This document shows positions 1-64,000 of a stretch of DNA of 64,000 bases, piece by piece. The stretch comes from Anatilimnocola aggregata. Lineage in GTDB: Bacteria > Planctomycetota > Planctomycetia > Pirellulales > Pirellulaceae. How positions within the stretch are numbered: position 1 is the first letter of the stretch; every line of letters begins with the position of its first letter. The notes beneath the pieces are model-generated. The model had not been told where the DNA came from and did no database searches. It worked only from the letters and a program-made list of their open reading frames with translations. The stretch is from NCBI RefSeq assembly GCF_007747655.1, contig NZ_CP036274.1, forward strand, positions 2,356,001 through 2,420,000, given 5' to 3'. Position numbers and translations under genes: made by a program.

Positions 1-2
1 TT

Positions 3-2687
3 CCTTTTTCCGATATTTCTGAACTGCACCTGCCAGCCGTTCCTAACCCGTGGCGTTTGCATTTCGATGAACTGGCAACCTTGTGTACTAAGCCTGAGAC
101 CCGCTTGTGGCAATTCGAAACGTCGCATGGTTTGATTGTTACCGGTTCGCCCGAGCGTTTCACGCCCCGGTTCGAAGGGAACGGTAACGACTCGATTCGC
201 TGGGTCCACGCGCTACAGCCGGCGTGGTCGCTCGATCCACTTTGGATTCCCGTTCGCGATATCGCGACCTGGCGCTTCTTCAGCCAGACCGAAGTTCCCT
301 TGCAACGCGCGTTCGAATTGCAACGTGGCCAGGCAGCAGCGCAGGCCAGTGCCCGCTGGGAGAACAATCGCAACATCCTGGGGGGGCCACTGCGAAGTCT
401 AAAGACCGATTTCGGCAGCGGGCTCGGGCTACAAGCGCCGGGACGATTGTCTTTGCCCTTGCCGCTGGGCTGCGTTGCCGTCCGGACGCAAGTTTGTCTC
501 GATCGGATTGCTGGCCGCGGCGGCTGTGCCCGGGTGCGAATCAAAACCAACGACGGCAAGCAACCGGCAGAACCTCAACTGTGGGAGAGTCCGCTGTTGC
601 AAGGTGCCGAAGTGGTCGCCGATACAGGCAGGCTCACGCTGCCTGCGATCATTGCCAACACTGCTCCTCATTTAATTATTGAACTCGATCAAGTGCACGA
701 AGGGCGCCCTAGCGGCGCTGACCCGCTCGATATCCGCGACCACGTGAACCTGGGCGACGGCTGGCTGGAGTTTGACCCCGTGGTGGTTCAGCAGGAACTG
801 GCTCGCCGTCGCACGCAGCAATTCATCGCTTGGAAGAATTGGGATGTCTCGCCCGCGCTAGGTGCGACGACTGAACAACGCGAGTTGCTCGTCTCGCAAG
901 AGCGCCGCAATCTCGAGCGGCGCGAAGAAGGTTTTCAACCGGCCGTGCAAATGAAGGATCGGCCCTTAGTCCTGACCCGCGAACTTGCCATTCAGCCCAA
1001 CGATAAGTGGCTGGTGGTCGCGGCTAGCCGCTTGCGCAACCAAGGACCACCGGGCAAAATCGAAGTCCGCATTGCTGGCAAGTTGGCTGCCGAACTCGAA
1101 GTTCCCGAACTGCGCACGTCACCCAATGACACACCGCCGCTGGTCGTTTCATTGGCTCCCTATCAGCAGACAAATCAACAATCGCTCCCGATCGAAATCC
1201 GTCAGCTGCCTGGTCCAGCCGACGCCTCCCCCATTCGCTGGCGGGCGATTTATACCGCACACGAGGCTCCCCTGACGTGCGCGTTGTACGAAGATGGCTC
1301 CAAACTCACGGCGGAAGCGTCGAGCGGTGCGAGCAGTGCTACGTACATCACGGCCGATCGTTTTTCCGGGCGCGGCTCCTTACAACTGACAGGCAACGGA
1401 CTCTATCGCCTCGGCTTGCAAGCCTCGCTGATGATTCGCGAGCGGCCAGAGTGGGGCGAGTATCGCTTCGTCAGGTTCGCCGTTCGTCGGCCGCAAAAGC
1501 AAAAGAAAGAAGCGAAGGGCCGACTCTCGATCGAGTTTCAACCCGCTGCGGCGGGACGCCGTCCCTATCGTCTCGATACCGGCAAAGGCAAGCCCGCATA
1601 TGATTCGGCCGTGCGAGTTTGGGATGGCGACCTGCCCGAGCACTGGATTGTGATTACTCGCGATCTGTTCGCCGACTTCGGCGAATTCGAACTGCGCGAT
1701 GTGCTCCTCAGTTGCTTCGAAGGCGAGGGTGTAGGGGTCGATCACATTTTCCTCGGCCGCAGCCCGGGAGATCTTGATCGCTTGCCGCTGCGAGATTCCT
1801 CGTATGAAGATGCCGCGACAGCCTTGAAGTTGTGGCCCAACGACATCGCCAAGCGAATGGGCCCAGCGCTCGTGGGCATTGAGTTTCGCGACGGTCGCTG
1901 GACAGGTGGCGTCGTAATCAAGTCTGACGGCGAGATTCTGGTTCCCGGCCACGCGCTCGGTTCGCCGAACGAAGACGTGACCGTGCACACGCACAACGGC
2001 AAGACCTTCGCGGCGAAAACGAAAGGCATCTGCCGCGAGCGCGACTTGGGGATGGTGAAAACCGAAAAGTCGCCAGGGTTCAACTCGGTTCCCTTCTGGG
2101 ACCAACCCGAAGCGAAACTGGCCGACGACTATGTAGCCATGCTGTTACCCGCGAAGTTGAGCGGTGGCTTTCAACTGCAAGCGGTGCAGGCCGAAGTGAA
2201 ACAAGCAGTGCGCGGGCAGATGTGGAGCACACTCGACGCAACCGATTGGCAGCCTGGCGGTGTGCTGTTTCATCGGCACGGTTACTTGATGGCACTTAAC
2301 GTCGGTCGGCATCCACTCGGCGGCCTGTTGTTCGAGCGGCCCATCCAAGGTGGCTTGCCCGATCCTGTCGCCCGCATGCGCAACGGCGAAGTTTTCGGCA
2401 GTTGGACCGCAGGAAGCGAACCACTACTCGGGTTCACGACCATCGAGCACGAGAGCGAACTTGGCCCCAAACTGGTGGTCGGCGAGATTCAGTCGCCTCA
2501 GGCAGCTGCGGCTGGCCTCAAGCCCAACGACGTGCTTTTGAAGTGCGAAGCACGCACGTTGCACAGTTGGCCAGACTTGATCGCCAGCATCGAACAGAAA
2601 GATGCCGGCCAAGAGATCACGCTCGAAATCGACCGCAGCGGCAACAAGCAGCCCCTCAAGCTAAAGCTTGCTCGCCGCGTGCCGTAG
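3..2687 (+). CDS. Trypsin-like-fold and PDZ domain protein, 5' end outside the window
   Basis: The frame is open from base 3, and the first possible start inside the window (TTG at 57) has no clear ribosome-binding site, so the gene almost certainly begins upstream. The last 75 or so residues form a PDZ domain (VGEIQSPQAAAAGLKPNDVL, then a terminal beta-strand region). Before it, roughly residues 590-790 counted from the TTG, sits a region resembling an HtrA-type serine protease barrel, with GHAL where the catalytic His region would be and RDLGMVKT like the Asp strand. No GNSGGP-type serine motif is seen, so it is probably a non-catalytic or highly divergent protease-like protein. The N-terminal 550 residues resemble beta-rich sensor or carbohydrate-binding modules but I do not recognise them. 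It converges with glmS. Confidence 0.7.
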   Translation, partial: PFSDISELHLPAVPNPWRLHFDELATLCTKPETRLWQFETSHGLIVTGSPERFTPRFEGNGNDSIRWVHALQPAWSLDPLWIPVRDIATWRFFSQTEVPLQRAFELQRGQAAAQASARWENNRNILGGPLRSLKTDFGSGLGLQAPGRLSLPLPLGCVAVRTQVCLDRIAGRGGCARVRIKTNDGKQPAEPQLWESPLLQGAEVVADTGRLTLPAIIANTAPHLIIELDQVHEGRPSGADPLDIRDHVNLGDGWLEFDPVVVQQELARRRTQQFIAWKNWDVSPALGATTEQRELLVSQERRNLERREEGFQPAVQMKDRPLVLTRELAIQPNDKWLVVAASRLRNQGPPGKIEVRIAGKLAAELEVPELRTSPNDTPPLVVSLAPYQQTNQQSLPIEIRQLPGPADASPIRWRAIYTAHEAPLTCALYEDGSKLTAEASSGASSATYITADRFSGRGSLQLTGNGLYRLGLQASLMIRERPEWGEYRFVRFAVRRPQKQKKEAKGRLSIEFQPAAAGRRPYRLDTGKGKPAYDSAVRVWDGDLPEHWIVITRDLFADFGEFELRDVLLSCFEGEGVGVDHIFLGRSPGDLDRLPLRDSSYEDAATALKLWPNDIAKRMGPALVGIEFRDGRWTGGVVIKSDGEILVPGHALGSPNEDVTVHTHNGKTFAAKTKGICRERDLGMVKTEKSPGFNSVPFWDQPEAKLADDYVAMLLPAKLSGGFQLQAVQAEVKQAVRGQMWSTLDATDWQPGGVLFHRHGYLMALNVGRHPLGGLLFERPIQGGLPDPVARMRNGEVFGSWTAGSEPLLGFTTIEHESELGPKLVVGEIQSPQAAAAGLKPNDVLLKCEARTLHSWPDLIASIEQKDAGQEITLEIDRSGNKQPLKLKLARRVP

Positions 2688-2702
2688 GCCTACTCGAAAC
2701 GG

Positions 2703-4592
<1,890 letters not shown>

Positions 4593-5050
4593 GAGTCGAT
4601 CCTTGTTCCTGTTCGCAATATTCCACTGACGAACTGGCCATTGCCGCCCGCTTTGGCCTTTAAGTCGTTTCCATTCTGAAGTTTAGGTCGCTCGGCCACG
4701 TCTGTTGTGGTTGTTGCCACATTTCTGCGGAACCGCGCAAGCTCATGTATTGCAATAACTTGCGACGTAGCAACAACTTCCCTCTGCCGGCCGTTGCCCG
4801 GAAGAATACCAAAAAGAGCGAACTGGGAAGAGGCAGATCTGCGGAGGTCCAAGAACCGCAAAGTGAGCAGGATCTCGCCAAGCTCGATGTGGACGAATTC
4901 TAACGTTTTGGTAATATTTCTCGGCTGCCTGTTTGGCCAGAGGCTGCTTTTACTAGTCCGCGAGACCCCAAGCGGCCGAAGTTCGCCGGGATCACCTGAA
5001 CCAATCATTCCCCAATGCTGACATCGCTTTTGACCCAACGGAGTGTTTCG
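4593..5050. other. Intergenic region between divergent genes
   Basis: This 458-base spacer must hold the promoters of glmS (leftward) and the carbonic-anhydrase-like gene (rightward). A short AT-rich stretch, TAATATTT near 4911-4918, is the only obvious minus-10-like sequence. I see no convincing small gene, RNA or repeat. Confidence 0.4.
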
Positions 5051-5611
5051 ATGCTCGAAAATGCTGCCCACGACATGTCGTATCCGCCGGCCCGTGGTCC
5101 GGTATTGCTCCTCAGTTGCATGGATCCGCGCTTGCTCGACAACACGGCCATGTTCATGAATCACGACAATCTCGAAAACCGCTACGACCAGGTGATTTTT
5201 GCCGGTGCCTCGCTGGGGGCCCTCGGTGGCGGGTTGCCCGAGTATAAGCACTGGAAAATGACATTTTTTGACCATTTGGCCGGGGCGATCGAACTGCATC
5301 GGATTGAAGATGTCTACATTCTCGAGCATCGCCATTGCGGCGCTTATCATAAGATTTTTAAGGTCGCCGCCGAGTTTGACGACACCCCGGAAGGGATGGC
5401 TGCCGAAGCGGAACTGCACCTGAAATATGCCCAGATTCTGACCGGTGAAATCGAAGACTGGGCCTCAGCCCGTGGTGTTAAACTCTGCGTCAAATCGTTC
5501 CTGATGGACATGCGCGGGACCGTCTCAATTCTGCAGATGCCAAGTGGTTCGAACGGTTCCAACGGCGCACCCAAGCTCAAAAAGAAGAGCAAGAAAGTGA
5601 AGCGAACCTAA
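5051..5611 (+). CDS. Small beta-carbonic-anhydrase-like protein
   Basis: This protein of 186 residues has the zinc-ligand motifs of beta-carbonic anhydrases: CMDPR near residue 25 (Cys-x-Asp-x-Arg) and HRHCGAYH near residue 98 (His-x-x-Cys-Gly). The known family reaction is CO2 hydration to bicarbonate. It lacks the N-terminal arm of classical enzymes and ends in a lysine-rich tail (KLKKKSKKVKR), so it could be a divergent member with another role. The start is ATG at 5051, with GGAG seven bases upstream; a frame start 12 codons earlier has no such site. A second, more canonical carbonic anhydrase lies at 9470-10141. It appears to be a single-gene unit. Family assignment is fairly sure, substrate inferred. 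Confidence 0.8.
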   Translation: MLENAAHDMSYPPARGPVLLLSCMDPRLLDNTAMFMNHDNLENRYDQVIFAGASLGALGGGLPEYKHWKMTFFDHLAGAIELHRIEDVYILEHRHCGAYHKIFKVAAEFDDTPEGMAAEAELHLKYAQILTGEIEDWASARGVKLCVKSFLMDMRGTVSILQMPSGSNGSNGAPKLKKKSKKVKRT

Positions 5612-5781
5612 GACGCCAAATTTCGCTCTCAATGACAGCGATTTGCCACTCGGGCGGCTCGGTTTTGCTGGAACCGCGCATATCGGGGCCTCGGTCGGGG
5701 GATTCTGCCGGTTCTAGGACTTGCAGAACGTGCAGCAGGCCCGATTTTTGGCCGTTTGAGCGGGGAGGGGTCCGCCGTGCC

Positions 5782-5808
5782 TTGTCCACTCGGCCAACGT
5801 GGCATAAT
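5782..5808 (+). promoter_or_regulatory. Possible promoter of ilvB
   Basis: TTGTCC (5782-5787) and CATAAT (5803-5808) are separated by 15 bases, about 85 bases upstream of the ilvB start. The spacing is short, so this is tentative. No branched-chain leader peptide or terminator is seen between it and ilvB. Confidence 0.3.
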
Positions 5809-5892
5809 CTGAGAGGTTCCCTCTGCGGCGAAGCTGCGCCCGGGGAAGCTCGTTGACAGCGCTTGTTTGTGTAAATCGTAGGAGAATGCAGA

Positions 5893-7674
5893 ATGGCCGC
5901 TACCTTAACCGCCACCGAAACGCAACTCATGACCGGGGCCGATATCCTCGTCAAGTCGCTCGTCGATCACGGTGTTGAGGTCGTATTCGCCTATCCAGGC
6001 GGTGCCAGCATGCCCATGCACCAGGCCCTGACGCGTTACTCGGACAAAATCCGCACCATTCTTCCCCGCCACGAACAGGGCGGTGCTTTCGCCGCCCAAG
6101 GCTATGCCCGTTCGACCGGCAAGCCCGGCATTTGCTTTGCCACCAGCGGTCCCGGTGCGACGAATCTCGTCACCGCCATTGCCGATGCCAAGCTCGATAG
6201 CATTCCGATGATCTGCATCACGGGGCAAGTGCCCACACCTGTAATCGGCACCGATGCGTTCCAAGAAACGCCCATCGTCGAAGTCTGCCGCCCCATTACG
6301 AAGCACCACTTCCTGGTGACCGACGTAAAAGATCTAGCGCGTGTGATGAAGGAAGCCTTCTTCATTGCGACGACTGGTCGCCCCGGCCCGGTGCTGATCG
6401 ACATGCCCAAGAACGTGCAGAACCAGGTTTGCGTTCCCAATTGGGACGCGCCAATGAATTTGCCGGGTTATAGCGGCAAGACTCCGCAGGCCCGGCCCGA
6501 GCAGATCAAGCAGATTGTCGCCGCCATCAAGTTGGCCAAGCGGCCAGTCATTTATGCCGGCGGTGGTGTGATCGCGGCCGAAGCTGCGGAAGAACTGCGG
6601 ACCTTCATCAAGAAGACGGGCATTCCCGTTGCCATGACCGTGATGGGCCTCGGTGCTTATCCGAACGAAGGTCCGCTGTCGCTCGATATGCTCGGCATGC
6701 ACGGCAGTGTGTATTCGAACTGGGCCGTGCGCGATAGTGACCTGCTGCTCGCCTTTGGCGTGCGGTTCGACGATCGCGTGACCGGCAAGCTCGAAACCTT
6801 TGCCAAGCATGCGAAGATCGTGCACATCGACATCGATCCGTCGGAACTCAACAAGAACAAGCCCGCTCACATTCCGGTGTGCAGCGACGTGAAGTACGCT
6901 CTGACCGAAATCAACAAGACGGTCGAAGCGCCCGCCGAGATCGGCCCCTGGGTCAAATTGTGCCAGGATTGGAAGAAGGCGCAGCCCTTCAAGTTCGACC
7001 AGAACTGCAAAGGCATTTTGCAACAGCACGCGATTGCCGAGCTCAGCCGCCTGACCCAAGACCGCAAGGCTTATATCACGGTAGGTGTGGGCCAGCACCA
7101 AATGTGGGCGGCCCAGTTCTATAAGTTCAAGCATCCCCGCACCTGGCTCAGCAGCAGCGGGCTTGGAACGATGGGCTTCGGCCTGCCAGCTGCCATGGGT
7201 GTGCAAGCCGCTCATCCCGAGGCATTGGTCGTCGATATCGACGGCGATGGCAGCTACCAAATGAACATTCAAGAAATGGCTACCTGCTACTGCGAAAAGC
7301 TTCCCGTAAAGGTGTTGCTGCTCGATAACCAGCACCTGGGCATGGTGGTGCAATGGGAAGATCGCTTCCACGAAAGCAATCGCGCCCACACTTACCTCGG
7401 CCCGATCGATCATGAACACGCCAGCGGCAAGCGGGCTTGGAACGACAACGGCTTCATGGCCGAGACCGACCGCTACCCCGACTTCACCATGATCGCCAAG
7501 GGTTATGGTTGGGGTGCTGCAAACGTCAGCAAGAAGGAAGACCTGACTGCCGCGATTCAAGAAATGATCGACTATCCCGGCCCGTACGTCCTCAACGTGC
7601 AAGTTCCCTACCAGGAACACGTGCTTCCCATGATTCCCGCCGGCAAGTCCGTCGACGACATCATCACGGAGTAG
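5893..7674 (+). CDS. ilvB: Acetolactate synthase, large (catalytic) subunit
   Basis: This thiamine-diphosphate enzyme condenses two pyruvates to acetolactate (valine and leucine route) or pyruvate with 2-oxobutyrate (isoleucine route). The order is: N-terminal TPP-binding domain with [17 protein letters not shown] and the catalytic-Glu strand [19 protein letters not shown]; a central FAD/NAD-fold domain; and the C-terminal TPP domain with the Mg/diphosphate motif [11 protein letters not shown], followed by DNQHLGMV and QWEDRF. Length is 593 residues, normal for the biosynthetic AHAS large subunit. The start follows AGGAG at 5879-5883. The regulatory small subunit (ilvN) and ketol-acid reductoisomerase, often adjacent, are not in this window, so the enzyme either uses a distant small subunit or works alone. 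Confidence 0.95.
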
Positions 7675-7766
7675 GACGTCGCTAAGTTATGCCATAGCGA
7701 TCGAACCAGGTAACCATCCCGGGCAACCGCTGGTGCCGCGCGATCTCCCCTCGCAAATCATCCTAT

Positions 7767-7861
7767 CTGTCCAACAATCGAGTCTATTGTTGGACAGCAA
7801 TCGCTCGGAAACCCGAGAATTGCGTAGGTCACTGTCCAACAATGGACCCGATTGTTGGACA
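7767..7861. repeat. Pair of identical-arm palindromes flanking a third hairpin
   Basis: Two inverted repeats share the arms TGTCCAACAAT / ATTGTTGGACA. The first (7767-7797) has 12-bp arms including the outer C-G and a 7-base loop CGAGTCT. The second (7833-7861) has 11-bp arms and a 7-base loop GGACCCG. Between them 7797-7823 folds separately, with GCAAT/ATTGC outside and CTCGG/CCGAG inside. The arms are perfect while the loops differ. The set lies between the end of ilvB and the end of the convergent SulP gene, with no T-run directly after, so a paired operator or a REP-like element fits as well as a terminator. Confidence 0.85.
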
Positions 7862-7952
7862 CCACTCTTTTGCGGTTTGCGCGCCAAGGCATTACCCGCG
7901 GCACGCTCGTTTTCGAAGTCGCCGCTCCAATCAGCCCCGCTGGCGAATGGTT

Positions 7953-9410
7953 CTAGCGCTTGGCGACCTGGCTCGCTCGCTCTTGTGCAAGCCGGCGAGC
8001 ATCCCGCTCTTCGATTGTTTCAAACGGGTGGAGTTCCTCGTCTTCACGCTCGCTATCGGATTTGGGCCGCGGCTTATGATCCTTAAGGCGATCGGGCCGA
8101 TCGATGAACGGAGCAAGTACTGCATAGAGCACCAGTGCGGCGATCACTCCCGTCATGAAATCGGTCAGCGGCACTGCGACAGCAGTAAAGATCATGAGCA
8201 GGGTGTGAAACCGACTATGCCGCCAAACCTCGACAATTTCACTCGTCTTGATCATGTTGCTGGCAACCCACAGCAGGATGCCCGCGATGCAGGCCATCGG
8301 CACAAGCTCCAGGTATTGAGCCAGAAAATAGGCAATGCCCAGTTTCAGAAAGCCCTTGAAGTACCCGGCGAGCGGGGTCACGGCACCCGCTTTGATACTG
8401 GTCGCTGTGCGGGCTAAAGCACCCGTGCAGGGGAAACCATTAATCAGTGGCGTGATGATTTGCACCAGCCCTTGGCCCCAGAGCTCTTTGTCGGGATTGA
8501 ACGGCGTCTTTTTGTTCTCGGCCAGACGATCAGCCATCGACGAACAAAGGAGACTTTCGACCCCAGAGACGAACACAATCGCCACGGCGAAATAAACCAA
8601 GTCGAAGATGACACTGGGTGTCGCCTCCGGTAGCTGCGGAGGCGTGAAGACAAAGAAGTTATTGGGAATCGCGCCGTAACGATCGCCGACCAGCAGGATT
8701 CCATAACCGGACAAAAGCGTTGCTGCTGCGATGGACGCCACACCAATGGCGATCAGGGGAGCGGGGATATAGATCGAGACTTGGAGCAAGCGCTTGGTGG
8801 TGAAGAAGGTGAAGATGGCCAGCCCAAATGCAACCCAGTTGATCTTGTCGGTTTGCGAAACGATCTCGCCCAGCTTCTTCAGCAAGCCACCTTTAATCGA
8901 GAGTTGGAGGCCGAGGGCTTCGCCAACATTCGAGAGGCCAATCGTGATGGCGATGCCGATGGTAAAGCCGACCACAATGGAATTGGGAACCCATTGGGCC
9001 AACTTGCCCATTCCAAACAGCCCCATCAACATCAGCACAACGCCAGCGACGATGGAGGCAAGGACCAGAAAGCCGTGCCCTTCGACAAATTCTGGCGTAC
9101 CCGGCGCGCCACCGTATTTCGACATGACGGCCGCAATCAACGGAATGAAGGCCGCAGTCGGTCCATAGACCTGATACTTCGAACCGCCAAATGTCCGGCC
9201 GATCATGCACGCGAGTGCGCCGGCAATAATGCCCTGTTCCGGGCGCAACCCCATGGCAATCGCAAAACCCATGGCCATGGGAATCGCCGTGAGTGCCACG
9301 ATGAGGCCGGCACTGAAGTCGCGATAGAGTGTCGACTTCCAGGTTGCGGGAGTGAGATCTTCGAAGCGGCTATCGAATAGCGTAAAAAACAGCTTCAACC
9401 GATCCCACAT
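7953..9410 (-). CDS. SulP family anion transporter, probably bicarbonate
   Basis: This is a polytopic inner-membrane protein of 485 residues. The N-terminus, WKSTLYRDFSAGLIVALTAIP followed by GLRPEQGIIAGALACMIG and SKYQVYGPTAAFIPL, is typical of the SulP family (sulfate, bicarbonate or other anion transport). About 10-12 hydrophobic segments run to residue 430. The C-terminal STAS regulatory domain common in the family is missing; instead there is a charged tail of some 50 residues. The gene lies 59 bases downstream of a beta-carbonic anhydrase on the same strand, so bicarbonate uptake linked to interconversion with CO2 is the likely role. Sulfate transport cannot be excluded from sequence alone. 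Confidence 0.88.
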   Translation of the reverse strand: MWDRLKLFFTLFDSRFEDLTPATWKSTLYRDFSAGLIVALTAIPMAMGFAIAMGLRPEQGIIAGALACMIGRTFGGSKYQVYGPTAAFIPLIAAVMSKYGGAPGTPEFVEGHGFLVLASIVAGVVLMLMGLFGMGKLAQWVPNSIVVGFTIGIAITIGLSNVGEALGLQLSIKGGLLKKLGEIVSQTDKINWVAFGLAIFTFFTTKRLLQVSIYIPAPLIAIGVASIAAATLLSGYGILLVGDRYGAIPNNFFVFTPPQLPEATPSVIFDLVYFAVAIVFVSGVESLLCSSMADRLAENKKTPFNPDKELWGQGLVQIITPLINGFPCTGALARTATSIKAGAVTPLAGYFKGFLKLGIAYFLAQYLELVPMACIAGILLWVASNMIKTSEIVEVWRHSRFHTLLMIFTAVAVPLTDFMTGVIAALVLYAVLAPFIDRPDRLKDHKPRPKSDSEREDEELHPFETIEERDARRLAQERASQVAKR

Positions 9411-9469
9411 GGAATTATTCCTTCGTGAAGTTTCGGTTTCGGCAGAAACTGAATATTGTGGCTACTGAT

Positions 9470-10141
9470 CTACGCAATGGCGCGTGAACGGTAGCGTGGC
9501 GATTCATCATCTGAGCCATCTTCGACCTCGAGCACGGGGCGGAATTCGTGGACAGCCGAATCGTATGCGAAGATCTGGCCGGTCTCGATCTTGTACATCC
9601 AACCATGCAAAGTGATTTGGCCGCGCGAGACTTTTGTGGCAATCACCGGCGCAGTTCGCAAATGTTCGAGTTGCACCAAGACGTTCTCTTGGGCGGCGGC
9701 GGTAATGAGTTCGGCACCGCTTAGGTGCTGATAATGTTCCTTGACGATGGCTCCCGTCGAATCGGCATGACGCAGCCAATTGGTGACTGCAGGCAATTTC
9801 TCGGCAGTGCCACCTTCGACGACGGCTCGCATGGCACCACAGGCGGTATGACCACAGACGATGATGTGCTTCACACCGAGCGCGGTTACCGCGTATTCAA
9901 CGGCCGCCATCTCGCCATTGTTGCTGGTGCCGTAACAGGGAATCAGATTGCCCACGTTCCGCACGATAAAGAGACTGCCTGGCGCCGAATTGGTAATCAA
10001 ATTCGGATCGATGCGCGAATCGGAGCAGGTGATAAAGCAAGCCTCGGGTGCCTGACCTTCGGCAAGTTGCTCGAACAGCTTTTGTTGCTGTTGAAAGCCA
10101 ATGTTCTGGAAGTAGTGAACACCCTTAACCAGGTTTTGCAT
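9470..10141 (-). CDS. Beta-carbonic anhydrase
   Basis: This enzyme interconverts CO2 and bicarbonate. All zinc ligands of the beta class are visible: CSDSR near residue 39 and HTACGA near residue 96, with VRNVGN and the NNGEMAAVEYAV helix between them. The length is 223 residues. I start it at 10141 (MQNLVKGVHYF), which has a purine-rich GGGGTAG site just upstream; the open frame extends 30 codons further but that part looks non-coding. The next gene downstream on the same strand is the SulP transporter, and the two likely form a bicarbonate supply operon. Canonical enzyme, high certainty. Confidence 0.93.
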   Translation of the reverse strand: MQNLVKGVHYFQNIGFQQQQKLFEQLAEGQAPEACFITCSDSRIDPNLITNSAPGSLFIVRNVGNLIPCYGTSNNGEMAAVEYAVTALGVKHIIVCGHTACGAMRAVVEGGTAEKLPAVTNWLRHADSTGAIVKEHYQHLSGAELITAAAQENVLVQLEHLRTAPVIATKVSRGQITLHGWMYKIETGQIFAYDSAVHEFRPVLEVEDGSDDESPRYRSRAIA

Positions 10142-10771
10142 GACTACCCCTTCAATCGAATTGCGAACACCAACCGCCTGCCGTTGCTCGCGCAAAAAAA
10201 ATGCGACGAAGCAACAACTTGCCCGCGTCAATCGTTTCTGATGAACATAACGGCTTTGTAAGGCCGAAACATTACGAAACTGTAATAGTCTCGCGTGAAA
10301 AAGACAAGTCTAGCTTTTCGAAATTGCCAAATCAGCTTGCCAAATAACGACTTACGACGCAAATTGCGGCGAAATGTTGTCGTTGGTTGCCTAACGGATT
10401 CGTTAAGGACTATTGCTTCGCCAAAAGTTACCAATTGTCCCGCCAGCGCAGGGGATGGCAACTTTTTGGCTTGCTTGAGCCGATTTGAACGTCGCTACTT
10501 GGGGGGCCTGTTTGACGGGGGCCAAAGGTCCGAAAGAAGATTCGGGTTTGCAACCAGCAATTGCGTGACCCGCCTATCGCTGGCGAGTAAAGGCCGATAG
10601 CTTAGCGATATCTAGTTGCGCGATGATTACTGCCGCCCGCGCTTGCTCGCAGACAGCTTCTTCTCTCCCGTAAGTCGCGCCTGGATACGCTGCCAAATTG
10701 CTTAGACGCGGCTGGTCCAGATTGCTGGGCGACCGCTGACCGGACGTCTTTTCCCGGAGGTTTTCACCGCC
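10142..10771. other. Intergenic region between divergent carbonic anhydrase and pyruvate kinase genes
   Basis: This spacer of 630 bases is relatively AT-rich near 10240-10420. On the minus strand TTGTCT and TATTAC near 10280-10305 could be a promoter for the carbonic anhydrase operon, though the spacing of 14 is short. Open frames here have no recognisable features or ribosome-binding sites. No RNA gene was recognised. Confidence 0.4.
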
Positions 10772-12253
10772 ATGAGCACCGCTACCACAACCCACACTCC
10801 TTCGCGTCACCCGGGCGTCACTATTTCCCCTTTATCCACTCGAGGTCGCACGAAGATCGTGGCCACCGTCGGCCCCGCCTGCCGCAGCATCGAGATGCTG
10901 ACCAAACTGATTCGCGCCGGAGTTTCCGTATTCCGTCTGAACACTGCTCACGGCAACGAACAACAGCGAGCTGAGATTCTCGCCGATATCCGTAAGGCGT
11001 CGGCCGAGATCGGCATCGAAGTTGGCGTGCTGGTCGATCTCGCCGGTCCCAAGATTCGCTTGGGAGAATTGCACACCGATCCCACCAACTGCGAACCAGG
11101 GGCAATCTATCGCTTCGTCCGTGGCAACAACCCGCAAGCAGCCGATGAACTGACCTGCACATACGCTTCCCTCGTCAGCGAATTGCAAGTCGGCGATAGC
11201 GTAATGCTGGCCGACGGCACCGTGAGCATGGTGGTGGTTGGCAAGGTCAACGATGAAGTTCGCTGCCGCGTTGTCGGTGGCGGCATCATCCGTAGTCGGC
11301 AAGGAATCAATCTCCCCGGTGCCAAGCTAAGTGTCGCTTCGCTGACCGAAGCCGACATGGCGAATGCCCTGTGGGCCGCCAAGAACGACATCGACTTCGT
11401 GAGCCTCAGCTTTGTCCGTTCGCCCGTGAACGTGCTCCTCCTCAAAGAGTTGCTTCAGTCTCAAGGGTGCAAAGCGTGGGTGATTGCCAAAATCGAAAAG
11501 CCCGAAGCGCTGTTGCATCTGAAAGAGATCGTCGCAGTCGCCGATGGTGTGATGGTCGCGCGAGGTGATTTGGGTGTCGAGATTGATGTAGCCGAAATCG
11601 CCGTGGCGCAGAAGCGAATCGTGCGGGAATGTCAGGAGCAAGGCAAGCCGGTGATTGTGGCGACGCAGATGCTCGACAGCATGCACCACAATCGCCGTCC
11701 AACACGAGCCGAAGCGACCGACGTTGCCAATGCCATTCTCGATGGTGCCGATGCCTGCATGCTTTCTGGCGAAACAGCCATCGGCGAGTTTCCCGTCGAA
11801 GCGGTCGAAACAATGAATCGCATTGCAATCGCCACGGAACCACTCCTGAAAGAAATGTCATACAAGACGCGAGTCGCACACGACGATGTCCATCCCATCA
11901 CGGCAGCTGTCGTGCGCGGCACAGCGGTCATTGTCGAACAATTGGGTGCCAAGCTGGTCGTCGTGGCGACTCGCGGCGGCGGCACTTGTCGGCTCCGAAG
12001 CAAGCAACGGGATTTTGTGCCGACCATTGGCACCAGCGACTCCCTGGCGGTCTTGCGACTCTTGACGTTGTTCTGGGGCGTTACTCCGCTCGCCGGCGCG
12101 CCGGTTCATGATGGTCCCGCGCTCCGCGCCTTCATCGACGATTGGGGCCGCAAGCAGGGCCTGCTGCAAAAAGGCGATTGCGTTGTCTTCGTCACCGGCA
12201 CCAACTTCTATCCGCTGGCTCAAAACCTGCTCGTTGTCCATCAAGTGGAATGA
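10772..12253 (+). CDS. pyk: Pyruvate kinase
   Basis: Pyruvate kinase converts phosphoenolpyruvate and ADP to pyruvate and ATP, the last step of glycolysis. Motifs in order: RTKIVATVGPA and FRLNTAHG at the N-terminus, DLAGPKIRLGEL, the K-E active-site strand VIAKIEKPEAL, MVARGDLGVEI, and the signature RPTRAEATDVANAILDGADA, then MLSGETAIGEFPVEAV. The length of 493 residues is usual. The start ATG follows CCGGAGG. The C-terminal allosteric domain is present (VVVATRGGGTCRLRSKQRD). The gene ends one base before the convergent metallophosphoesterase gene. Confidence 0.95.
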   Translation: MSTATTTHTPSRHPGVTISPLSTRGRTKIVATVGPACRSIEMLTKLIRAGVSVFRLNTAHGNEQQRAEILADIRKASAEIGIEVGVLVDLAGPKIRLGELHTDPTNCEPGAIYRFVRGNNPQAADELTCTYASLVSELQVGDSVMLADGTVSMVVVGKVNDEVRCRVVGGGIIRSRQGINLPGAKLSVASLTEADMANALWAAKNDIDFVSLSFVRSPVNVLLLKELLQSQGCKAWVIAKIEKPEALLHLKEIVAVADGVMVARGDLGVEIDVAEIAVAQKRIVRECQEQGKPVIVATQMLDSMHHNRRPTRAEATDVANAILDGADACMLSGETAIGEFPVEAVETMNRIAIATEPLLKEMSYKTRVAHDDVHPITAAVVRGTAVIVEQLGAKLVVVATRGGGTCRLRSKQRDFVPTIGTSDSLAVLRLLTLFWGVTPLAGAPVHDGPALRAFIDDWGRKQGLLQKGDCVVFVTGTNFYPLAQNLLVVHQVE

Positions 12254-12254
12254 G

Positions 12255-13154
12255 CTATTTCGCGGCCACTTCTTCGGCAGTGCGCTCGTGCAGGTAACTC
12301 ACCCGCGCGAGCGCTTCGGCCTGCGTCACGCCTTGAGCAATTGGCAGTAACAGATAGGCGGCGCGGCCACTACAGCAATCGAGAATGATCTGTTGTGGAT
12401 TGGGCGAGTGAACTCCAGACGCACAGGGCTCGTGTCCGTTGACCAGCATTTGGGCCGAGACCAACTTGGCAAATGCAGCGGCATTGGCAGCCCGATAGTC
12501 GCGTCCCCAGACCAGTCGGAACACGTCGCTTCCCTGTTGCCAGTCGGCCGGAGACAGGGGGCGCTCGAAGATGCCCAAATCGAAGGTGTGAGAATCGCAG
12601 CGATCGGGCAAGCTGTGCGAAATGAACGTCCCTCCCGAGAGTCGGATGGCCAGCGGACAAGTGCCGATGAACTGCATGTACGCGCTGCGAACTCGATCGG
12701 CCGCGCAGGCCCCGTACATCTCGACAATCCCCGCGCGAAACTGCAGATTCAGCATGCGCTTGCTCTTGCAGATCGGAAAGTCACCCAGCTCGGCCAACTC
12801 ATGATTGCTGAGCAAGAAGTGAAACCGATCGGGATACTGGCACTTCAGCCGGGCGACATCTTCCAGCAGCAGGTGACTCATGCAGCCCGCGTCACCAGGG
12901 TAAGACGGCCCGCCGTGACAAACCTCTTGCATCACCAGGTGCCGTCGCGGATTGGCAGACAGATCGGCCACTTGCACCAGGCGGTTGAAGTTGAGCCGGT
13001 TGCCGTGCAGATCGGCCGAGATCAGCACGTCGTCCCCTGCGTCGGCGTCGAGCAACACCAGGTTGCCCTGTCTCGAAGCGGTGGCGCGGTTAGCTGCTGC
13101 TGCCTGCGTGCAGCATTGAAGCACCGATTCGATCTGAGCGGATGAGGCAGCCAT
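12255..13154 (-). CDS. Calcineurin-like metallophosphoesterase
   Basis: Metal-ligand motifs of the calcineurin-like phosphoesterase fold are seen: SADLHGN near residue 46 (usual GDxHG), FLLSNHELAEL (usual GNHE), FISHSLPD (His strand) and VNGHEPC (usual GHT/GHE). The predicted protein has 299 residues and no signal peptide, so it is cytoplasmic. The substrate is unknown; members cleave protein phosphates, dinucleoside tetraphosphates or nucleotides. I chose the start at 13154 (MAASSAQIESVLQC) because the longer frame to 13262 would run through the promoter of the divergent glycosylase gene. Confidence 0.8.
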   Translation of the reverse strand: MAASSAQIESVLQCCTQAAAANRATASRQGNLVLLDADAGDDVLISADLHGNRLNFNRLVQVADLSANPRRHLVMQEVCHGGPSYPGDAGCMSHLLLEDVARLKCQYPDRFHFLLSNHELAELGDFPICKSKRMLNLQFRAGIVEMYGACAADRVRSAYMQFIGTCPLAIRLSGGTFISHSLPDRCDSHTFDLGIFERPLSPADWQQGSDVFRLVWGRDYRAANAAAFAKLVSAQMLVNGHEPCASGVHSPNPQQIILDCCSGRAAYLLLPIAQGVTQAEALARVSYLHERTAEEVAAK

Positions 13155-13260
13155 GTCTGCTAACAGAGTACCATCCGTGCTCGAAAACGTCCACGCGAAC
13201 CCTGTTCTCTGCGACCCGGCGATTGTGGACACGCCGCTAACCGACCTATCATCAGCGGTC

Positions 13261-13863
13261 ATGCCGCAGCCTCTTCGTCGCCCGTTTTACGACCGCCCGC
13301 CGGAAGTCGTCGCGCGCGAATTGATTGGTAAGTTACTCTTGCGGGAGACGTCGGCCGGCCTGTGCGGCGGACTGATTGTCGAAACCGAAGCCTATCTGGC
13401 CGAGGGTGATTCGGCCTGCCATGCGGCCAAGGGGCAGACGCCGCGGAACGCTTCGATGTTCGGCCCGCCCGGACATGCTTACGTTTACTCCATTCACGCC
13501 AAATGGTGCGTCAATGTCGTGACGGAACAGGCTGGAGTGGCGAGCGCTGTTCTCATTCGTGCACTCGAACCACTCATTAACCTGGAGTTGCTGCAAGCGC
13601 GTCGCCCCCTCGCGACAACCCGTGACTTGGCGCGCGGCCCCGCAAGGCTGTGTAGCGCGCTCGAGGTCACTCGTGCGCAGGATGGTCTTGATCTGACCGT
13701 GGCCGAACAATTATGGATTGCCCGATCGGCAGGCCTGAAACTGTCGCCAGATTCCATCGGCACATCGACACGCATCGGCGTCACTAGCGCCCACGACCTG
13801 CCGCTACGCTTTTATCTTCGCGGCAGTTCGTTTGTCAGCGGACCGAAGAAGTTGAATCGGTAG
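13261..13863 (+). CDS. mpg: 3-methyladenine DNA glycosylase (AAG/MPG family)
   Basis: This base-excision repair enzyme removes alkylated purines from DNA. It shows the AAG family signature: ELIGKLLLRE, the catalytic Glu in GGLIVETEAYL, the stretch DSACHAAKGQTPRNASMFGPPGHAYVYSI, and DLARGPARLCSAL near the C-terminal third. Length from the internal ATG at 13261 is 200 residues, matching bacterial members. The frame is open 36 codons further upstream, but that part overlaps the divergent phosphoesterase start and has no family similarity that I can see. A G/C hairpin follows the stop codon. Confidence 0.92.
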   Translation: MPQPLRRPFYDRPPEVVARELIGKLLLRETSAGLCGGLIVETEAYLAEGDSACHAAKGQTPRNASMFGPPGHAYVYSIHAKWCVNVVTEQAGVASAVLIRALEPLINLELLQARRPLATTRDLARGPARLCSALEVTRAQDGLDLTVAEQLWIARSAGLKLSPDSIGTSTRIGVTSAHDLPLRFYLRGSSFVSGPKKLNR

Positions 13864-13866
13864 GCG

Positions 13867-13883
13867 AGGGGGTTACGCCCCCT
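13867..13883 (+). terminator. Hairpin after the glycosylase gene
   Basis: AGGGGG and CCCCCT form a 6-bp all-but-one G-C stem with loop TTACG, starting 4 bases past the stop codon. There is no T-run, so it is only a candidate terminator or a short dispersed palindrome. Confidence 0.4.
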
Positions 13884-13983
13884 ACCTAAATCCAAAACTT
13901 GAGTCCCCCTCATTCACCTGCTAAAGAATAGTCAGCTAACTCCTGGCTATCCTCCAATTCGTACCTCAAACCCTAGACAAATC

Positions 13984-15315
13984 ATGCAACGTCGCGACTT
14001 CATCGAACAGAGCCTGGCTGCCGGAATCGTCTTTGCGAGCACAGCGCACCTGGTGAATCCTCGCCCCGCCTATGCCTTGGCTAATGATAAAATTTCGATC
14101 TGTGCGATGGGAGTGAAAGGACGTGGCGGGCATGTGCTGCAGAGTTTCATGGGATTGCCCGAAGTCGACGTGAAGTACGTTTGCGACCTGGACGAATCTG
14201 TGCTCGCTGCGCGGGTCGCGATGGTCGAAAAGGCGACCGGCCGCCGGCCGCAAGCGATTAAGGACTATCGCCAGGCTCTCGACGATAAATCGCTCGATGC
14301 CATCGTCATCGGCACGCCCGACCATTGGCATGCTTTGCCCACCATTCATGGCTGCCAGGCTAAGAAAGACGTCTACGTCGAAAAGCCCGATGGCCACAAC
14401 ATCATGGAAGGACGCACCATGGTGGCGGCAGCTAAGAAGCACGGCCGAGTAGTGCAAATGGGCACCCAAGCTCGTACCGGCCCGCACCTGCTCAGTTTGA
14501 TGGAGTATTTGAAAACGGGCGCGCTTGGCAAGGTCCGTTTCGCCAAAGCTTGGGAAAGTGCCAAGCAGGGAAGCATTGGCCACGCGCCCGATGGCACAGC
14601 ACCGGCGGGACTCGATTACAACACCTGGCTTGGCAGCGCGCCGCTCCGGCCGTTCAATCCAATGCGTTTTCACGGCAACTGGCGCTGGTTTTTCGACTAC
14701 GGCACCGGTGACCTTGGCAACGATGGCGTCCATCGCCTCGACATGGCCCGCTGGGCCCTCACCGCAGCAGCTGCGGCCAAGGGCGAAGTCGTACCGGAGA
14801 TGCCGCGGGCCATTGCTTCTCTCGGCGGCAAGTACTACTTCGACGACGATCAGGAATGGCCCGATACGCTCATGACCACCTTCGATTTCGCGGGTGGCTA
14901 TCTGCTCACCTACGAAATGCGCGTTTGGAATGCCTATCACCTGCACGACGAACCTGAAGGTGCCGCCGTGCATGGCGATCAGGGCTACGTGATCATCGGC
15001 AACAGTCGCTGGCGGGCCTTCGATCCCAAGGGGAAGCCAGTGACCGAAGACAAAGCGGGCTACAACGACGTCGGCCACGTCAAAAACTTCCTCGACTGCA
15101 TGCGCTCGCGCGGCAAACCAAACGCCGATCTCGAAACCGTTGGTCACCCCTCCAGCTTGCTCTGCCACCTCGGCAATGCTGCTTGGCGCGCCGGCCGCAC
15201 GCTCAAGTTCGACAAAGAGACCTACAAGTTCATCGGCGACGACGACGCGAACCAATACCTGACTCGCGCCGAATATCGCAAGCCGTTCGAACTGCCAAAG
15301 ATTGCTGATTTGTAG
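13984..15315 (+). CDS. Gfo/Idh/MocA family oxidoreductase with Tat signal
   Basis: This is an NAD(P)-dependent dehydrogenase-fold protein exported by the twin-arginine route: it begins MQRRDFIEQSLAAG and has a hydrophobic stretch and a likely cleavage site near residue 31. The Rossmann part has CAMGVKGRGGHVL; the catalytic strand reads YVEKPDGHNIMEG (usual EKP); GTPDHWHALP is the typical substrate-side loop. The C-terminal domain holds GDLGNDGVHRLDMARWAL. Length is 443 residues. Many paralogues of this exported type occur in planctomycetes and are thought to act on sugars; the substrate here is unknown. Single-gene unit. Confidence 0.88.
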   Translation: MQRRDFIEQSLAAGIVFASTAHLVNPRPAYALANDKISICAMGVKGRGGHVLQSFMGLPEVDVKYVCDLDESVLAARVAMVEKATGRRPQAIKDYRQALDDKSLDAIVIGTPDHWHALPTIHGCQAKKDVYVEKPDGHNIMEGRTMVAAAKKHGRVVQMGTQARTGPHLLSLMEYLKTGALGKVRFAKAWESAKQGSIGHAPDGTAPAGLDYNTWLGSAPLRPFNPMRFHGNWRWFFDYGTGDLGNDGVHRLDMARWALTAAAAAKGEVVPEMPRAIASLGGKYYFDDDQEWPDTLMTTFDFAGGYLLTYEMRVWNAYHLHDEPEGAAVHGDQGYVIIGNSRWRAFDPKGKPVTEDKAGYNDVGHVKNFLDCMRSRGKPNADLETVGHPSSLLCHLGNAAWRAGRTLKFDKETYKFIGDDDANQYLTRAEYRKPFELPKIADL

Positions 15316-15441
15316 TGCGCCTGCTTCACCACTGCGCCCCGGTACTCGTGGCACGCCACGCAACTACAGGAAGACGGTTGCGGTGAGGGTCTTAGCTGGA
15401 GAAAGACGCGCCGATGCGCTGGAAGCCTTTCGATAGCGATG

Positions 15442-15807
15442 CTAAACGATGATGTTTCCGGGATCGATTTGAAACGACTCGAAGTGGGGATTGTCGTCAA
15501 AGACAGTCAGTCCCAACCCATTGGCAAAACGAATCGTCAGTGACTGCGGGGCCGCGATTGTGATCGCTACGACGCGCTGCCCGATGATGCGCTGAAAATG
15601 AAACGGACCTCGATCAGGATCAAACTCGCCGGAGTGAGTATCCACCAACTGGCCCGTCTCGCTCCGCAAATCCCATCGCGCGGTGACCGAAATGGTTCCC
15701 GTCGGCGTGAAATGGAATTGAAACTGGTACGTACCGATACAGACTTGCGACAACTCGCCGCCGATCAGAAAACTTAAGTCCAAGTCGGCCGGCACGCCGT
15801 ACATCAT
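15442..15807 (-). CDS. Small conserved hypothetical protein
   Basis: This protein of 121 residues has no signal peptide or membrane segment. It looks all-beta, with the pattern YQFQFHFTPTGTISVTARWDLR in the first half and RFANGLGLTVFDDNPHFESFQI near the C-terminus. That last motif recalls small uncharacterised proteins of the DUF6188 type, but I cannot confirm it. It starts 20 bases after the sugar isomerase gene on the same strand, so the two may be cotranscribed. Function unknown. Confidence 0.6.
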   Translation of the reverse strand: MMYGVPADLDLSFLIGGELSQVCIGTYQFQFHFTPTGTISVTARWDLRSETGQLVDTHSGEFDPDRGPFHFQRIIGQRVVAITIAAPQSLTIRFANGLGLTVFDDNPHFESFQIDPGNIIV

Positions 15808-15827
15808 TCAGGTCCTTTTCCTCGCCA

Positions 15828-16763
15828 CTACGCAAACGCTGCCTTCATCTCTTGAAAGTGCTTGGCGCATTCTTCGCGTACGTTGCCGGCTTCTTCGTAT
15901 TCGAGCACGACGTAACCGCGATAGTTGGCATCGCGCATGATCTTGGCGAGGCGTTTGTAGTCGGCGGGGACTTTTTTCTTGTCGGGCCCGGTCATCACCA
16001 CCTTCACCTGCATGTTGAGCGCGTAGGGGGCGATCTGTTCGAGTTCGCGGTACGGATCGTCGCTGTGGAAATTGCCGCTGTCGACATTCACGCCGAACCA
16101 CGGGCTGTTCACATCGCGCACGAATTGCAGCAGCCCATCGGCCGTTGCAGTGGGGCCGCCGTGATTCTCAAGTGCCAAGTGCACACCATGCTGCCCGGCG
16201 TATTCGCAGCACTCTTCAATGCCCGAGACCATCAGCGAGTGAGTTGCGGCGGGCGTGGAGTCCTTCTTCACGTGTCCGGCAAAGATGCGAATCACCGGCG
16301 CGCCGAGAATCTCGGCAAAGTCGATCCATTGCTTGGTCAGGGCAATCTGCTTCGTTCGTTCCTCGCCCGGCGGAAAGCCGAAGTCGTTGCCAATCGCCGT
16401 GCCCGAAACATCAAGCCCCAGGCGAAAGCACTGGCGACGGAGCGAACGCAGATAGTCGTGCGTGACCGCCTTGGGAAAATAGTACGACGTGAGTTCGGTT
16501 CCATCGCAGCCCAGTTTGGCACAATCGTTGATGAAGTCGGTCAGCGTGGCGGTCGGCTCGGTGCCGTCCTTTCCTTTTTGCAGCAGCGAGCGATAGCTGT
16601 ACGCTGCCAGGCTGAATTTGAACTTGCTCTGGCCATTGCGCGGGATGGGTTCGATCGCGGTTGCTGGTTGGCTCAGCGAAGTGGCTGCCGCGCAAGAGAC
16701 CGCGCCCAGGGCAGCAGCGGAAAGGAACTGTCGACGCGACGTAGTAGGCAAGTGAGTGTTCAC
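15828..16763 (-). CDS. Exported sugar phosphate isomerase/epimerase-like TIM-barrel protein
   Basis: This 311-residue protein belongs by appearance to the xylose-isomerase-like TIM-barrel superfamily (AP endonuclease family 2). Visible motifs are NDCAKLGCDGTELTSYYFP, a metal-ligand Glu in LALENHGGPTATADGLLQF, FGVNVDSGNFHSDDPY and YVVLEYEEAGN near the end. The N-terminus TTSRRQFLSAAALGAVSCAAAT is a Tat signal. The best start is GTG at 16763, with GGAG 8 bases upstream; the open frame runs 36 codons further but would bury the Tat signal. The usual reaction is isomerisation or epimerisation of a sugar or inositol derivative, probably in the periplasm. Confidence 0.82.
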   Translation of the reverse strand: MNTHLPTTSRRQFLSAAALGAVSCAAATSLSQPATAIEPIPRNGQSKFKFSLAAYSYRSLLQKGKDGTEPTATLTDFINDCAKLGCDGTELTSYYFPKAVTHDYLRSLRRQCFRLGLDVSGTAIGNDFGFPPGEERTKQIALTKQWIDFAEILGAPVIRIFAGHVKKDSTPAATHSLMVSGIEECCEYAGQHGVHLALENHGGPTATADGLLQFVRDVNSPWFGVNVDSGNFHSDDPYRELEQIAPYALNMQVKVVMTGPDKKKVPADYKRLAKIMRDANYRGYVVLEYEEAGNVREECAKHFQEMKAAFA

Positions 16764-17039
16764 GCAAAAGGCTCCAGCGAGAGGGTGAGGATGCGATATG
16801 TTGTAACCGGTGGTTGCCGTCGTTGCGAACCGGAGCATGCAGCATGTCACATTCCACCTCTTAAAAGCCACGGGCCGTCATCTCTTCGCCCCTTAGCGAC
16901 CTGCTGAAACCGGAACTCGCGGCCGGCAATGCGATCGTTGCTGATGGCCCGCCACTGCCGCAGTCGACGCCGCAAGCTTAACTGGATATTCACTTTACGA
17001 CGTAACAGCAAATTTTACCCAAAAAACCAACTAAGCGTA

Positions 17040-17068
17040 TTGAAAACGAGTCTCATTATCTATAGAAT
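17040..17068 (+). promoter_or_regulatory. Sigma-70-type promoter for the TPR gene
   Basis: TTGAAA (17040-17045) and TAGAAT (17063-17068) are separated by exactly 17 bases, about 75 bases before the TPR-protein start codon. The surrounding 16.98-17.08 kb is markedly AT-rich. The rest of the 16764-17144 spacer, which also holds the start of the leftward isomerase gene, shows nothing else. Confidence 0.6.
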
Positions 17069-17144
17069 CATTCCAGCCAGCAAACGCTAGTCACTTCGGA
17101 CCATCCGACAGATCGCAAGCATCGGTTTTCGCTGAGGGTTGAAT

Positions 17145-17912
17145 ATGGCTGCTGGAATGACGCGCACGCTGGAATCGGCCGCGGCACTTTACAGGCGCGG
17201 CTTTCACGAAGAGGCCTTGGACGCCATCGAGAATTCGCTGGCGAGCTCGCCCGATGACGGCCGGCTCTGGGAACTACGCGGACTGGTGCTGCGGGCCACG
17301 GGCAACATTCCTCTCGCCTGCGATTCGCTGGAACATGCCTCGCTGCTGGTGCCACTCTCTTCTGGCGGCCAGGTAACACTGGCCGATTGCCTGGCTCGCA
17401 CGGGGCACGGCAACGTGGCGATCTGCATCGCCGAACACATTATCTCGCTGGCCAATGTCGATTGGTCGCTGCTGTTGTACCTGGCACAGGTGTGCGACCA
17501 GTGCGGACGGACCGATCTGAGCAGCGAGCTCTGTCGCGAAGTGAACTGGCGAGTCCCGACCTGCCACCAGGCTTATTACGATCTGGGTTATTACCTCGGT
17601 CGCGAGCGCCGCCCGCTGCCCGAAATTGAAGCGGCCGCCAGGCAGGCCATCGAACTCGCGCCGCAGGTTGCCAACTATCGCGTCGGCCTCGCTTCGCTGT
17701 TGTGGCAGCAAGGAGATGCCCCGGCTGCGTTTGGTGAAGCGAACGTACTCACTGAAACGGAGTTGAAACAGCTGACGTGCGAGTGCTGTTTGCGGCGGCT
17801 GGTGAAAATCTATTGGAATGCCAGCGCCTTTGCGAAGTCCAGCGCGTGCGTAGAACGGTTGGCCGAACTCGAACAAAGTTCGCGCCAGGCTCGTCCGGAT
17901 TGCCGCTCATGA
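17145..17912 (+). CDS. Tetratricopeptide-repeat protein
   Basis: This 255-residue protein consists of degenerate TPR helices (AAALYRRGFHEEALDAIENS, then SLEHASLLVPLSSGGQVTLA and AARQAIELAPQVANYRVGLA). No signal peptide or catalytic motif is seen, so it is likely a cytoplasmic scaffold or binding protein. The start is ATG at 17145, six bases after GAGGG; a TTG two codons earlier is less likely. Its stop overlaps the start of the next small gene (ATGA), implying translational coupling. A sigma-70-like promoter lies upstream. Partner and role unknown. Confidence 0.75.
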   Translation: MAAGMTRTLESAAALYRRGFHEEALDAIENSLASSPDDGRLWELRGLVLRATGNIPLACDSLEHASLLVPLSSGGQVTLADCLARTGHGNVAICIAEHIISLANVDWSLLLYLAQVCDQCGRTDLSSELCREVNWRVPTCHQAYYDLGYYLGRERRPLPEIEAAARQAIELAPQVANYRVGLASLLWQQGDAPAAFGEANVLTETELKQLTCECCLRRLVKIYWNASAFAKSSACVERLAELEQSSRQARPDCRS

Positions 17913-18160
17913 GCCAGTTGACTTATGTGTTGATGTTGCACGTGGCAGTCCTGGCCGTGGCGACTGTGGCGGGCCTGCTGTTGGTGATGCTGCGAAACTG
18001 GGGGGAGAATTGGACGATGAACGTGAGAAGTCGTGTCCAGCGACGTTACGTCAAACGCGAATTGAGTCTGCCGCAAACGATGGCGGGAACTGCCACGATC
18101 GTCAAGCCGAAGCGACTCAAGTCGACGCTAGTACGCCCGCTACTAAAGACGGCGCGCTAA
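17909..18160 (+). CDS. Small single-span membrane protein coupled to the TPR gene
   Basis: This 83-residue frame begins at the ATG that overlaps the TPR stop codon (ATGA at 17909-17912). Residues 6-28 are strongly hydrophobic (YVLMLHVAVLAVATVAGLLL), followed by a basic tail rich in Arg and Lys. That gives an N-out, C-in single-span topology by the positive-inside rule. The longer reading of the same frame from 17777 overlaps the TPR gene and is unlikely. It could anchor the TPR protein to the membrane, which is inference from the coupling. It ends 3 bases before the convergent gene. Confidence 0.55.
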   Translation: MSQLTYVLMLHVAVLAVATVAGLLLVMLRNWGENWTMNVRSRVQRRYVKRELSLPQTMAGTATIVKPKRLKSTLVRPLLKTAR

Positions 18161-18163
18161 GAA

Positions 18164-19585
18164 TCACTGGCTGTGCGAGGCCTCGCCTGACACGGATCTC
18201 CGCCCGCGTTCAGGCGAGGCCCGCATGACCGGTTTCGCTTCGAGCGAAAGAGCTGCCGCGGGACCAAGGGTCCGTTGAGCTTGCCGCAGCACTTGAGCGG
18301 CAGTCGCCGTATCGCCCGCCGCAGTGCTCGCTCGCAACCACGTCTCGAATACGGTCCGCTGGCCGGCAATAAACAGCGCGGCGTCTGGTCGGCGCTGGCT
18401 ACCCGCTTCGAGCAGTTGAATTGCCCGGGCATATTCTTGCTGCTGGCACAACCGCAGGACCCACTGCTGATGGATATGCAATTCATTTGTCCTCAGCGGC
18501 TGATAGGTGGCATCGAGCTTCAGCCCCATCGCAATCTTTTCTGCGGCCGCCGCGTGTTCGCCCGCCGTACACAGGGCTAGCGCCCAATTGTTTAGCCCGG
18601 CCAGCAGATTTTCCCGCGCATCGCGGTCGTGCTCATCGAGCAGAATGCTGATCTGCAGCTGGTTCACAGCGGTCGCGAAGTCTTTCTGCTCGAGCGCTGC
18701 TAAGGCCCGGTTGTAATAGATGCGTCCCAACAGCTGAGTCGGCAATATTGCCCGCCGAGTGGTATCGCGCGGCTTGGCAATCACGACCGCTGCGGTCGCC
18801 TCGCTTGCGTGACGCGTGAACCAATCGCGGCGCGTGGTTTCGACTTCCTCAATGCTCGGCCCCAACAAGCGGCAATTCACATGGCCACTCTGGGCAACAA
18901 TCTCGACGGGCACGCCAAGCTGCGAGCACAGGTCGTAGTAGAGAACGGTCGCCGTTACGCAATTGAAGTCGCCACAGGCGAGGGTGGTTTGCACAAGCGT
19001 GGCAGCTGGGCGAAACTTGCCAGCCAGGATCTCGCGATGTAAACCGGCGAGCAGTGCCGGCGCACGGTGCGTTGCAGGCAGCCGCGCAATTCCGGGCAAA
19101 TCGATGGCACTGTAGCGGGCAGCCCGCACCCGCAGCCAACGAGCCCGCTCATCGTGCTGGTCAATACCGCTGGCAATGAGTGCTGCTTCGATAAAATCGA
19201 TCTCCTGCAATTGACCATCTTGAGCATCGGCGAGCAGGGCGTTCTCGGCATCACTAAGGACGACCTGCGGCAGCGAATGGTTGCTGACGGCTACAATCGT
19301 CTGCTCATGAGCACTAGCTGATCCGCACGCCAAAAGTGCGACGGCGGTCAATACAACGACAGCTAACTGGCGATGGGCCAGGGGATAGCTTCGCGAGACC
19401 GGCGGGGTACAAATCACGTGGAGTTGAGGCTCGCGCGGGAGAGTGGGGCGAGAATGGCAGGCACACGGATGGGAAGCCGCCAGTTCGTGCGCTGGAGGCC
19501 AGTCAACCATACGTCGCAGATGGACGACTGGGGGCCGGGCCGAGCCGCTTCTGGCCAGAAAATACCCCGCGCGCGTGCCGGTCAT
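18164..19585 (-). CDS. Exported transglutaminase-like protein with TPR region
   Basis: The middle of the protein carries a transglutaminase-like segment: CGDFNCVTATVLYYDLCSQL with the possible nucleophile Cys, and GHVNCRLL with the His. Two or three TPR-like helix pairs follow (YYNRALAALEQKDFATAVNQ; NNWALALCTAGEHAAAAEKI). A hydrophobic stretch LAVVVLTAVALLACGSASA suggests a signal peptide. The 473-residue frame begins with about 70 residues of unlikely composition, so the true start is probably downstream; an in-frame ATG lies about 18 codons in and a GTG near 19417, neither with a good ribosome-binding site. Role unknown; such proteins often process or bind peptides in the envelope. Confidence 0.68.
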   Translation of the reverse strand: MTGTRAGYFLARSGSARPPVVHLRRMVDWPPAHELAASHPCACHSRPTLPREPQLHVICTPPVSRSYPLAHRQLAVVVLTAVALLACGSASAHEQTIVAVSNHSLPQVVLSDAENALLADAQDGQLQEIDFIEAALIASGIDQHDERARWLRVRAARYSAIDLPGIARLPATHRAPALLAGLHREILAGKFRPAATLVQTTLACGDFNCVTATVLYYDLCSQLGVPVEIVAQSGHVNCRLLGPSIEEVETTRRDWFTRHASEATAAVVIAKPRDTTRRAILPTQLLGRIYYNRALAALEQKDFATAVNQLQISILLDEHDRDARENLLAGLNNWALALCTAGEHAAAAEKIAMGLKLDATYQPLRTNELHIHQQWVLRLCQQQEYARAIQLLEAGSQRRPDAALFIAGQRTVFETWLRASTAAGDTATAAQVLRQAQRTLGPAAALSLEAKPVMRASPERGRRSVSGEASHSQ

Positions 19586-19749
19586 GCGGGCTGTGCCGAT
19601 GGCGCAAAAACTTTGCGGACCTTCACTTCGACCCGCGCGCCGATAAACCGATATGATGAAATTGTGGGGCGGCGCACTGGCGAAGGAATTCGCGGGGCAA
19701 CGCCCGTCGCCAGATCACGCTTATCTCTACGAAGCACGACGCACTGCCG

Positions 19750-22086
19750 ATGGCTTTTCTGAATTTTTCACTGCTGGCCGGCGGGCTGCTCATGGCCCTC
19801 CCGATCTTGCTGCATCTGGTGATGCGGCAGCGGCCGAAGCAGTTGATTTTCCCTGCGCTCCGCTTTGTGCAGCAGCGGCGCGAAGCCAATCGCCGACAAC
19901 TGCAACTCAAACATTGGCTGCTCCTCGCCCTACGCTGCGGCGCGGTTCTGCTCGCCGCACTAGCGCTCGCCCGGCCCAGTGTTGCTTCAGCGCTCGTCGG
20001 CGCGTGGACTGCCATTGCGCTCTTAGGAATCGCCCTGGTTGTGGCAATCGTCGTCGTCGTTGTCTCGCTGCTGACCAAACGTTCGCGCGCGATCCTCATT
20101 GGCAGCAGTGCCACGGCGGCCATCTTGGGGGGGATCGTCCTCTGGATGCTCGTCCGCGTCTCGGGTGGCGGTGGCACAGGGCTTGGCGATCAAGAAGCGC
20201 CGCTGGCTGCTGTGGTGATTGTCGATACCTCGCCGCGGATGCAGTATCGCCACGAGAATAAAACGCGTCTCGAGCAGGCGCAGACGATGGGTGCCTGGTT
20301 GCTCGAGCAATTTCCCGCCGATAGCGAAGTCGCCATTCTCGACTCGAAGCCGGGCAGCGGTGCTTTTGCCGTCGATCGCGCCGCAGCTGCCAAGTCGCTT
20401 GAACGCCTGCGCGTGGCTGGTTCGCAGCGCGCGCTGGTGGACGTCATCTCGGCGGCAATTGAGTTGGCTCGGCAGAATCCGCGCCTGCGGAAAGAAGTGT
20501 ACGTCTTCACCGATCTGACACAGTCGGCCTGGCAAGCCGGCGATACTGCAGTGCTGAAAGAGCGTCTGAAAGCCAGTCCCGATATTTTGCTCTATGTCAT
20601 CGACGTTGGTGTAACCAAGCCGCGCAATGCGGCGCTCGGCAAGACGCAACTCTCAGCAGAAGTGTTGCCGCAGCGCGGTAGCATGTCGATCGAAACCACC
20701 GTGCAAGCGAGCGGACTCGATGGCGATCGCCAAATCGATCTGCTACTGGAAGAGCAGGATCCCACGTTGCCAGTGATTCGCGACGGTCAAACGGTGCTCC
20801 CCAAGCAGATTCGCCGCGGCAGTCAAACCGTGCAACTGGGGTCGAGTCCCCAGCAAGTTCGCTTCTCGCTGCAAGGACTGGAACCAGGGACGCATCAGGG
20901 GCAGATTCGCTTAATTGGTGAAGATGGCCTGGCACTCGACGACGTTCGCTACTTCGCGCTCGAAGTGCAGCCTTCGTTGCCGGTGCTGGTGGTTGCGGGT
21001 CCGAATGTAGTGAGCGATCTCTTCGTACAAGTACTGAAAAACAATCCGCAGGTCCGTTTCGATTGCCGTGTGATCGCCCAGGCTGAATTGACGAGCCTCG
21101 ACCTGAGCGAATATCGCGCCATCTGCCTGCTCGATCCGCAGCCCGCGACGCCCGAAGTTTGGGAAAAGTTAGTCAGCTACGTCGAGCGTGGTGGTGGTGT
21201 GGCGATTTTCCTGGGGCACAACGGGCAGCCCGTTGTTTCGTTCCAAGAGCCAGCAGCCAGGAAGTTGCTGGGCGGGAAGCTCTCGCTCCAAACGCGATCG
21301 GCCGGCGACTTGTATCTTGACCCGCGCACCTTCGATCATCCGATTACAGCCGCTTATCGCCAGCTCGATACGAATGTTCCCTGGGATCGCTTTCCGATTT
21401 TCTATCACTGGAATCTTGACGACCTGGCTGCGGAAACTCGCGTCGTCATTCCTTTTAGCAACGGCAAGCCAGCCTTGGCTGAATCGCAAATTGGTCGTGG
21501 TCGCGCGCTGATCCTGACGACCCCCGTGACCGATCCCCAGCGGCCGCGCGGTCGCACCGCTTGGAACGACCTGCTCACCGGCGAGGATGCCTGGCCCGGC
21601 TTCGTGCTGGTGAATGAGATGCTCCTCTATCTCACCGGCAGTTCCGAGGCGCGGTTGAATTACCTGACGGGCGAGACGGCGGTGCTGCGGAACGATCCGG
21701 CGACTCAGCCCGAACGTTATCAGCTGTTCACCCCGTTGGATGAGCCGCAAGATGTGCTGGCCCGCGAAGGTCGCCTGACGGTGCGCTTCACCGATAATCC
21801 GGGAGCTTATCGCCTCCGCGGTCAGTTGAGCGGGCCGGTGGTGCGCGGCTTCGCGGTGAACTTGCCCGCGGATGTGGGTGACCTGACGCGCTGGCCCGAC
21901 GACAAGCTGAATGACCTGTTGGGCGCCGATCGCTTTCATCTGGCCCGAAATCAAACCGAAATCAACCGCGCTGTCGGTGCCGACCGCATTGGCAGTGAGT
22001 TTTATCCGCTTCTCGTTCTGTTGCTGGTCGTGGCGCTCGCCGGCGAGCAAGTTCTGGCCAATCGTTTTTACAGGAAAGACGAATAA
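19750..22086 (+). CDS. BatA-domain / VWA-like membrane protein
   Basis: The 778-residue protein opens with the N-terminal BatA-type membrane domain (FLNFSLLAGGLLMALPILLH ... RQLQLKHWLLLALRC), then two more membrane helices and a von Willebrand A-like domain from about residue 157. Its metal-site motif reads DTSPRM rather than DxSxS, so metal-dependent binding is probably lost. A GATase1-like segment follows (YVERGGGVAIFLGHNGQ), and the last helix is near residues 755-772. It is followed after 9 bases by a second VWA protein; the pair is a typical planctomycete arrangement. Function unknown, perhaps an envelope-associated complex. Confidence 0.82.
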   Translation: MAFLNFSLLAGGLLMALPILLHLVMRQRPKQLIFPALRFVQQRREANRRQLQLKHWLLLALRCGAVLLAALALARPSVASALVGAWTAIALLGIALVVAIVVVVVSLLTKRSRAILIGSSATAAILGGIVLWMLVRVSGGGGTGLGDQEAPLAAVVIVDTSPRMQYRHENKTRLEQAQTMGAWLLEQFPADSEVAILDSKPGSGAFAVDRAAAAKSLERLRVAGSQRALVDVISAAIELARQNPRLRKEVYVFTDLTQSAWQAGDTAVLKERLKASPDILLYVIDVGVTKPRNAALGKTQLSAEVLPQRGSMSIETTVQASGLDGDRQIDLLLEEQDPTLPVIRDGQTVLPKQIRRGSQTVQLGSSPQQVRFSLQGLEPGTHQGQIRLIGEDGLALDDVRYFALEVQPSLPVLVVAGPNVVSDLFVQVLKNNPQVRFDCRVIAQAELTSLDLSEYRAICLLDPQPATPEVWEKLVSYVERGGGVAIFLGHNGQPVVSFQEPAARKLLGGKLSLQTRSAGDLYLDPRTFDHPITAAYRQLDTNVPWDRFPIFYHWNLDDLAAETRVVIPFSNGKPALAESQIGRGRALILTTPVTDPQRPRGRTAWNDLLTGEDAWPGFVLVNEMLLYLTGSSEARLNYLTGETAVLRNDPATQPERYQLFTPLDEPQDVLAREGRLTVRFTDNPGAYRLRGQLSGPVVRGFAVNLPADVGDLTRWPDDKLNDLLGADRFHLARNQTEINRAVGADRIGSEFYPLLVLLLVVALAGEQVLANRFYRKDE

Positions 22087-22116
22087 AAGGAAGTTTTGCA
22101 CTTCCAACTCAATCGC

Positions 22117-24405
22117 ATGCCTCCCAATGAACCACTACCGAGCAGCTTGAGCGCCGACCCTGTGCTGGGAAGCTATTGGGCGGTCGCGCTCATTGCGCTG
22201 GGACTGATCGCCCTTTTGGCACTTGGTCCGCGGTATGGCAAGTTGTCTTGGCAGCGAAAGACCGTGCTCACAATCCTGCGGTTGGCGATTATCTTGCTGG
22301 TGGTGGTGGCGCTGCTGCGACCGACGAAGCTAACGACCGTCAAGACACCGCGCACCAGCGTGGTGATTGTGATGGTCGACATCAGCCGCAGCATGCAATT
22401 GCCCAATGGGCAGGGAGATAAATCTCGCTGGCAAGCGCAGCAGCAAGCCATCGCCCAGATTGAATCCCAGCTGACGAATCTCGGTCCCGATCTGGAACTG
22501 CGCACCTATCAATACGACTCGCGCTTGCAGCCTTGGGAAGTGAAAAACGGCCGGCTAGTACTGCCCGATCAGCCCACCGGCGATCAAACCGACGTGGGCA
22601 CTTCCCTCTTTGCGGCGCTCGTGCCCGAACAAGGCAAGCGTGTCGCCGCAGTAGTGCTGTTGGGCGATGGTGCGCAGACCGCGTTCGATCCGCAAGTCGA
22701 AGTGCAAGAAGCGGGGCGCAAAGTGCGCGACGATTTCGCTGCACCCCTCTATACCGTGACGTTCGGACCAGCTGGCGATGCCGCGCAATCGCGCGATGTG
22801 GCCGTGGAGCGACTCGACGAGCAGTTCACCGTATTCGTGAAGAACGAACTCCTGGTGAAGGGGATCGTCCGCGTCCGCGGATACGTGCAAAAAGACATTC
22901 CCGTCGAACTCACGTTGGAAGACTCTACGGGAAAGAAGCAGGTCATCGGGCAAAGAATCGTGCGGGCTGCTGAAGATGGCAAGCAGTTGGAAGTTGATTT
23001 TCCCTTCACCCCGCAGCAGGTAGGTCACTTTCGGCTAACGATGACTGCAGCGCAGCAAGAGGGAGAACTGGTAGCCAAGAATAATACGCTCAGCGCTTAC
23101 TTGACGGTGCTCGAAGGTGGCCTGCGAGTACTGTACCTCGATGGTGAGAAGCGGTTCGAACAAAAGTTCTTGCGGCGAGCCATCAATGCCTCGCCCGATA
23201 TCGACCTCGACGACCGCATTATCGATGTCCGCGGCAAACCGCGCTGGCCGATCGACTTGAGCGAAGACTTGAAACCGACAAAATACGATGCATATATCCT
23301 GGGCGAAGTCGATGCTGCTGCCATTGGTCCCCAGCAGTTGCAGATTTTGGCCAACAACGTCGCCGCGGGCAAAGGGCTGCTGATGATTGGCGGCCGGCGG
23401 AGTTTTGGTTGGGGGCACTATCGCGGCACACCCCTCGAAGCGGTCTTGCCGGTGAAGTTTGACTCCGTCGAAGGGAGCGAAGGGCTGACCGAAGCGCAGC
23501 TTAATCGCTTTTTTATCGATGGTCCGTTGCCGCTGGCCCCGACGCAGCCGCACCCGATCACACGTTTAGCCAGTGAAGCCCAAAATGCGAGTGCCTGGAA
23601 AAAGCTGCCGCCACTGGCTTGGGCGCACCGCTTCATGGAAGTGAAAACGGGTCCTGGCGTGCGCGTGCTGCTCCAATCGCCGGCTGGCGATCCGCTCCTC
23701 GTCAGTGGCGAGTTTGGTCGCGGTCGCGTCCTTGCGTTCGCAGGGGAATCGAGTTATCGCTGGCCGATGCACGGCTTCGAACAAGAGCACAAACGTTTCT
23801 GGCGGCAAGCGATTCTGTGGCTTGTCCGGCGCGACGACCTTGACCGCGACGACGTCTGGATCAAACTCGACCAGCGGCGCTTTAATCCCGGCAGCCGCGT
23901 GCAAATCACCGCTGGTGCGCGAAGCAGCACGGGCGACGCGATCACCACGGCCACATTCACGACGCAGTTGATCCTGCCCGGAGGCGACAAGCAGCAGTTG
24001 CGGCTGTCGCTCGATGGCGAGCAGTACGTGGGAAGCGTCGAAGTGAAAGTTCCTGGCGATTACGCGATTGAAACGGTCGCGAATCAAGAAGGTCGTAAGT
24101 TGGGAAGCGCGCGGGCTGAGTTTCTGGTTTTCGATCGCGATATCGAACTGAGCAATCCGGCCGCCGATCCCGATCAAATGGCCGCGCTGGCTGCCTGGAC
24201 GAAAGCCGATGGCGGTCGTCCGCTCAATCCCGAAGAACTCCCCGCGTTGATTGCCGAGATCAAGAGCCGGCCGAAAGACTACGAAGTGCGGCAGACGAAG
24301 TGGCAACTTGCCAGCACTGCAGGCGATGCCTGGCTCTTCTTCGGGGTACTCATCGGGCTGCTCGGCACCGATTGGTTCCTGCGGAAGAAATGGGGGCTCG
24401 TGTGA
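22117..24405 (+). CDS. VWA-domain membrane protein with GATase1-like domain
   Basis: Two N-terminal membrane helices (YWAVALIALGLIALLALGP; ILRLAIILLVVVALLRP) precede a VWA domain with an intact MIDAS motif DISRSM, then a long beta-rich region. A glutamine-amidotransferase-like segment, LYLDGEKRFEQKFLRRAIN to GKGLLMIGGRRSFGWGHY, has no clear catalytic triad. A final membrane helix (DAWLFFGVLIGLLGTDWFL) lies near the C-terminus. Length is 762 residues from ATG 22117; a TTG seven codons earlier sits closer to an AAGGAAG site, so the start is uncertain. The stop overlaps the next gene (GTGA). It pairs with the MIDAS-deficient protein upstream. Confidence 0.85.
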   Translation: MPPNEPLPSSLSADPVLGSYWAVALIALGLIALLALGPRYGKLSWQRKTVLTILRLAIILLVVVALLRPTKLTTVKTPRTSVVIVMVDISRSMQLPNGQGDKSRWQAQQQAIAQIESQLTNLGPDLELRTYQYDSRLQPWEVKNGRLVLPDQPTGDQTDVGTSLFAALVPEQGKRVAAVVLLGDGAQTAFDPQVEVQEAGRKVRDDFAAPLYTVTFGPAGDAAQSRDVAVERLDEQFTVFVKNELLVKGIVRVRGYVQKDIPVELTLEDSTGKKQVIGQRIVRAAEDGKQLEVDFPFTPQQVGHFRLTMTAAQQEGELVAKNNTLSAYLTVLEGGLRVLYLDGEKRFEQKFLRRAINASPDIDLDDRIIDVRGKPRWPIDLSEDLKPTKYDAYILGEVDAAAIGPQQLQILANNVAAGKGLLMIGGRRSFGWGHYRGTPLEAVLPVKFDSVEGSEGLTEAQLNRFFIDGPLPLAPTQPHPITRLASEAQNASAWKKLPPLAWAHRFMEVKTGPGVRVLLQSPAGDPLLVSGEFGRGRVLAFAGESSYRWPMHGFEQEHKRFWRQAILWLVRRDDLDRDDVWIKLDQRRFNPGSRVQITAGARSSTGDAITTATFTTQLILPGGDKQQLRLSLDGEQYVGSVEVKVPGDYAIETVANQEGRKLGSARAEFLVFDRDIELSNPAADPDQMAALAAWTKADGGRPLNPEELPALIAEIKSRPKDYEVRQTKWQLASTAGDAWLFFGVLIGLLGTDWFLRKKWGLV

Positions 24406-25799
24406 CGCTTGCCTCCCGCGCAAGTCAGTTTGCTCATTGGCGACTCATCGCACTTCTGGCCTTCACGCTGGCACTGCGGGGCGGGCTGATACTGGCTCGG
24501 TTCGATCAACTGCAGGCCGATCCAGACAGTTATTTACTGATCGCGCAGCATTTGGTTCGATCGGCAGTCTTCAGCGTGGATGATCCATCGGTTAACTCAC
24601 CGCGACCTTCGGCCTATCGCCCGCCACTCTATCCTGTCTTGCTCAGCAATCTGGCTGTTGGCAAGGATCTGATCATTCACAGCGGAGCAATCGCGATCGC
24701 CCATCTGGCGATGGGACTGGCCACCGTGTGGCTTACCTGGCTGATTGCGCGTTGGCTCGAACTCGGTTGGGCCAGTTACATCGCGGGGCTGCTCGTGGCC
24801 TGCGATCCGATCTTGCTCAATCAGCAATCGCTCATCATGACCGAAACGCTCGCCGCGCTCTGCACGGTGATTGCCTGGGCACTCCTCGTCCGATTTCACT
24901 TTAACCGCAATTGGTGGAACGCTGGCCTGGCTGGCGGCGCGATTGGTCTCGCCGCGCTCTGCCGGCCGACGTATCTCCCTTGGTTGGCAGTGAGCGTGCT
25001 GCTTAGTTTGCTCCTCAAGCCGGGCAAGGTGGGAGCTTCGCAATCGACTTCCCAGCAACCGAACAGAGAAATCTCTCAACGGCTGCTCAATGCGATTGCG
25101 ATGCTCATTGGCGGAGTCAGCGTGTTATCGCCCTGGGTTATTCGCAACTATCAAGCATTTCAAGAGCCGCTAGTCACCACCACGCATGGTGGTTACACGC
25201 TCTATCTGGCGAACAACCGGCACTTTTTTGCCTACTTGCGACACGACCAGACGGGGTTACCGTGGGACCCAAAAAACCGAACGGAATTTGGAGACCAGTT
25301 GCGCTATCGTGAATCGTTCAACGAAGAACTTAATGGCGTGCTGTACGGACTCAATGCTCCTGTCTTGAGTCTCGTTGGGAACAACGAATTTGAATACGAT
25401 CGCATGCTTGCCGAACAATCGCGACAGGAAATACGAAACGATCCCGCTGGCTTTCTGCTCGCCGCCTGGTATCGCGTCCGGCAACTCTGGTCGCCACTCC
25501 CCTACAAACTTGCAGCCGATGAATCGCGCGCGCGGATGTTGCTCCGCTATCTAACCGCGGGCTGGTACCTGACTGTATATGCGCTCGCCCTTGCCGGTTG
25601 CTATCGGCTGCGCTGGAACTTGCTCCGCTCACCCTGGCTGTGGGGAGTGCTGCTGTGCGCGATTTTTACCGGCGTGCACACGCTCTATTGGTGCAACCTC
25701 CGCATGCGTGCGCCACTGATGCCCATTGTGGCGATTGTTGCCGCCGCGGGTTTACTACAAGTGACGCAAAGTGCCGGCCGCGTACGGAGCAGTGCATAG
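24402..25799 (+). CDS. Polytopic glycosyltransferase of the PMT/ArnT type
   Basis: This 465-residue protein has about ten membrane segments. It shows family-type sequences: QADPDSYLLIAQHLV with the acidic residue in the first periplasmic loop, SAYRPPLYPVLL, and LCRPTYLPWLAVSVLLSL. These enzymes use polyprenyl-phosphate sugars on the periplasmic side to glycosylate lipids or proteins. The GTG start at 24402 overlaps the stop of the VWA gene by four bases (GTGA) and has GGGGG just upstream, so it is the third gene of the operon. The acceptor is unknown; linkage with the VWA proteins suggests an envelope role. Confidence 0.8.
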   Translation: MTLASRASQFAHWRLIALLAFTLALRGGLILARFDQLQADPDSYLLIAQHLVRSAVFSVDDPSVNSPRPSAYRPPLYPVLLSNLAVGKDLIIHSGAIAIAHLAMGLATVWLTWLIARWLELGWASYIAGLLVACDPILLNQQSLIMTETLAALCTVIAWALLVRFHFNRNWWNAGLAGGAIGLAALCRPTYLPWLAVSVLLSLLLKPGKVGASQSTSQQPNREISQRLLNAIAMLIGGVSVLSPWVIRNYQAFQEPLVTTTHGGYTLYLANNRHFFAYLRHDQTGLPWDPKNRTEFGDQLRYRESFNEELNGVLYGLNAPVLSLVGNNEFEYDRMLAEQSRQEIRNDPAGFLLAAWYRVRQLWSPLPYKLAADESRARMLLRYLTAGWYLTVYALALAGCYRLRWNLLRSPWLWGVLLCAIFTGVHTLYWCNLRMRAPLMPIVAIVAAAGLLQVTQSAGRVRSSA

Positions 25800-25834
25800 G
25801 CCAATGCCTGCCGCAGGGGCGAAGGATGCAAAAA

Positions 25835-25847
25835 GACTCCCGACCCC
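25835..25847. repeat. Half copy of the GGGGTCGGGAGTC repeat
   Basis: GACTCCCGACCCC lies in the 60-base gap between two convergent genes. The same 13 bases occur as one arm of full inverted repeats near 33359-33427 and 38223-38295, also between convergent genes. Here no partner arm is seen. Confidence 0.6.
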
Positions 25848-25859
25848 AGCTGACCGGTG

Positions 25860-26438
25860 TTACTTCGTGGGGACTGCTTTCAGCACTTCGTCGGCAGAGG
25901 TGCGGCCGCCATGCGTGCTGCTGATTTTGGCGTAAACGACTTGCTGGTTCTGGTCGATGACGAAGGTAGCTGGATAAGCAGTTTCTTTCGGCGCGTCCCA
26001 GCGCAGGCGATAAGCATTCGTAAACGTATAGTCGGGATCGAGGGCGAGATAGCAGTTATCGGGAAATGTCTTTCCGCGAGTAAAGTCGTCGGCATGTTGC
26101 TTGAGCCCATCAGCTGCCCCGGGATAAACGAGCACGATGTTCGCCTTGGCAGCGGCGAACTTTTTGGCAGCGCCAAGAAACTGCCCCGTCTGCTGATTGC
26201 AGGCCGGGCATTGATAACCCGGATAACCCCGCAGCACGATCAAGACGACCGGACCTTGCTTCACTAACTTTGCTAGCGACACTTCTTCGCCATCGGCCGT
26301 GCTCAGTTTGAAATCCGGAGCTTTGTCACCGACCGCAGGCGCCTTGTCCTTCGCACATGCCGCGCTGGTGCAGAGGGCCACTGCTGAAATCGACGCGAAT
26401 GCCAGCGTACTGAATGTTCGACGCGAGAAAATGGACAT
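25860..26438 (-). CDS. Exported peroxiredoxin-like redoxin
   Basis: This is a thioredoxin-fold protein of the AhpC/TSA-redoxin group, 192 residues long. A signal peptide occupies residues 1-27 (RRTFSTLAFASISAVALC). After APAVGDKAPDFKLSTADGEE comes LRGYPGYQCPACNQQTGQF with a CxxC (Cys-Pro-Ala-Cys), and AYPATFVIDQNQQVVY supplies the cis-Pro strand. It probably acts in the periplasm on peroxides or protein disulfides. The start is ATG at 26438, with AGGAAA about 8 bases upstream; the longer frame adds 25 residues before the signal peptide. It converges with the glycosyltransferase gene. Confidence 0.85.
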   Translation of the reverse strand: MSIFSRRTFSTLAFASISAVALCTSAACAKDKAPAVGDKAPDFKLSTADGEEVSLAKLVKQGPVVLIVLRGYPGYQCPACNQQTGQFLGAAKKFAAAKANIVLVYPGAADGLKQHADDFTRGKTFPDNCYLALDPDYTFTNAYRLRWDAPKETAYPATFVIDQNQQVVYAKISSTHGGRTSADEVLKAVPTK

Positions 26439-26571
26439 GAAGTGTTTCCTGATCTGGGAAATGAAACTGCGACTCGATTGGCACGCACTCCCTTTCGATG
26501 CTGCAGCCGCCACTTGGTTACGCGCGATTGACTGCAGAGTATGCTGGAAGCAGCGAAGTATGTTTTTGTCG

Positions 26572-26622
26572 CGTGGGCCTCAGCCCACGAATGCCCTGCT
26601 GCGAAACGTGGCCTGAAGGCCA
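26572..26622. repeat. Two adjacent short palindromes
   Basis: CGTGGGC/GCCCACG (26572-26589, 4-base loop) and TGGCCT/AGGCCA (26609-26622, 2-base loop) lie 20 bases apart, just upstream of the hypothetical gene at 26642. They resemble short dispersed palindromes of planctomycete intergenic regions. They could equally be operators; no function can be read from the sequence. Confidence 0.55.
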
Positions 26623-26641
26623 AACGACTGGATCGTTAATC

Positions 26642-27187
26642 ATGGAAATTCTGCCCGACCACCTGAAAGGCCAGTCGCTTTATGACCGGAGCTATCAAAA
26701 GCGAACCGAAGCGCTAACGACCGCTGCGGCCGATCCGCGCTGGGCCGAAACCTGGACGGAGTTGGGGCAGGGCGCGCCGACGCTGGCGGGGCTCGCGCGC
26801 ATCTGTTCGACGGCGCTAGCGACCGGCGGCGCGCCCGATTTGCCACTCTCGCTGGAAGCGAAGGCGCTGTTAATCGCTGCTAAGAATCGAGGGACGCTGG
26901 AGATCAAAGGCTCGAACCGGGCCTTCGATGCACCCGGCCGGATGTTAGCCGTCTATGTCGAAGCAGCTGTCGACCGCACTTTGATTTTTCGGAGTCGCGA
27001 GAACCCGGCGTTCACCATTCGGTTTCTCGCCGGCTTTCGCGAATTGTGCCAGGCAGGGCTCGTGATGCATCACATCTATCACGAGTTCTCTCTGACGCGC
27101 GAAGGTTTCGAACGGGCCGAAACAGTCGATCCCGCCGAAGTAGAAACACTGCTGTCACTGGCGACGGACCTGGGCGTATTAGAATAG
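26642..27187 (+). CDS. Conserved hypothetical protein
   Basis: This 181-residue protein begins MEILPDHLKGQSLYDRSYQ. It has no signal peptide, membrane helix or recognised motif. Composition and codon use match its neighbours, and the pattern of the second half (NPAFTIRFLAGFRELCQAGLV, then FSLTREGFERAETV) suggests a mixed alpha/beta fold with a winged-helix-like end. I chose the ATG at 26642 because the 48 upstream codons run through two palindromes and read as non-coding. It converges with the FHA gene. Function unknown. Confidence 0.6.
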   Translation: MEILPDHLKGQSLYDRSYQKRTEALTTAAADPRWAETWTELGQGAPTLAGLARICSTALATGGAPDLPLSLEAKALLIAAKNRGTLEIKGSNRAFDAPGRMLAVYVEAAVDRTLIFRSRENPAFTIRFLAGFRELCQAGLVMHHIYHEFSLTREGFERAETVDPAEVETLLSLATDLGVLE

Positions 27188-27202
27188 CGGACTTCTGTCC
27201 GA

Positions 27203-28030
27203 CTATTTCAGGTTCTTCAAGAAGTCGTTCAGGTCATCATCGTCGGCCGCTTTATCCGTCTGCTCATCGTCGGCAAAGAAACCGAAGTCGGGGGCCTTAT
27301 CTACTGGCTTCGCCGCGGGTGCCGCTGGAGCTTTATCGGCCGGCTTGGCTGGCGGCGTCGGTTTGGTTTCAGCTGCTTTGGCCTCAACGGGCGACTTGGC
27401 CGCGACCGGAATCGTCACGGCACCAGGTTTGGCCTTATTGGGAGCGGCGATAGTTTCTGCCGATCCATTCTTGCCGGGCAACTCCTTGGTCTTATCGGAA
27501 GCAATTTCCGAGAAGAGGGGCTGGGCGTCGTCCAGGTCAAAATCCATTTCGACATCGACGGGCTCTTGGGGAATCGTTTCACCAGCGGCCGGTTTGCGCA
27601 CGGTGGAATCGGCGGTTGGCTTGCGAGTCGCAGGACGTGAGGCAACGGTCCCTTCGCCATCTGTTTCGCTCGAAGGCTTGACAGTCTTCATTTGCGGACC
27701 AGGGCCAGCAGGCGGCTGACCACCGGCGGCAGCATCTTCGTACATCGCGCGGAACGTTACGGTGCCAATCGTCAGCAGTTGCCCCGAGTGTAAGGGAGCA
27801 TCACCTTCGATTCGCTGATTGTTGACGAACGTGCCATTGAGCGAGCCCAGATCGCGCACCATCAGGGCACCGCTTGCTTCAAAAATTTCGCAGTGCTGGC
27901 GACTGACGAGTGGATGGCGCAGCATGATGGAGCAGTCGCGACCGCGACCTACTGTAGAGGGTAGGCGCAGTTTGACCTCTGGGGTTTTGACATCCCCGCC
28001 GACCACCACCAGCGTCACATTCAACGACAT
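27203..28030 (-). CDS. FHA-domain protein with Ala/Pro/Lys-rich tail
   Basis: An N-terminal forkhead-associated domain (residues 1-95) has the full signature: VGRGRDCSIMLRHPLVSRQHCEI, and LGSLNGTFVNNQRI. Such domains bind phosphothreonine peptides, usually products of Ser/Thr kinases, which are plentiful in planctomycetes. The rest (residues 100-275) is low-complexity, rich in Pro, Ala and Lys, with an acidic C-terminal end (DDEQTDKAADDDDLNDFLKNL) that may be a short docking motif. It is cytoplasmic. No kinase gene lies in this window, so the partner is unknown. Confidence 0.88.
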   Translation of the reverse strand: MSLNVTLVVVGGDVKTPEVKLRLPSTVGRGRDCSIMLRHPLVSRQHCEIFEASGALMVRDLGSLNGTFVNNQRIEGDAPLHSGQLLTIGTVTFRAMYEDAAAGGQPPAGPGPQMKTVKPSSETDGEGTVASRPATRKPTADSTVRKPAAGETIPQEPVDVEMDFDLDDAQPLFSEIASDKTKELPGKNGSAETIAAPNKAKPGAVTIPVAAKSPVEAKAAETKPTPPAKPADKAPAAPAAKPVDKAPDFGFFADDEQTDKAADDDDLNDFLKNLK

Positions 28031-28273
28031 CGACAGCTCCGCAAGCGCACGCGACTGACCTCCGCAACTTCCAGAAAAAAATGCGGCGACCAGCCTTCAC
28101 AAAAAGGAGGGTCCCCAGCCATCATTGCTCCTTATGGGCAGGCAGGGAAACCCTGAATTCAAGTCTAACTAGCGGGCCCGCCCAGAACAACTATCTGCCT
28201 GTGAAGACCTCTGTTGGTGCGGGCCAGATCGGGCGAAGTCTGGCAAATCGTTGGCTAGTACTGGCGGTTACGT

Positions 28274-29758
28274 CTAAGGATTGACGGTAATCGACCAGCC
28301 CAAGGGCCACGTGGGCGCGGGTTGAGCTGCCGGAGGTTGGGTGAGGACTTCCAGATTACGCAAGGCTTGGGGATTGCCGGGATTCAGTCGCAAAATGTCC
28401 CTTTGGACGGCAATGCAGGCTTCGCGATCAGTCCCATCACGCAGCAGAATATCGCTAAGGACGATGCGTGCCCAAGCCAGCTGCGGGGCGCGTGAGATCG
28501 CCTTTTCGACCAGTTGCCGGGCTTCTTTCAAGTCGCCCCGAGCGACTTTGGCCTCAGCTCGTAGCACCTGAGCGTAGGGGTCGCCCATTTCGCACTTTTC
28601 TAATTGCCGGGCGACATACTCGATATCGCCCCAGCGATGCTGCATTAGATAGGCGTAACCCAGGTTCACCCAGGCCGGAATCCAGGCCGGGTTTTCGGCC
28701 AGCAGTTCTTGAAAGACCTGTTCGGCGGCATCAAACCGTTGTGTCTCGCGATAGATGCGCCCCAGCAGAATCCGCCCCTCCCGACCATCGTGGTAGGTGC
28801 TTGCTCCGTGCAGCAGATGTTTGGAGCGTGGCGAATTGAAAAGATCCCGCAGGCACTGCTCGGCACCTCCCAGGTCATTGAAGTCGCATAGCAACTCAGC
28901 CCGGCGGGTCACAAGTTCGACATCGTGCGGAAACGACTGCAGGGCTTCGGTCGTAAATCCAAACGCCTCTTCGCGCCGACCAAGGCGGACGAGGGTTTCG
29001 ACAATCAGCGCGTACAAGCGACGAACCCAGTCGCCTCGAGATTTTACCAGTTGCAGACTCTTGAGCAGGTGCGCCAGTGCCTGGTTGGCTTGCCCGGTAC
29101 GCAAATAGGTAGTGCCTAGCAGAAACGAAGTAACCGGATTCTCAGGATCCGTGGCATAGTCCATGCGCAGCAAACGCAGATCGCGGTTCGCCTTGCGCTG
29201 GCACAATGCCGGGTCGACATAGCCCAGGTGCTCGACCCGCAGGTCGGTATGCACCAGTTCATCCCCCAACGTTTCAAGCTGTGGCGTGATCTGCTCGTGC
29301 ACGCGGCCAGTCCAACGCGCTTGCGGGTGATTGCGAAACAACCGAGTGTGTGAGATGAGGGTAGTCGGCTCGGTGCTGTGCCGGCTGCTCGAAACGGTCG
29401 TCATCACATAAAAGCGGCGCGGCGCGTTGGTGGGTTGTGTTGCTAGTTTGTCCATCAACTCGGCCAACTGAACACGATTCTGTTCGTCGATCCGATCGTC
29501 GGCATCAAGCCAGAAAATCCAGTCGCCGGTGGCCTGATCGGCAGCAAAATTGCGGGCACTGGAAAAATCATCGGACCATTCGTAGTCGAAGACCTTCGCG
29601 CCCAACGTTTCGGCTATCTCGCGGGTGCCATCCGCCGAGCCGGTATCAACAACGATGACTTCGTCGAACAGGTGCTGGACCGGTTGCAGGCAAGAACGCA
29701 GATTGGCCTCTTCGTTGCGGACAATCATGCAAAGCGAGACGCGGGGGCGCAGGTTCAC
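28274..29758 (-). CDS. Family 2 glycosyltransferase with C-terminal TPR repeats
   Basis: The N-terminal GT-A domain shows VSLCMIVRNEEANLRSCL, VVDTGSADGTREIAE, and the metal-binding DADDR. After about residue 230 come tetratricopeptide repeats (LGTTYLRTGQANQALAHLLK; LGRIYRETQRFDAAEQVFQE; AWVNLGYAYLMQHRWGDIEY). This fusion is a known type in bacteria and probably glycosylates a lipid or protein in the cytoplasm. The start is GTG at 29758, with AAGGA about 7 bases upstream, giving 494 residues; the longer frame adds 78 basic, unlikely residues. It is divergent from the PIG-L and methyltransferase genes, which may act in the same glycan pathway. Confidence 0.85.
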   Translation of the reverse strand: MNLRPRVSLCMIVRNEEANLRSCLQPVQHLFDEVIVVDTGSADGTREIAETLGAKVFDYEWSDDFSSARNFAADQATGDWIFWLDADDRIDEQNRVQLAELMDKLATQPTNAPRRFYVMTTVSSSRHSTEPTTLISHTRLFRNHPQARWTGRVHEQITPQLETLGDELVHTDLRVEHLGYVDPALCQRKANRDLRLLRMDYATDPENPVTSFLLGTTYLRTGQANQALAHLLKSLQLVKSRGDWVRRLYALIVETLVRLGRREEAFGFTTEALQSFPHDVELVTRRAELLCDFNDLGGAEQCLRDLFNSPRSKHLLHGASTYHDGREGRILLGRIYRETQRFDAAEQVFQELLAENPAWIPAWVNLGYAYLMQHRWGDIEYVARQLEKCEMGDPYAQVLRAEAKVARGDLKEARQLVEKAISRAPQLAWARIVLSDILLRDGTDREACIAVQRDILRLNPGNPQALRNLEVLTQPPAAQPAPTWPLGWSITVNP

Positions 29759-30294
29759 AGCGAGTTCCTTCGCAGCAGAATAAACAGATGCCAGATGAGG
29801 TCGGACATGACTCGTGGCCCCGCGCGGGCGAGGCTTCGCCCCGTGATTACGGGGCTGAATCGAGCATCTAGTTAGGCATTTGCCGTACCGCAGCCGCAAT
29901 TCGGTTCTGCGACTCCTGAAGTGGTACTTTCGGAGACCAATGCGACGGCGGCTGGCACCCTGCCAATCGGTCCATAAGTCAAAATCTGACAACAGCTTAT
30001 GTTCGATATGGCTGTTTTAGGCTGCTGCGATTCCACGTACATCGTTGCAAAACTCGACCTCAAGCCATCCCCCAAGAAGAGCGACGAATTGTCCGGATTT
30101 GGCCGAAGGACAGCGACAGGTTGTCGCACCTGGCATTTCGACAGAAGGTGCCAGTGGTGTTCATCTAGAGGGTGCAAAATCGTATTTAACTGCCGAAAAC
30201 AGGTTCGTTGCCTGCCCAGCAGACGAGGAGTTAGTTCGGAGCGGAACGTCATTTGCCAGAGAAATTGAGTTTTCGCACCCAGGCACACATCGGC
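29759..30294. other. Intergenic region between divergent glycan genes
   Basis: This spacer of 536 bases separates the glycosyltransferase and the PIG-L deacetylase. Open frames on both strands lack ribosome-binding sites and recognisable content. No RNA gene, repeat or strong promoter was recognised. Confidence 0.35.
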
Positions 30295-30957
30295 ATGAAC
30301 ACCAAGAATATTCTTGTTCTGGCACCCCATCCAGACGACGAAAGTCTGGGCTGCGGTGGCACCATCAAAATGTTGACGCAGGCTGGCAAGCGGGTCGATG
30401 TCATCTTCATGACCCGCGGCGAAAATGGTTTCGATGCTCCTTATCAACAGCATGAACAGGCTCGCGCGGAGCTGGCTTCCACCCGCGAGGCCGAAGCGCG
30501 GGCCGCTTGTGCAGTGCTGGGCGTGCAGGAAGTTGAATTCTTGAAAGGAGTCGACGGAGGCCTGCAGAATCAGCCTCACCTGGCGCAGTCGATTGCCTTT
30601 GTACTGAATGCTGGCAACTATCACCGTGTATTCGCACCTTGGCTTGGTGAGGCCCATCCCGATCACGCTGCCACGTTTCGCCTGTTGCAACGGGCCTTGG
30701 CTGATACGGGTTTGTCACCCTCGATCTGGCTCTACGAAGTTTGGACTCCCTTGCTGCCCACTGACCTGGTGCCGATTGATCCCACCATGGCCGCCAAACG
30801 CGAGGCCATTACGAAGCATGTCAGCCAGTTGGCGGTCCTTGACTATCTGGGCGCTTTTGTGGGACTCGCTGCTTATCGCGCGCTGAGTTGCCCTCCGTCG
30901 CACTATGCTGAAGCCTTTCTGACGGTTGACACCCAGACCTTTCTGGCGATGAAATAA
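30295..30957 (+). CDS. PIG-L/LmbE family deacetylase
   Basis: This family removes N-acetyl groups from GlcNAc-containing molecules using zinc. The signature is clear: ILVLAPHPDDESLGCGGTI with the HPDDE zinc and catalytic motif near residue 13, FMTRGENGF, and the second zinc His in GEAHPDHAATFRL. Length is 220 residues, normal for the family. The start is taken at the ATG of MNTKNILVLA; a TTG 14 codons earlier is possible. A SAM-dependent methyltransferase follows 64 bases later, so a cotranscribed pair modifying one glycan is likely. The substrate is unknown. Confidence 0.9.
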   Translation: MNTKNILVLAPHPDDESLGCGGTIKMLTQAGKRVDVIFMTRGENGFDAPYQQHEQARAELASTREAEARAACAVLGVQEVEFLKGVDGGLQNQPHLAQSIAFVLNAGNYHRVFAPWLGEAHPDHAATFRLLQRALADTGLSPSIWLYEVWTPLLPTDLVPIDPTMAAKREAITKHVSQLAVLDYLGAFVGLAAYRALSCPPSHYAEAFLTVDTQTFLAMK

Positions 30958-31021
30958 CGTGCTGTAACGCCAAGTCTCCTGCGCATTTTCCTGCTAACTT
31001 CCTCTCCCTGCTGTGCCTGCC

Positions 31022-31558
31022 ATGTTGCAACGCTTGAACTGGGGCTGCGGCCCGCACTCTCCTTATGGTTGGGTGAATTCCGATATCGAAGCGGGACCGG
31101 GGGTCGATGTCGCTGCCGACATTCGGCAAGGACTCCCCTTTCCCGATAACCACTTCGACTACATCGTGAGCATCCACGTGCTCCCCGAACTGGCCTATCG
31201 GGAACTCGACCCAGCGCTCGTCGAACTGCGACGAGTCCTGAAGCCGAACGGTGTGCTGCGGCTTTCGCTCCCCGATCTCGATTTGGCCATCAATGCTTAT
31301 CGCAGCAAAGACGTCGACTATTTCTTAATCGGCGATGAAGAGGTTCAAAGCCTGGCCGGCAAGCTGATCGTGCAGCTGCTCTGGTACGGCCGCTCGCGGA
31401 GCATGTTCACCTGGGAGTTCACGAAGGAGCTGCTCGAACGTACTGGTTATCGAGACATTACGCGCGATGCACACTTGAAAACATCGAGCGGGCTCGACGG
31501 AATTACCGAGCTCGATAATCGTCCCCTGGAAAGCCTGTTTATCGAAGCACGCAAGTAG
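31022..31558 (+). CDS. SAM-dependent methyltransferase
   Basis: This is a short class I methyltransferase of 178 residues. The SAM-binding loop is LNWGCGPHSPYGWVNSDIEA, and LPFPDNHFDYIVSIHVLPEL marks motifs II-III. It lacks extra domains. It lies 64 bases after the PIG-L deacetylase and opposite the GT2-TPR glycosyltransferase, which suggests glycan or lipid-linked sugar methylation, an inference from context. The start at ATG 31022 is preferred over the GTG three codons earlier. Confidence 0.82.
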   Translation: MLQRLNWGCGPHSPYGWVNSDIEAGPGVDVAADIRQGLPFPDNHFDYIVSIHVLPELAYRELDPALVELRRVLKPNGVLRLSLPDLDLAINAYRSKDVDYFLIGDEEVQSLAGKLIVQLLWYGRSRSMFTWEFTKELLERTGYRDITRDAHLKTSSGLDGITELDNRPLESLFIEARK

Positions 31559-31666
31559 ATTGCGCGCGATGGATGGCAGAGTTCTTGGTTGCTTGCCCCG
31601 ATCCGGGCAAAGTACCATGCAGGCTCGTTGGTACTTTATGTCACTTCTCCGCGAGGTTCATTCGCG

Positions 31667-32794
31667 ATGCTCGTTTTCCGTTGGACACTCGTAGGCTGTT
31701 TGCTTGCCGTCAGCTTGGCAACTGCCGCAGACGAGAAGAAAAAGGCCGATCCCAAAGCAAAGCCGGCCGCGAAAGCGCCCGCAGCAAAAACACCACCCAC
31801 AAAAGTTCCTGCCAAGGTCGACGACAGCGATCCGCTGAAGGGGCTGGGAGTAGCGGTCGATTTGCCTGCAATCGCGCCGGTGGGCAAATGGGCGACGCTG
31901 GGAAAGGTAACGGTCTCCGAAAAGCTGATTGTGGTGATGAGCTTGCGCTACGGCGATCGCTGCTTGGGTCCGGGCAAGAAGGTGGAACTGAAAGAACGCG
32001 ACGATGGTCGTTCCTGGCAATGCCTGGCAACGGAGCGAGAAGGAGCCGAGCCCGTGGAGATTGCGGTTTTTCGCCTGGACCAAGGGGCGCTGCAATTTGC
32101 GTGGAGCGCCGGTGCCGAACAGGTGTCAAATGCCGGTAGCCTGAAAAACGCATCGTTCGAAATCGCGGTGGCCGCTAGTAAAAAAGTGGTCGGACTGCGC
32201 AAAACGATGAGAGGGAAACCGCTGGCCCTCTCGTGGGACGAACCGACGACCGAGTACTACGAAATTGCTGATCCGCCACGGCTGGATAGCCTGCGCATCG
32301 AGATCGATATGCCGCGGGCAGAGTTCAAGAGTCGAAATGTCAGCTGGCGGCTGCTACTCGACGGCCCGGCCTTGAAAGCCTCGGGTGGAGTAGCCTGGGC
32401 CGAAGCCATTCGGCCACCGCACCTGCTCGTGAAAATCGATAGCTCATTCAGCAAATCGCTGAAGGTCACGGCGACACCCATGTTCTGGATTGCCGACCGC
32501 GAGAAGCCCCAGCGTCTGACGGCGAAGGGACTGACCACCGCGATCACGCAGCTTAACGCTTACGAAGCCAAGCTCAATCTGGCCCGCAGCAGTTTGCCCA
32601 AGGGAAAGTCAGCCAACGACGCCTCCAAAGCCCAATACGACGCGATTACGAAGGAACTGGCCGCCGTTCGCAAAGCGGGCGACGATCTCGCCTCGCTGCA
32701 AGAGTTCGTCAAGGAAATCAAGCTCGGCGGCATTCAGCTGAAAGTCTTTCAAGAGGTGGATGGGCAGACCACAACACTGCTGACGACGAAGTAG
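31667..32794 (+). CDS. Exported hypothetical protein
   Basis: The 375-residue protein has a clear signal peptide (MLVFRWTLVGCLLAVSLATAAD) followed by a Lys/Ala/Pro-rich linker of about 35 residues and a beta-rich body. Its C-terminal third has a helical, coiled-coil-like segment (AITKELAAVRKAGDDLASLQ). No catalytic motif or known domain was recognised. The start ATG at 31667 is about 10 bases after GAGG. The next gene, also exported, begins 36 bases downstream, so the two likely share a transcript. Function unknown. Confidence 0.65.
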   Translation: MLVFRWTLVGCLLAVSLATAADEKKKADPKAKPAAKAPAAKTPPTKVPAKVDDSDPLKGLGVAVDLPAIAPVGKWATLGKVTVSEKLIVVMSLRYGDRCLGPGKKVELKERDDGRSWQCLATEREGAEPVEIAVFRLDQGALQFAWSAGAEQVSNAGSLKNASFEIAVAASKKVVGLRKTMRGKPLALSWDEPTTEYYEIADPPRLDSLRIEIDMPRAEFKSRNVSWRLLLDGPALKASGGVAWAEAIRPPHLLVKIDSSFSKSLKVTATPMFWIADREKPQRLTAKGLTTAITQLNAYEAKLNLARSSLPKGKSANDASKAQYDAITKELAAVRKAGDDLASLQEFVKEIKLGGIQLKVFQEVDGQTTTLLTTK

Positions 32795-32830
32795 GCATCA
32801 CGAAACCTGGGCGCCATAAGGGCCGCAATC

Positions 32831-33352
32831 ATGATTCGCGTTTCTGCAATCCTGGTGGTTATCGGTTTGGTTGTCGCGCTTGGCGCAAATCCGACACAGA
32901 CCGATGAAGGGCTGACCGCCTTTCAGGACGCCGCCAGTTTTCAGAACAACGGCTTGTTCGACATTGCGATCGGCGAATGGAAACGAGCGATCAAGCTCTG
33001 CAAGGATCCCGAGTTGGTTCGCAAGGCCAGGATTTACTTGGGCACTTGCCATATGCAAACCAAGCAGCACGCTGAAGCGCTCAAGCAGTTCGAGCACCTT
33101 ACGGCCGGCGAACTGAGCCGCGAAAAGTCGAAGGCCGCCAACATGGACCAGCGTCGGCAAGTGCTGCTTTACATGGTCAATTGCCACGTCGTACTCAAGA
33201 ACAAAGATAAGGCAACGCAGCTTGCGGACGAGTTCAAAAAGGAATTTCCAAACGACGTCAAAGACCTGGAAGTCATGCTGGACGGCAAAGGCCTGCCGAG
33301 GAACGCCGCGGAATCCATTCAGGCAGCAGAAACGCAAGTTAAACGAAAATGA
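32831..33352 (+). CDS. Exported TPR-like protein
   Basis: This 173-residue protein starts with a signal peptide (MIRVSAILVVIGLVVALGA) and then has two or three TPR-like helix pairs: FQNNGLFDIAIGEWKRAIKL, ARIYLGTCHMQTKQHAEALKQ and VNCHVVLKNKDKATQLADEF. It is probably a periplasmic protein-binding module. It follows another exported protein by 36 bases and is followed by an inverted repeat that could end the transcript. Partner unknown. Confidence 0.72.
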   Translation: MIRVSAILVVIGLVVALGANPTQTDEGLTAFQDAASFQNNGLFDIAIGEWKRAIKLCKDPELVRKARIYLGTCHMQTKQHAEALKQFEHLTAGELSREKSKAANMDQRRQVLLYMVNCHVVLKNKDKATQLADEFKKEFPNDVKDLEVMLDGKGLPRNAAESIQAAETQVKRK

Positions 33353-33358
33353 GTCAGC

Positions 33359-33427
33359 GGTCGGGAATCATTGGCGAGCAACAGCCAATGATTATCGAAC
33401 GACGTTTTTCGCCAATGACTCCCGACC
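33359..33427. repeat. Inverted repeat between convergent genes (GGGGTCGGGAGTC family)
   Basis: The outer arms 33359-33377 and 33409-33427 are 19 bases each with one A/G difference, sharing the core GGTCGGGA(A/G)TC. An inner perfect 10-bp pair (AATCATTGGC 33366-33375 with GCCAATGATT 33384-33393) uses part of the left arm, so the two foldings exclude each other. It lies between the ends of the exported TPR gene and top6A. Related copies are at 25835 and 38223. It is probably a bidirectional terminator, a REP-like element, or both. Confidence 0.8.
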
Positions 33428-33445
33428 CCGAACCAATCGAGCTTC

Positions 33446-34594
33446 CTAATCCAGGAAGTCGTCTTCTTCCAAACGCGAGGGGACGTACTCTTCCGTGACG
33501 TAGCTGATGTCTTTGCTGATGAGGGATTCGACTTCGAGCTTGAAGCCGTTCTTCAGCATCTGATCGATTTCCTTCTGCCAGGCGGGCTTGTTCTTGAACC
33601 AGGGATACTCGGCGATCTGCTTTGCCCGTTTCACGTCCTGTTCATTCAAGCGAATCTGCACGCTGGCCGAAAGTTCGCAGCGGTCGTAGTCGCGGCTGCG
33701 CAGGCCCAGGTAGCGGCAATCGGGAATCGCCATGCGGGCCGACTCGTGGGCCAGGTTGATCGAGCCCTGCTTGATCACGCTGTAGATGTAATAGCCCCAA
33801 GGATCGTTATCGAGCACGCAATAGACGGGCAGTTCGAGTTCGTTATGCAGCCGATGCAACATGCGCCGCACACCGCGCGGAGGCTGTCCGCCGCCGTGCG
33901 TCAGAATGCAGTTATATTTCTGCCAGAACTTGTCTTCGTTGAACCGCCGCCAGACCGTGTCCTTTTCGACATGCAGGATGAACTCAGCTTTGCACTTTTT
34001 GAACTGCACAATCTCCGGTTCGACGATCGAGGGAATCGAGTAGCCACCGGAACCCATCCGCGTGCAATCGATTTCGTCGCCGCTATCGATCACCGTAATG
34101 TTCCCGACCATCGCACCCGCGTTCTTCGCATACAGGTGCAACTCTTCCCGCATCGCGGTCAGGATCACTTCGACGTCTTCGATCATCGAGTCCGATTCGC
34201 TCTGATCGTCGAAGGTCTCTTCCTTCGTTCCCGCGATCGTGTGCTTGAGCATGTAGTACAGACCGCGGAGGCTCGTCGTCTTCCCTTGCTCCAGCAGTCG
34301 TTTGCACCCACTGCCGACGAGCAGCGTTTGCATGTAGGCCTTGGCCTGCGACAGGTTAAACAGCTCGCGCTGAGTACTTCCCTTCCCCAGTTCGAGAATC
34401 TTGCGACTCTTGTTGAACGAGATGTTTGACAATGACCGCGAGCGGATATCGAGCACCGGCGGCTTCGCCTTTTCAGCGAAAGTTTCGACTTTCGTCGCCA
34501 GCTCACGCAGCGAAGTCAGTGTCTTCTTATCTTTGGCAGTGAGCACCACCGGGGCGGCAGGAGTCGCAGCAGGTCGAGCAGATTTTTTGGCCAT
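33446..34594 (-). CDS. top6A: DNA topoisomerase VI subunit A (Spo11-like)
   Basis: Topoisomerase VI is an A2B2 type IIB enzyme that passes DNA through a transient double-strand break. Subunit A makes the break. The protein of 382 residues has the CAP/winged-helix segment with the catalytic-Tyr motif SLRGLYYMLK (Y114 is the likely nucleophile by comparison with Spo11), and a TOPRIM domain with E210 in ILHVEKDTVW and the acidic pair D262/D264 in CVLDNDPWGYYI. The middle has ILTHGGGQPPRGVRRMLHRL. All key residues are present. It follows subunit B by 66 bases on the same strand, so the pair forms an operon in B-A order. An Ala/Lys-rich N-terminal extension of 20 residues is unusual. Confidence 0.94.
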   Translation of the reverse strand: MAKKSARPAATPAAPVVLTAKDKKTLTSLRELATKVETFAEKAKPPVLDIRSRSLSNISFNKSRKILELGKGSTQRELFNLSQAKAYMQTLLVGSGCKRLLEQGKTTSLRGLYYMLKHTIAGTKEETFDDQSESDSMIEDVEVILTAMREELHLYAKNAGAMVGNITVIDSGDEIDCTRMGSGGYSIPSIVEPEIVQFKKCKAEFILHVEKDTVWRRFNEDKFWQKYNCILTHGGGQPPRGVRRMLHRLHNELELPVYCVLDNDPWGYYIYSVIKQGSINLAHESARMAIPDCRYLGLRSRDYDRCELSASVQIRLNEQDVKRAKQIAEYPWFKNKPAWQKEIDQMLKNGFKLEVESLISKDISYVTEEYVPSRLEEDDFLD

Positions 34595-34660
34595 GATTAT
34601 CGTCTAATTCACTCTTAACTGGTTCGTAGTATCACTCTACAAAGAACTCCTCGCGATCCG

Positions 34661-36811
34661 TCACGCGGAAGTCCCGTCCTGCGGCACGATCAGCACTTTG
34701 TCATCGTCGAAAGCTTCAGCTTCCTCAGCGACAATCTTCTTGCCGCGGCTATCGAGTTTCATGTCCGCTTCGGCGGTCTTCTTCTTGGCGACGTTCAGCA
34801 GGCGGTCGTAGAGTTCAGTTTGCTTCTTTTCGTTGAGATCTTGGATCTCGCTCACGGCGCCTGCAACTTCTTTCAAGTAACGCAGGAAGACGCTGCGGCG
34901 CTCGCCTTCTTGCTTCACCTTGTTGCGGGCGTTGAGGTACATCTGCAAACGTCGGCCGACAGCTTGCAGCCCGAGACGCAGTTCCTTTTGAATCTCGGGA
35001 TAGCCGGCGATGGCTTCTTTCGATTCGCTGGTGAACGGCACCCAGACGCTGGCCATGTGAACCATCACACTGACGGGGCCGGTCGGCAATCCGCCGCGAC
35101 TTTGCGTCAATCCGTAGGCTCGCCAGTTGGTCCCCATTACGGCTTGGGTGATGGCACAGGCGCTCATCGAAAACTGCAGCGGCACGCGGTTGGCGTACCG
35201 CATGACTTGCATCGTCTGTCCTTCGCTGAGGTTGACGTTCCGCATGGCCGCGTGCAGCTTGGCGATCTCTTTTTTGTCGAGCTTGCCGGGGCTTTGACGG
35301 GTGCCCACACCAGCTTCGGCGATGATCTTGTCGGCTCCGTCCCCACCCACGCCATCGAAGGTGTTCATCAAGAACTGGCGAATGGTGCGGGCATCGCTTT
35401 CGGCCAGAAATGTCTGCAGCGCATCGAGCGAGACCTTTTGCGCACTCGACACGCCACCGTAGGCCAGCCCCACTTCAATTTGAAACGGGTTGCCGCGATA
35501 GACGGCAGGCGGCCGCGTATCGGCGCAATAAAACTCGCCGGGCACCACATGATGCAGCCCCTTGAGAATCAAGGGCTCACCGATGGGGCACAAGCAATCG
35601 GTCGCGGGAGCACTGATCTTGGTGTTTTGAATCGCCTGGAACAGTGCATCGGCCTCTTGTCGGCCAATTCGCTTGGGATGAGCGCGCGAACTGATCTTCG
35701 CCGTTTCGCAAATGTTGCTGGCTACCGCATTGCTGACGCGGGAAAACGACTCGGTCAAAAACTGCGTGATGGTGCTGAAGCTGTTGTCCTGCAGCATCGT
35801 CATCAAGCGGCCGAGTTCTACGCCATACGGATGCGGCTTGATTTCCTTCGGTTCGGCTGGCAGGTCGGTTGTCGAGCGCTTGTAGTGCGTCTCTTGACCC
35901 TCTGCATCTTTGTAATGAATGGTGACGTGCGGATTGGCGATCGCCGTCTGTTCGAGGTATTCATCCACGCTGCCGCGGCCGCGCACGTACTTGGCTTCAA
36001 GCTCGATGGTCACGCGGGTGCCGCTCTTCACTTCCTGCTGCGGCTTCTTTTGTCCATCGGGACCTTCCTCGGCCAGGTAGTAGGCTTCCCAATCGATCCC
36101 CTGTTTTACGAGTTGTTCATGGCCTTCTTCACCATGCGCGATATCAACGCCTTCACCCTTGCCATTGATGATCTCGGGGTGATTGCGCTTGGTATCGATC
36201 TGCAGTTCGAAGTAGTGGGCTTTTTGCTTGGGCCCGGTCTTGGAGATGATCTTCACCGGCTTGCCGGTCGTGAGCACGCCATACATGCCGGCCGCGCTAA
36301 TGCCGATCCCTTGCTGGCCGCGGCTCATGCGCAGGCGATGGAACTTACTGCCGTACAACAGCTTGCCGAAGATCAGCGGGATCTGTTTTTTGACGATGCC
36401 CGGCCCGTTGTCCTGGATGCTGACTTTGTACCGACTGTTCGTCGTCGGCTCGATGATGACCCAAATCTCGGGGACGATGCCAGCTTCTTCGCAGGCGTCG
36501 AGCGAGTTGTCGACCGCTTCCTTCACGGTGGTGAGTAGCGCTTTGCGGGGATTGTCGAAACCGAGCAGGTGGCGGTTCTTGGCAAAGAACTCGCTGACCG
36601 AGATTTCCTTCTGCTTGGTCGCCATCGTTTCGGCGTTGCTGCGACGCTTCGACGGACTTTCCGTGGGATGCTCGTCGTGGGCAGCACCATTCTCAGCGGA
36701 GCCATTAGCGGCCGCTTCACCATTCTTGCCGGCACGCTTGTTGACGAAGTCGCCGGACTCAGAGGCTTCGAAATCGAGGGACTTTTGCGCAGTCGCAGAG
36801 GCCTTGGCCAA
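34661..36811 (-). CDS. top6B: DNA topoisomerase VI subunit B (GHKL ATPase)
   Basis: Subunit B binds ATP and drives strand passage. Its 716 residues show [19 protein letters not shown], then the GHKL N-box [16 protein letters not shown] (N102), the G1 box [10 protein letters not shown] and the typical topo VI run [19 protein letters not shown]. The transducer region and a helix-two-turn-helix part follow. The first 62 residues are a low-complexity extension (Ala, Glu, Asn-rich), and the protein is longer than the archaeal Sulfolobus subunit (about 530). The start is TTG at 36811, set by a strong AAAGGAG six bases upstream. It is the first gene of the two-gene operon. Presence of topo VI in a bacterium is sporadic and suggests ancient transfer. 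Confidence 0.94.
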
Positions 36812-37303
36812 TTCGTACTCCTTTACCGCGATGAGTCAGATGAACACCTCGCTCGAAACCGAGCTACCAGGTTCACCGTCGCTCGAATGAGCCGGACAGT
36901 AACTGGACAATCATCGGTCGACGAGTTCCATTTCCTTCGGCGGACCGCCGCTACTGCAGACGATCCGACTCTGACATCCGCCGCCCATGGGAGAGGCAAG
37001 CGAGTCAAGCTGCGTCGAGTATATCGACTTTACCGCGCGGCTCAAAGTCGGGATGTAACGCTTCTTCCGCCCCTGCCTGCGCGGCCGGTCGCAGTTGCTC
37101 CGCATGGCACATAATGACTCACCGTTGCCGCACGCCCTAGCCGAGAAAATCCCTACGAGAACGACGTGGAAGGCACGGAACGCCACCCCTCGAACTCGCC
37201 CACCACGATTGTCCCCCACCATCTTCTGCCCCCTCGACCTGGTGCGAATGAGTCGCGCTGGTGCCGCCTGGCAGATGCCCCCGCCGTCGGAAGGAGTCGA
37301 CTC
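36812..37303. other. Intergenic region upstream of topoisomerase VI
   Basis: This 492-base spacer separates the leftward topoisomerase VI operon from a rightward exported-protein gene and must hold both promoters. Overlapping open frames in several registers have no ribosome-binding site. No RNA, repeat or strong promoter was recognised. Confidence 0.35.
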
Positions 37304-37735
37304 ATGCTGCGCTCATTGGTGCGCCCTGGATTGGCCTTGGCTGTTGTCCTCGCTGGGCTTGCTGGCTCCATGTCTGCCGCGCAAGCTGGCGATGGTCACC
37401 ACCACCCCTACTACGGCCATGACTACGCAGGTGCCGGCGGCTGCCGCACAGCCAGCAATGGCGACTGCCAATATCGTTGGTACGGCCAGCCCGACCTGTT
37501 TTACAACTACTATCAACCACCAACCTGCGGTGGCATGGGCGCGGAACTCTATCTGTCGCCCCGGCCGGTCCCGGCACACGTCGGCCACACATACATCACC
37601 TATCAGCCGCTGATGCCGCACGAGTTTCTGTATCATCACCACCGGACCTATCACCGCTATTACAACAGCGGACAAGGGTTGACCCGGACGCACGTGAAGT
37701 ACGGCACTTCGATCAAGCCCAACTGGTTCTGGTAG
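37304..37735 (+). CDS. Small exported His/Tyr-rich protein
   Basis: This 143-residue protein has a signal peptide (LVRPGLALAVVLAGLAGSMSAAQA) and a mature part very rich in Tyr and His (HHHPYYGHDYAGAG; YHHHRTYHRYYNSG), with two Cys pairs near the middle. AAGGAG 8 bases before the ATG fixes the start. The longer frame from 37166 is rejected. Metal binding is possible from the His content but unproven. It is followed after 65 bases by a second small exported protein. Confidence 0.7.
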   Translation: MLRSLVRPGLALAVVLAGLAGSMSAAQAGDGHHHPYYGHDYAGAGGCRTASNGDCQYRWYGQPDLFYNYYQPPTCGGMGAELYLSPRPVPAHVGHTYITYQPLMPHEFLYHHHRTYHRYYNSGQGLTRTHVKYGTSIKPNWFW

Positions 37736-37800
37736 TCAACGCAGCGACTGCAAATCAATAACTCCCCCCAAACCACCTTCGTCCCCCCCGGAGGATTTTT

Positions 37801-38196
37801 GTGAAAGCCCTTACCATGCCCAAATGGCAACAGTGGCTGATGCTGCTGGCCGTGGGTGCCACGCTCACCGTCAGCTTGGACCAGTGCGAAGCTGGTGGCC
37901 CGCGAACCCGCGCCGATCGGATTGCCCGCTATTACGCGGCTCAACGACCCTGGCACGGACCTTACGCCCACACGGGGACAGGTCAACCGTTGGCCCTTGT
38001 CGTCCCACCGACTTCGGTGATGCAGAACAGTTGGAGTTGGGGTGTGGCACAGTCAGAGATGACGCCCATCTATCACCAGTTTCATCGCGATTTCAATCCC
38101 GGGGCGGCGTACGGCGGATCACCGATCCTGCCGACGCCCCTCTGGCCGAGCCACACCGATCAACTCGGTGTTTATCCGATTCGCGGACCCTGGTAG
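37801..38196 (+). CDS. Small exported protein
   Basis: The 131-residue protein starts at GTG after a strong GGAGG. It has a signal peptide (KWQQWLMLLAVGATLTVSL) and a mature part rich in Trp, Tyr, His and Pro (RYYAAQRPWHGPYAHTG; YPIRGPW at the end). No domain is recognised. It lies 65 bases after another small His/Tyr-rich exported protein and probably shares its transcript. A 21-bp-arm inverted repeat follows. Confidence 0.68.
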   Translation: MKALTMPKWQQWLMLLAVGATLTVSLDQCEAGGPRTRADRIARYYAAQRPWHGPYAHTGTGQPLALVVPPTSVMQNSWSWGVAQSEMTPIYHQFHRDFNPGAAYGGSPILPTPLWPSHTDQLGVYPIRGPW

Positions 38197-38222
38197 TGAA
38201 CCAGCGGCAGTGATGTGAGTTA

Positions 38223-38295
38223 GGGGTCGGGAGTCTTTCGCGAAGGTTCGTTCAGCTACTTCGCTAAACAGAACTCGCGAAAGACTCCCGACCCC
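38223..38295. terminator. Perfect 21-bp inverted repeat between convergent genes
   Basis: Arms 38223-38243 and 38275-38295 are perfectly complementary over 21 bases and begin with the core GGGGTCGGGAGTC; the loop is 31 bases. It separates the small exported gene (plus) from the sulfatase (minus). The same core is found at 25835 and 33359, each time between convergent genes. Bidirectional termination is the likely effect, though there is no T-run. Confidence 0.75.
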
Positions 38296-38383
38296 GGCAC
38301 GATGACGAACTCGTCCGTCAACCCAACAGAGGCGTCCTCGGTCCGCAAGCCGGCCGAGGCTGTTGGAGCGGTGGACCAGTGCA

Positions 38384-39808
38384 TCACTTGTTCTTGTTTT
38401 TCTTCTTCCCCTGCTTGGCTTCGCCAGCAGGGCCAGCTTTATTCGCAGTTGGCAACAGCTTGGCCAACTCTGCTTTCACGCTGGCATGCTGGGCTTCGCT
38501 GGCCAGATTCTTCCATTCGTGCGGATCAACGTCGTGATCGTACAGTTCTTCGCTGCCGTCGTTGTAGCGAATGTATCTCCATTTTTCCGTGCGCACGGCA
38601 TGATCGCCGCGAAAGTACGTCGTAATCGCCGGCGTTGACCACTCTGCCTTGGGATCTTTCAGCAAGGGGACGATGTTCGCTCCTTCCACATGCGCAGGCT
38701 TCTGCAAATTGCACAGCGCGCAAAGGGTGGGATAGAGGGACATCAGGTCGACTGTCCGCTCGCAAACGGTGCCAGGTTTGGTGACACCCGGGACCGAGAT
38801 GATCAGCGGGGAACGCGTCGCTTCTTCCCAGAGTGCAAACTTGCGCCAATGTTCTTTCTCGCCCAAGTGCCAACCGTGATCGCTCCAAAGGACGACAATG
38901 GTGTTGTCCTTTTTGTCGGAGGCTTCGAGCGCGTCGAGCACTCGGCCCACTTGCACGTCCATGAAGGTGATCGTCGCCAGATATGCCTGGATCGCCTCTT
39001 TCCAGCGTCCCGACTGCAGCATGGCAGCATGATCGCCAGCGGGCTTGGCTACTTTCACGCCGTAAGCGGGCAAGTCGTCCAGATCGCCAGCTTTGGTCGG
39101 CGGGAGTTCAATCTGGTCGAGCGGGAACATATCGAAGTACTTTTGCGGTACGTTCCAAGGCATGTGTGGCTTATGAAAACCACAAGCCAGAAACAGCGGC
39201 TGATCGTGTTTGGCTTGCAAGTGACGCACGGTGAAACTGGCCGTGGCATAGTCGTCCATCTCTTCGTCACGCAGTTGAATGGGCTGGAACTTAATGCCGC
39301 CGACGCCGCCATCCTGACCTTTCTCGTTGCCCCTCCGCGTCGCGGGCTGATCTTGCTCCGGCGCGTGCGCATGAAATTCGCTCCAATCGTTTTCCCGTCG
39401 ATAAGCGTCGTGCGTGATCTTTCCCGCACCAATCACGTGATAGCCATTCTGCTTGAAGTGCAGGGGCAGCGTGACGACATCGGTATTGAGCGGACGCCAA
39501 TCGGTCCCGTTATCGTAGACGCCGCTGGTTCCCGGGCGACGGCCGGTCACAAGTGCCGCGCGTGACGGATTGCAGATCGGCGCGGCACAATAACTGCGGG
39601 TGAACGAAACGCCGCGACTGGCCAGGCGATCGAGGTTTGGCGTCTTGGCCCGCTGATGCCCGAGATAGCCCACCCAGTCGCGCAGATCGTCGATGGCGAT
39701 GAACAGGACGTTGGGCTGCTTGGCTGGCTCGGCAGCGGTCAAGGGCAGATGAGCAAGTGCGACGAACGTCGCGATCGACAGGCAGACAGCGGAGAGAAAT
39801 TTGTGCAT
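38384..39808 (-). CDS. Exported arylsulfatase-type sulfatase
   Basis: This enzyme cleaves sulfate esters, probably from sulfated polysaccharides outside the cytoplasm. A signal peptide (residues 1-26) is followed by NVLFIAIDDLRDWVG with metal-binding Asp residues and the formylglycine motif CNPSRAALVTGRRP (C-x-P-S-R; the Cys is matured by formylglycine-generating enzyme). HKPHMPW, WSDHGWHLGEKEHWRKF and the C-terminal YDHDVDPHEWKNLA tail fit iduronate-2-sulfatase-like members. Length is 474 residues. The last 30 residues are Lys-rich (QGKKKNKNK). Planctomycetes carry many such genes; the substrate cannot be told. The maturase is not in this window. Confidence 0.93.
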   Translation of the reverse strand: MHKFLSAVCLSIATFVALAHLPLTAAEPAKQPNVLFIAIDDLRDWVGYLGHQRAKTPNLDRLASRGVSFTRSYCAAPICNPSRAALVTGRRPGTSGVYDNGTDWRPLNTDVVTLPLHFKQNGYHVIGAGKITHDAYRRENDWSEFHAHAPEQDQPATRRGNEKGQDGGVGGIKFQPIQLRDEEMDDYATASFTVRHLQAKHDQPLFLACGFHKPHMPWNVPQKYFDMFPLDQIELPPTKAGDLDDLPAYGVKVAKPAGDHAAMLQSGRWKEAIQAYLATITFMDVQVGRVLDALEASDKKDNTIVVLWSDHGWHLGEKEHWRKFALWEEATRSPLIISVPGVTKPGTVCERTVDLMSLYPTLCALCNLQKPAHVEGANIVPLLKDPKAEWSTPAITTYFRGDHAVRTEKWRYIRYNDGSEELYDHDVDPHEWKNLASEAQHASVKAELAKLLPTANKAGPAGEAKQGKKKNKNK

Positions 39809-39904
39809 GAGACACTCCTTAACGAGCCATGACTGGCAATAGCTGACGAGCAGATGTCGTTATGCTATCCGCCCGGTAATCAGCTTGCATCCGAGGTACA
39901 CACC

Positions 39905-40585
39905 ATGCCCGCGAAAAATGCTGACCTGCACGGCAGTGCCCCTGATAAGTGCGAAGTAGCCCTGCTGATCATCGATATGATCAATGACCTCGAGTTTCCC
40001 GAGGGTGAAATGATCTTGCCGCAGGCTTTGAAGGTGGCCAAGCGAATTGCGGCGCTCAAGGCACGCTCCGTGGAAGCGGGCGTGCCGGTCATTTATGTGA
40101 ACGACAATTTTGGCCGCTGGCGTTCCGATTTCAGTGCCCAAGTTGACCATTGCCTGCACGATGGGGTGCGCGGTGAAAAACTGACCGAACTGCTGCAACC
40201 GGGCACAGATGATTACTTCGTGCTCAAGCCGAAGCACTCGGGCTTATACTCCACCTCGCTCGAACTGCTGCTCGACTATCTGCAAGCCCGCACGTTGATT
40301 CTCACCGGCATCGCTGGCAACATCTGCGTCCTCTTCACCGCCAACGATGCCTACCAGCGCGACTTTCACTTGCTCGTTCCCGCTGATTGCACCGCCTCGA
40401 ACACGTGCGCCGAGAACGAAGCCGCCCTGGAACAAATGAAACTTGTATTGAAGGCAGACACGCGCGCAGCGGCGGAGATAGAATTACCAAGGCCGGGGGC
40501 TACTGGCACCAAGGCGCAGCACCGTGGGAGTTCTGGACTGGTTGCAGGGAATTGCCTTTTATCCCAACGGGACAACGGCATGTAG
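39905..40585 (+). CDS. Isochorismatase-like cysteine hydrolase
   Basis: The protein belongs to the isochorismatase-like (nicotinamidase) superfamily: ALLIIDMINDLEFPEG carries the catalytic Asp, FVLKPKHSGLYSTSLELLL the Lys, and LILTGIAGNICVLFTANDAY the Cys. The Lys and Cys strands are clear. Substrates in the family are amides or enol ethers; none can be assigned. Start ATG at 39905 is after a plausible purine-rich region. The last 30 or so residues (from PRPGATGTKAQ) do not look like the family, and the stop codon lies inside a palindromic element that begins near 40562, so the C-terminus may have been extended or replaced. Confidence 0.83.
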   Translation: MPAKNADLHGSAPDKCEVALLIIDMINDLEFPEGEMILPQALKVAKRIAALKARSVEAGVPVIYVNDNFGRWRSDFSAQVDHCLHDGVRGEKLTELLQPGTDDYFVLKPKHSGLYSTSLELLLDYLQARTLILTGIAGNICVLFTANDAYQRDFHLLVPADCTASNTCAENEAALEQMKLVLKADTRAAAEIELPRPGATGTKAQHRGSSGLVAGNCLLSQRDNGM

Positions 40586-40707
40586 CCATGGGTGCAACCC
40601 GTGGTAGCGATCAATCCCGTCGTCTCTCCGGGACGAGTTTTCAATTTCATTCTTCCGCGGGTTTCGCTGCGCTCCACCCGTGGCGACAGACAGCGTCCCG
40701 CTGGGAC
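40562..40707. repeat. Composite palindromic element between isochorismatase and GNAT genes
   Basis: The stretch is bounded by similar palindromes TCCCAACGGGA (40562-40572) and GTCCCGCTGGGAC (40695-40707), which resemble each other in inverted orientation. Internal palindromes include GGGTGCAACCC (40590-40600) and CGTCTCTCCGGGACG (40621-40635). It recalls dispersed composite repeats of planctomycete genomes. It contains the stop codon of the upstream gene, so it may have inserted there. Function unknown. Confidence 0.6.
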
Positions 40708-40769
40708 GAATGCATTTGAGGCTTGCGGCACCTGTATCACAACTGCACGAAAGAGATCGCTTCGTCGCC

Positions 40770-41180
40770 ATGATTGAATACGCAGCCGAACCGAGTCTTA
40801 CTCCAGACGAGTTTATCGACGTGCTGCGGCGCTCGACGCTGGCGGAGCGGCGTCCCGTCGATGACCTGCCAACGATTGCTGGCATGCTGCAAAATGCCGG
40901 CGTGCTCATCACGGCGCGGTGCGAAGGACAGTTAGTCGGTGTCTCGCGGGCGATTACCGATTTTCATTACTGCACGTATTTGTCTGACCTGGCGGTGGAC
41001 GAAGCATTTCAGAAGCGCGGAATCGGTAAGGAACTAATCCAACGCACACACGCAGCAGCTGGACTGAATACAACACTGATCCTGCTTTCTGCTCCTGCCG
41101 CCCGCAGTTACTACCCGCACATCGGCCTGCAGGCGCACGATTCGTGTTGGCTGATTCCACGGCGGTCGAGGGGCACATAA
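40770..41180 (+). CDS. GNAT family N-acetyltransferase
   Basis: This acetyl-CoA-dependent transferase of 136 residues shows the typical core: [19 protein letters not shown] then [20 protein letters not shown] (the acetyl-CoA loop R/Q-x-x-G-x-G/A, here QKRGIG) and [10 protein letters not shown] near the end, typical of this small GNAT type. The start is ATG at 40770; the upstream frame runs into a palindromic element. The substrate is unknown. It is separate from the GNAT at 46116-46613 and not closely similar. Confidence 0.85.
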
Positions 41181-41475
41181 GCGCCAAATTGTCGCGGGCC
41201 TTGCTCCCTTGGTGACTTTCGCCCCCATCCATCAGCCCGCGCTGATTGACTTTGCCCCCTTAACCCCTACAATGCGGCCAATTGGCTTCCTTTCCCAGAC
41301 CGCTGATGGATCGCCGGTTTGCCAGCCTGTAAATGTCCCTCCCAGCCTTCACCGCGAACGATGTCGTGGTGACGGGCGTACAACTTACCGCTGTTGTCCT
41401 CTTGTTTTTCGTCCCGTGGTGGTTCGGGCAACGTGCCTGGCTACCGACGTTGTTTTCGATCAGGAGTCTGTGCCC

Positions 41476-42060
41476 ATGACCCGTCGTTTGTTTTCCCTGT
41501 TCGCTCTGGCTGCCTTGACCCTTTGTGCCACCCCTGTCTTCGCTGCTGAACTCGCTCCCGGCGAGAAGGCCCCTGAATACAAGGGTCTGGTAGGCGTCGA
41601 TGGCAAGGAATACAGCTTGGCCGATGTGAAGGATGCCAAGGCTGTTGTCGTTTGCTTCACCTGCAATATCTGCCCCGTCTCGGTCGCTTACGAAGACCGC
41701 TTCGTCGAGTTCACCAAGAAGTACAAGGACAAGGGCGTGGCGTTCATCGCCATCAATTGCAACACCAAGACCGAAGACCTGGCCGCCATGAAGACCCGCG
41801 CTGAAGACAAGGGATTCAACTTCCCCTACGTCTTCGACAAGTCGGGTGCCACCGCCACTCAGTACGGTGCTCGCGTAACGCCTCACCTGTACGTCCTCGA
41901 TGGCAAGCGTGCAATTCAGTACGTCGGTGCTTTCGACGACAATCAAAAGGCCCCGAGCAAGCACTACGTTGCTGACGCTGTCGACGCTGTTCTCGCCGGC
42001 AAGACCGTCGAAACCGCTCAGACCAAGGCCTTCGGCTGCGGTATCCAGAACAAGAAGTAA
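41476..42060 (+). CDS. Exported thioredoxin-fold redoxin
   Basis: The 194-residue protein has a signal peptide (MTRRLFSLFALAALTLCATPVFA), then ELAPGEKAPEYKGLVGVDGK, the active-site region VVCFTCNICPVSVAYEDRF with CxxC (Cys-Asn-Ile-Cys), VAFIAINCNTKTEDLAAM, and ARVTPHLYVLDGKRAIQYVG with the cis-Pro strand. It ends AFGCGIQNKK, like periplasmic redoxins with a conserved GCxI end. It likely works on disulfides or peroxides in the periplasm. AGGAG before the ATG fixes the start at 41476; a longer frame exists but lacks such a site. Codon use is notably biased toward favoured codons, suggesting high expression. Confidence 0.88.
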   Translation: MTRRLFSLFALAALTLCATPVFAAELAPGEKAPEYKGLVGVDGKEYSLADVKDAKAVVVCFTCNICPVSVAYEDRFVEFTKKYKDKGVAFIAINCNTKTEDLAAMKTRAEDKGFNFPYVFDKSGATATQYGARVTPHLYVLDGKRAIQYVGAFDDNQKAPSKHYVADAVDAVLAGKTVETAQTKAFGCGIQNKK

Positions 42061-42196
42061 ATACTGCTGCGAGTCGTTCGTTGAGAACCTCAGCGAATGA
42101 CTCTGCTGCTCCGATTCGCGCTGCCGCTTCAAGCTCAACTTGGGCGGCAGCGTTGTTTCTTGCCCACCTGTTTTATCTGCCTGCGGAGATCCCACC

Positions 42197-42754
42197 GTGC
42201 TGAAGTTTCTCTCGTCGCGCGCTTGTTGCTTGCTGCTGGTCGCAGTTGTGGGCTGCTCCGTTGAATCGAGTAACACAGCGGGGCCGACTGCTGAAGTAAC
42301 GACGACGCCCGTTGTCGAATCGGCCGCCATTGATCCGGCGACGATTTCCGTGCAAGTCGGCGATGAGAAAGCGCTGGAGGAACTGATCAAGAAGCACAAG
42401 GGTCAGGTGATCCTCGTCGACTATTGGGCCACCTGGTGCCACCCGTGCGTCGAAGGCTTTCCGCACACGGTCGATGCCTTTGAAAAATACGAGAAGCAAG
42501 GTTTGACGGCAATCGCCGTCTCGTTTGACGACGCCGAAGAAGAACCCAAGGTCCGCAAGTTTCTCGCCGGCCAGCGCGCGCGGTTCGACAACCTGATTTC
42601 CAGCTTGCCGCAAGGCTCTGAGAACTTCGAACGATTTGGCATCGAGCAAGTGCCTCACTATCGCCTGTACGACCGCACCGGCAAACTGCGGCACAAATGG
42701 GACGCAGCGCCCAAAGACCTCGACGCACAGGTCACTGTACTTCTCGCGGAATAA
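42197..42754 (+). CDS. Thioredoxin-like lipoprotein (TlpA type)
   Basis: This 185-residue lipoprotein starts at GTG 42197, 8 bases after GGAG. The signal ends in a lipobox VVGCS, with the lipidated Cys near residue 20. A linker precedes the thioredoxin fold with the redox motif YWATWCHPCVEGFP (WCxxC, here Cys-His-Pro-Cys, with the Pro typical of oxidoreductases), AIAVSFDDAEEEP and the cis-Pro strand GIEQVPHYRLY. It likely reduces or oxidises disulfides on the periplasmic face of a membrane. It follows another exported redoxin by 136 bases. Confidence 0.86.
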   Translation: MLKFLSSRACCLLLVAVVGCSVESSNTAGPTAEVTTTPVVESAAIDPATISVQVGDEKALEELIKKHKGQVILVDYWATWCHPCVEGFPHTVDAFEKYEKQGLTAIAVSFDDAEEEPKVRKFLAGQRARFDNLISSLPQGSENFERFGIEQVPHYRLYDRTGKLRHKWDAAPKDLDAQVTVLLAE

Positions 42755-42838
42755 GTTCGCTGGCGAGCCTCGAAGTTGAGTTGGCTGCGGGCAACGACTC
42801 ATCCACTCGCAGCAGTTCTTTTCTGCGAGGGGAATGCC

Positions 42839-43534
42839 ATGAATACTGTCGCGGGAGGACCGCGCGCACGTCGGCGCACCAAAGAGTTGGCGTTCATCAG
42901 CATCGCGGTCGGCGGGCTGGCGATTGTCGTGGGGGGATTGCTCGCGGCCACTTATCTGCCGGCGCTGTGGGCTTATCACCACTATCAGCCCCAAGAAGGT
43001 GATGTCATTTTTCAATCGCTGCCATTTTCCGAATTGGTGAAGGCGATTGAAGGAGCGACAAACTCACCGTATTCGCATTGCGGCATCGTCGCCAAAGAAG
43101 ATGGCCGCTGGGTGGTGTACGAAGCGCTCACACCCGTTGGGCCGACTCCCCTGCGGGAGTTTATTTTTCGAGGGCGGGACAATGCCTTCGTTGTGAAGCG
43201 ATTGAAAGCGGACCACCAGCCGCACGTGCCGAAGATGCTAGCGACCGTGCGCAGCTATCGCGGGCGGTTGTACGACCAGCGCTATCGGCTGGATGACAAC
43301 GCCGAGGCCATTTACTGCAGCGAATTGATTTTTCTCGCCTATCGCGAAGCTACCGGGGGCCAGCCCTTGGGCAAACTCGTCACGCTGGGCAAGCTGAAGT
43401 GGCAGCCGTATATCGAGTTGATCGAGCAGATCGAAAAAGGGCCGGCACCGCTCGACCGGCAGATCATCACGCCGCGCGACCTGGCTCGCGCCGAGCAGTT
43501 GGAGCGAGTCTATGCGTTTGGATATGGACGCTAG
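42839..43534 (+). CDS. YiiX/YebB-like permuted NlpC/P60 cysteine hydrolase, membrane-anchored
   Basis: The protein of 231 residues has one N-terminal membrane helix (ISIAVGGLAIVVGGLLAATYL), then a circularly permuted papain-fold domain: EGDVIFQSLPFSELVKAIEG, SPYSHCGIV with the His region, and EAIYCSELIFLAYREATG with the probable nucleophile Cys in YCSEL. Members cleave peptide or lipid-linked bonds in the envelope; the true substrate is unknown. Start is ATG at 42839, after GAGGGG. It is 84 bases downstream of the thioredoxin lipoprotein. Confidence 0.84.
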   Translation: MNTVAGGPRARRRTKELAFISIAVGGLAIVVGGLLAATYLPALWAYHHYQPQEGDVIFQSLPFSELVKAIEGATNSPYSHCGIVAKEDGRWVVYEALTPVGPTPLREFIFRGRDNAFVVKRLKADHQPHVPKMLATVRSYRGRLYDQRYRLDDNAEAIYCSELIFLAYREATGGQPLGKLVTLGKLKWQPYIELIEQIEKGPAPLDRQIITPRDLARAEQLERVYAFGYGR

Positions 43535-43623
43535 CTGAGAAGGCAAACTTTGAACTTCAAACATTTGCCAAATGTCCCTACACTCCCGCCCTTCGCTCCA
43601 CGTTCTCTGGCGGGTGTGTACCC

Positions 43624-44592
43624 ATGAAGAAATCTGCGCCCCTCTTCCTGTTTCTGATCGCCCTGTTTGGCGGCGGATACTTTTTTCGCGGGCCGCTGGC
43701 CGAGTTCGTCAAGCAACTGCCGCAGGGGAATGGGAGCGTCTATCAAACTTCGACGCAGGTGCCGCCGCCACGCGGCAACGCGTCGATTCGGATCGCTTCG
43801 TTCAACATTCAAGTGTTCGGCGATGCCAAGATCAACAACCCGGCGGTGATGCCGATCATCGTCGATGTGCTGAAGAATTTTGATTTGATCGCCATTCAAG
43901 AAATTCGTGCCCAGCAGGATGTTTGCCAGCAGTTGGTGGCCATGCTGAATGCGGATGGCAAGTTTCGCTACGACTACGTCGTTGGTCCGCGCCTGGGGCG
44001 ATCGAGCAGCAAAGAACAATACGCGTATATCTACGATCTGGCCAGTATCGAGATCGATCGAAACCAATTGTATACCGTCAACGATCGGAATGACCTGCTA
44101 CACCGCGAACCGCTGGTGGGTTGGTTCCGCGCGCGAGGTCCACAGCCCGGCGAAGCATTCACCTTTACATTGGTGAACGTCCACACCGATCCTGATGAAG
44201 TGGATCGGGAACTCGATGCGCTCGCAGACGCCTTCATTGCGGTGCGCGACGATCAGCGGCAAGAAGACGACGTTGTCATGCTCGGCGATTTCAATGCCCA
44301 CAATGCCAAGTTGGGAAGGCTCGGACTGCTGCCTAACTTAGTCTGCGTCGTCAACAACAAGCCAACGAACACTCGTGGCGACAAGCAGTACGATAACATC
44401 CTGTTCAGTCGCGTGGCGACAACCGAATTTGTCGGCAGAGGGGGCGTGTTCGATTTTCTGCGCCACTACAACTTAACGCTCGAGCAGGCACTGGAAGTAT
44501 CCGATCACCTGCCCGTATGGGCCGAATTTAGCGTGTATGAAGGTGGCCGGCCAGCGCACCTGGCAACTGCCCCCAATTCGCCGAAGTTCTAA
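43624..44592 (+). CDS. Endonuclease/exonuclease/phosphatase-family protein, membrane-anchored
   Basis: This 322-residue protein has an N-terminal hydrophobic anchor (APLFLFLIALFGGGYFF), then an EEP (DNase I-like) fold: IRIASFNIQVFG, DLIAIQEIR with the metal-binding Glu, FTLVNVHTDP, VVMLGDFNAHN and SDHLPVWAEF with the catalytic Asp-His. All catalytic residues are visible. The family cuts DNA, RNA or phosphoesters; a secreted or periplasmic nuclease is likely. Start at ATG 43624 is 89 bases after the YiiX-like gene; the longer frame overlaps it and is rejected. Confidence 0.88.
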   Translation: MKKSAPLFLFLIALFGGGYFFRGPLAEFVKQLPQGNGSVYQTSTQVPPPRGNASIRIASFNIQVFGDAKINNPAVMPIIVDVLKNFDLIAIQEIRAQQDVCQQLVAMLNADGKFRYDYVVGPRLGRSSSKEQYAYIYDLASIEIDRNQLYTVNDRNDLLHREPLVGWFRARGPQPGEAFTFTLVNVHTDPDEVDRELDALADAFIAVRDDQRQEDDVVMLGDFNAHNAKLGRLGLLPNLVCVVNNKPTNTRGDKQYDNILFSRVATTEFVGRGGVFDFLRHYNLTLEQALEVSDHLPVWAEFSVYEGGRPAHLATAPNSPKF

Positions 44593-44611
44593 TCGCTGCT
44601 GGGCGGTCGGC

Positions 44612-45715
44612 CTACTTTAGCGCTTGCCGCAGCTTTTCGAGTTGCTTGCGGGCCTCGTCCAGGCGAGCTTGGGCCTGCTTGAGCTGCTCGTTATCGGCAG
44701 CGTCTTTGAAGGCTTCTTTCAAGCTGGCTTCGGCGGCTTGAATCGACTTGTCGAGCGCGTCAATCGACTCCAGTTGTGCTTTGTCGGGATTGGGAACTGG
44801 GGCTGGAACAGGGACCGGTGCTGCCGGAACCAGATCGAAGGGAATGCCACCGACGGGAATCGGAATTCCCGGAGCACCGGGAGCGGCAGGAAGTGCGGGG
44901 ACAATGCGACGCGGGGCGATTGCCGGGGCAAGGCCGCCGACGCCGATCGCGCCAAACTTGATCGCCACATCTTTCTGCGCGTACTGTTCGTAGATCTTGT
45001 GCGCTTCGGGCTGCTTGGTCTTCAACTCTTCCGCGTTCTTGGCTTCGTACTTCTTGGTCTCTGACTTGCCGTCTTTGGTTTCGGTCACTTCCAGCTGCAG
45101 ACCCTTCTCCGGATCGTCGACAATTTTCACCTGACGATCTTTATCCTTCACTTCGGTCGTCTTCACACCGTTCTCGATTTTCACGCTCGTTGTGATTCCG
45201 CCACCGGCACCACCCACGGCCACTGCTCGGGCGACGGCAATACGCAAACCCACGGGACCAGCGAAGCCGCGAACATTGGCGTTCGGCGTAGCTGGCTGTT
45301 GAGGGGGCGTGAGAATTTCGCTGGCGCGGCGCGAAGCGGAGCCGAGGTCCGCTTTGGCCAGGCGTTCGAGGGCTGCCTTGGCGGCGTCTTTGGCGGCGGG
45401 GGCACCTTTCTCGAAGTGATTTTTGAGAATGTCAAAGGCCCGCATCGAAGCTTCGCGACTTTCGCCGCTGGTGGCTTTTTCGAGCGCGGGGACTGCCTGC
45501 TCCCCAGCTGCGGCGAGTCGCTGCGAAGCATCTTGCCGGGCTGTGAATTCTTCAGCATCAAGCTGCTTGATGAGTTCGGCGATATCGGTGGCCGCGGCGG
45601 GCTTATCGGCAGCCGGAGGTGCAGCCTCTTGCGCGTGGCCGGTTGGCAACGTCAGGCAACAAAAACCGCAGCTTAAAGTCAGGCCGAAAAACAGTCGTCG
45701 AAAGGGGAGCGACAT
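44612..45715 (-). CDS. Exported low-complexity protein with HEAT-like region
   Basis: The 367-residue protein has a signal peptide (residues 1-28) and an Ala/Lys-rich HEAT-like stretch (ELIKQLDAEEFTARQDASQR ... QAVPALEKATSGESREASMR). A central acidic/basic beta region is followed by a Pro-rich segment (PAAPVPVPAPVPNPDKAQL) and a C-terminal coiled coil (SIQAAEASLKEAFKDAADNE onward). No enzyme motif is present. It converges with the EEP gene. Role unknown, perhaps structural in the envelope. Confidence 0.72.
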   Translation of the reverse strand: MSLPFRRLFFGLTLSCGFCCLTLPTGHAQEAAPPAADKPAAATDIAELIKQLDAEEFTARQDASQRLAAAGEQAVPALEKATSGESREASMRAFDILKNHFEKGAPAAKDAAKAALERLAKADLGSASRRASEILTPPQQPATPNANVRGFAGPVGLRIAVARAVAVGGAGGGITTSVKIENGVKTTEVKDKDRQVKIVDDPEKGLQLEVTETKDGKSETKKYEAKNAEELKTKQPEAHKIYEQYAQKDVAIKFGAIGVGGLAPAIAPRRIVPALPAAPGAPGIPIPVGGIPFDLVPAAPVPVPAPVPNPDKAQLESIDALDKSIQAAEASLKEAFKDAADNEQLKQAQARLDEARKQLEKLRQALK

Positions 45716-45872
45716 ACATCACCTCTGGCAATGATAAACGGAGAGCGTGGCAGGTCGCACGTATGTTACCGCAGGCGGGCCGTTCTTGCAGCCCAAAAGT
45801 GGGTTTTTAGCTCACTCCGGCAAGCGGGATTTGCAAATTTCAGGTGAAGCAACTTCCCCATTGAAGGGCACT

Positions 45873-46059
45873 GCGTGGTAGTTCGCTCACTCGGCAATGC
45901 ATCTCCAGGCGACGCTTCGGGGAACTCCACGAACTGACGACGGATGTCACTTGCTGGTCCACCGAAATAAACAACACCCAGCGCGGCGTCGATTGGCAAC
46001 TAAAAATCGATGACGCTCGCTGCAAACTCAAGTCGGTCGACCCGAAAACTAAGACGTGA
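45873..46059 (+). pseudogene. Possible gene remnant containing a repeated block
   Basis: In one frame this 187-base stretch reads without a stop to TGA at 46059 and includes RRFGELHELT, then WQLKIDDARCKLKS near the end, a pattern reminiscent of the C-terminus of some IS630-type transposases. There is no start codon or ribosome-binding site. Bases 45898-45936 match 46772-46810 at 33 of 39 positions. It may be a degraded mobile-element end; this is tentative. The remainder of the spacer 45716-46115 shows nothing else. Confidence 0.3.
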
Positions 46060-46115
46060 CAAACCTCTAGGAGCAGTATGCCTAGAACTCTCGGAGTCTA
46101 ATCCACAGCAGGCGA

Positions 46116-46613
46116 TTACTGGGGCAATTCGCTTGGCTTGTCCGCTGCGAGCATCATTTTTTCCATCACGGTGCGAAATCCCAAGCTGGCAAACGCCTCC
46201 CGTGCCTGCTCATTAAACGCCCATATATCCAAATCGATCCAGTTTGCGCCGCGCGCTTCGGCTTCGCGTTTCAACTCGGCAAGAAGTAACCGGGCAATTC
46301 CCTGGCGGCGGAAGCGAGGCGATACCATGATCCCGGCCAGATAGCAGATGCGGTGGGGCACCAGGCACCAACTTTCTTCGCGATCCCGAAACTCGGCACT
46401 GAGAAACGCCACAGGCCGATCCTCTTCCGCCACGAGCCAATAGGACGAGGGTGATTGAATCATGGCCGCGACGGCGCGCTCCATTGTTTCGGCAGGGGTA
46501 TCACGCCTGAACCTGTCGGGGAAGGCCTGTGCGTGCATCTCCTGCATGCCCTGATTCAATGCCGCCAGCGCCGGCGCATCGGAAACGGTCGCCTTGCGAA
46601 TCTTCATACGCAT
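46116..46613 (-). CDS. GNAT family N-acetyltransferase
   Basis: This protein of 165 residues has MKIRKATVSDAPALAALNQG at the N-terminus, a central beta strand (YWLVAEEDRPVAFLSAEF), the acetyl-CoA loop in GIMVSPRFRRQGIARLLLAE (R-x-x-G-x-A), and a C-terminal DIWAFNEQAREAFASLGFR typical of the fold. The substrate is not known. Two ATGs, at 46613 and 46607, are possible; upstream codons to 46688 are less likely. It stands between two copies of a 39-base repeated block (45898 and 46772). Confidence 0.86.
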   Translation of the reverse strand: MRMKIRKATVSDAPALAALNQGMQEMHAQAFPDRFRRDTPAETMERAVAAMIQSPSSYWLVAEEDRPVAFLSAEFRDREESWCLVPHRICYLAGIMVSPRFRRQGIARLLLAELKREAEARGANWIDLDIWAFNEQAREAFASLGFRTVMEKMMLAADKPSELPQ

Positions 46614-46771
46614 TCTCGCCAACTGCCGCGCGGGTATCACCTGACTCAGTATCGACTGCGGGGCGTGATGAATCCATGACTCCGACATTAGTGGTTCATC
46701 ACGCCGAGGAGTTAGGCTTGGTGAATTCTCTGAAATTGGTCAGATTACTGAGAACCAAGGAGGTGTTCTCA

Positions 46772-46810
46772 TGCGTCTCCGGGCACCGCTTCGGCGAACG
46801 CCACGAACTG
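46772..46810. repeat. Second copy of a 39-base block
   Basis: This block matches 45898-45936 at 33 of 39 positions, in the same orientation, on the other side of the GNAT gene. The 379-base spacer 46614-46992 shows no other recognisable feature apart from the antitoxin ribosome-binding site. It may be a dispersed intergenic element or a remnant of duplication. Confidence 0.45.
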
Positions 46811-46992
46811 CAGTTTTCAGTCACTCGGTTTGCAGACCGCGAACGCAATGTCGGCCGAATACTACGAACGATTTGGCTTGGTGCGCTGCAGCGCTGAGGC
46901 AATCGGTCATGTGCTGAAGAGCGTGGGGATAAATCCTCGCTGGAAGCCAATCCCGACGGCTGGCTATAATTGCGGGCGGAGGATCCCTGACG

Positions 46993-47235
46993 ATGGTCGA
47001 CTTTAATAGTGTGCTTGCCAGTGCCCAGCAACTGACCGAAGAAGAGCGTGTACGGCTCATCGATGCGTTGTGCGAAACGCTGCCGGAAGAACCAGGATCT
47101 GAATTGCATCCTGAATGGAAAGAAGAGCTGGAACGCCGAGTTGCAGCGATTGAGGATGGAACCGCAACTTTGATTCCGTGGGAAACGGTGCGCGACGAAG
47201 CCCTTGAACGCTTGAAACGCTCCCATGATCGTTAA
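46993..47235 (+). CDS. Addiction-module antitoxin
   Basis: This 80-residue protein resembles the short antitoxins that pair with ParE/RelE toxins (addiction-module component family, TIGR02574-like): an N-terminal helical part with LTEEERVRLIDALCETLPEE, then an acidic stretch with HPEWKEELERRVAAIEDGTA and IPWETVRDEALERLKR. Start ATG at 46993 follows GGAGG. It overlaps the next gene by 11 bases, so toxin and antitoxin are cotranscribed and coupled. Antitoxins of this type usually repress their own operon; no operator was identified. Confidence 0.85.
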   Translation: MVDFNSVLASAQQLTEEERVRLIDALCETLPEEPGSELHPEWKEELERRVAAIEDGTATLIPWETVRDEALERLKRSHDR

Positions 47236-47515
47236 GTTCGACTCAGCCGCAAAGGCAGAATTCGACGAAACGCTCTTGTGGTACGGGCAGCAAAGTTTTG
47301 AAGCTGCACTCAGGTTTTCGGCGGAGATTGATGCCGCGATTCGGAAAATAGCCGACGAACCAAAGCGATTCTCCAGAACACTCGCAAAGTGTCAACGCTG
47401 CGAACTGATTCGATTCCCATACAGCGTTATCTTTTTCGCCATTGCTGGAAAGATTCGCATCGTTGCGATCGCTCACCACAAGCGGCGGCCAGGATACTGG
47501 CGTCGCCGCGTCTAA
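47225..47515 (+). CDS. ParE/RelE-superfamily toxin
   Basis: The 96-residue protein has the compact toxin fold: VKFDSAAKAEFDETLLWYGQ, RFSAEIDAAIRKIADEPKRF and IRFPYSVIFFAIAGKIRIVAIAHHKRRPGYWRRR, with the typical C-terminal His-Lys/Arg end. By family, it either inhibits gyrase (ParE) or cleaves mRNA at the ribosome (RelE); the sequence does not decide. It overlaps the antitoxin gene by 11 bases. It ends 15 bases before the convergent DAHP synthase gene. Confidence 0.86.
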   Translation: MIVKFDSAAKAEFDETLLWYGQQSFEAALRFSAEIDAAIRKIADEPKRFSRTLAKCQRCELIRFPYSVIFFAIAGKIRIVAIAHHKRRPGYWRRRV

Positions 47516-47530
47516 ATTCATATTGATCTT

Positions 47531-48544
47531 CTACAGCGTCTTTCCCAGTGCCGTCGCCACCGTCCGGCAGCGAGACATGGTCTCGTCGAACTGTTTGAAG
47601 TTCAGCGATTGGTAGCCATCGCTGAGCGCCCGTTCGGGATCGGGGTGTACTTCGAGAATCAGTCCATCCGCACCGGCGGCGATGGAAGCGACCGCCATGT
47701 CGGGCACCAGATAGGTGTGGCCAGTTCCGTGGCTGGGGTCGACCACGACGGGCAAGTGCGTCTTGTGATGCAGGTACGGGACCGAAGCCAGCGGCAACGT
47801 GAACCGCGTATGTGCTTCGAAGGTGCGAATGCCGCGCTCGCAGAGCATTACGTTCGGATTGCCTTCGTTGAGGATGTATTCGGCGGCCAGGAGGAACTCT
47901 TCCATTGTGGCCGAGGGACCGCGCTTGAGAAGCACCGGCTTGTTGGCCTTGCCCACTGCTTCGAGCAGGCGGTAGTTCTGCATGTTGCGAGCGCCGATTT
48001 GCAGCACGTCGGCATACGAGGCCACCAGCGGCACTTCTTCGGTCGACATGATCTCGGTCACAATCGCCAGCCCGGTTTGCTCGCGAGCTAGGGCCAGCAA
48101 CTTCAACCCTTCTTCTTTCATCCCTTGAAAGGCATACGGACTGGTTCGCGGCTTGTAGGCACCACCGCGGAGCGAAGTGGCACCGGCCGCTTTCACGGCA
48201 TGGGCACAGGCGAGAATCTGCTCTTTGCTCTCGACCGAACAAGGGCCGGCCATAATGCCGATCGAACCGGCACCCACCTTCAAGTTCAGCGCGCGAATTT
48301 GAGTGGAGTCTTTCTTCACTTCGCGGCTGGCCACTTTGTAAGGAGCCAGAATCGGCATCACCGACTCGACACCTGGTCCGCTGGCGAGAGCCTCTTTCAT
48401 TTCGGTTCGCTTTTCGCCGATGGCCGCAATCACGGTTCGTTCGGTGCCGGTGATGGGGTGGGCTTTCAGGCCAAAGGATTCGACCCGTTCAATCATGTGT
48501 TTGATTTGCTCGGGGGTGGCCCCTTGTTCCATGACAATGATCAT
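47531..48544 (-). CDS. aroF: 3-deoxy-7-phosphoheptulonate (DAHP) synthase, class I beta
   Basis: This is the first enzyme of the shikimate pathway, joining PEP and erythrose-4-phosphate. It opens [19 protein letters not shown], a ferredoxin-like regulatory domain common in this subtype, then the TIM barrel with [59 protein letters not shown] and [19 protein letters not shown]. All catalytic residues are present. I start at 48544, with GGAG about 9 bases upstream, giving 337 residues. The frame is open for 46 more codons to an ATG at 48682, also with GGAG, but those codons have markedly lower third-position GC. A leader peptide and intrinsic terminator lie upstream. Confidence 0.93.
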
Positions 48545-48752
48545 CGAAAACAGCTCCGGCAGAGAGGGAATGTGGTAGTCAATCGCTGCAGCCAAAGGTT
48601 GCAGTTGTTGGTGAATCGATTCCAAGGTGACACGAATTTCGCTACGGCGATTTTCTCGCGGGCGAGCAACAATAGCAGTCATGGCGACAGACTCCGGATG
48701 GTCGAAGGCATTCCCCTCACAGACTCAACCGGAAAATATCGCCCTAGCCAAC

Positions 48753-48791
48753 AAAAAAGCCCCGAGCGACCGGCTGGTCCCTCGGGGCTTT
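48753..48791 (-). terminator. Intrinsic terminator in the DAHP synthase leader (attenuator)
   Basis: On the minus strand a perfect 11-bp stem (48781-48791 with 48756-48766) continues past a C/C mismatch into four more pairs (GACC/GGTC) with a GGCT loop, and is followed by six T residues (48758-48753). It lies after the aromatic leader frame and before the DAHP synthase gene, and no other gene ends here on this strand. It is a textbook Rho-independent terminator placed as an attenuator. Confidence 0.9.
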
Positions 48792-48818
48792 GAGATGGTT
48801 TTGCTACTGAACGAGCTT

Positions 48819-48902
48819 TTACGCAGTCTCCGCGGCCCCGGGGATGAACCCGGTAAAATAAAACCGCCAATATCCGCGCACGAACTTGTTCATAAGCGGC
48901 AT
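48819..48902 (-). CDS. Aromatic leader peptide of DAHP synthase
   Basis: This 27-codon frame starts at ATG 48902, 6 bases after GAGG, or three codons later at 48893. It contains the cluster GYWRFYF and in all 7 aromatic residues over about 13 codons (Phe, Tyr, Trp). It ends 28 bases before the terminator stem that precedes the DAHP synthase gene. The segment CCCCGGGGC (48843-48835), inside codons 20-23, can pair with the 5' arm of the terminator over 9 bp with one bulge. A ribosome stalled at the aromatic codons would leave this segment free and prevent termination; one that reaches the stop codon would cover it. This is the layout of the classic phe and trp leaders. The codons and hairpin are seen directly; the regulation is inferred. 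Confidence 0.8.
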   Translation of the reverse strand: MPLMNKFVRGYWRFYFTGFIPGAAETA

Positions 48903-48928
48903 TATCGTCCTCGGATTCCGCTTTTCAA
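48901..48928 (-). promoter_or_regulatory. Possible promoter of the leader-DAHP synthase transcript
   Basis: On the minus strand, TTGAAA (48928-48923) and GATAAT (48906-48901) are 16 bases apart. Transcription would begin near 48893, so the leader peptide would be leaderless, starting at the second ATG. If the first ATG is used instead, another promoter further upstream is needed. Tentative. Confidence 0.4.
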
Positions 48929-49140
48929 GAGTGAGACGGAAATTTTCTCGGAAGAAAGCCGTTTTTTGAATCGCTGCGGTGAAGGAACGTGCTGGTTTCG
49001 CGATTGGGTCACGAAAGTGATCTGCCGTCCGCAAAGTGGACTTCACAAGATATGATAAGAGGCTGAGGCGGAGGGAACCACGCTCGTACGAGCTCCAGTT
49101 GGTGCGGTGCGGGCAGCTTGCAGGGAGAGGTTAGTCAGCA

Positions 49141-50538
49141 ATGACGCAGTACGATGTCGATGTGCTGGTAATTGGCACGGGTCCCGGCGGTGAAGGGGCG
49201 GCCATGCAGGCAGTCAAGCAAGGCCTGCGGACTGCTGTCGTCGAACGCTTTCATCGCGTAGGGGGCGGCTGCACGCACTGGGGAACGATTCCCAGCAAGG
49301 CGCTGCGATTTGCGATTTTTCAGTTGCTCGAGGTGAACAGCAATCGCCTGCTGCGCGATGCGGGTTACAACCTCGAGCTGACGTTTCCGCAACTGCGCCG
49401 CTCTGCGGAAAATGTCATTCAGTTGCAAGAAGACATGCGCCGCGGATTTTACGACAAGAACGATGCCCGCCTGATTCACGGCGAAGCCAAGTTCATCGAT
49501 CCACACACGGTCGAAATCAGCGATGCCCGCGGGCTCGTCGAAAAGATCACTGCCGCGCATGTCGTCCTGGCCGTGGGTGCCCGGCCGTATCGGCCACCAG
49601 ATATCGATTTCAAGCATCCGCGCATCTTCGATAGCGATACCATTCTCAACCTGCCAGCCACACCCAAGACCATTACCGTGTATGGCGCGGGAGTGGTGGG
49701 CTGCGAGTATGCGTCGATGTTTCGCAACCTCGGTTGCAAGATCAACCTGGTCAACACGCGGCAGCAGTTGCTGGAGTTTCTCGACGATGAAATCTGCGAC
49801 GCGCTCAGTTATCATCTGCGCGAAACGGGCGTGCTGATTCGCCACGGCGAAGCTTACGAGAAGGTCGAAGGACTGAGCGACGGCGTGGTGCTGCATCTTA
49901 AGAGTGGCAAAAAGCTGAAGACCGATATCCTGCTCTGGGCCAACGGCCGCACGGGCAACACCGACCGACTGGGGCTCGAAAGTGTCGGGCTCAAGGCCGA
50001 CTCGCGCGGGCAACTGGCCGTCGACGAGTCGTACCGCACCTCGACTCCCAACATCTACGCGGTCGGCGACGTCACCGGTTATCCGGCTCTCGCGAGCGCA
50101 GCCTATATGCAAGGGCGCGCGGCGGTGCTGCACATCAACGGCGACGAATGCGCCAGCCTATTAGCGAAAGACATTCCCACGGGCATTTACACTAGCCCGG
50201 AAATCAGCTCGATCGGCAAGAGCGAGCGAGAACTAACGACCGAAGGAGTGCCTTACGAAGTGGGGCATGCCCAGTTCAAGAGCCTGGCCCGCGCCCAGAT
50301 CACGGGTCGCCGCGTCGGCATGCTCAAGCTGCTGTTTCATCGCGAAACGCTGCAAGTCCTCGGTGTCCATTGCTTCGGTGTGAATGCAGCCGAAATTATT
50401 CACATCGGCCAGGCGATCATGATGCAGCCCCCGCCCCACAACACGCTGATGTATTTCATTAACACCACGTTCAACTATCCCACGATGGCCGAAGCGTACC
50501 GCGTGGCTGCGCTGAATGGCTACAACCGGCTGTTCTAA
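49141..50538 (+). CDS. sthA: Soluble pyridine nucleotide transhydrogenase (Si-specific NAD(P)+ transhydrogenase)
   Basis: This flavoprotein moves hydride between NADPH and NAD+, mostly to dispose of excess NADPH. It is built like dihydrolipoamide dehydrogenase: FAD motif [15 protein letters not shown], second dinucleotide site [15 protein letters not shown], and [20 protein letters not shown]. The redox disulfide is absent, since the N-terminal motif is [16 protein letters not shown] with only one Cys, which is typical of SthA. The C-terminal interface has [18 protein letters not shown]. Length 465 matches E. coli SthA. GGAGAGG precedes the ATG. It is divergent from the DAHP synthase leader region. 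Confidence 0.94.
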
Positions 50539-50572
50539 AGGCAGAAGGCAGAATGAAAGGAAGTCGCTTCAG

Positions 50573-51139
50573 TCACTCGATTTCCTTGAGCGACTCCTCG
50601 GCTTTCTTTTGTTCGGCGGCGATTGCGTCACGCCCGCGAATTTCGCTGCCGGCGAGGACGGCAAACTGGTGCTCGTCTTCGATCTTGTTGGACCGTGCAT
50701 GTCCGCCGTCGAGTCGGTGATAGGTGCCGCTGCCCGACTCCGCCGCGTACCACAACGATCCCTCAGCATTGCGGTTCAGCAGTTCGCTGATCTGGACATT
50801 CGTGAAGGGCGTCTTCTTCTTGTAGTAGATCTGGATGACTCGCTTGGTGGTCGGAGACACTTCCACGAGCAAGCGAATTTCAGGGCTGTGCTGAAAGTGG
50901 AGACTTTCGATACCCGAGGCGAACGTTACTGTCTTGGTCGGCTGTCCGTACTTGTCGATGATTTCGTCTCGACTGGCACCCAGCCGGAACACGCTTAGTC
51001 TGGGCTTCACCGCTTCGATCGCCTGCGGTACCTCCGCGCCCTGATCCCTTTGCTGAGCCAACGACACACTGCCGAAATCCGTGGCAAGAGTGACGAACAG
51101 GACGAAGGCAACCGCCGCGTGCAGGTGCTTCATGGTCAT
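50573..51139 (-). CDS. Exported hypothetical protein
   Basis: The 188-residue protein has a signal peptide (MTMKHLHAAVAFVLFVTLATDFGS) and a beta-rich mature part. The segment VFRLGASRDEIIDKYGQPTK resembles the SmpA/OmlA-type module (a G-x-x-x-x-E/D-I...G-x-P pattern seen in outer-membrane lipoproteins), but no lipobox is present. The second half is acidic with a helical end. Start at ATG 51139 is supported by an extended minus-10 promoter some 65 bases upstream. It converges with sthA. Function unknown. Confidence 0.65.
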   Translation of the reverse strand: MTMKHLHAAVAFVLFVTLATDFGSVSLAQQRDQGAEVPQAIEAVKPRLSVFRLGASRDEIIDKYGQPTKTVTFASGIESLHFQHSPEIRLLVEVSPTTKRVIQIYYKKKTPFTNVQISELLNRNAEGSLWYAAESGSGTYHRLDGGHARSNKIEDEHQFAVLAGSEIRGRDAIAAEQKKAEESLKEIE

Positions 51140-51208
51140 GGGACACAGTACTTTTTTATGAGGATCGACACTGTGGCCGGCTGGATTCTTGACGGCACAC
51201 CTCGGCCT

Positions 51209-51217
51209 ATTATAGCA
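51209..51217 (-). promoter_or_regulatory. Extended minus-10 promoter for the exported protein
   Basis: TGCTATAAT on the minus strand is a consensus extended minus-10 element, about 65 bases before the start codon. No good minus-35 was seen at the usual distance. The rest of the 51140-51466 spacer has nothing else besides the tRNA promoter. Confidence 0.6.
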
Positions 51218-51441
51218 ACGCCAAACCGCAAAAGGGGGGTGTTGAATTAAGGCGCCCATAGTTGAACAGTGGTGTGCGTTTCTCTCGGGTTTGGCTGGGG
51301 GTGAGTGTTTAATTAAGGGACGCGATGTTGGACGTTTAGGTTGAAATTGGTGGCGTTTTTTCGCGGTCCGGTCGGCAAATACCGAAGCCGCTGGCCGAAC
51401 CTCACTCGGCGAAATCGCCTCTACACCCCTAGAAAGCCGTG

Positions 51442-51450
51442 TGCTATATT
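51442..51450 (+). promoter_or_regulatory. Possible promoter of tRNA-Ala
   Basis: TGTGCTATATT contains an extended minus-10 of the form TGnTATATT (51442-51450), and the tRNA begins 17 bases after it, a usual distance for a short tRNA leader. No clear minus-35. Confidence 0.5.
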
Positions 51451-51466
51451 TCAGGTTGTCCGTCGA

Positions 51467-51539
51467 GGGCGTGTAGCTCAGTTGGGAGAGCGCTGCGTTC
51501 GCAATGCAGAGGTCGTGGGTTCAACTCCCATCACGTCCA
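51467..51539 (+). tRNA. tRNA-Ala (anticodon CGC)
   Basis: The 73-base sequence folds as a full cloverleaf. The acceptor GGGCGTG pairs with CACGTCC with one G-U, the D arm is GCTC/GAGC, the anticodon stem is CTGCG/TGCAG around loop TTCGCAA giving anticodon CGC (codon GCG), and the T arm has GTGGG/CCCAT with TTCAACT. The discriminator is A and no CCA is encoded. It reads alanine. It stands alone between an exported protein gene and a membrane protein gene; no integrase or attachment site is next to it. Confidence 0.95.
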
Positions 51540-51577
51540 CTATTTCGAAGTCTTGTTCGCGACAGGTTTGGTTGCGA

Positions 51578-51603
51578 GAGAAGCCTTTTCTGGTTGGCTT
51601 CTC
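51578..51603 (+). terminator. Hairpin downstream of tRNA-Ala
   Basis: GAGAAGCC and GGCTTCTC form a perfect 8-bp stem with a 10-base loop, about 40 bases past the tRNA. No T-run follows, so its role as terminator is uncertain. Confidence 0.45.
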
Positions 51604-51746
51604 AACTACCCTGGGCAATCTTGTCTGGGGCTTAGTGTTAGAAGTTGTCGCCCACGATGAACGCCTTCGTGCGCGGCGGGGTGATAGTGCTTGCTTCGCG
51701 CTGCCGAGTTGAAGAATAATGGCCTCTTGCCACTCAGAGGCTGCCC

Positions 51747-52397
51747 ATGACCGATCCAGTCCGTTCTCGTCCGTGGTATCGTTTGCAGTTCAACCTGGGG
51801 ACATTGCTGTGGCTGATGCTGGTCATCGGGATGGCGATCGCCTGGTGGAACGACCGGCAGCGCTTCGAAGTCCGTTTGCAAAAGTTGGAACAGACATACG
51901 CTCCTGCCGCGCAATCGTTGTGGGGTGCAGCAGACATTCTCGGCGCGCCCGATGATCCGACCGGGACCGCTGGCAAATCGTGGTGCCCGCTGGGTTCCAA
52001 CGGAGCAGATTGGGTAGAGGTCGGTTTCAACCGCGCTGTGGCAGCATCCACCATCGATCTGTACGAGACTTACGCCGTGGGCTGTGTTAAGGAAGTGCTG
52101 GTGGTCGACCGTGCGGGTAACGAAACGAGCATCTGGAAAGGAACCGACCCCACCCCAGCTGCGGCGCGAACCGGACTGTTCCGAGTGCCGGTGCCGAAAT
52201 CGCTTCCAGCGGTCCAGCGAGTGAAGATCCACGTCGATAGCGTCGGCAAGTCACCCTGGCCCTGTCTCGACGCGGTGGGCCTGACAAGCGCAACTGGCAA
52301 AACCGTTTGGGCTACCTCGTCCGCGTGCAGCAGTGTCTACGGCAACAGCAGTCTGACTGCCTCCAGTCAGCAAAGTAAGTGGCAGGGGTTTTGGTGA
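51747..52397 (+). CDS. Membrane-anchored hypothetical protein
   Basis: The protein of 216 residues begins with a single membrane helix after a short charged lead (QFNLGTLLWLMLVIGMAIAW), a form frequent in planctomycetes. The outer part, from about residue 60 to the end, looks like a beta-sandwich carbohydrate- or ligand-binding domain (ADWVEVGFNRAVAASTIDLYE, then VKIHVDSVGKSPWPCLDAVG). No catalytic motif. It is followed after 37 bases by a cyclase-family lipoprotein gene with its own strong ribosome-binding site. Function unknown. Confidence 0.7.
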   Translation: MTDPVRSRPWYRLQFNLGTLLWLMLVIGMAIAWWNDRQRFEVRLQKLEQTYAPAAQSLWGAADILGAPDDPTGTAGKSWCPLGSNGADWVEVGFNRAVAASTIDLYETYAVGCVKEVLVVDRAGNETSIWKGTDPTPAAARTGLFRVPVPKSLPAVQRVKIHVDSVGKSPWPCLDAVGLTSATGKTVWATSSACSSVYGNSSLTASSQQSKWQGFW

Positions 52398-52434
52398 GGT
52401 TGATTCCAACAGGCAGGGTGAAGAGGAGCCAGTC

Positions 52435-53334
52435 GTGCATCGCGAGAATCCACAACTTTGGAATCGCCAATTCTGGCTCGCAGCCCTGTTGGCGGGCTGT
52501 AGTACTTCGGCCGAACTGACAGTGGGGCCGACGACCGCGATTGGAACGCAATCAACCGAAGCAGTTGCGGGCAACGCGAAGAGTGCGCAAGGTGACAGCA
52601 CGAACCAATCTCCGCTCGAAGGTAAGCTCGTTGACCTGAGTTATGCGTTCGATGCCGACACAATCTACTGGCCAACCGAACAGGGGTTTCGCTTCGAAAA
52701 AGGGAACAACGGCGTCACTTCCAAAGGCTATTACTACGCCGCCAATCGATTCACGACTGCCGAACATGGTGGAACTCATCTCGACGCGCCGATTCACTTC
52801 GCTGCTGACCACGACACAGCCGAGCAAATCGATTTGCAGCGTTTGCTTGGCGAAGCGGCCGTTGTTGATGTGACGGAGCAGTGTCGAGCCAATCCGGACT
52901 ATCTCATTGGAGTCGCCGATTTGCGCGACTGGGAAGTACGGCACAACCGCCAGTTCGACCAGGTCATCGTGCTGCTGCGCACGGGGTGGAGCAAGCATTG
53001 GCCAGACCGATTGAAGTACCTGGGTACCGCAGCCTTTGGGCCGGAGGCTGTCTCGCAGTTGCATTTTCCCGGGCTTGCGCCCGAAGCGGCCAAGTGGCTC
53101 GTGGAGCACCGGCAGATCAAGGCGATTGGCATCGACACCGCGAGCATCGATTATGGCCAATCGAGTCAGTTCGAGTCTCACGTAATCTTATGCGGGCACG
53201 ATGTGCCCATATTCGAAAACGTGATGAATCTCGATCAGCTGCCGGCGGAGAAGTCGCTGGTGATTGCACTGCCCATGAAAATTGCCGGGGGAAGTGGCGG
53301 TCCGCTGCGAATGATCGCCATCGTGCGTGAATGA
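52435..53334 (+). CDS. Cyclase-family (kynurenine formamidase-like) lipoprotein
   Basis: The enzyme fold is the cyclase/kynurenine formamidase family, metal-dependent hydrolases. LVDLSYAFDADTIYWPTE and the signature EHGGTHLDAPIHF (metal-binding His and Asp) are clear, and ADLRDWEVRHN, VLLRTGWSKHW and GIDTASIDYGQ complete it. A signal with AALLAGCST gives a lipobox Cys near residue 22, so it is attached to a membrane, which is unusual for this family. Start is GTG at 52435 after AGAGGAG. Substrates can be N-formylkynurenine, isatin or others; not assignable. Confidence 0.86.
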   Translation: MHRENPQLWNRQFWLAALLAGCSTSAELTVGPTTAIGTQSTEAVAGNAKSAQGDSTNQSPLEGKLVDLSYAFDADTIYWPTEQGFRFEKGNNGVTSKGYYYAANRFTTAEHGGTHLDAPIHFAADHDTAEQIDLQRLLGEAAVVDVTEQCRANPDYLIGVADLRDWEVRHNRQFDQVIVLLRTGWSKHWPDRLKYLGTAAFGPEAVSQLHFPGLAPEAAKWLVEHRQIKAIGIDTASIDYGQSSQFESHVILCGHDVPIFENVMNLDQLPAEKSLVIALPMKIAGGSGGPLRMIAIVRE

Positions 53335-53555
53335 AGAACGAGACAAGCTGTTGAGACTGGTCGGCAATTGCCCGCACGATCGCTACCTTCACTAGAGTTT
53401 GCCAGCCCCGGAGTGAATCGCCGGCTACCGCCAAGTGAATCTTTCGCTCGGGCGTGATGCGAGGCCCCTCGCTTGGGCGAAAAGACTTATTGCCGCAGTG
53501 CCAGCGCTTTTGGCGGTTCAGATGTTCAGGCGCAGCAATTGATAGCGAACTCTTC

Positions 53556-53581
53556 AGAGCCGATTTTTAGAGCCGATTTTT
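53556..53581. repeat. Tandem 13-base repeat upstream of the CheX-like gene
   Basis: AGAGCCGATTTTT occurs twice in perfect tandem (53556-53568 and 53569-53581), and a third partial copy (AGAGG) overlaps the ribosome-binding region of the gene at 53597. The rest of the 53335-53596 spacer has a GCGAGG/CCTCGC palindrome at 53459-53472. Confidence 0.7.
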
Positions 53582-53596
53582 AGAGGCAGGCCGCCC

Positions 53597-54121
53597 ATGG
53601 CGATGATTGCTGAAGCAGAAGTCCCGCTGGAAATGGCCGATCCGCATCTGGTCCGCGCGCTGCGTGGTTCGGTCGAGAGTGCCCTGATGATGTGTGGTAC
53701 GCAGGCCCGCTGTGTGGGCGTGTCGATTGTCCCGGGACGTGAAGTGGGCAAGATCACCGGCCTGATCGGTGTGCATGGACGCGTATCAGGCTTCATCACT
53801 GTGAACCTGGCCGAGCGCGTTGCCATTCGCGCGGTCGAAGGTCTGCTGCAAGATCGCTTTGGTCAGTTGACGGCACAGGTGGTCGATGGTGCTGGGGAAA
53901 TCACGAACCTGATCGTCGGCGGCATCAAGTCTTCGCTGGCAGGCACACCTTGGAGTTTCTCGCACATTACGATTCCCTCGGTGATCGTCGGTACGGGCTA
54001 TCAAATTGCTTATGCCCGCGGCCTGGAATTCGTCTGCGTCACCTTCGAACATGCCGACGAGCAATCGTTGGTGCTCGACGACCGGTTGCTGCAGGTCAGC
54101 ATCTCGCTGCTGCGGTTGTAG
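53597..54121 (+). CDS. CheX-like chemotaxis phosphatase-family protein
   Basis: The protein of 174 residues resembles CheX, which dephosphorylates CheY-P. The fold shows VTGFITVN-like beta strands (GRVSGFITVNLAERVAIRAV), then the characteristic active-site helix QVVDGAGEITNLIVGGIKSSL with the ExxN motif (E101, N104), and SFSHITIPSVIVGTGYQIAY. Length is near the usual 155-175. The gene has GAGG upstream and stands alone, without other che genes in the window, so it may act on a lone response regulator. Confidence 0.8.
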   Translation: MAMIAEAEVPLEMADPHLVRALRGSVESALMMCGTQARCVGVSIVPGREVGKITGLIGVHGRVSGFITVNLAERVAIRAVEGLLQDRFGQLTAQVVDGAGEITNLIVGGIKSSLAGTPWSFSHITIPSVIVGTGYQIAYARGLEFVCVTFEHADEQSLVLDDRLLQVSISLLRL

Positions 54122-54307
54122 GATCGAACGCCTGCCAAAGAATGCCAGCATCGCCAGCTATTTTTCGCGGTTGATCTTTCGCCACTCTGGCGGTTTTGCT
54201 ACATCACCGACCGCCTTGCAGGTTTCCAGATCTGCAGGGCCAGATTGTGTTCGTTTTGAGCCTGCCGGTTCTCAGCAAAATACTCATCACCCGCTGAAAG
54301 TCGTTCG

Positions 54308-55726
54308 TTGCTTAAGTCGCCGTTCGCATTTTGGTTTCTATTGCCCGCTGCAGCCCTGCTGCTCGCTGGGTGCCAGATGCCGTATGTGAATCGGCACATC
54401 GAAGCAGTGAACTCCGAATATCGCGAACTCGAACAGTACAGCTACGAACTCGAAAAAGAGAACAGCCAGCTGTGCGACGAAGTCGAACAACTGCGCGAGG
54501 ATAACGAGCGACTGCTACGCGGCGAAAAGCCGCTACGCCGCCCGGGTCCGCTGGGAATCATTCGTTCGCCAGAGAGCAGTTCGCCACGCGGCAGTTCCTC
54601 GGGCCGCAGCGGCCCCGATTTAAGCCCGCCGAGCGTCGACATCCCTGCGATCGAAGTACCGGACGCAAGCCCTGCACCGTCGATTCAACCGCCAGCCAGC
54701 ATGCCGGCACCAGCCCCCACCTTGCCGCCACGAGGAATTCCTCCGGCCAATTTTCGGAGTGGCGCAGCCGGCCGGTCACCGAGCAGCAACGTTTCGTCGC
54801 AAAAGCCGGCGGAGAACTCTTTGCCGCTGTTGCCCTCCGCGCCGAAAGCGCCGCGGCACATTCTGGACGATGCACCGCCGGCTCTCGAGCAATCTCAGCC
54901 CGCGGAATTGCCACCGCCGCCGGCGCAGCCCTCGCAAGTGGAGCCGGAACCGGTCGATGCGAAGGTAACGCATCTGTTTCTTAATCCGCTCCTGACGCGG
55001 GGCGCGAACCTGGATCAAATTCCTGGTGACGACGGTTTATCGCTTGTTTTCGAACCGCGGAATCAGTCAGGACAATTCGTGCCGCACGCCGGCCCCGTTT
55101 CGATTGTGGTGCTCGACCCAACCAAGGAGGGCGATGCGGCGAGACTGGCGCGCTGGGATCTCGACGAACAATTGGCCAGCCAGCGAATCAGCCGCAGCAG
55201 TTCCGCGCGCGGCATTCATTTGCAATTACCTTGGCCCGGCCGCGTGCCTGAATCGAATCAAGTCAAACTATTCGTCCGCTTCGAAACGGCCGATGGTCGC
55301 AAAGTTGAAGCCCAGCACGAACTGCTACTAAATCCTGCGGCTCAAGCCTCGCAGCGTTGGACGCCGCGGCCGGGCGATCGCCCGCGTGCGACGATTACCA
55401 GCACGCCCATCGTGAGCAGTCCCGCGGCCGCAGCCAAACCCAAGGCGACCCTGTCTGACGTTAATCCACCGTTGCCAGCCCCGGCAGTGCAGAGCGATTT
55501 AACGAAAGTCGCGCCGCCCCCCGCTGCGATGCCTGCACCTGAAATGAGCGCCCTGCCCCAGTCGCAACTGATTCAAGAGCCTGGCTCACAACAGCCGGCA
55601 ATGGCCAGCAAAGATCAGCCTGGCAGCGAATCTTCTTCGCTCCTGACGCCCCCCCCACCGCGGTCGTCGGCATCTCCCACCGCTCCAGCGCCGGCCACAC
55701 GCCCCGAGTGGAAGCCGTTTCGTTAG
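54308..55726 (+). CDS. Coiled-coil, proline-rich lipoprotein
   Basis: The 472-residue protein has a lipoprotein signal ending in LLLAGCQM (lipid on Cys 22). A coiled coil follows (residues 35-70, YRELEQYSYELEKENSQLCD onward), then a long Pro/Ser/Ala-rich linker (residues 80-215), a beta domain near residues 220-350 (VSIVVLDPTKEGDAARLARW; LFVRFETADGRKVEAQHELL), and a second Pro/Ala-rich tail. It starts at TTG with only a weak ribosome-binding site, so the start is uncertain. It precedes the large FtsK/EssC-like ATPase gene by about 220 bases. Probably a periplasmic envelope spanner; function unknown. Confidence 0.7.
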   Translation: MLKSPFAFWFLLPAAALLLAGCQMPYVNRHIEAVNSEYRELEQYSYELEKENSQLCDEVEQLREDNERLLRGEKPLRRPGPLGIIRSPESSSPRGSSSGRSGPDLSPPSVDIPAIEVPDASPAPSIQPPASMPAPAPTLPPRGIPPANFRSGAAGRSPSSNVSSQKPAENSLPLLPSAPKAPRHILDDAPPALEQSQPAELPPPPAQPSQVEPEPVDAKVTHLFLNPLLTRGANLDQIPGDDGLSLVFEPRNQSGQFVPHAGPVSIVVLDPTKEGDAARLARWDLDEQLASQRISRSSSARGIHLQLPWPGRVPESNQVKLFVRFETADGRKVEAQHELLLNPAAQASQRWTPRPGDRPRATITSTPIVSSPAAAAKPKATLSDVNPPLPAPAVQSDLTKVAPPPAAMPAPEMSALPQSQLIQEPGSQQPAMASKDQPGSESSSLLTPPPPRSSASPTAPAPATRPEWKPFR

Positions 55727-55948
55727 GCCTTCGAGCGAATTTAAATCGCGGGCGAAATCACCACTCTGCCAATGGATGCCGATAGCCGCCAGCCAGGGCT
55801 CGGGATAACATTGGGTTGACGGCTCTCTTCTGAATGATTCTTCTTGATTTCGCCCGGGCCACCGTTTGGTTTGATGACCGCGTGGCGCGGGGCGGGGCAA
55901 ATCGGCCAGAAGGAAGAGGCTGCAGCAATAGAAAGTACTTTCGCTGTG

Positions 55949-58900
55949 ACTATCGCCCGCATCACGACCGAACAGCAGCAGCAATTGATCACCCGCCTGG
56001 CGCAATTAGTGGCCGAGCGCGCGCGCGAAGAAGTGCAGATTCACGAGCGGCATCAGACTCGGCTGGCAGCCATTTTTCAGCGGTACGAACAGCAGCGGAA
56101 TCAGTTGATTGCGCAGTTCGAGAACCGGCACGCAACGCGAATTGGTGATTTCAGATCGGAGCGAGATTCGCTCCTGCTGAAGTATGAGACCGCGGGACAA
56201 AAAGTCCTAGTCGAGGAAGATCGCTTTCAACAAAAAGAGAGGGCGCAGCACACCGAGGCGATCGAAGATGCTCGCAACTTGCTGCAGCATCGGCGCGACC
56301 AGATCCAGGCGAGCTTTAAAGAAGCCGAGGTCATTCCCAAGGTGGAGTTGGGCCGCTTCAAGCAGCAGGCCGATCAGGTGGAAGTGCAGATCACGGCCAT
56401 CGTGAACGATGCCCAAGCCGTCGTGCGACGCCGCTGTGCATGGCCCGAACAGTTTCCGCCCCTGCCCACGGTTCCCGAGAATTTGCCGAAGCATTCGTAC
56501 TTCGAACGGATTGCGGGGAGCTTGTCGTACGCGGGGAGCAAGTCGTACGAACTGAAGCAGGAGCGGGTCGCGAAGTTTTTGGAAGATGGCTGGCCGTTCC
56601 TGATCTTCCTGTTTTCACTCGTGCTGTTTCTGGCGATCGTGCTCGGGCTGTGGCTGTGGTCGATCATCACCGGTACTGCGCTGGTGGCGTCGTTAGCGGT
56701 GGCGATCATCCTGCCGATCGTGCTGTCGATTGGCACGCTGCAGGTGCTCAAGCCGATTGCCCGGCGACATGCCGAGCGCTTGACGGGCGAATTTCAACTG
56801 GCGATTTCCGAAGCCCGGTCGTTCGTGCAAGCAGCGCTCCGTTCGGCCCAGGCAGAAGCCGAGCGTCAACTGCGGCAGTTGACCGAGCGGCGGGACGACA
56901 ACATGGAAGCGGCCTATGCCGAGTGGGAACGAACGCACGAAGCGGAAATTTCTCGCAATCGCAAAGTCACGCAGCAGGCGTCGGTCGAGTATCGGGGCAA
57001 GCGGACTTCGATTGAGGAACAGCACGAAGGGAGCCTGCTCACTATCGAGCAGCAGGCTCCGCCGGAGATCGACCGGCTGGAGGAAGATTTCCAGCGGCAG
57101 CTTGTCGAACTGAGCGAATCGTTTCGGCATGATCGGACGGCTGAGTTGCAATCGTTCGCCCAACAGTGGCAAGATCTGGCTGCGCGCTGGAAACAAGGGT
57201 TGGCTCATTTCGAACAAGTCCTGGGCGAAATGAATGAGTATTGCGACGACCGCTTTCCCAGTTGGGACAAGCTGATCGCCGACGAGAAGTTCCAGGCGAC
57301 CGCGACCACGGCTCAGCCCGGCAGCGATCTCGCTGCCCTGCGATTCGGCCGCTATACCTTCGATCCCGCCGCGCTCCCCGGCGGCGTGCCCAACAGCGAA
57401 GAGTTCAAGCTGCCCCCTTCGGCCTGCGAGTTTCCCGCCGTCATTTCTTACCCGCAGGTTCCGTCGCTGCTGCTCGAAGCCGAAGGAGACGGCCGCGATG
57501 CAGCGGCTAGTGTGCTGCGAAATGTGATGCTGCGAATGCTGACGTCGTTGCCGCCGGGCAAGGTCCGGTTCACGGTCATCGATCCGGTCGGGCTCGGGCA
57601 AAATTTCTCGGCCTTCATGCACCTGGCCGATTACGACGAACGGCTGGTGGCCAGTCGCATCTGGACCGAAAGCGCACACATCACGCAGCGGCTCTCTGAC
57701 CTGACCGAGCACATGGAGAAGGTGATTCAGAAGTATCTGCGCAACGAGTTCGCTTCGATCCAGGAGTACAACCTGCAAGCGGGCGAAGTTGCGGAACCGT
57801 ATCAGATTCTGGTCATTGCCAATTTCCCCGCCAATTTTTCCGAAGAAGCAGCCCGGCGTCTCGTCAGCATCGCGGCCAGCGGTTCGCGCTGCGGCGTCTA
57901 TACGCTCATCAGCACCGATCGCCGCCTGAAGCTGCCGCCGAATTTCGACTTGGCTGATCTGGAAGGGATGGCCGCCACGCTGGTGTGGGACGAAGCGACC
58001 AAGACGTTCCGCTGGAAACAGCCTGACTTGAACCCGCTGCCATTGCTGATGGAGCAACCTCCGGACGACGAACACCTGACGCAGATGATTCGCACCATCG
58101 GTGCGCAAGCAAAAGCGAACGCCCGGGTGGAGGTTCCCTTCGGATCGGCACTGCCGCCGTTTGCGGATTGGTGGTCGCGCGATAGCCGGGAAGAAATTGA
58201 AGTTCCGCTCGGTCGAGCAGGCGCGAAGAAGATGCAGTCGATGCGACTGGGGAGGGGAACTTCTCAGCATGTGCTAATTGCCGGTAAGACGGGTTCGGGA
58301 AAATCGACGCTGCTGAATGCCCTGATTACGAACCTGGCGATTCACTACTCGCCCAACGAGTTGCAGTTTTATTTGATCGACTTCAAGAAGGGGGTCGAAT
58401 TCAAAGCGTATGCTGCCCAGCGACTGCCGCACGCTCGCGTCATCGCCATCGAGAGCGAGCGCGAGTTTGGCATGAGCGTGCTGGAACGGCTCGATCAGGA
58501 ACTTAGGCACCGGGGCGATCTGTTCCGGAAGCATACGGTGCAGGATCTGCGCGGCTATCGGAACGCGAACCCGACGGCTGTCATGCCGCGGATTCTGCTC
58601 GTCATCGACGAATTTCAGGAGTTCTTCACTTCGGACGACAAGATCTCGCACAATGCCTCGCTGCTGCTCGACCGGCTGGTGCGCCAGGGCCGTGCGTTTG
58701 GTATTCACGTGCTGCTCGGCTCACAAACATTGGCCGGGGCCTATTCGCTGGCGCGAAGTACGCTGGGACAAATGGCCGTCCGTATCGCACTTCAGTGCAG
58801 CGAGTCCGATGCTCACTTAATCCTCAGCGAAGACAACAGTGCGGCCCGGCTCCTCAATCGCCCGGGTGAAGCGATCTATAACGATGCCAACGGTCTGCTC

Positions 58901-59881
58901 GAAGGAAATCATCCGTTCCAAGTCGTGTGGCTCTCGGACCACGAACGCGAAGGATATCTCAAGCAACTGCACGCACTGGCCGAAGAGCGGAACGTCTCGG
59001 CTGGATCGCTCACCGTGTTCGAAGGAAACGAAGCTGCAGACCCGCGCGAGAATCGTCAGCTAGTGGAGTTGCTCCAAAATCCTGCTTCTGCTGTCGCCGC
59101 TTCGGGCCCGCGCGCTTGGCTGGGGGCTGCCGTAGCCATCAAAGACCCCACCGATGTTGCTTTCCGCCGGCAAGCGGGTGCAAATCTGCTCGTCGTTGGT
59201 CAGCAGGAGGAACTGTCGCTCGGCGTGATGGCGAATAGCGTGATCGCGCTGGCGGCTGCCTTGCCGGCGCAGGCACCTGAAACCAGAACGCCCTCGTTCT
59301 ACATTCTCGATGGCACGCGTCCCGATTCACCTGAAGCGGGCTTTTGGGAGCGGCTCGTTCGCCAGTTGGATTTGTCGGCCAGCGTGGTGAATGTGCGCGA
59401 CTCCGATGTTGTGATTAAGAAACTGGCCGAAGAAGTCGAGCGCCGCATGGCAGCGGGCGATCAGATCTCGCCGCCGCTGTTTCTCGTCGTCTACGATCTG
59501 GCTCGCTTCCGCAAATTAAAGAAGTCGGACGACTTCAGCTTCAACGACGACGAAGGGGGCGGCAGCATTGATAAACAGTTCATCAACCTGCTGCGCGAAG
59601 GCCCGGCGGTTGGCGTGCATACGCTCATCTGGAGCGACAACTGCACCAACGTCACGCGCTGGCTCGATCGCAACACGCTCCGCGATCTTGAGTATCGCGT
59701 CCTCTTCCAGATGAGCGCCAGCGATTCGAGCCATCTGATGGACAGCCCCGCGGCCAGCAAGCTTGGTCCGCATTTGGCGCTCTTCCATAGTGAAGAACAA
59801 GGGATGGCGGAAAAGTTCCGACCCTATGGTTTGCCGACGTCCGAATGGCTGGCCGAGGTGAAGCGGCTGCGCACTTCATAG
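55949..59881 (+). CDS. Triple-ATPase FtsK/SpoIIIE-EssC-like protein with N-terminal coiled coil
   Basis: About 1311 residues from the GTG at 55949, where homologue-like sequence begins; the frame is open back to TTG 55844. Order: coiled coil (residues 5-200), two membrane helices (about 205-265), another coiled coil (about 285-400), a degenerate ATPase-like domain (about 480-720), the main FtsK/SpoIIIE ATPase with Walker A GKTGSGKST (about 780) and Walker B RILLVIDEF, and a third ATPase-like domain lacking Walker A (GANLLVVGQQEEL). Three tandem domains with membrane helices before them recall EccC/EssC, the ATPase of type VII secretion, but the N-terminus is coiled-coil, not FHA. No other secretion genes lie nearby. 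It probably moves proteins or DNA at the membrane. Confidence 0.85.
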   Translation, partial: TIARITTEQQQQLITRLAQLVAERAREEVQIHERHQTRLAAIFQRYEQQRNQLIAQFENRHATRIGDFRSERDSLLLKYETAGQKVLVEEDRFQQKERAQHTEAIEDARNLLQHRRDQIQASFKEAEVIPKVELGRFKQQADQVEVQITAIVNDAQAVVRRRCAWPEQFPPLPTVPENLPKHSYFERIAGSLSYAGSKSYELKQERVAKFLEDGWPFLIFLFSLVLFLAIVLGLWLWSIITGTALVASLAVAIILPIVLSIGTLQVLKPIARRHAERLTGEFQLAISEARSFVQAALRSAQAEAERQLRQLTERRDDNMEAAYAEWERTHEAEISRNRKVTQQASVEYRGKRTSIEEQHEGSLLTIEQQAPPEIDRLEEDFQRQLVELSESFRHDRTAELQSFAQQWQDLAARWKQGLAHFEQVLGEMNEYCDDRFPSWDKLIADEKFQATATTAQPGSDLAALRFGRYTFDPAALPGGVPNSEEFKLPPSACEFPAVISYPQVPSLLLEAEGDGRDAAASVLRNVMLRMLTSLPPGKVRFTVIDPVGLGQNFSAFMHLADYDERLVASRIWTESAHITQRLSDLTEHMEKVIQKYLRNEFASIQEYNLQAGEVAEPYQILVIANFPANFSEEAARRLVSIAASGSRCGVYTLISTDRRLKLPPNFDLADLEGMAATLVWDEATKTFRWKQPDLNPLPLLMEQPPDDEHLTQMIRTIGAQAKANARVEVPFGSALPPFADWWSRDSREEIEVPLGRAGAKKMQSMRLGRGTSQHVLIAGKTGSGKSTLLNALITNLAIHYSPNELQFYLIDFKKGVEFKAYAAQRLPHARVIAIESEREFGMSVLERLDQELRHRGDLFRKHTVQDLRGYRNANPTAVMPRILLVIDEFQEFFTSDDKISHNASLLLDRLVRQGRAFGIHVLLGSQTLAGAYSLARSTLGQMAVRIALQCSESDAHLILSEDNSAARLLNRPGEAIYNDANGLLEGNHPFQVVWLSDHEREGYLKQLHALAEERNVSAGSLTVFEGNEAADPRENRQLVELLQNPASAVAASGPRAWLGAAVAIKDPTDVAFRRQAGANLLVVGQQEELSLGVMANSVIALAAALPAQAPETRTPSFYILDGTRPDSPEAGFWERLVRQLDLSASVVNVRDSDVVIKKLAEEVERRMAAGDQISPPLFLVVYDLARFRKLKKSDDFSFNDDEGGGSIDKQFINLLREGPAVGVHTLIWSDNCTNVTRWLDRNTLRDLEYRVLFQMSASDSSHLMDSPAASKLGPHLALFHSEEQGMAEKFRPYGLPTSEWLAEVKRLRTS

Positions 59882-59915
59882 GCCGTTTGCAAGCGTGAAC
59901 AATTTCCGCGGCAAC

Positions 59916-60227
59916 TTAAGGCTCTTCAATTCCTACCTGCACTTCATCCCCAGTCACGCGGACGGGGAACGAGGCATGCACGAGCGACTTGCTGGTTTGA
60001 TGCTGGCCGCTGGTGACATCGAACTGAAAACCGTGCCAAGGACAAGTGACGACGCAGCCCGTGAGTCGGCCCTTGCCCAGCGGTCCACCCTGATGCGGGC
60101 AAAGTCCATCGAGGGCATAGAACTGACCGTCGACATTGAAGAGGGCGACGATGTGCCCGGCAGCAATGCATTCGCGCGACGACCCCGGGGGACAATCGCT
60201 GACTTGGGCAATCGTTATCCAGTTCAT
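59916..60227 (-). CDS. Rieske-type [2Fe-2S] ferredoxin
   Basis: The 103-residue protein has both iron-sulfur motifs of the Rieske fold: CPHQGG (C43, H45) and CPWHGFQFD (C62, H65). It lacks a signal peptide or oxygenase domain, so it is likely a soluble electron carrier, similar to the small subunit of nitrite reductase or dioxygenase ferredoxins. Its start overlaps the stop of the acyltransferase gene (ATGA), so the two are translationally coupled. That pairing is unusual; no reductase or oxygenase partner is seen in this window. Confidence 0.9.
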   Translation of the reverse strand: MNWITIAQVSDCPPGSSRECIAAGHIVALFNVDGQFYALDGLCPHQGGPLGKGRLTGCVVTCPWHGFQFDVTSGQHQTSKSLVHASFPVRVTGDEVQVGIEEP

Positions 60228-61183
60228 GCGGCGTCGCGTCGTTCAGTCGGAGTTGCTGCGTCCCGGAGGGAAGCCTTGGCTCGGGCTCGCTGGGGCGGAT
60301 CGCGCCAGCGGCGGTGCAGCCACCAGTATTGATCCGGGGCTTTGCGAATCTCATCTTCCAGCACGCGATTATACCACTGCGTGAGCCGCTTCACGTCGGT
60401 GCAATCTTTCGGCAGCGCTTGCGGGTCGGCGATATCGGCCAGTCCCAATTCAAAATGCAACGGTTTATCGCGTCGCTTGCAATAGAGCAGAATCATGGGC
60501 GCATCACTCAGCAGTGTGAACAGGGCCAGGGCCTTGTGGCACGAAGCGGGGCGACCGAAAAAGTCGACCCAACAGCCTTTGGGCCCAGCGTGTTGATCGC
60601 CGAGGAGGGCCAGGGCACCTTTGTTCTTGAGCACCGTATCTGCCTGGTTCGCACTGCCATTTTTGGGCAGGATGAACTGCCAGTTCAACTCGCGAAAGCG
60701 GAGGACGAACTCGTCGAGATACGGATTATCCAGCGTACGCGTGACGGTGAAGGTGCTGATACCGAGCATGCCGCTCATCAGGCCGGCGACTTCAAAATTG
60801 CCGAAGTGGGCGGTAACGAGCACGCGCGGCCGGGCAAGCAGCAGACTGCCAACGAATTCGCGACCACGTTGCAGTTTGATGTACTTGCGCCAGTTGGTGG
60901 AGTGGATCTTGCGGGGGGCATGGGCAATCTCACAGACCATCGTCAGCAGATGGACCCACATGCCACGGCCGATTTCGTTTCGCTCGGCGAGCGACTTCTC
61001 GGGAAAAGCCTGGGCGAGATTCTCGTCCACCAATTGCCGCCGCAGCTTGACGACGTCGAACATCAGCCAGGCCAGCGCCCGGCACGCCGACACGCAGGTT
61101 TCGATCCGAACCGCTTGCACCACGGCGATGATAATTCGCACCAAGAGGTACAGTGGGTAATCGAAAGCTCGGCGGATACTCAC
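60224..61183 (-). CDS. LpxL/HtrB-type lysophospholipid or lipid A acyltransferase
   Basis: The 319-residue membrane-associated acyltransferase shows the family catalytic strand VTAHFGNFEVAG (usual H-x4-D/E, here His with Glu) and RTLDNPYLDEFVLRFRE, LALLGDQHAGPKGCWVDFFG, and the end QYWWLHRRWRDPP typical of LpxL/HtrB. It would add secondary acyl chains to lipid A or a related lipid. Start is GTG 61183, with AAGGA 7 bases upstream; upstream codons add 42 unlikely residues. The final residues (ATPTERRDAA) overlap the Rieske gene. The exact acceptor is unknown. Confidence 0.86.
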   Translation of the reverse strand: MSIRRAFDYPLYLLVRIIIAVVQAVRIETCVSACRALAWLMFDVVKLRRQLVDENLAQAFPEKSLAERNEIGRGMWVHLLTMVCEIAHAPRKIHSTNWRKYIKLQRGREFVGSLLLARPRVLVTAHFGNFEVAGLMSGMLGISTFTVTRTLDNPYLDEFVLRFRELNWQFILPKNGSANQADTVLKNKGALALLGDQHAGPKGCWVDFFGRPASCHKALALFTLLSDAPMILLYCKRRDKPLHFELGLADIADPQALPKDCTDVKRLTQWYNRVLEDEIRKAPDQYWWLHRRWRDPPQRARAKASLRDAATPTERRDAA

Positions 61184-61435
61184 GGAACGATCCTTCGCGC
61201 GCGTGAAGAGGCTATGGTCGGCAGCGGCGGCAATTGTTGCACGATCTGGGCGGCAAGCAAAGGTCGAATCTGGGTAGCTAGCACCGGATGAATCCGGCCG
61301 GCAATTCATCTAGCCCTTGGCGAGCGTCGCTTCTATACTCCCGCCCGCTCAGAGGTTCCTGCGCAAGGATCGCGCAACCCTTTCGTGCTGACGGATGTTT
61401 GTTCCCGACGAGCAATTTGCCAAGGATGGCTCTTT

Positions 61436-62659
61436 ATGTTTCGCACGCTCGCGCCCGCCGCTGTGGCAATGTGCCTGTTGCTGGGCAATGCACTGGCTGC
61501 GCGTGCGCAGACGAATTCTCCCTTTCAACCCACGACAACTTTGCCGTCAGCGCCGCAGCCACTCGACGAGATTAAGAAGCAACTCCCCGGCGGGTCATCA
61601 GCTCTGCAACCTGTGCAACCTCGCGATGGTCTGAGTGGGCTGAAAGTGAGTAAAGGAAGTGGCACACTGCCGAATCAGCACGGGCAGGTGTGGCGCGAAT
61701 ATGACCTGACACCGTATACGTCGCGCATCAAGGATGTGGCCAAGCCAGAGCAGGCCGTTATCGATTGGATCCTCCGCGAGACCGGCACCGAGACCTGGTT
61801 CAGCACGCCGCTCGGTGTCCTGAGCGCAGATAGCAGCACGCTGCGGGTTTATCACACGCAAGAAGTGCAAGCGATTGTGCGCGATGTGGTCGAACGGTTC
61901 GTCGGCTGCGATCCGCAGACACAAACCCTCAAACTGCGGATCATTACCATTAGCAATCCCAGTTGGCGTTCGCATGCGGTATCGCTGCTCAAGCCCGTCG
62001 ATGTGCAATCTTCGGGCGTCGATGCCTGGCTCCTCTCGCACGAGAATGCCACGGTGCTCCTCGATCAATTCAAGAAACGGGCCGACTACAAAGAACTGAT
62101 GTCGATTTCGCAGTCGGTGATTCATGGCCAATCGTTGCCACTGTCGCAAACACAGGCTCGCAACTACACCCGGTGGCTGAAGGTTCGGCCCGATGGCTGG
62201 TCGGGTTACGATCCAGTCGCTGGCGCGGTCGACGAAGGCTTCAAACTGGAACTGAGTCCGCTGATGTCGCTCGATGGTCGCACGGTCGATGCCCAATTCA
62301 AATGCACGATCGACCAGGTGGAAAAGCTCGTCAACGTCCCGTTCGATGTCGTCGTCGGTGGTCAGACGCAGCGGTCTCAGATTCAAGTCCCTCAACTGGT
62401 CAGTTGGCGACTTTCTGAACGATTTCGCTGGCCTGCCGACCAGGTTCTACTCCTCTCGTGCGGAGTAGTGGCGAGTCCCACGGGCGAAACGGGCGGTGCG
62501 CTGGCATTCCTTCGTCCGCTCGAAGGTCGCGGCAGCCGCAGCGATGCCCTGATGCTGATTGAGTATTCGCGCCGCATTCCGAACGGACCAGCCGATAAGT
62601 TTCAAAACAACGCAGCTGGTTCCGTTTCTACTAATCCTGTTTCGCGCGGTCGTTACTAA
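61436..62659 (+). CDS. Exported hypothetical protein
   Basis: The 407-residue protein has a signal peptide (FRTLAPAAVAMCLLLGNALAARA). After a Pro/Gln-rich linker comes a folded region: DLTPYTSRIKDVAKPEQAVID followed by a segment like a secretin N-domain (STLRVYHTQEVQAIVRDVVE), then a beta-rich half (SRWKVR-like and VEKLVNVPFDVVVGGQTQRSQ). No secretin pore domain is present. Start ATG at 61436 is 9 bases after AAGGA. The lipoprotein gene that follows starts 19 bases later, so they are cotranscribed. Function unknown; an envelope assembly role is possible. Confidence 0.7.
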   Translation: MFRTLAPAAVAMCLLLGNALAARAQTNSPFQPTTTLPSAPQPLDEIKKQLPGGSSALQPVQPRDGLSGLKVSKGSGTLPNQHGQVWREYDLTPYTSRIKDVAKPEQAVIDWILRETGTETWFSTPLGVLSADSSTLRVYHTQEVQAIVRDVVERFVGCDPQTQTLKLRIITISNPSWRSHAVSLLKPVDVQSSGVDAWLLSHENATVLLDQFKKRADYKELMSISQSVIHGQSLPLSQTQARNYTRWLKVRPDGWSGYDPVAGAVDEGFKLELSPLMSLDGRTVDAQFKCTIDQVEKLVNVPFDVVVGGQTQRSQIQVPQLVSWRLSERFRWPADQVLLLSCGVVASPTGETGGALAFLRPLEGRGSRSDALMLIEYSRRIPNGPADKFQNNAAGSVSTNPVSRGRY

Positions 62660-62678
62660 CACACTCACCGCTACGTCC

Positions 62679-63524
62679 ATGCTCTCACCCCTGCATCATC
62701 GCCAATTCATTTTCCTCGCCCTGGCGTGGATTGCGTTGGCGTTTTGCCTGACGGGTTGCAAGGGCATGCTGCGGGGTGTCGATCAAAGTGCGCTGTACGG
62801 TGCCCCAGCTGGGCCGGTCGATAACCCGCTCTTTCTGCCGCCGCTCGATCCCGAATTTGTCTGGAGTCAGCTGGTCGATTCGCTGGACGATCATTTTCGC
62901 ATCGAGCGCGAAGAACGCGTGCGTTTGATCGGCGGCATCCTTACCGAAGGTCGTATCGATACGTTTCCACAAATCGGTTCGACGTTGCTCGAGCCGTGGC
63001 GTGGCGACAGCACTCCCGGCTATGAAAAGTTGCACGCCACGCTGCAATCGATTCGGCGTAAAGCGACCCTACGATTGATTCCGACCGAAGGCGGGAGCCT
63101 GGTCGACCTGGTGGTGCAGAAGGAACTGGAAGACCTCGATAAGCCAGAGCATGCCACTGCTGGTGGAGCGACAATGCGGTACGACGGTACGCTGGTTCGT
63201 CGCGAAGGTCTGCCCGGGCGCTACAGCGTATCGCTGGGGTGGATTCCGATTGGCCGCGATTGTTCGCTGGAGCAGAAACTGCTCGCCGATATTCGCGCGC
63301 GGCTGAATGTGCCGGCAATTGGCCCCGGGAATGCGGGTGCTGTAATCAGCCAAGGCGAACTCCCCGCGGGATCGCTCCCCATCGAGAGCATTCCTCCGGG
63401 CAACGTTCGTCCTTCCGGTGAACCGCCACCGATTCCCGCCTGGCAACCGCGCAGTCCTGAATCGTTGCCCGCTCCCTCGGGACCGCCGGCAGGAAACATC
63501 CTGCTGCCGAGCCGTTTGCAGTAG
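62679..63524 (+). CDS. Lipoprotein of unknown function
   Basis: This 281-residue protein has a signal ending in the lipobox FCLTGCKG (lipidated Cys near residue 28). The mature part begins with a segment like FVWSQLVDSLDDHFRIEREE, a mixed alpha/beta fold, and ends with a Pro-rich tail (GEPPPIPAWQPRSPESLPAP). I do not recognise the domain. The start is ATG at 62679; the longer frame from 62559 overlaps the upstream gene. It lies between an exported protein and lnt, the enzyme that would complete its lipid anchor. Confidence 0.75.
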   Translation: MLSPLHHRQFIFLALAWIALAFCLTGCKGMLRGVDQSALYGAPAGPVDNPLFLPPLDPEFVWSQLVDSLDDHFRIEREERVRLIGGILTEGRIDTFPQIGSTLLEPWRGDSTPGYEKLHATLQSIRRKATLRLIPTEGGSLVDLVVQKELEDLDKPEHATAGGATMRYDGTLVRREGLPGRYSVSLGWIPIGRDCSLEQKLLADIRARLNVPAIGPGNAGAVISQGELPAGSLPIESIPPGNVRPSGEPPPIPAWQPRSPESLPAPSGPPAGNILLPSRLQ

Positions 63525-63590
63525 AATGAACTATCGTCAACTGGCTAGTGGTGGCCAGCGATTCGCTCTGCGTGCAAGGATGTTGTTTTC

Positions 63591-64000
63591 GTGAAAGCGC
63601 CTTCCCTGAAGCAGCCGAAGGTCGCCGTGGCACCAACCCGGCGCGCGGAGACTAAGCCTGCGACAAGTTGGTGGCAGTGGCCGCTGCCCGTTGCTACTCT
63701 CGGTGCTCTCTTGCTCTGGACCTCGTTTCCACCGCTCGATTTATGGCCGCTCGCCTGGCTCGCGCCGGTTCCGTGGCTGATACTGATTCGCCAGCCGAAG
63801 TTGCTCGGCCCCAAGCCCTACCTACAGATCTGGTTCGCCGGCTTCGTGCATTGGCTGCTAATGTTGCAAGGGATTCGCCTGGCGCATCCAGCCCTGTATG
63901 GCGGTTGGCTCGCGCTGTCGGCCTATCTGGCTGTCTATTTGGTGCTATTCATCAGCATTGCGCGAGTGGCGGTCCAGCAACTCCGCTGGCCGCTATTTCT
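63591..64000 (+). CDS. lnt: Apolipoprotein N-acyltransferase, 3' end outside the window
   Basis: The frame is open from GTG 63591 to the window edge (136 codons). After a basic, Pro-rich cytoplasmic lead, the first membrane helices read TSFPPLDLWPLAWLAPVPWL and IWFAGFVHWLLMLQGIRLAHP, closely matching the N-terminus of Lnt, which adds the third acyl chain to lipoproteins in the inner membrane. The catalytic nitrilase domain is beyond the window. AAGGA lies 10 bases before the GTG; the ATG at 63580 is out of frame. The preceding genes encode envelope lipoprotein-type proteins. Confidence 0.82.
   Translation, partial: MKAPSLKQPKVAVAPTRRAETKPATSWWQWPLPVATLGALLLWTSFPPLDLWPLAWLAPVPWLILIRQPKLLGPKPYLQIWFAGFVHWLLMLQGIRLAHPALYGGWLALSAYLAVYLVLFISIARVAVQQLRWPLF

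Follow-up and report, generated by a model that had tools for sequence, protein, structure and literature searches.

The aroF locus and its leader region

The window analysed here, a stretch of 64,000 nucleotides from Anatilimnocola aggregata (contig NZ_CP036274.1, positions 2,356,001 to 2,420,000), carries on its minus strand an aroF gene (47531–48544) whose 337-residue product is a DAHP synthase with an N-terminal ferredoxin-like domain. The assignment comes from profile, structure and domain matches: the product matches NF006421 and TIGR01361, both above cut-off, and is related to the solved structure 1rzm along its whole length. A 383-residue frame beginning at 48682 was discarded; relatives diverge upstream of its residue 47, and the recurring ELFS-like letters found there are the read-through of an AGGAG-type ribosome site. 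Because the Pfam ferredoxin-like domain starts at residue 47 of the longer frame, relatives mostly align from about there, and a Shine-Dalgarno-like GGAG precedes this position (48554–48557, minus strand, position counted from the sequence), the aroF start is probably at 48544 and the longer frame (extension 48545–48682) is probably an over-extension. The sthA-like gene upstream is divergent and starts at 49141 on the plus strand, so there is no evident minus-strand gene that would end at the terminator described below. An antitoxin-like (PF09720) and ParE-like (PF05016) gene pair (46993–47515, plus strand) faces the 3' end of aroF in convergent orientation.

Upstream of aroF, a short minus-strand frame is open both from an ATG at 48902 (27 codons) and from an ATG at 48893 (24 codons). 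The initial annotation had described the 27-codon version, with the cluster GYWRFYF and seven aromatic codons over about 13; the frame, the cluster and the codon count stand, and the start probably needs to be moved. A sigma-70-like promoter, TTGAAA-16-GATAAT, lies at 48928–48901 (-35 hexamer 48923–48928, -10 hexamer 48901–48906, minus strand), where 0.8 chance sites are expected in the 2.3 kb scanned; CTTG-type -35 letters stand at the same distance in many relatives. Since the ATG at 48902 overlaps the predicted -10 hexamer, we discarded it and take 48893 as the likely start. The leader peptide is then MNKFVRGYWRFYFTGFIPGAAETA, 24 codons plus the stop TAA at 48821–48819 (48819–48893, minus strand), with aromatic residues F4, Y8, W9, F11, Y12, F13 and F16. 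The proposed stall codons Y8, W9, F11, Y12 and F13 lie in the GYWRFYF cluster (48855–48875, minus strand), a placement also based on the clusters in relatives. Transcription is predicted to start at about 48893–48894, that is, at or adjoining the leader ATG.

A strong intrinsic terminator (48753–48791, minus strand), predicted from sequence and folding, begins 27 nt past the leader stop, rather than the 28 bases first counted, and reads AAAGCCCCGAG-GGACCAGCCGGTCG-CTCGGGGCTTT. As originally described, it precedes the DAHP synthase gene and has a perfect outer stem of 11 bp with six Ts. Pairing of three of these Ts with AAA is included in the 11 bp, an additional 4-bp stem lies within the loop, and a U run follows. 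A simple scan that allowed only loops of 3–8 omitted this hairpin, probably because of the loop limit. The RNA from the leader ATG through the terminator folds at z -5.7 relative to shuffles, and the RNA from 48893 to 48683 at z = -6.9. When a stalled ribosome is modelled, a segment late in the leader (region 2, UCCCCGGGGC, 48835–48844, minus strand), also identified by the swap tests below, pairs with region 3 (GCCCCGAGGGA, 48778–48788, minus strand), which overlaps the 5' arm of the terminator. The alternative pairing first noticed as 9 bp thus holds up, as 10 bp with one bulged A (48782).

Such a combination of a terminator and an alternative structure in a 5' untranslated region is also what a T-box or riboswitch with a terminator would present. 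An Rfam search of 48600–49100 found no family near its gathering score, T-box, riboswitch and leader families included; the best matches reached 18–20 bits and belong to sRNA families with thresholds of 39–70. The sensor that recurs in relatives (below) is a coding cluster and not a conserved fold, and the probability that we would give to a T-box or riboswitch is close to nil.

Recurrence of the leader upstream of aroF orthologues

Orthologues were collected from three sources: 60 genomes (our own and 59 relatives, 48 of which have an orthologue), the best 80 loci of a longer list from a genome contig collection, and 118 genomes across the phylum; of these last, 29 (our own included) have an orthologue at E <= 1e-115 and 89 are uninformative. 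Upstream regions of 550 nt were anchored by tblastn, our own included. Identical regions (L036, L049, L052 and L089) were dropped, a distant homologue (L003) and the paralogue from our own genome (L002) were kept apart, and near-copies such as L031/L040 were retained, which left a first set of 106 distinct regions. Under a strict rule (at least five F, W or Y in ten codons, the leader ending 0–60 nt before a terminator with a stem of at least 8), 62 of the 106, our own included, have an aromatic leader and a terminator. The controls contain no such pair: not a single case was found among 2120 dinucleotide shuffles, 106 reverse complements or 1395 tiles taken from other parts of the loci. The strict rule is failed by 44 regions and a looser one by 34; applied by script, the looser rule finds 72/106 against 9/1060 shuffles and 1/106 reverse complements, and about one of the 72 is therefore expected by chance. 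Inspection of the looser listing by eye added nine regions (L011, L014, L022, L026, L032, L068, L073, L093 and L097) for a total of 71/106; relative to that set the script gains L017 and L088 and loses L042.

The expectation that the aromatic codons and the hairpin would be conserved between variable flanks is borne out, since both recur in most of the orthologue upstream regions examined. The other genome of the same genus has the leader MSKLVRNYRWRFYFTGFIPGAAEIA and a terminator whose letters are changed and whose stem is intact. Counted by genome under the strict or looser rules, the arrangement is present in 42 of the 48 relatives that have an orthologue (27/29 plus 15/19). In the phylum sample it occurs at 17 of 30 loci (looser leader, strict terminator; one locus, L262, is mis-anchored and was not properly read). 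These 17 include 7 of the 20 loci whose genomes are related to ours at no rank below the phylum, and one such family (f50) has the arrangement at 5 of 7. A FastTree phylogeny, which has many weak forks and includes the mis-anchored row and was used only for its broad pattern, places 85 rows with the arrangement and 49 without it so that 23 changes are needed, where shuffled labels require 40; the arrangement is lacking throughout one clade of 12 rows. Such a pattern is in keeping with an ancient feature that was lost repeatedly, or with cases that our scan missed. Five members of the 12-row clade (L095, L098, L101, L105 and L112) have an upstream frame that is open for 82–667 codons, and judging from these frames their aroF orthologues may lie directly behind another gene.

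The 62 leaders have a median length of 26 codons, and the gap from stop codon to terminator has a median of 29 nt and lies between 20 and 40 nt in 55 of them. The transcript start in the window is a prediction from sequence alone, and it is conceivable that an unrelated small RNA, or a gene for a small aromatic protein, finishes at this terminator, with aroF served by a promoter of its own further downstream. The promoter scan of 2.3 kb found no second promoter nearer aroF. Such a unit would not be expected to keep so narrow a spacing between stop codon and terminator, to be absent from all 1395 other tiles, or to have a region 2 matched to the terminator arm (below); we regard it as very improbable.

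From 49 additional loci (19 + 30) we also drew 27 further leaders, leaving out one without a strict terminator (L192), repeats (L193, L249, L250 and L252) and a near-copy (L255); some of those kept are near members of the first set (L253 to L076, L257 to L079, L258 to L090). Having been picked for the presence of both leader and terminator, they are a test of pairing and spacing and not of frequency.

Composition of the aromatic cluster

The cluster stays aromatic from leader to leader and its order varies, as in FGYFWFYF, YYFYFWFFF, GYWRFYF and YRFWFHF. Within the best 12 codons, every one of the 62 leaders has F, 60 have Y, 51 have W and 49 have all three residues; of the 27 further leaders, 25 have W and 22 have all three. 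Because the leaders were chosen for aromatic clusters, these counts are informative only for the presence of W and for the mixture. Trp codons are thus part of the cluster, besides those for Phe and Tyr. The Phe codon in leaders is mostly TTT (173 of 255) and in the genes mostly TTC (533 of 681, L002 included), a bias that could make decoding slower or help the RNA to stay open.

A long aromatic cluster might also act through the peptide itself, as in TnaC, where the peptide causes stalling together with a free aromatic amino acid that the ribosome binds. Here an aromatic nascent peptide, perhaps with such an amino acid, would arrest the ribosome without any scarcity of charged tRNA, and the residues past the cluster, often RGAGGG, do look conserved as peptide. 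However, this RGAGG-like tail is the coding product of the GGGGC in region 2, and it is absent from several leaders whose region 2 has other letters (for example L044, L082 and L090). Which aromatic residues occur, and in what order, also varies between species, unlike in known arrest peptides. We consider peptide arrest quite unlikely.

Antiterminator pairing and ribosome position

If region 2 acts as the antiterminator strand, its position relative to the cluster and the stop codon matters. Defined as the best partner of the terminator arm, it starts 5–17 nt past the last aromatic codon in 52 of the 62 leaders, and it reaches no further than the stop codon in 57 and extends past it in 5; a ribosome within the cluster therefore leaves region 2 largely free, and a ribosome at the stop covers it. 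The pairing is also matched species by species. Each region 2 paired with its own arm gives a sum of -851 over the 62 leaders, against a permuted mean of -724 (sd 15.7), and 0 of 20,000 permutations were as good; own pairing beats that of a shuffled region 2 by more than 1 sd in 46/62. Compared with the arms of the five nearest relatives, the own pairing is better in 39 leaders and worse in 23 (Wilcoxon p = 0.0007). The preference persists among 15 sequences less than 75% identical (z -4.9, 0 of 20,000 permutations) and in the 27 further leaders (z -5.05, 0 of 20,000), and a decoy segment upstream of the ATG has no preference for its own arm (z +1.5).

We then folded each leader up to the terminator loop with the ribosome at different positions, counting the arm as sequestered when five or more of its bases were paired. 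Placing the ribosome on the middle aromatic codon sequesters the arm in 59 of the 62 leaders and placing it at the stop does so in 11, whereas with no ribosome the arm is sequestered in 52; the corresponding numbers for the 27 further leaders are 27, 3 and 19. The proposal that stalling exposes the antiterminator segment and that reaching the stop masks it agrees with these folds (59 against 11, and 27 against 3). In the window leader, 7 arm bases are sequestered with a stalled ribosome, 0 with a ribosome at the stop and 0 without a ribosome, and here folding indicates that a 1:2 stem also protects termination when there is no translation. Because the antiterminator forms without a ribosome in 52/62 leaders (and in 19/27 of the further set), the rule that no translation means termination is true of this genome and not generally. 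When the window leader is folded at full length, the terminator has the lowest energy in all the ribosome states that we modelled, the stalled one included, so that the switch would have to be kinetic, decided during transcription.

Predicted leaderless start

In 35 of the 62 leaders (our own included) a -10 box ends 6–9 nt before the chosen leader ATG, compared with 20 of 1240 random positions (4–9 nt), and such spacing is found in 8 of the 27 further leaders. Shine-Dalgarno-like letters precede the leader ATG in 9/62 cases, against 85/106 for the gene. In the distant family f50, promoters were found 37–39 nt before the ATG in four of five leaders, and none was found for the fifth. Judged by promoter spacing, the mRNA is likely to be leaderless here and in many relatives, though not universally.

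Other biosynthetic loci

The strict terminator scan found no aromatic leader with a terminator at 20 trpE, 10 trpE2/pabB-like and 19 pheA loci, and none was found in 20 upstream regions of the paralogous DAHP synthase. The nearest candidate in these scans was at L136, 692 nt upstream of the match: a frame in which four of ten codons are for Phe, adjoining a terminator. The paralogue in our own genome (L002) is 49% identical to aroF and has no leader in its upstream scan. In another genome a DAHP synthase paralogue of about 50% identity adjoins a prephenate dehydratase gene (G041:C1:1812427-1814433; also in G039 and G042), a gene order that suggests a phe-linked isozyme. No leader and terminator for the corresponding amino acids were found at 15 ilvB and 16 hisG loci. 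All of these scans span few genomes.

At 9 of 16 leuA loci, by an uncontrolled count, a Leu-rich open reading frame is followed 32–48 nt later by a terminator. One of these is in our own genome (L237), with the leader MRLPGLLLDLLLALALGRT at about G000:C1:1848560-1848625 on the minus strand; the others are L233, L234, L235, L238, L239, L240, L241 and L244. The leuA leaders are probably a second attenuator family in planctomycetes.

Discussion

We consider it highly probable, on comparative sequence evidence, that the leader region is a ribosome-mediated transcription attenuator of aroF. The classical phe/trp-type reading proposed at the outset is supported by the recurrence of the arrangement, by the species-by-species fit of region 2 to the terminator arm, and by the folds with stalled and stopped ribosomes. 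We infer that the leader is translated and that stalling and termination respond to amino acid supply, as follows. Transcription would start at or adjoining the AUG at 48893, as the promoter suggests, and a ribosome would load on the leaderless mRNA and trail RNA polymerase. When Phe-, Tyr- and Trp-tRNA are plentiful, the ribosome would reach the stop and cover region 2 (48844–48835); with region 2 covered, the terminator (48791–48753) would form and transcription would end. If one of the three charged tRNAs ran short, translation would stall within GYWRFYF and region 2 would pair with 48788–48778, so that the terminator would come too late and aroF would be transcribed.

In E. coli, the pheL/pheA and trpL/trpE attenuators use stalling codons, a 2:3 antiterminator that competes with a 3:4 terminator, and masking at the stop; each of them senses a single amino acid and serves a terminal branch. 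The planctomycete leader would share this scheme of stalling, alternative stems and masking. It differs in that the entry step would be controlled, with no such leader at the 20 trpE and 19 pheA loci.

The closest system that we found in the literature is the aroF operon of Corynebacterium glutamicum, where a leader, aroR, with Phe-Tyr-Phe exerts ribosome-mediated attenuation, and where Phe limitation acts and Tyr limitation does not (PMC11802643, PMC4046766). As far as the available portions of these reports describe it, aroR likewise attenuates a DAHP synthase gene through a leader with aromatic codons; they mention no Trp codon there, whereas W, Y and F occur together in 49/62 planctomycete clusters, in a different phylum, the comparison being one of descriptions. 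In Acholeplasma, the uORFC-13-1 motif upstream of aroF has a predicted open reading frame that contains one or more Phe codons and is followed by a terminator (PMC8632094), and so resembles the planctomycete leader in its order of Phe-containing frame, terminator and aroF. According to the portion of that report available to us, its 24 representatives come from a single genus and from environmental DNA, its consensus includes a ribosome binding site and it involves Phe only, unlike the planctomycete leaders. Leaderless leader peptides that begin at the transcription start without a Shine-Dalgarno sequence are described in the available parts of work on Actinobacteria (PMC8079986, PMC5784534); those starts were mapped, whereas the planctomycete start is predicted from promoter spacing only. 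A study of leader-gene distances to starts that includes Planctomycetes does not mention an aroF leader system (PMC4833913). Among the papers that our literature search listed, none describes a leader peptide at aroF in planctomycetes, and an earlier mention in print may exist. The proposed mechanism is of the classical trp/phe kind and already reported for aroF in Corynebacterium; as far as we have searched, the new points are how widely it occurs in Planctomycetota and the input from all three aromatic amino acids.

A broader reading, to which we give about even chances, is that this three-input attenuator is old in Planctomycetota: one leader peptide, on a leaderless mRNA in many members, would respond jointly to how fully tRNA-Phe, -Tyr and -Trp are charged and so set entry into the shikimate pathway, and the trp and phe branch genes would be without an attenuator. 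On this reading many members seem to be two-state switches for which read-through is the default when no ribosome is present.

Planctomycete cells have unusual internal membranes. The present findings are strong comparative evidence for coupled transcription-translation attenuation in these organisms, at aroF and probably at leuA. Attenuation at aroF would imply that ribosomes run close behind RNA polymerase in planctomycete cells, and the aroF leader offers a ready reporter for testing that closeness.
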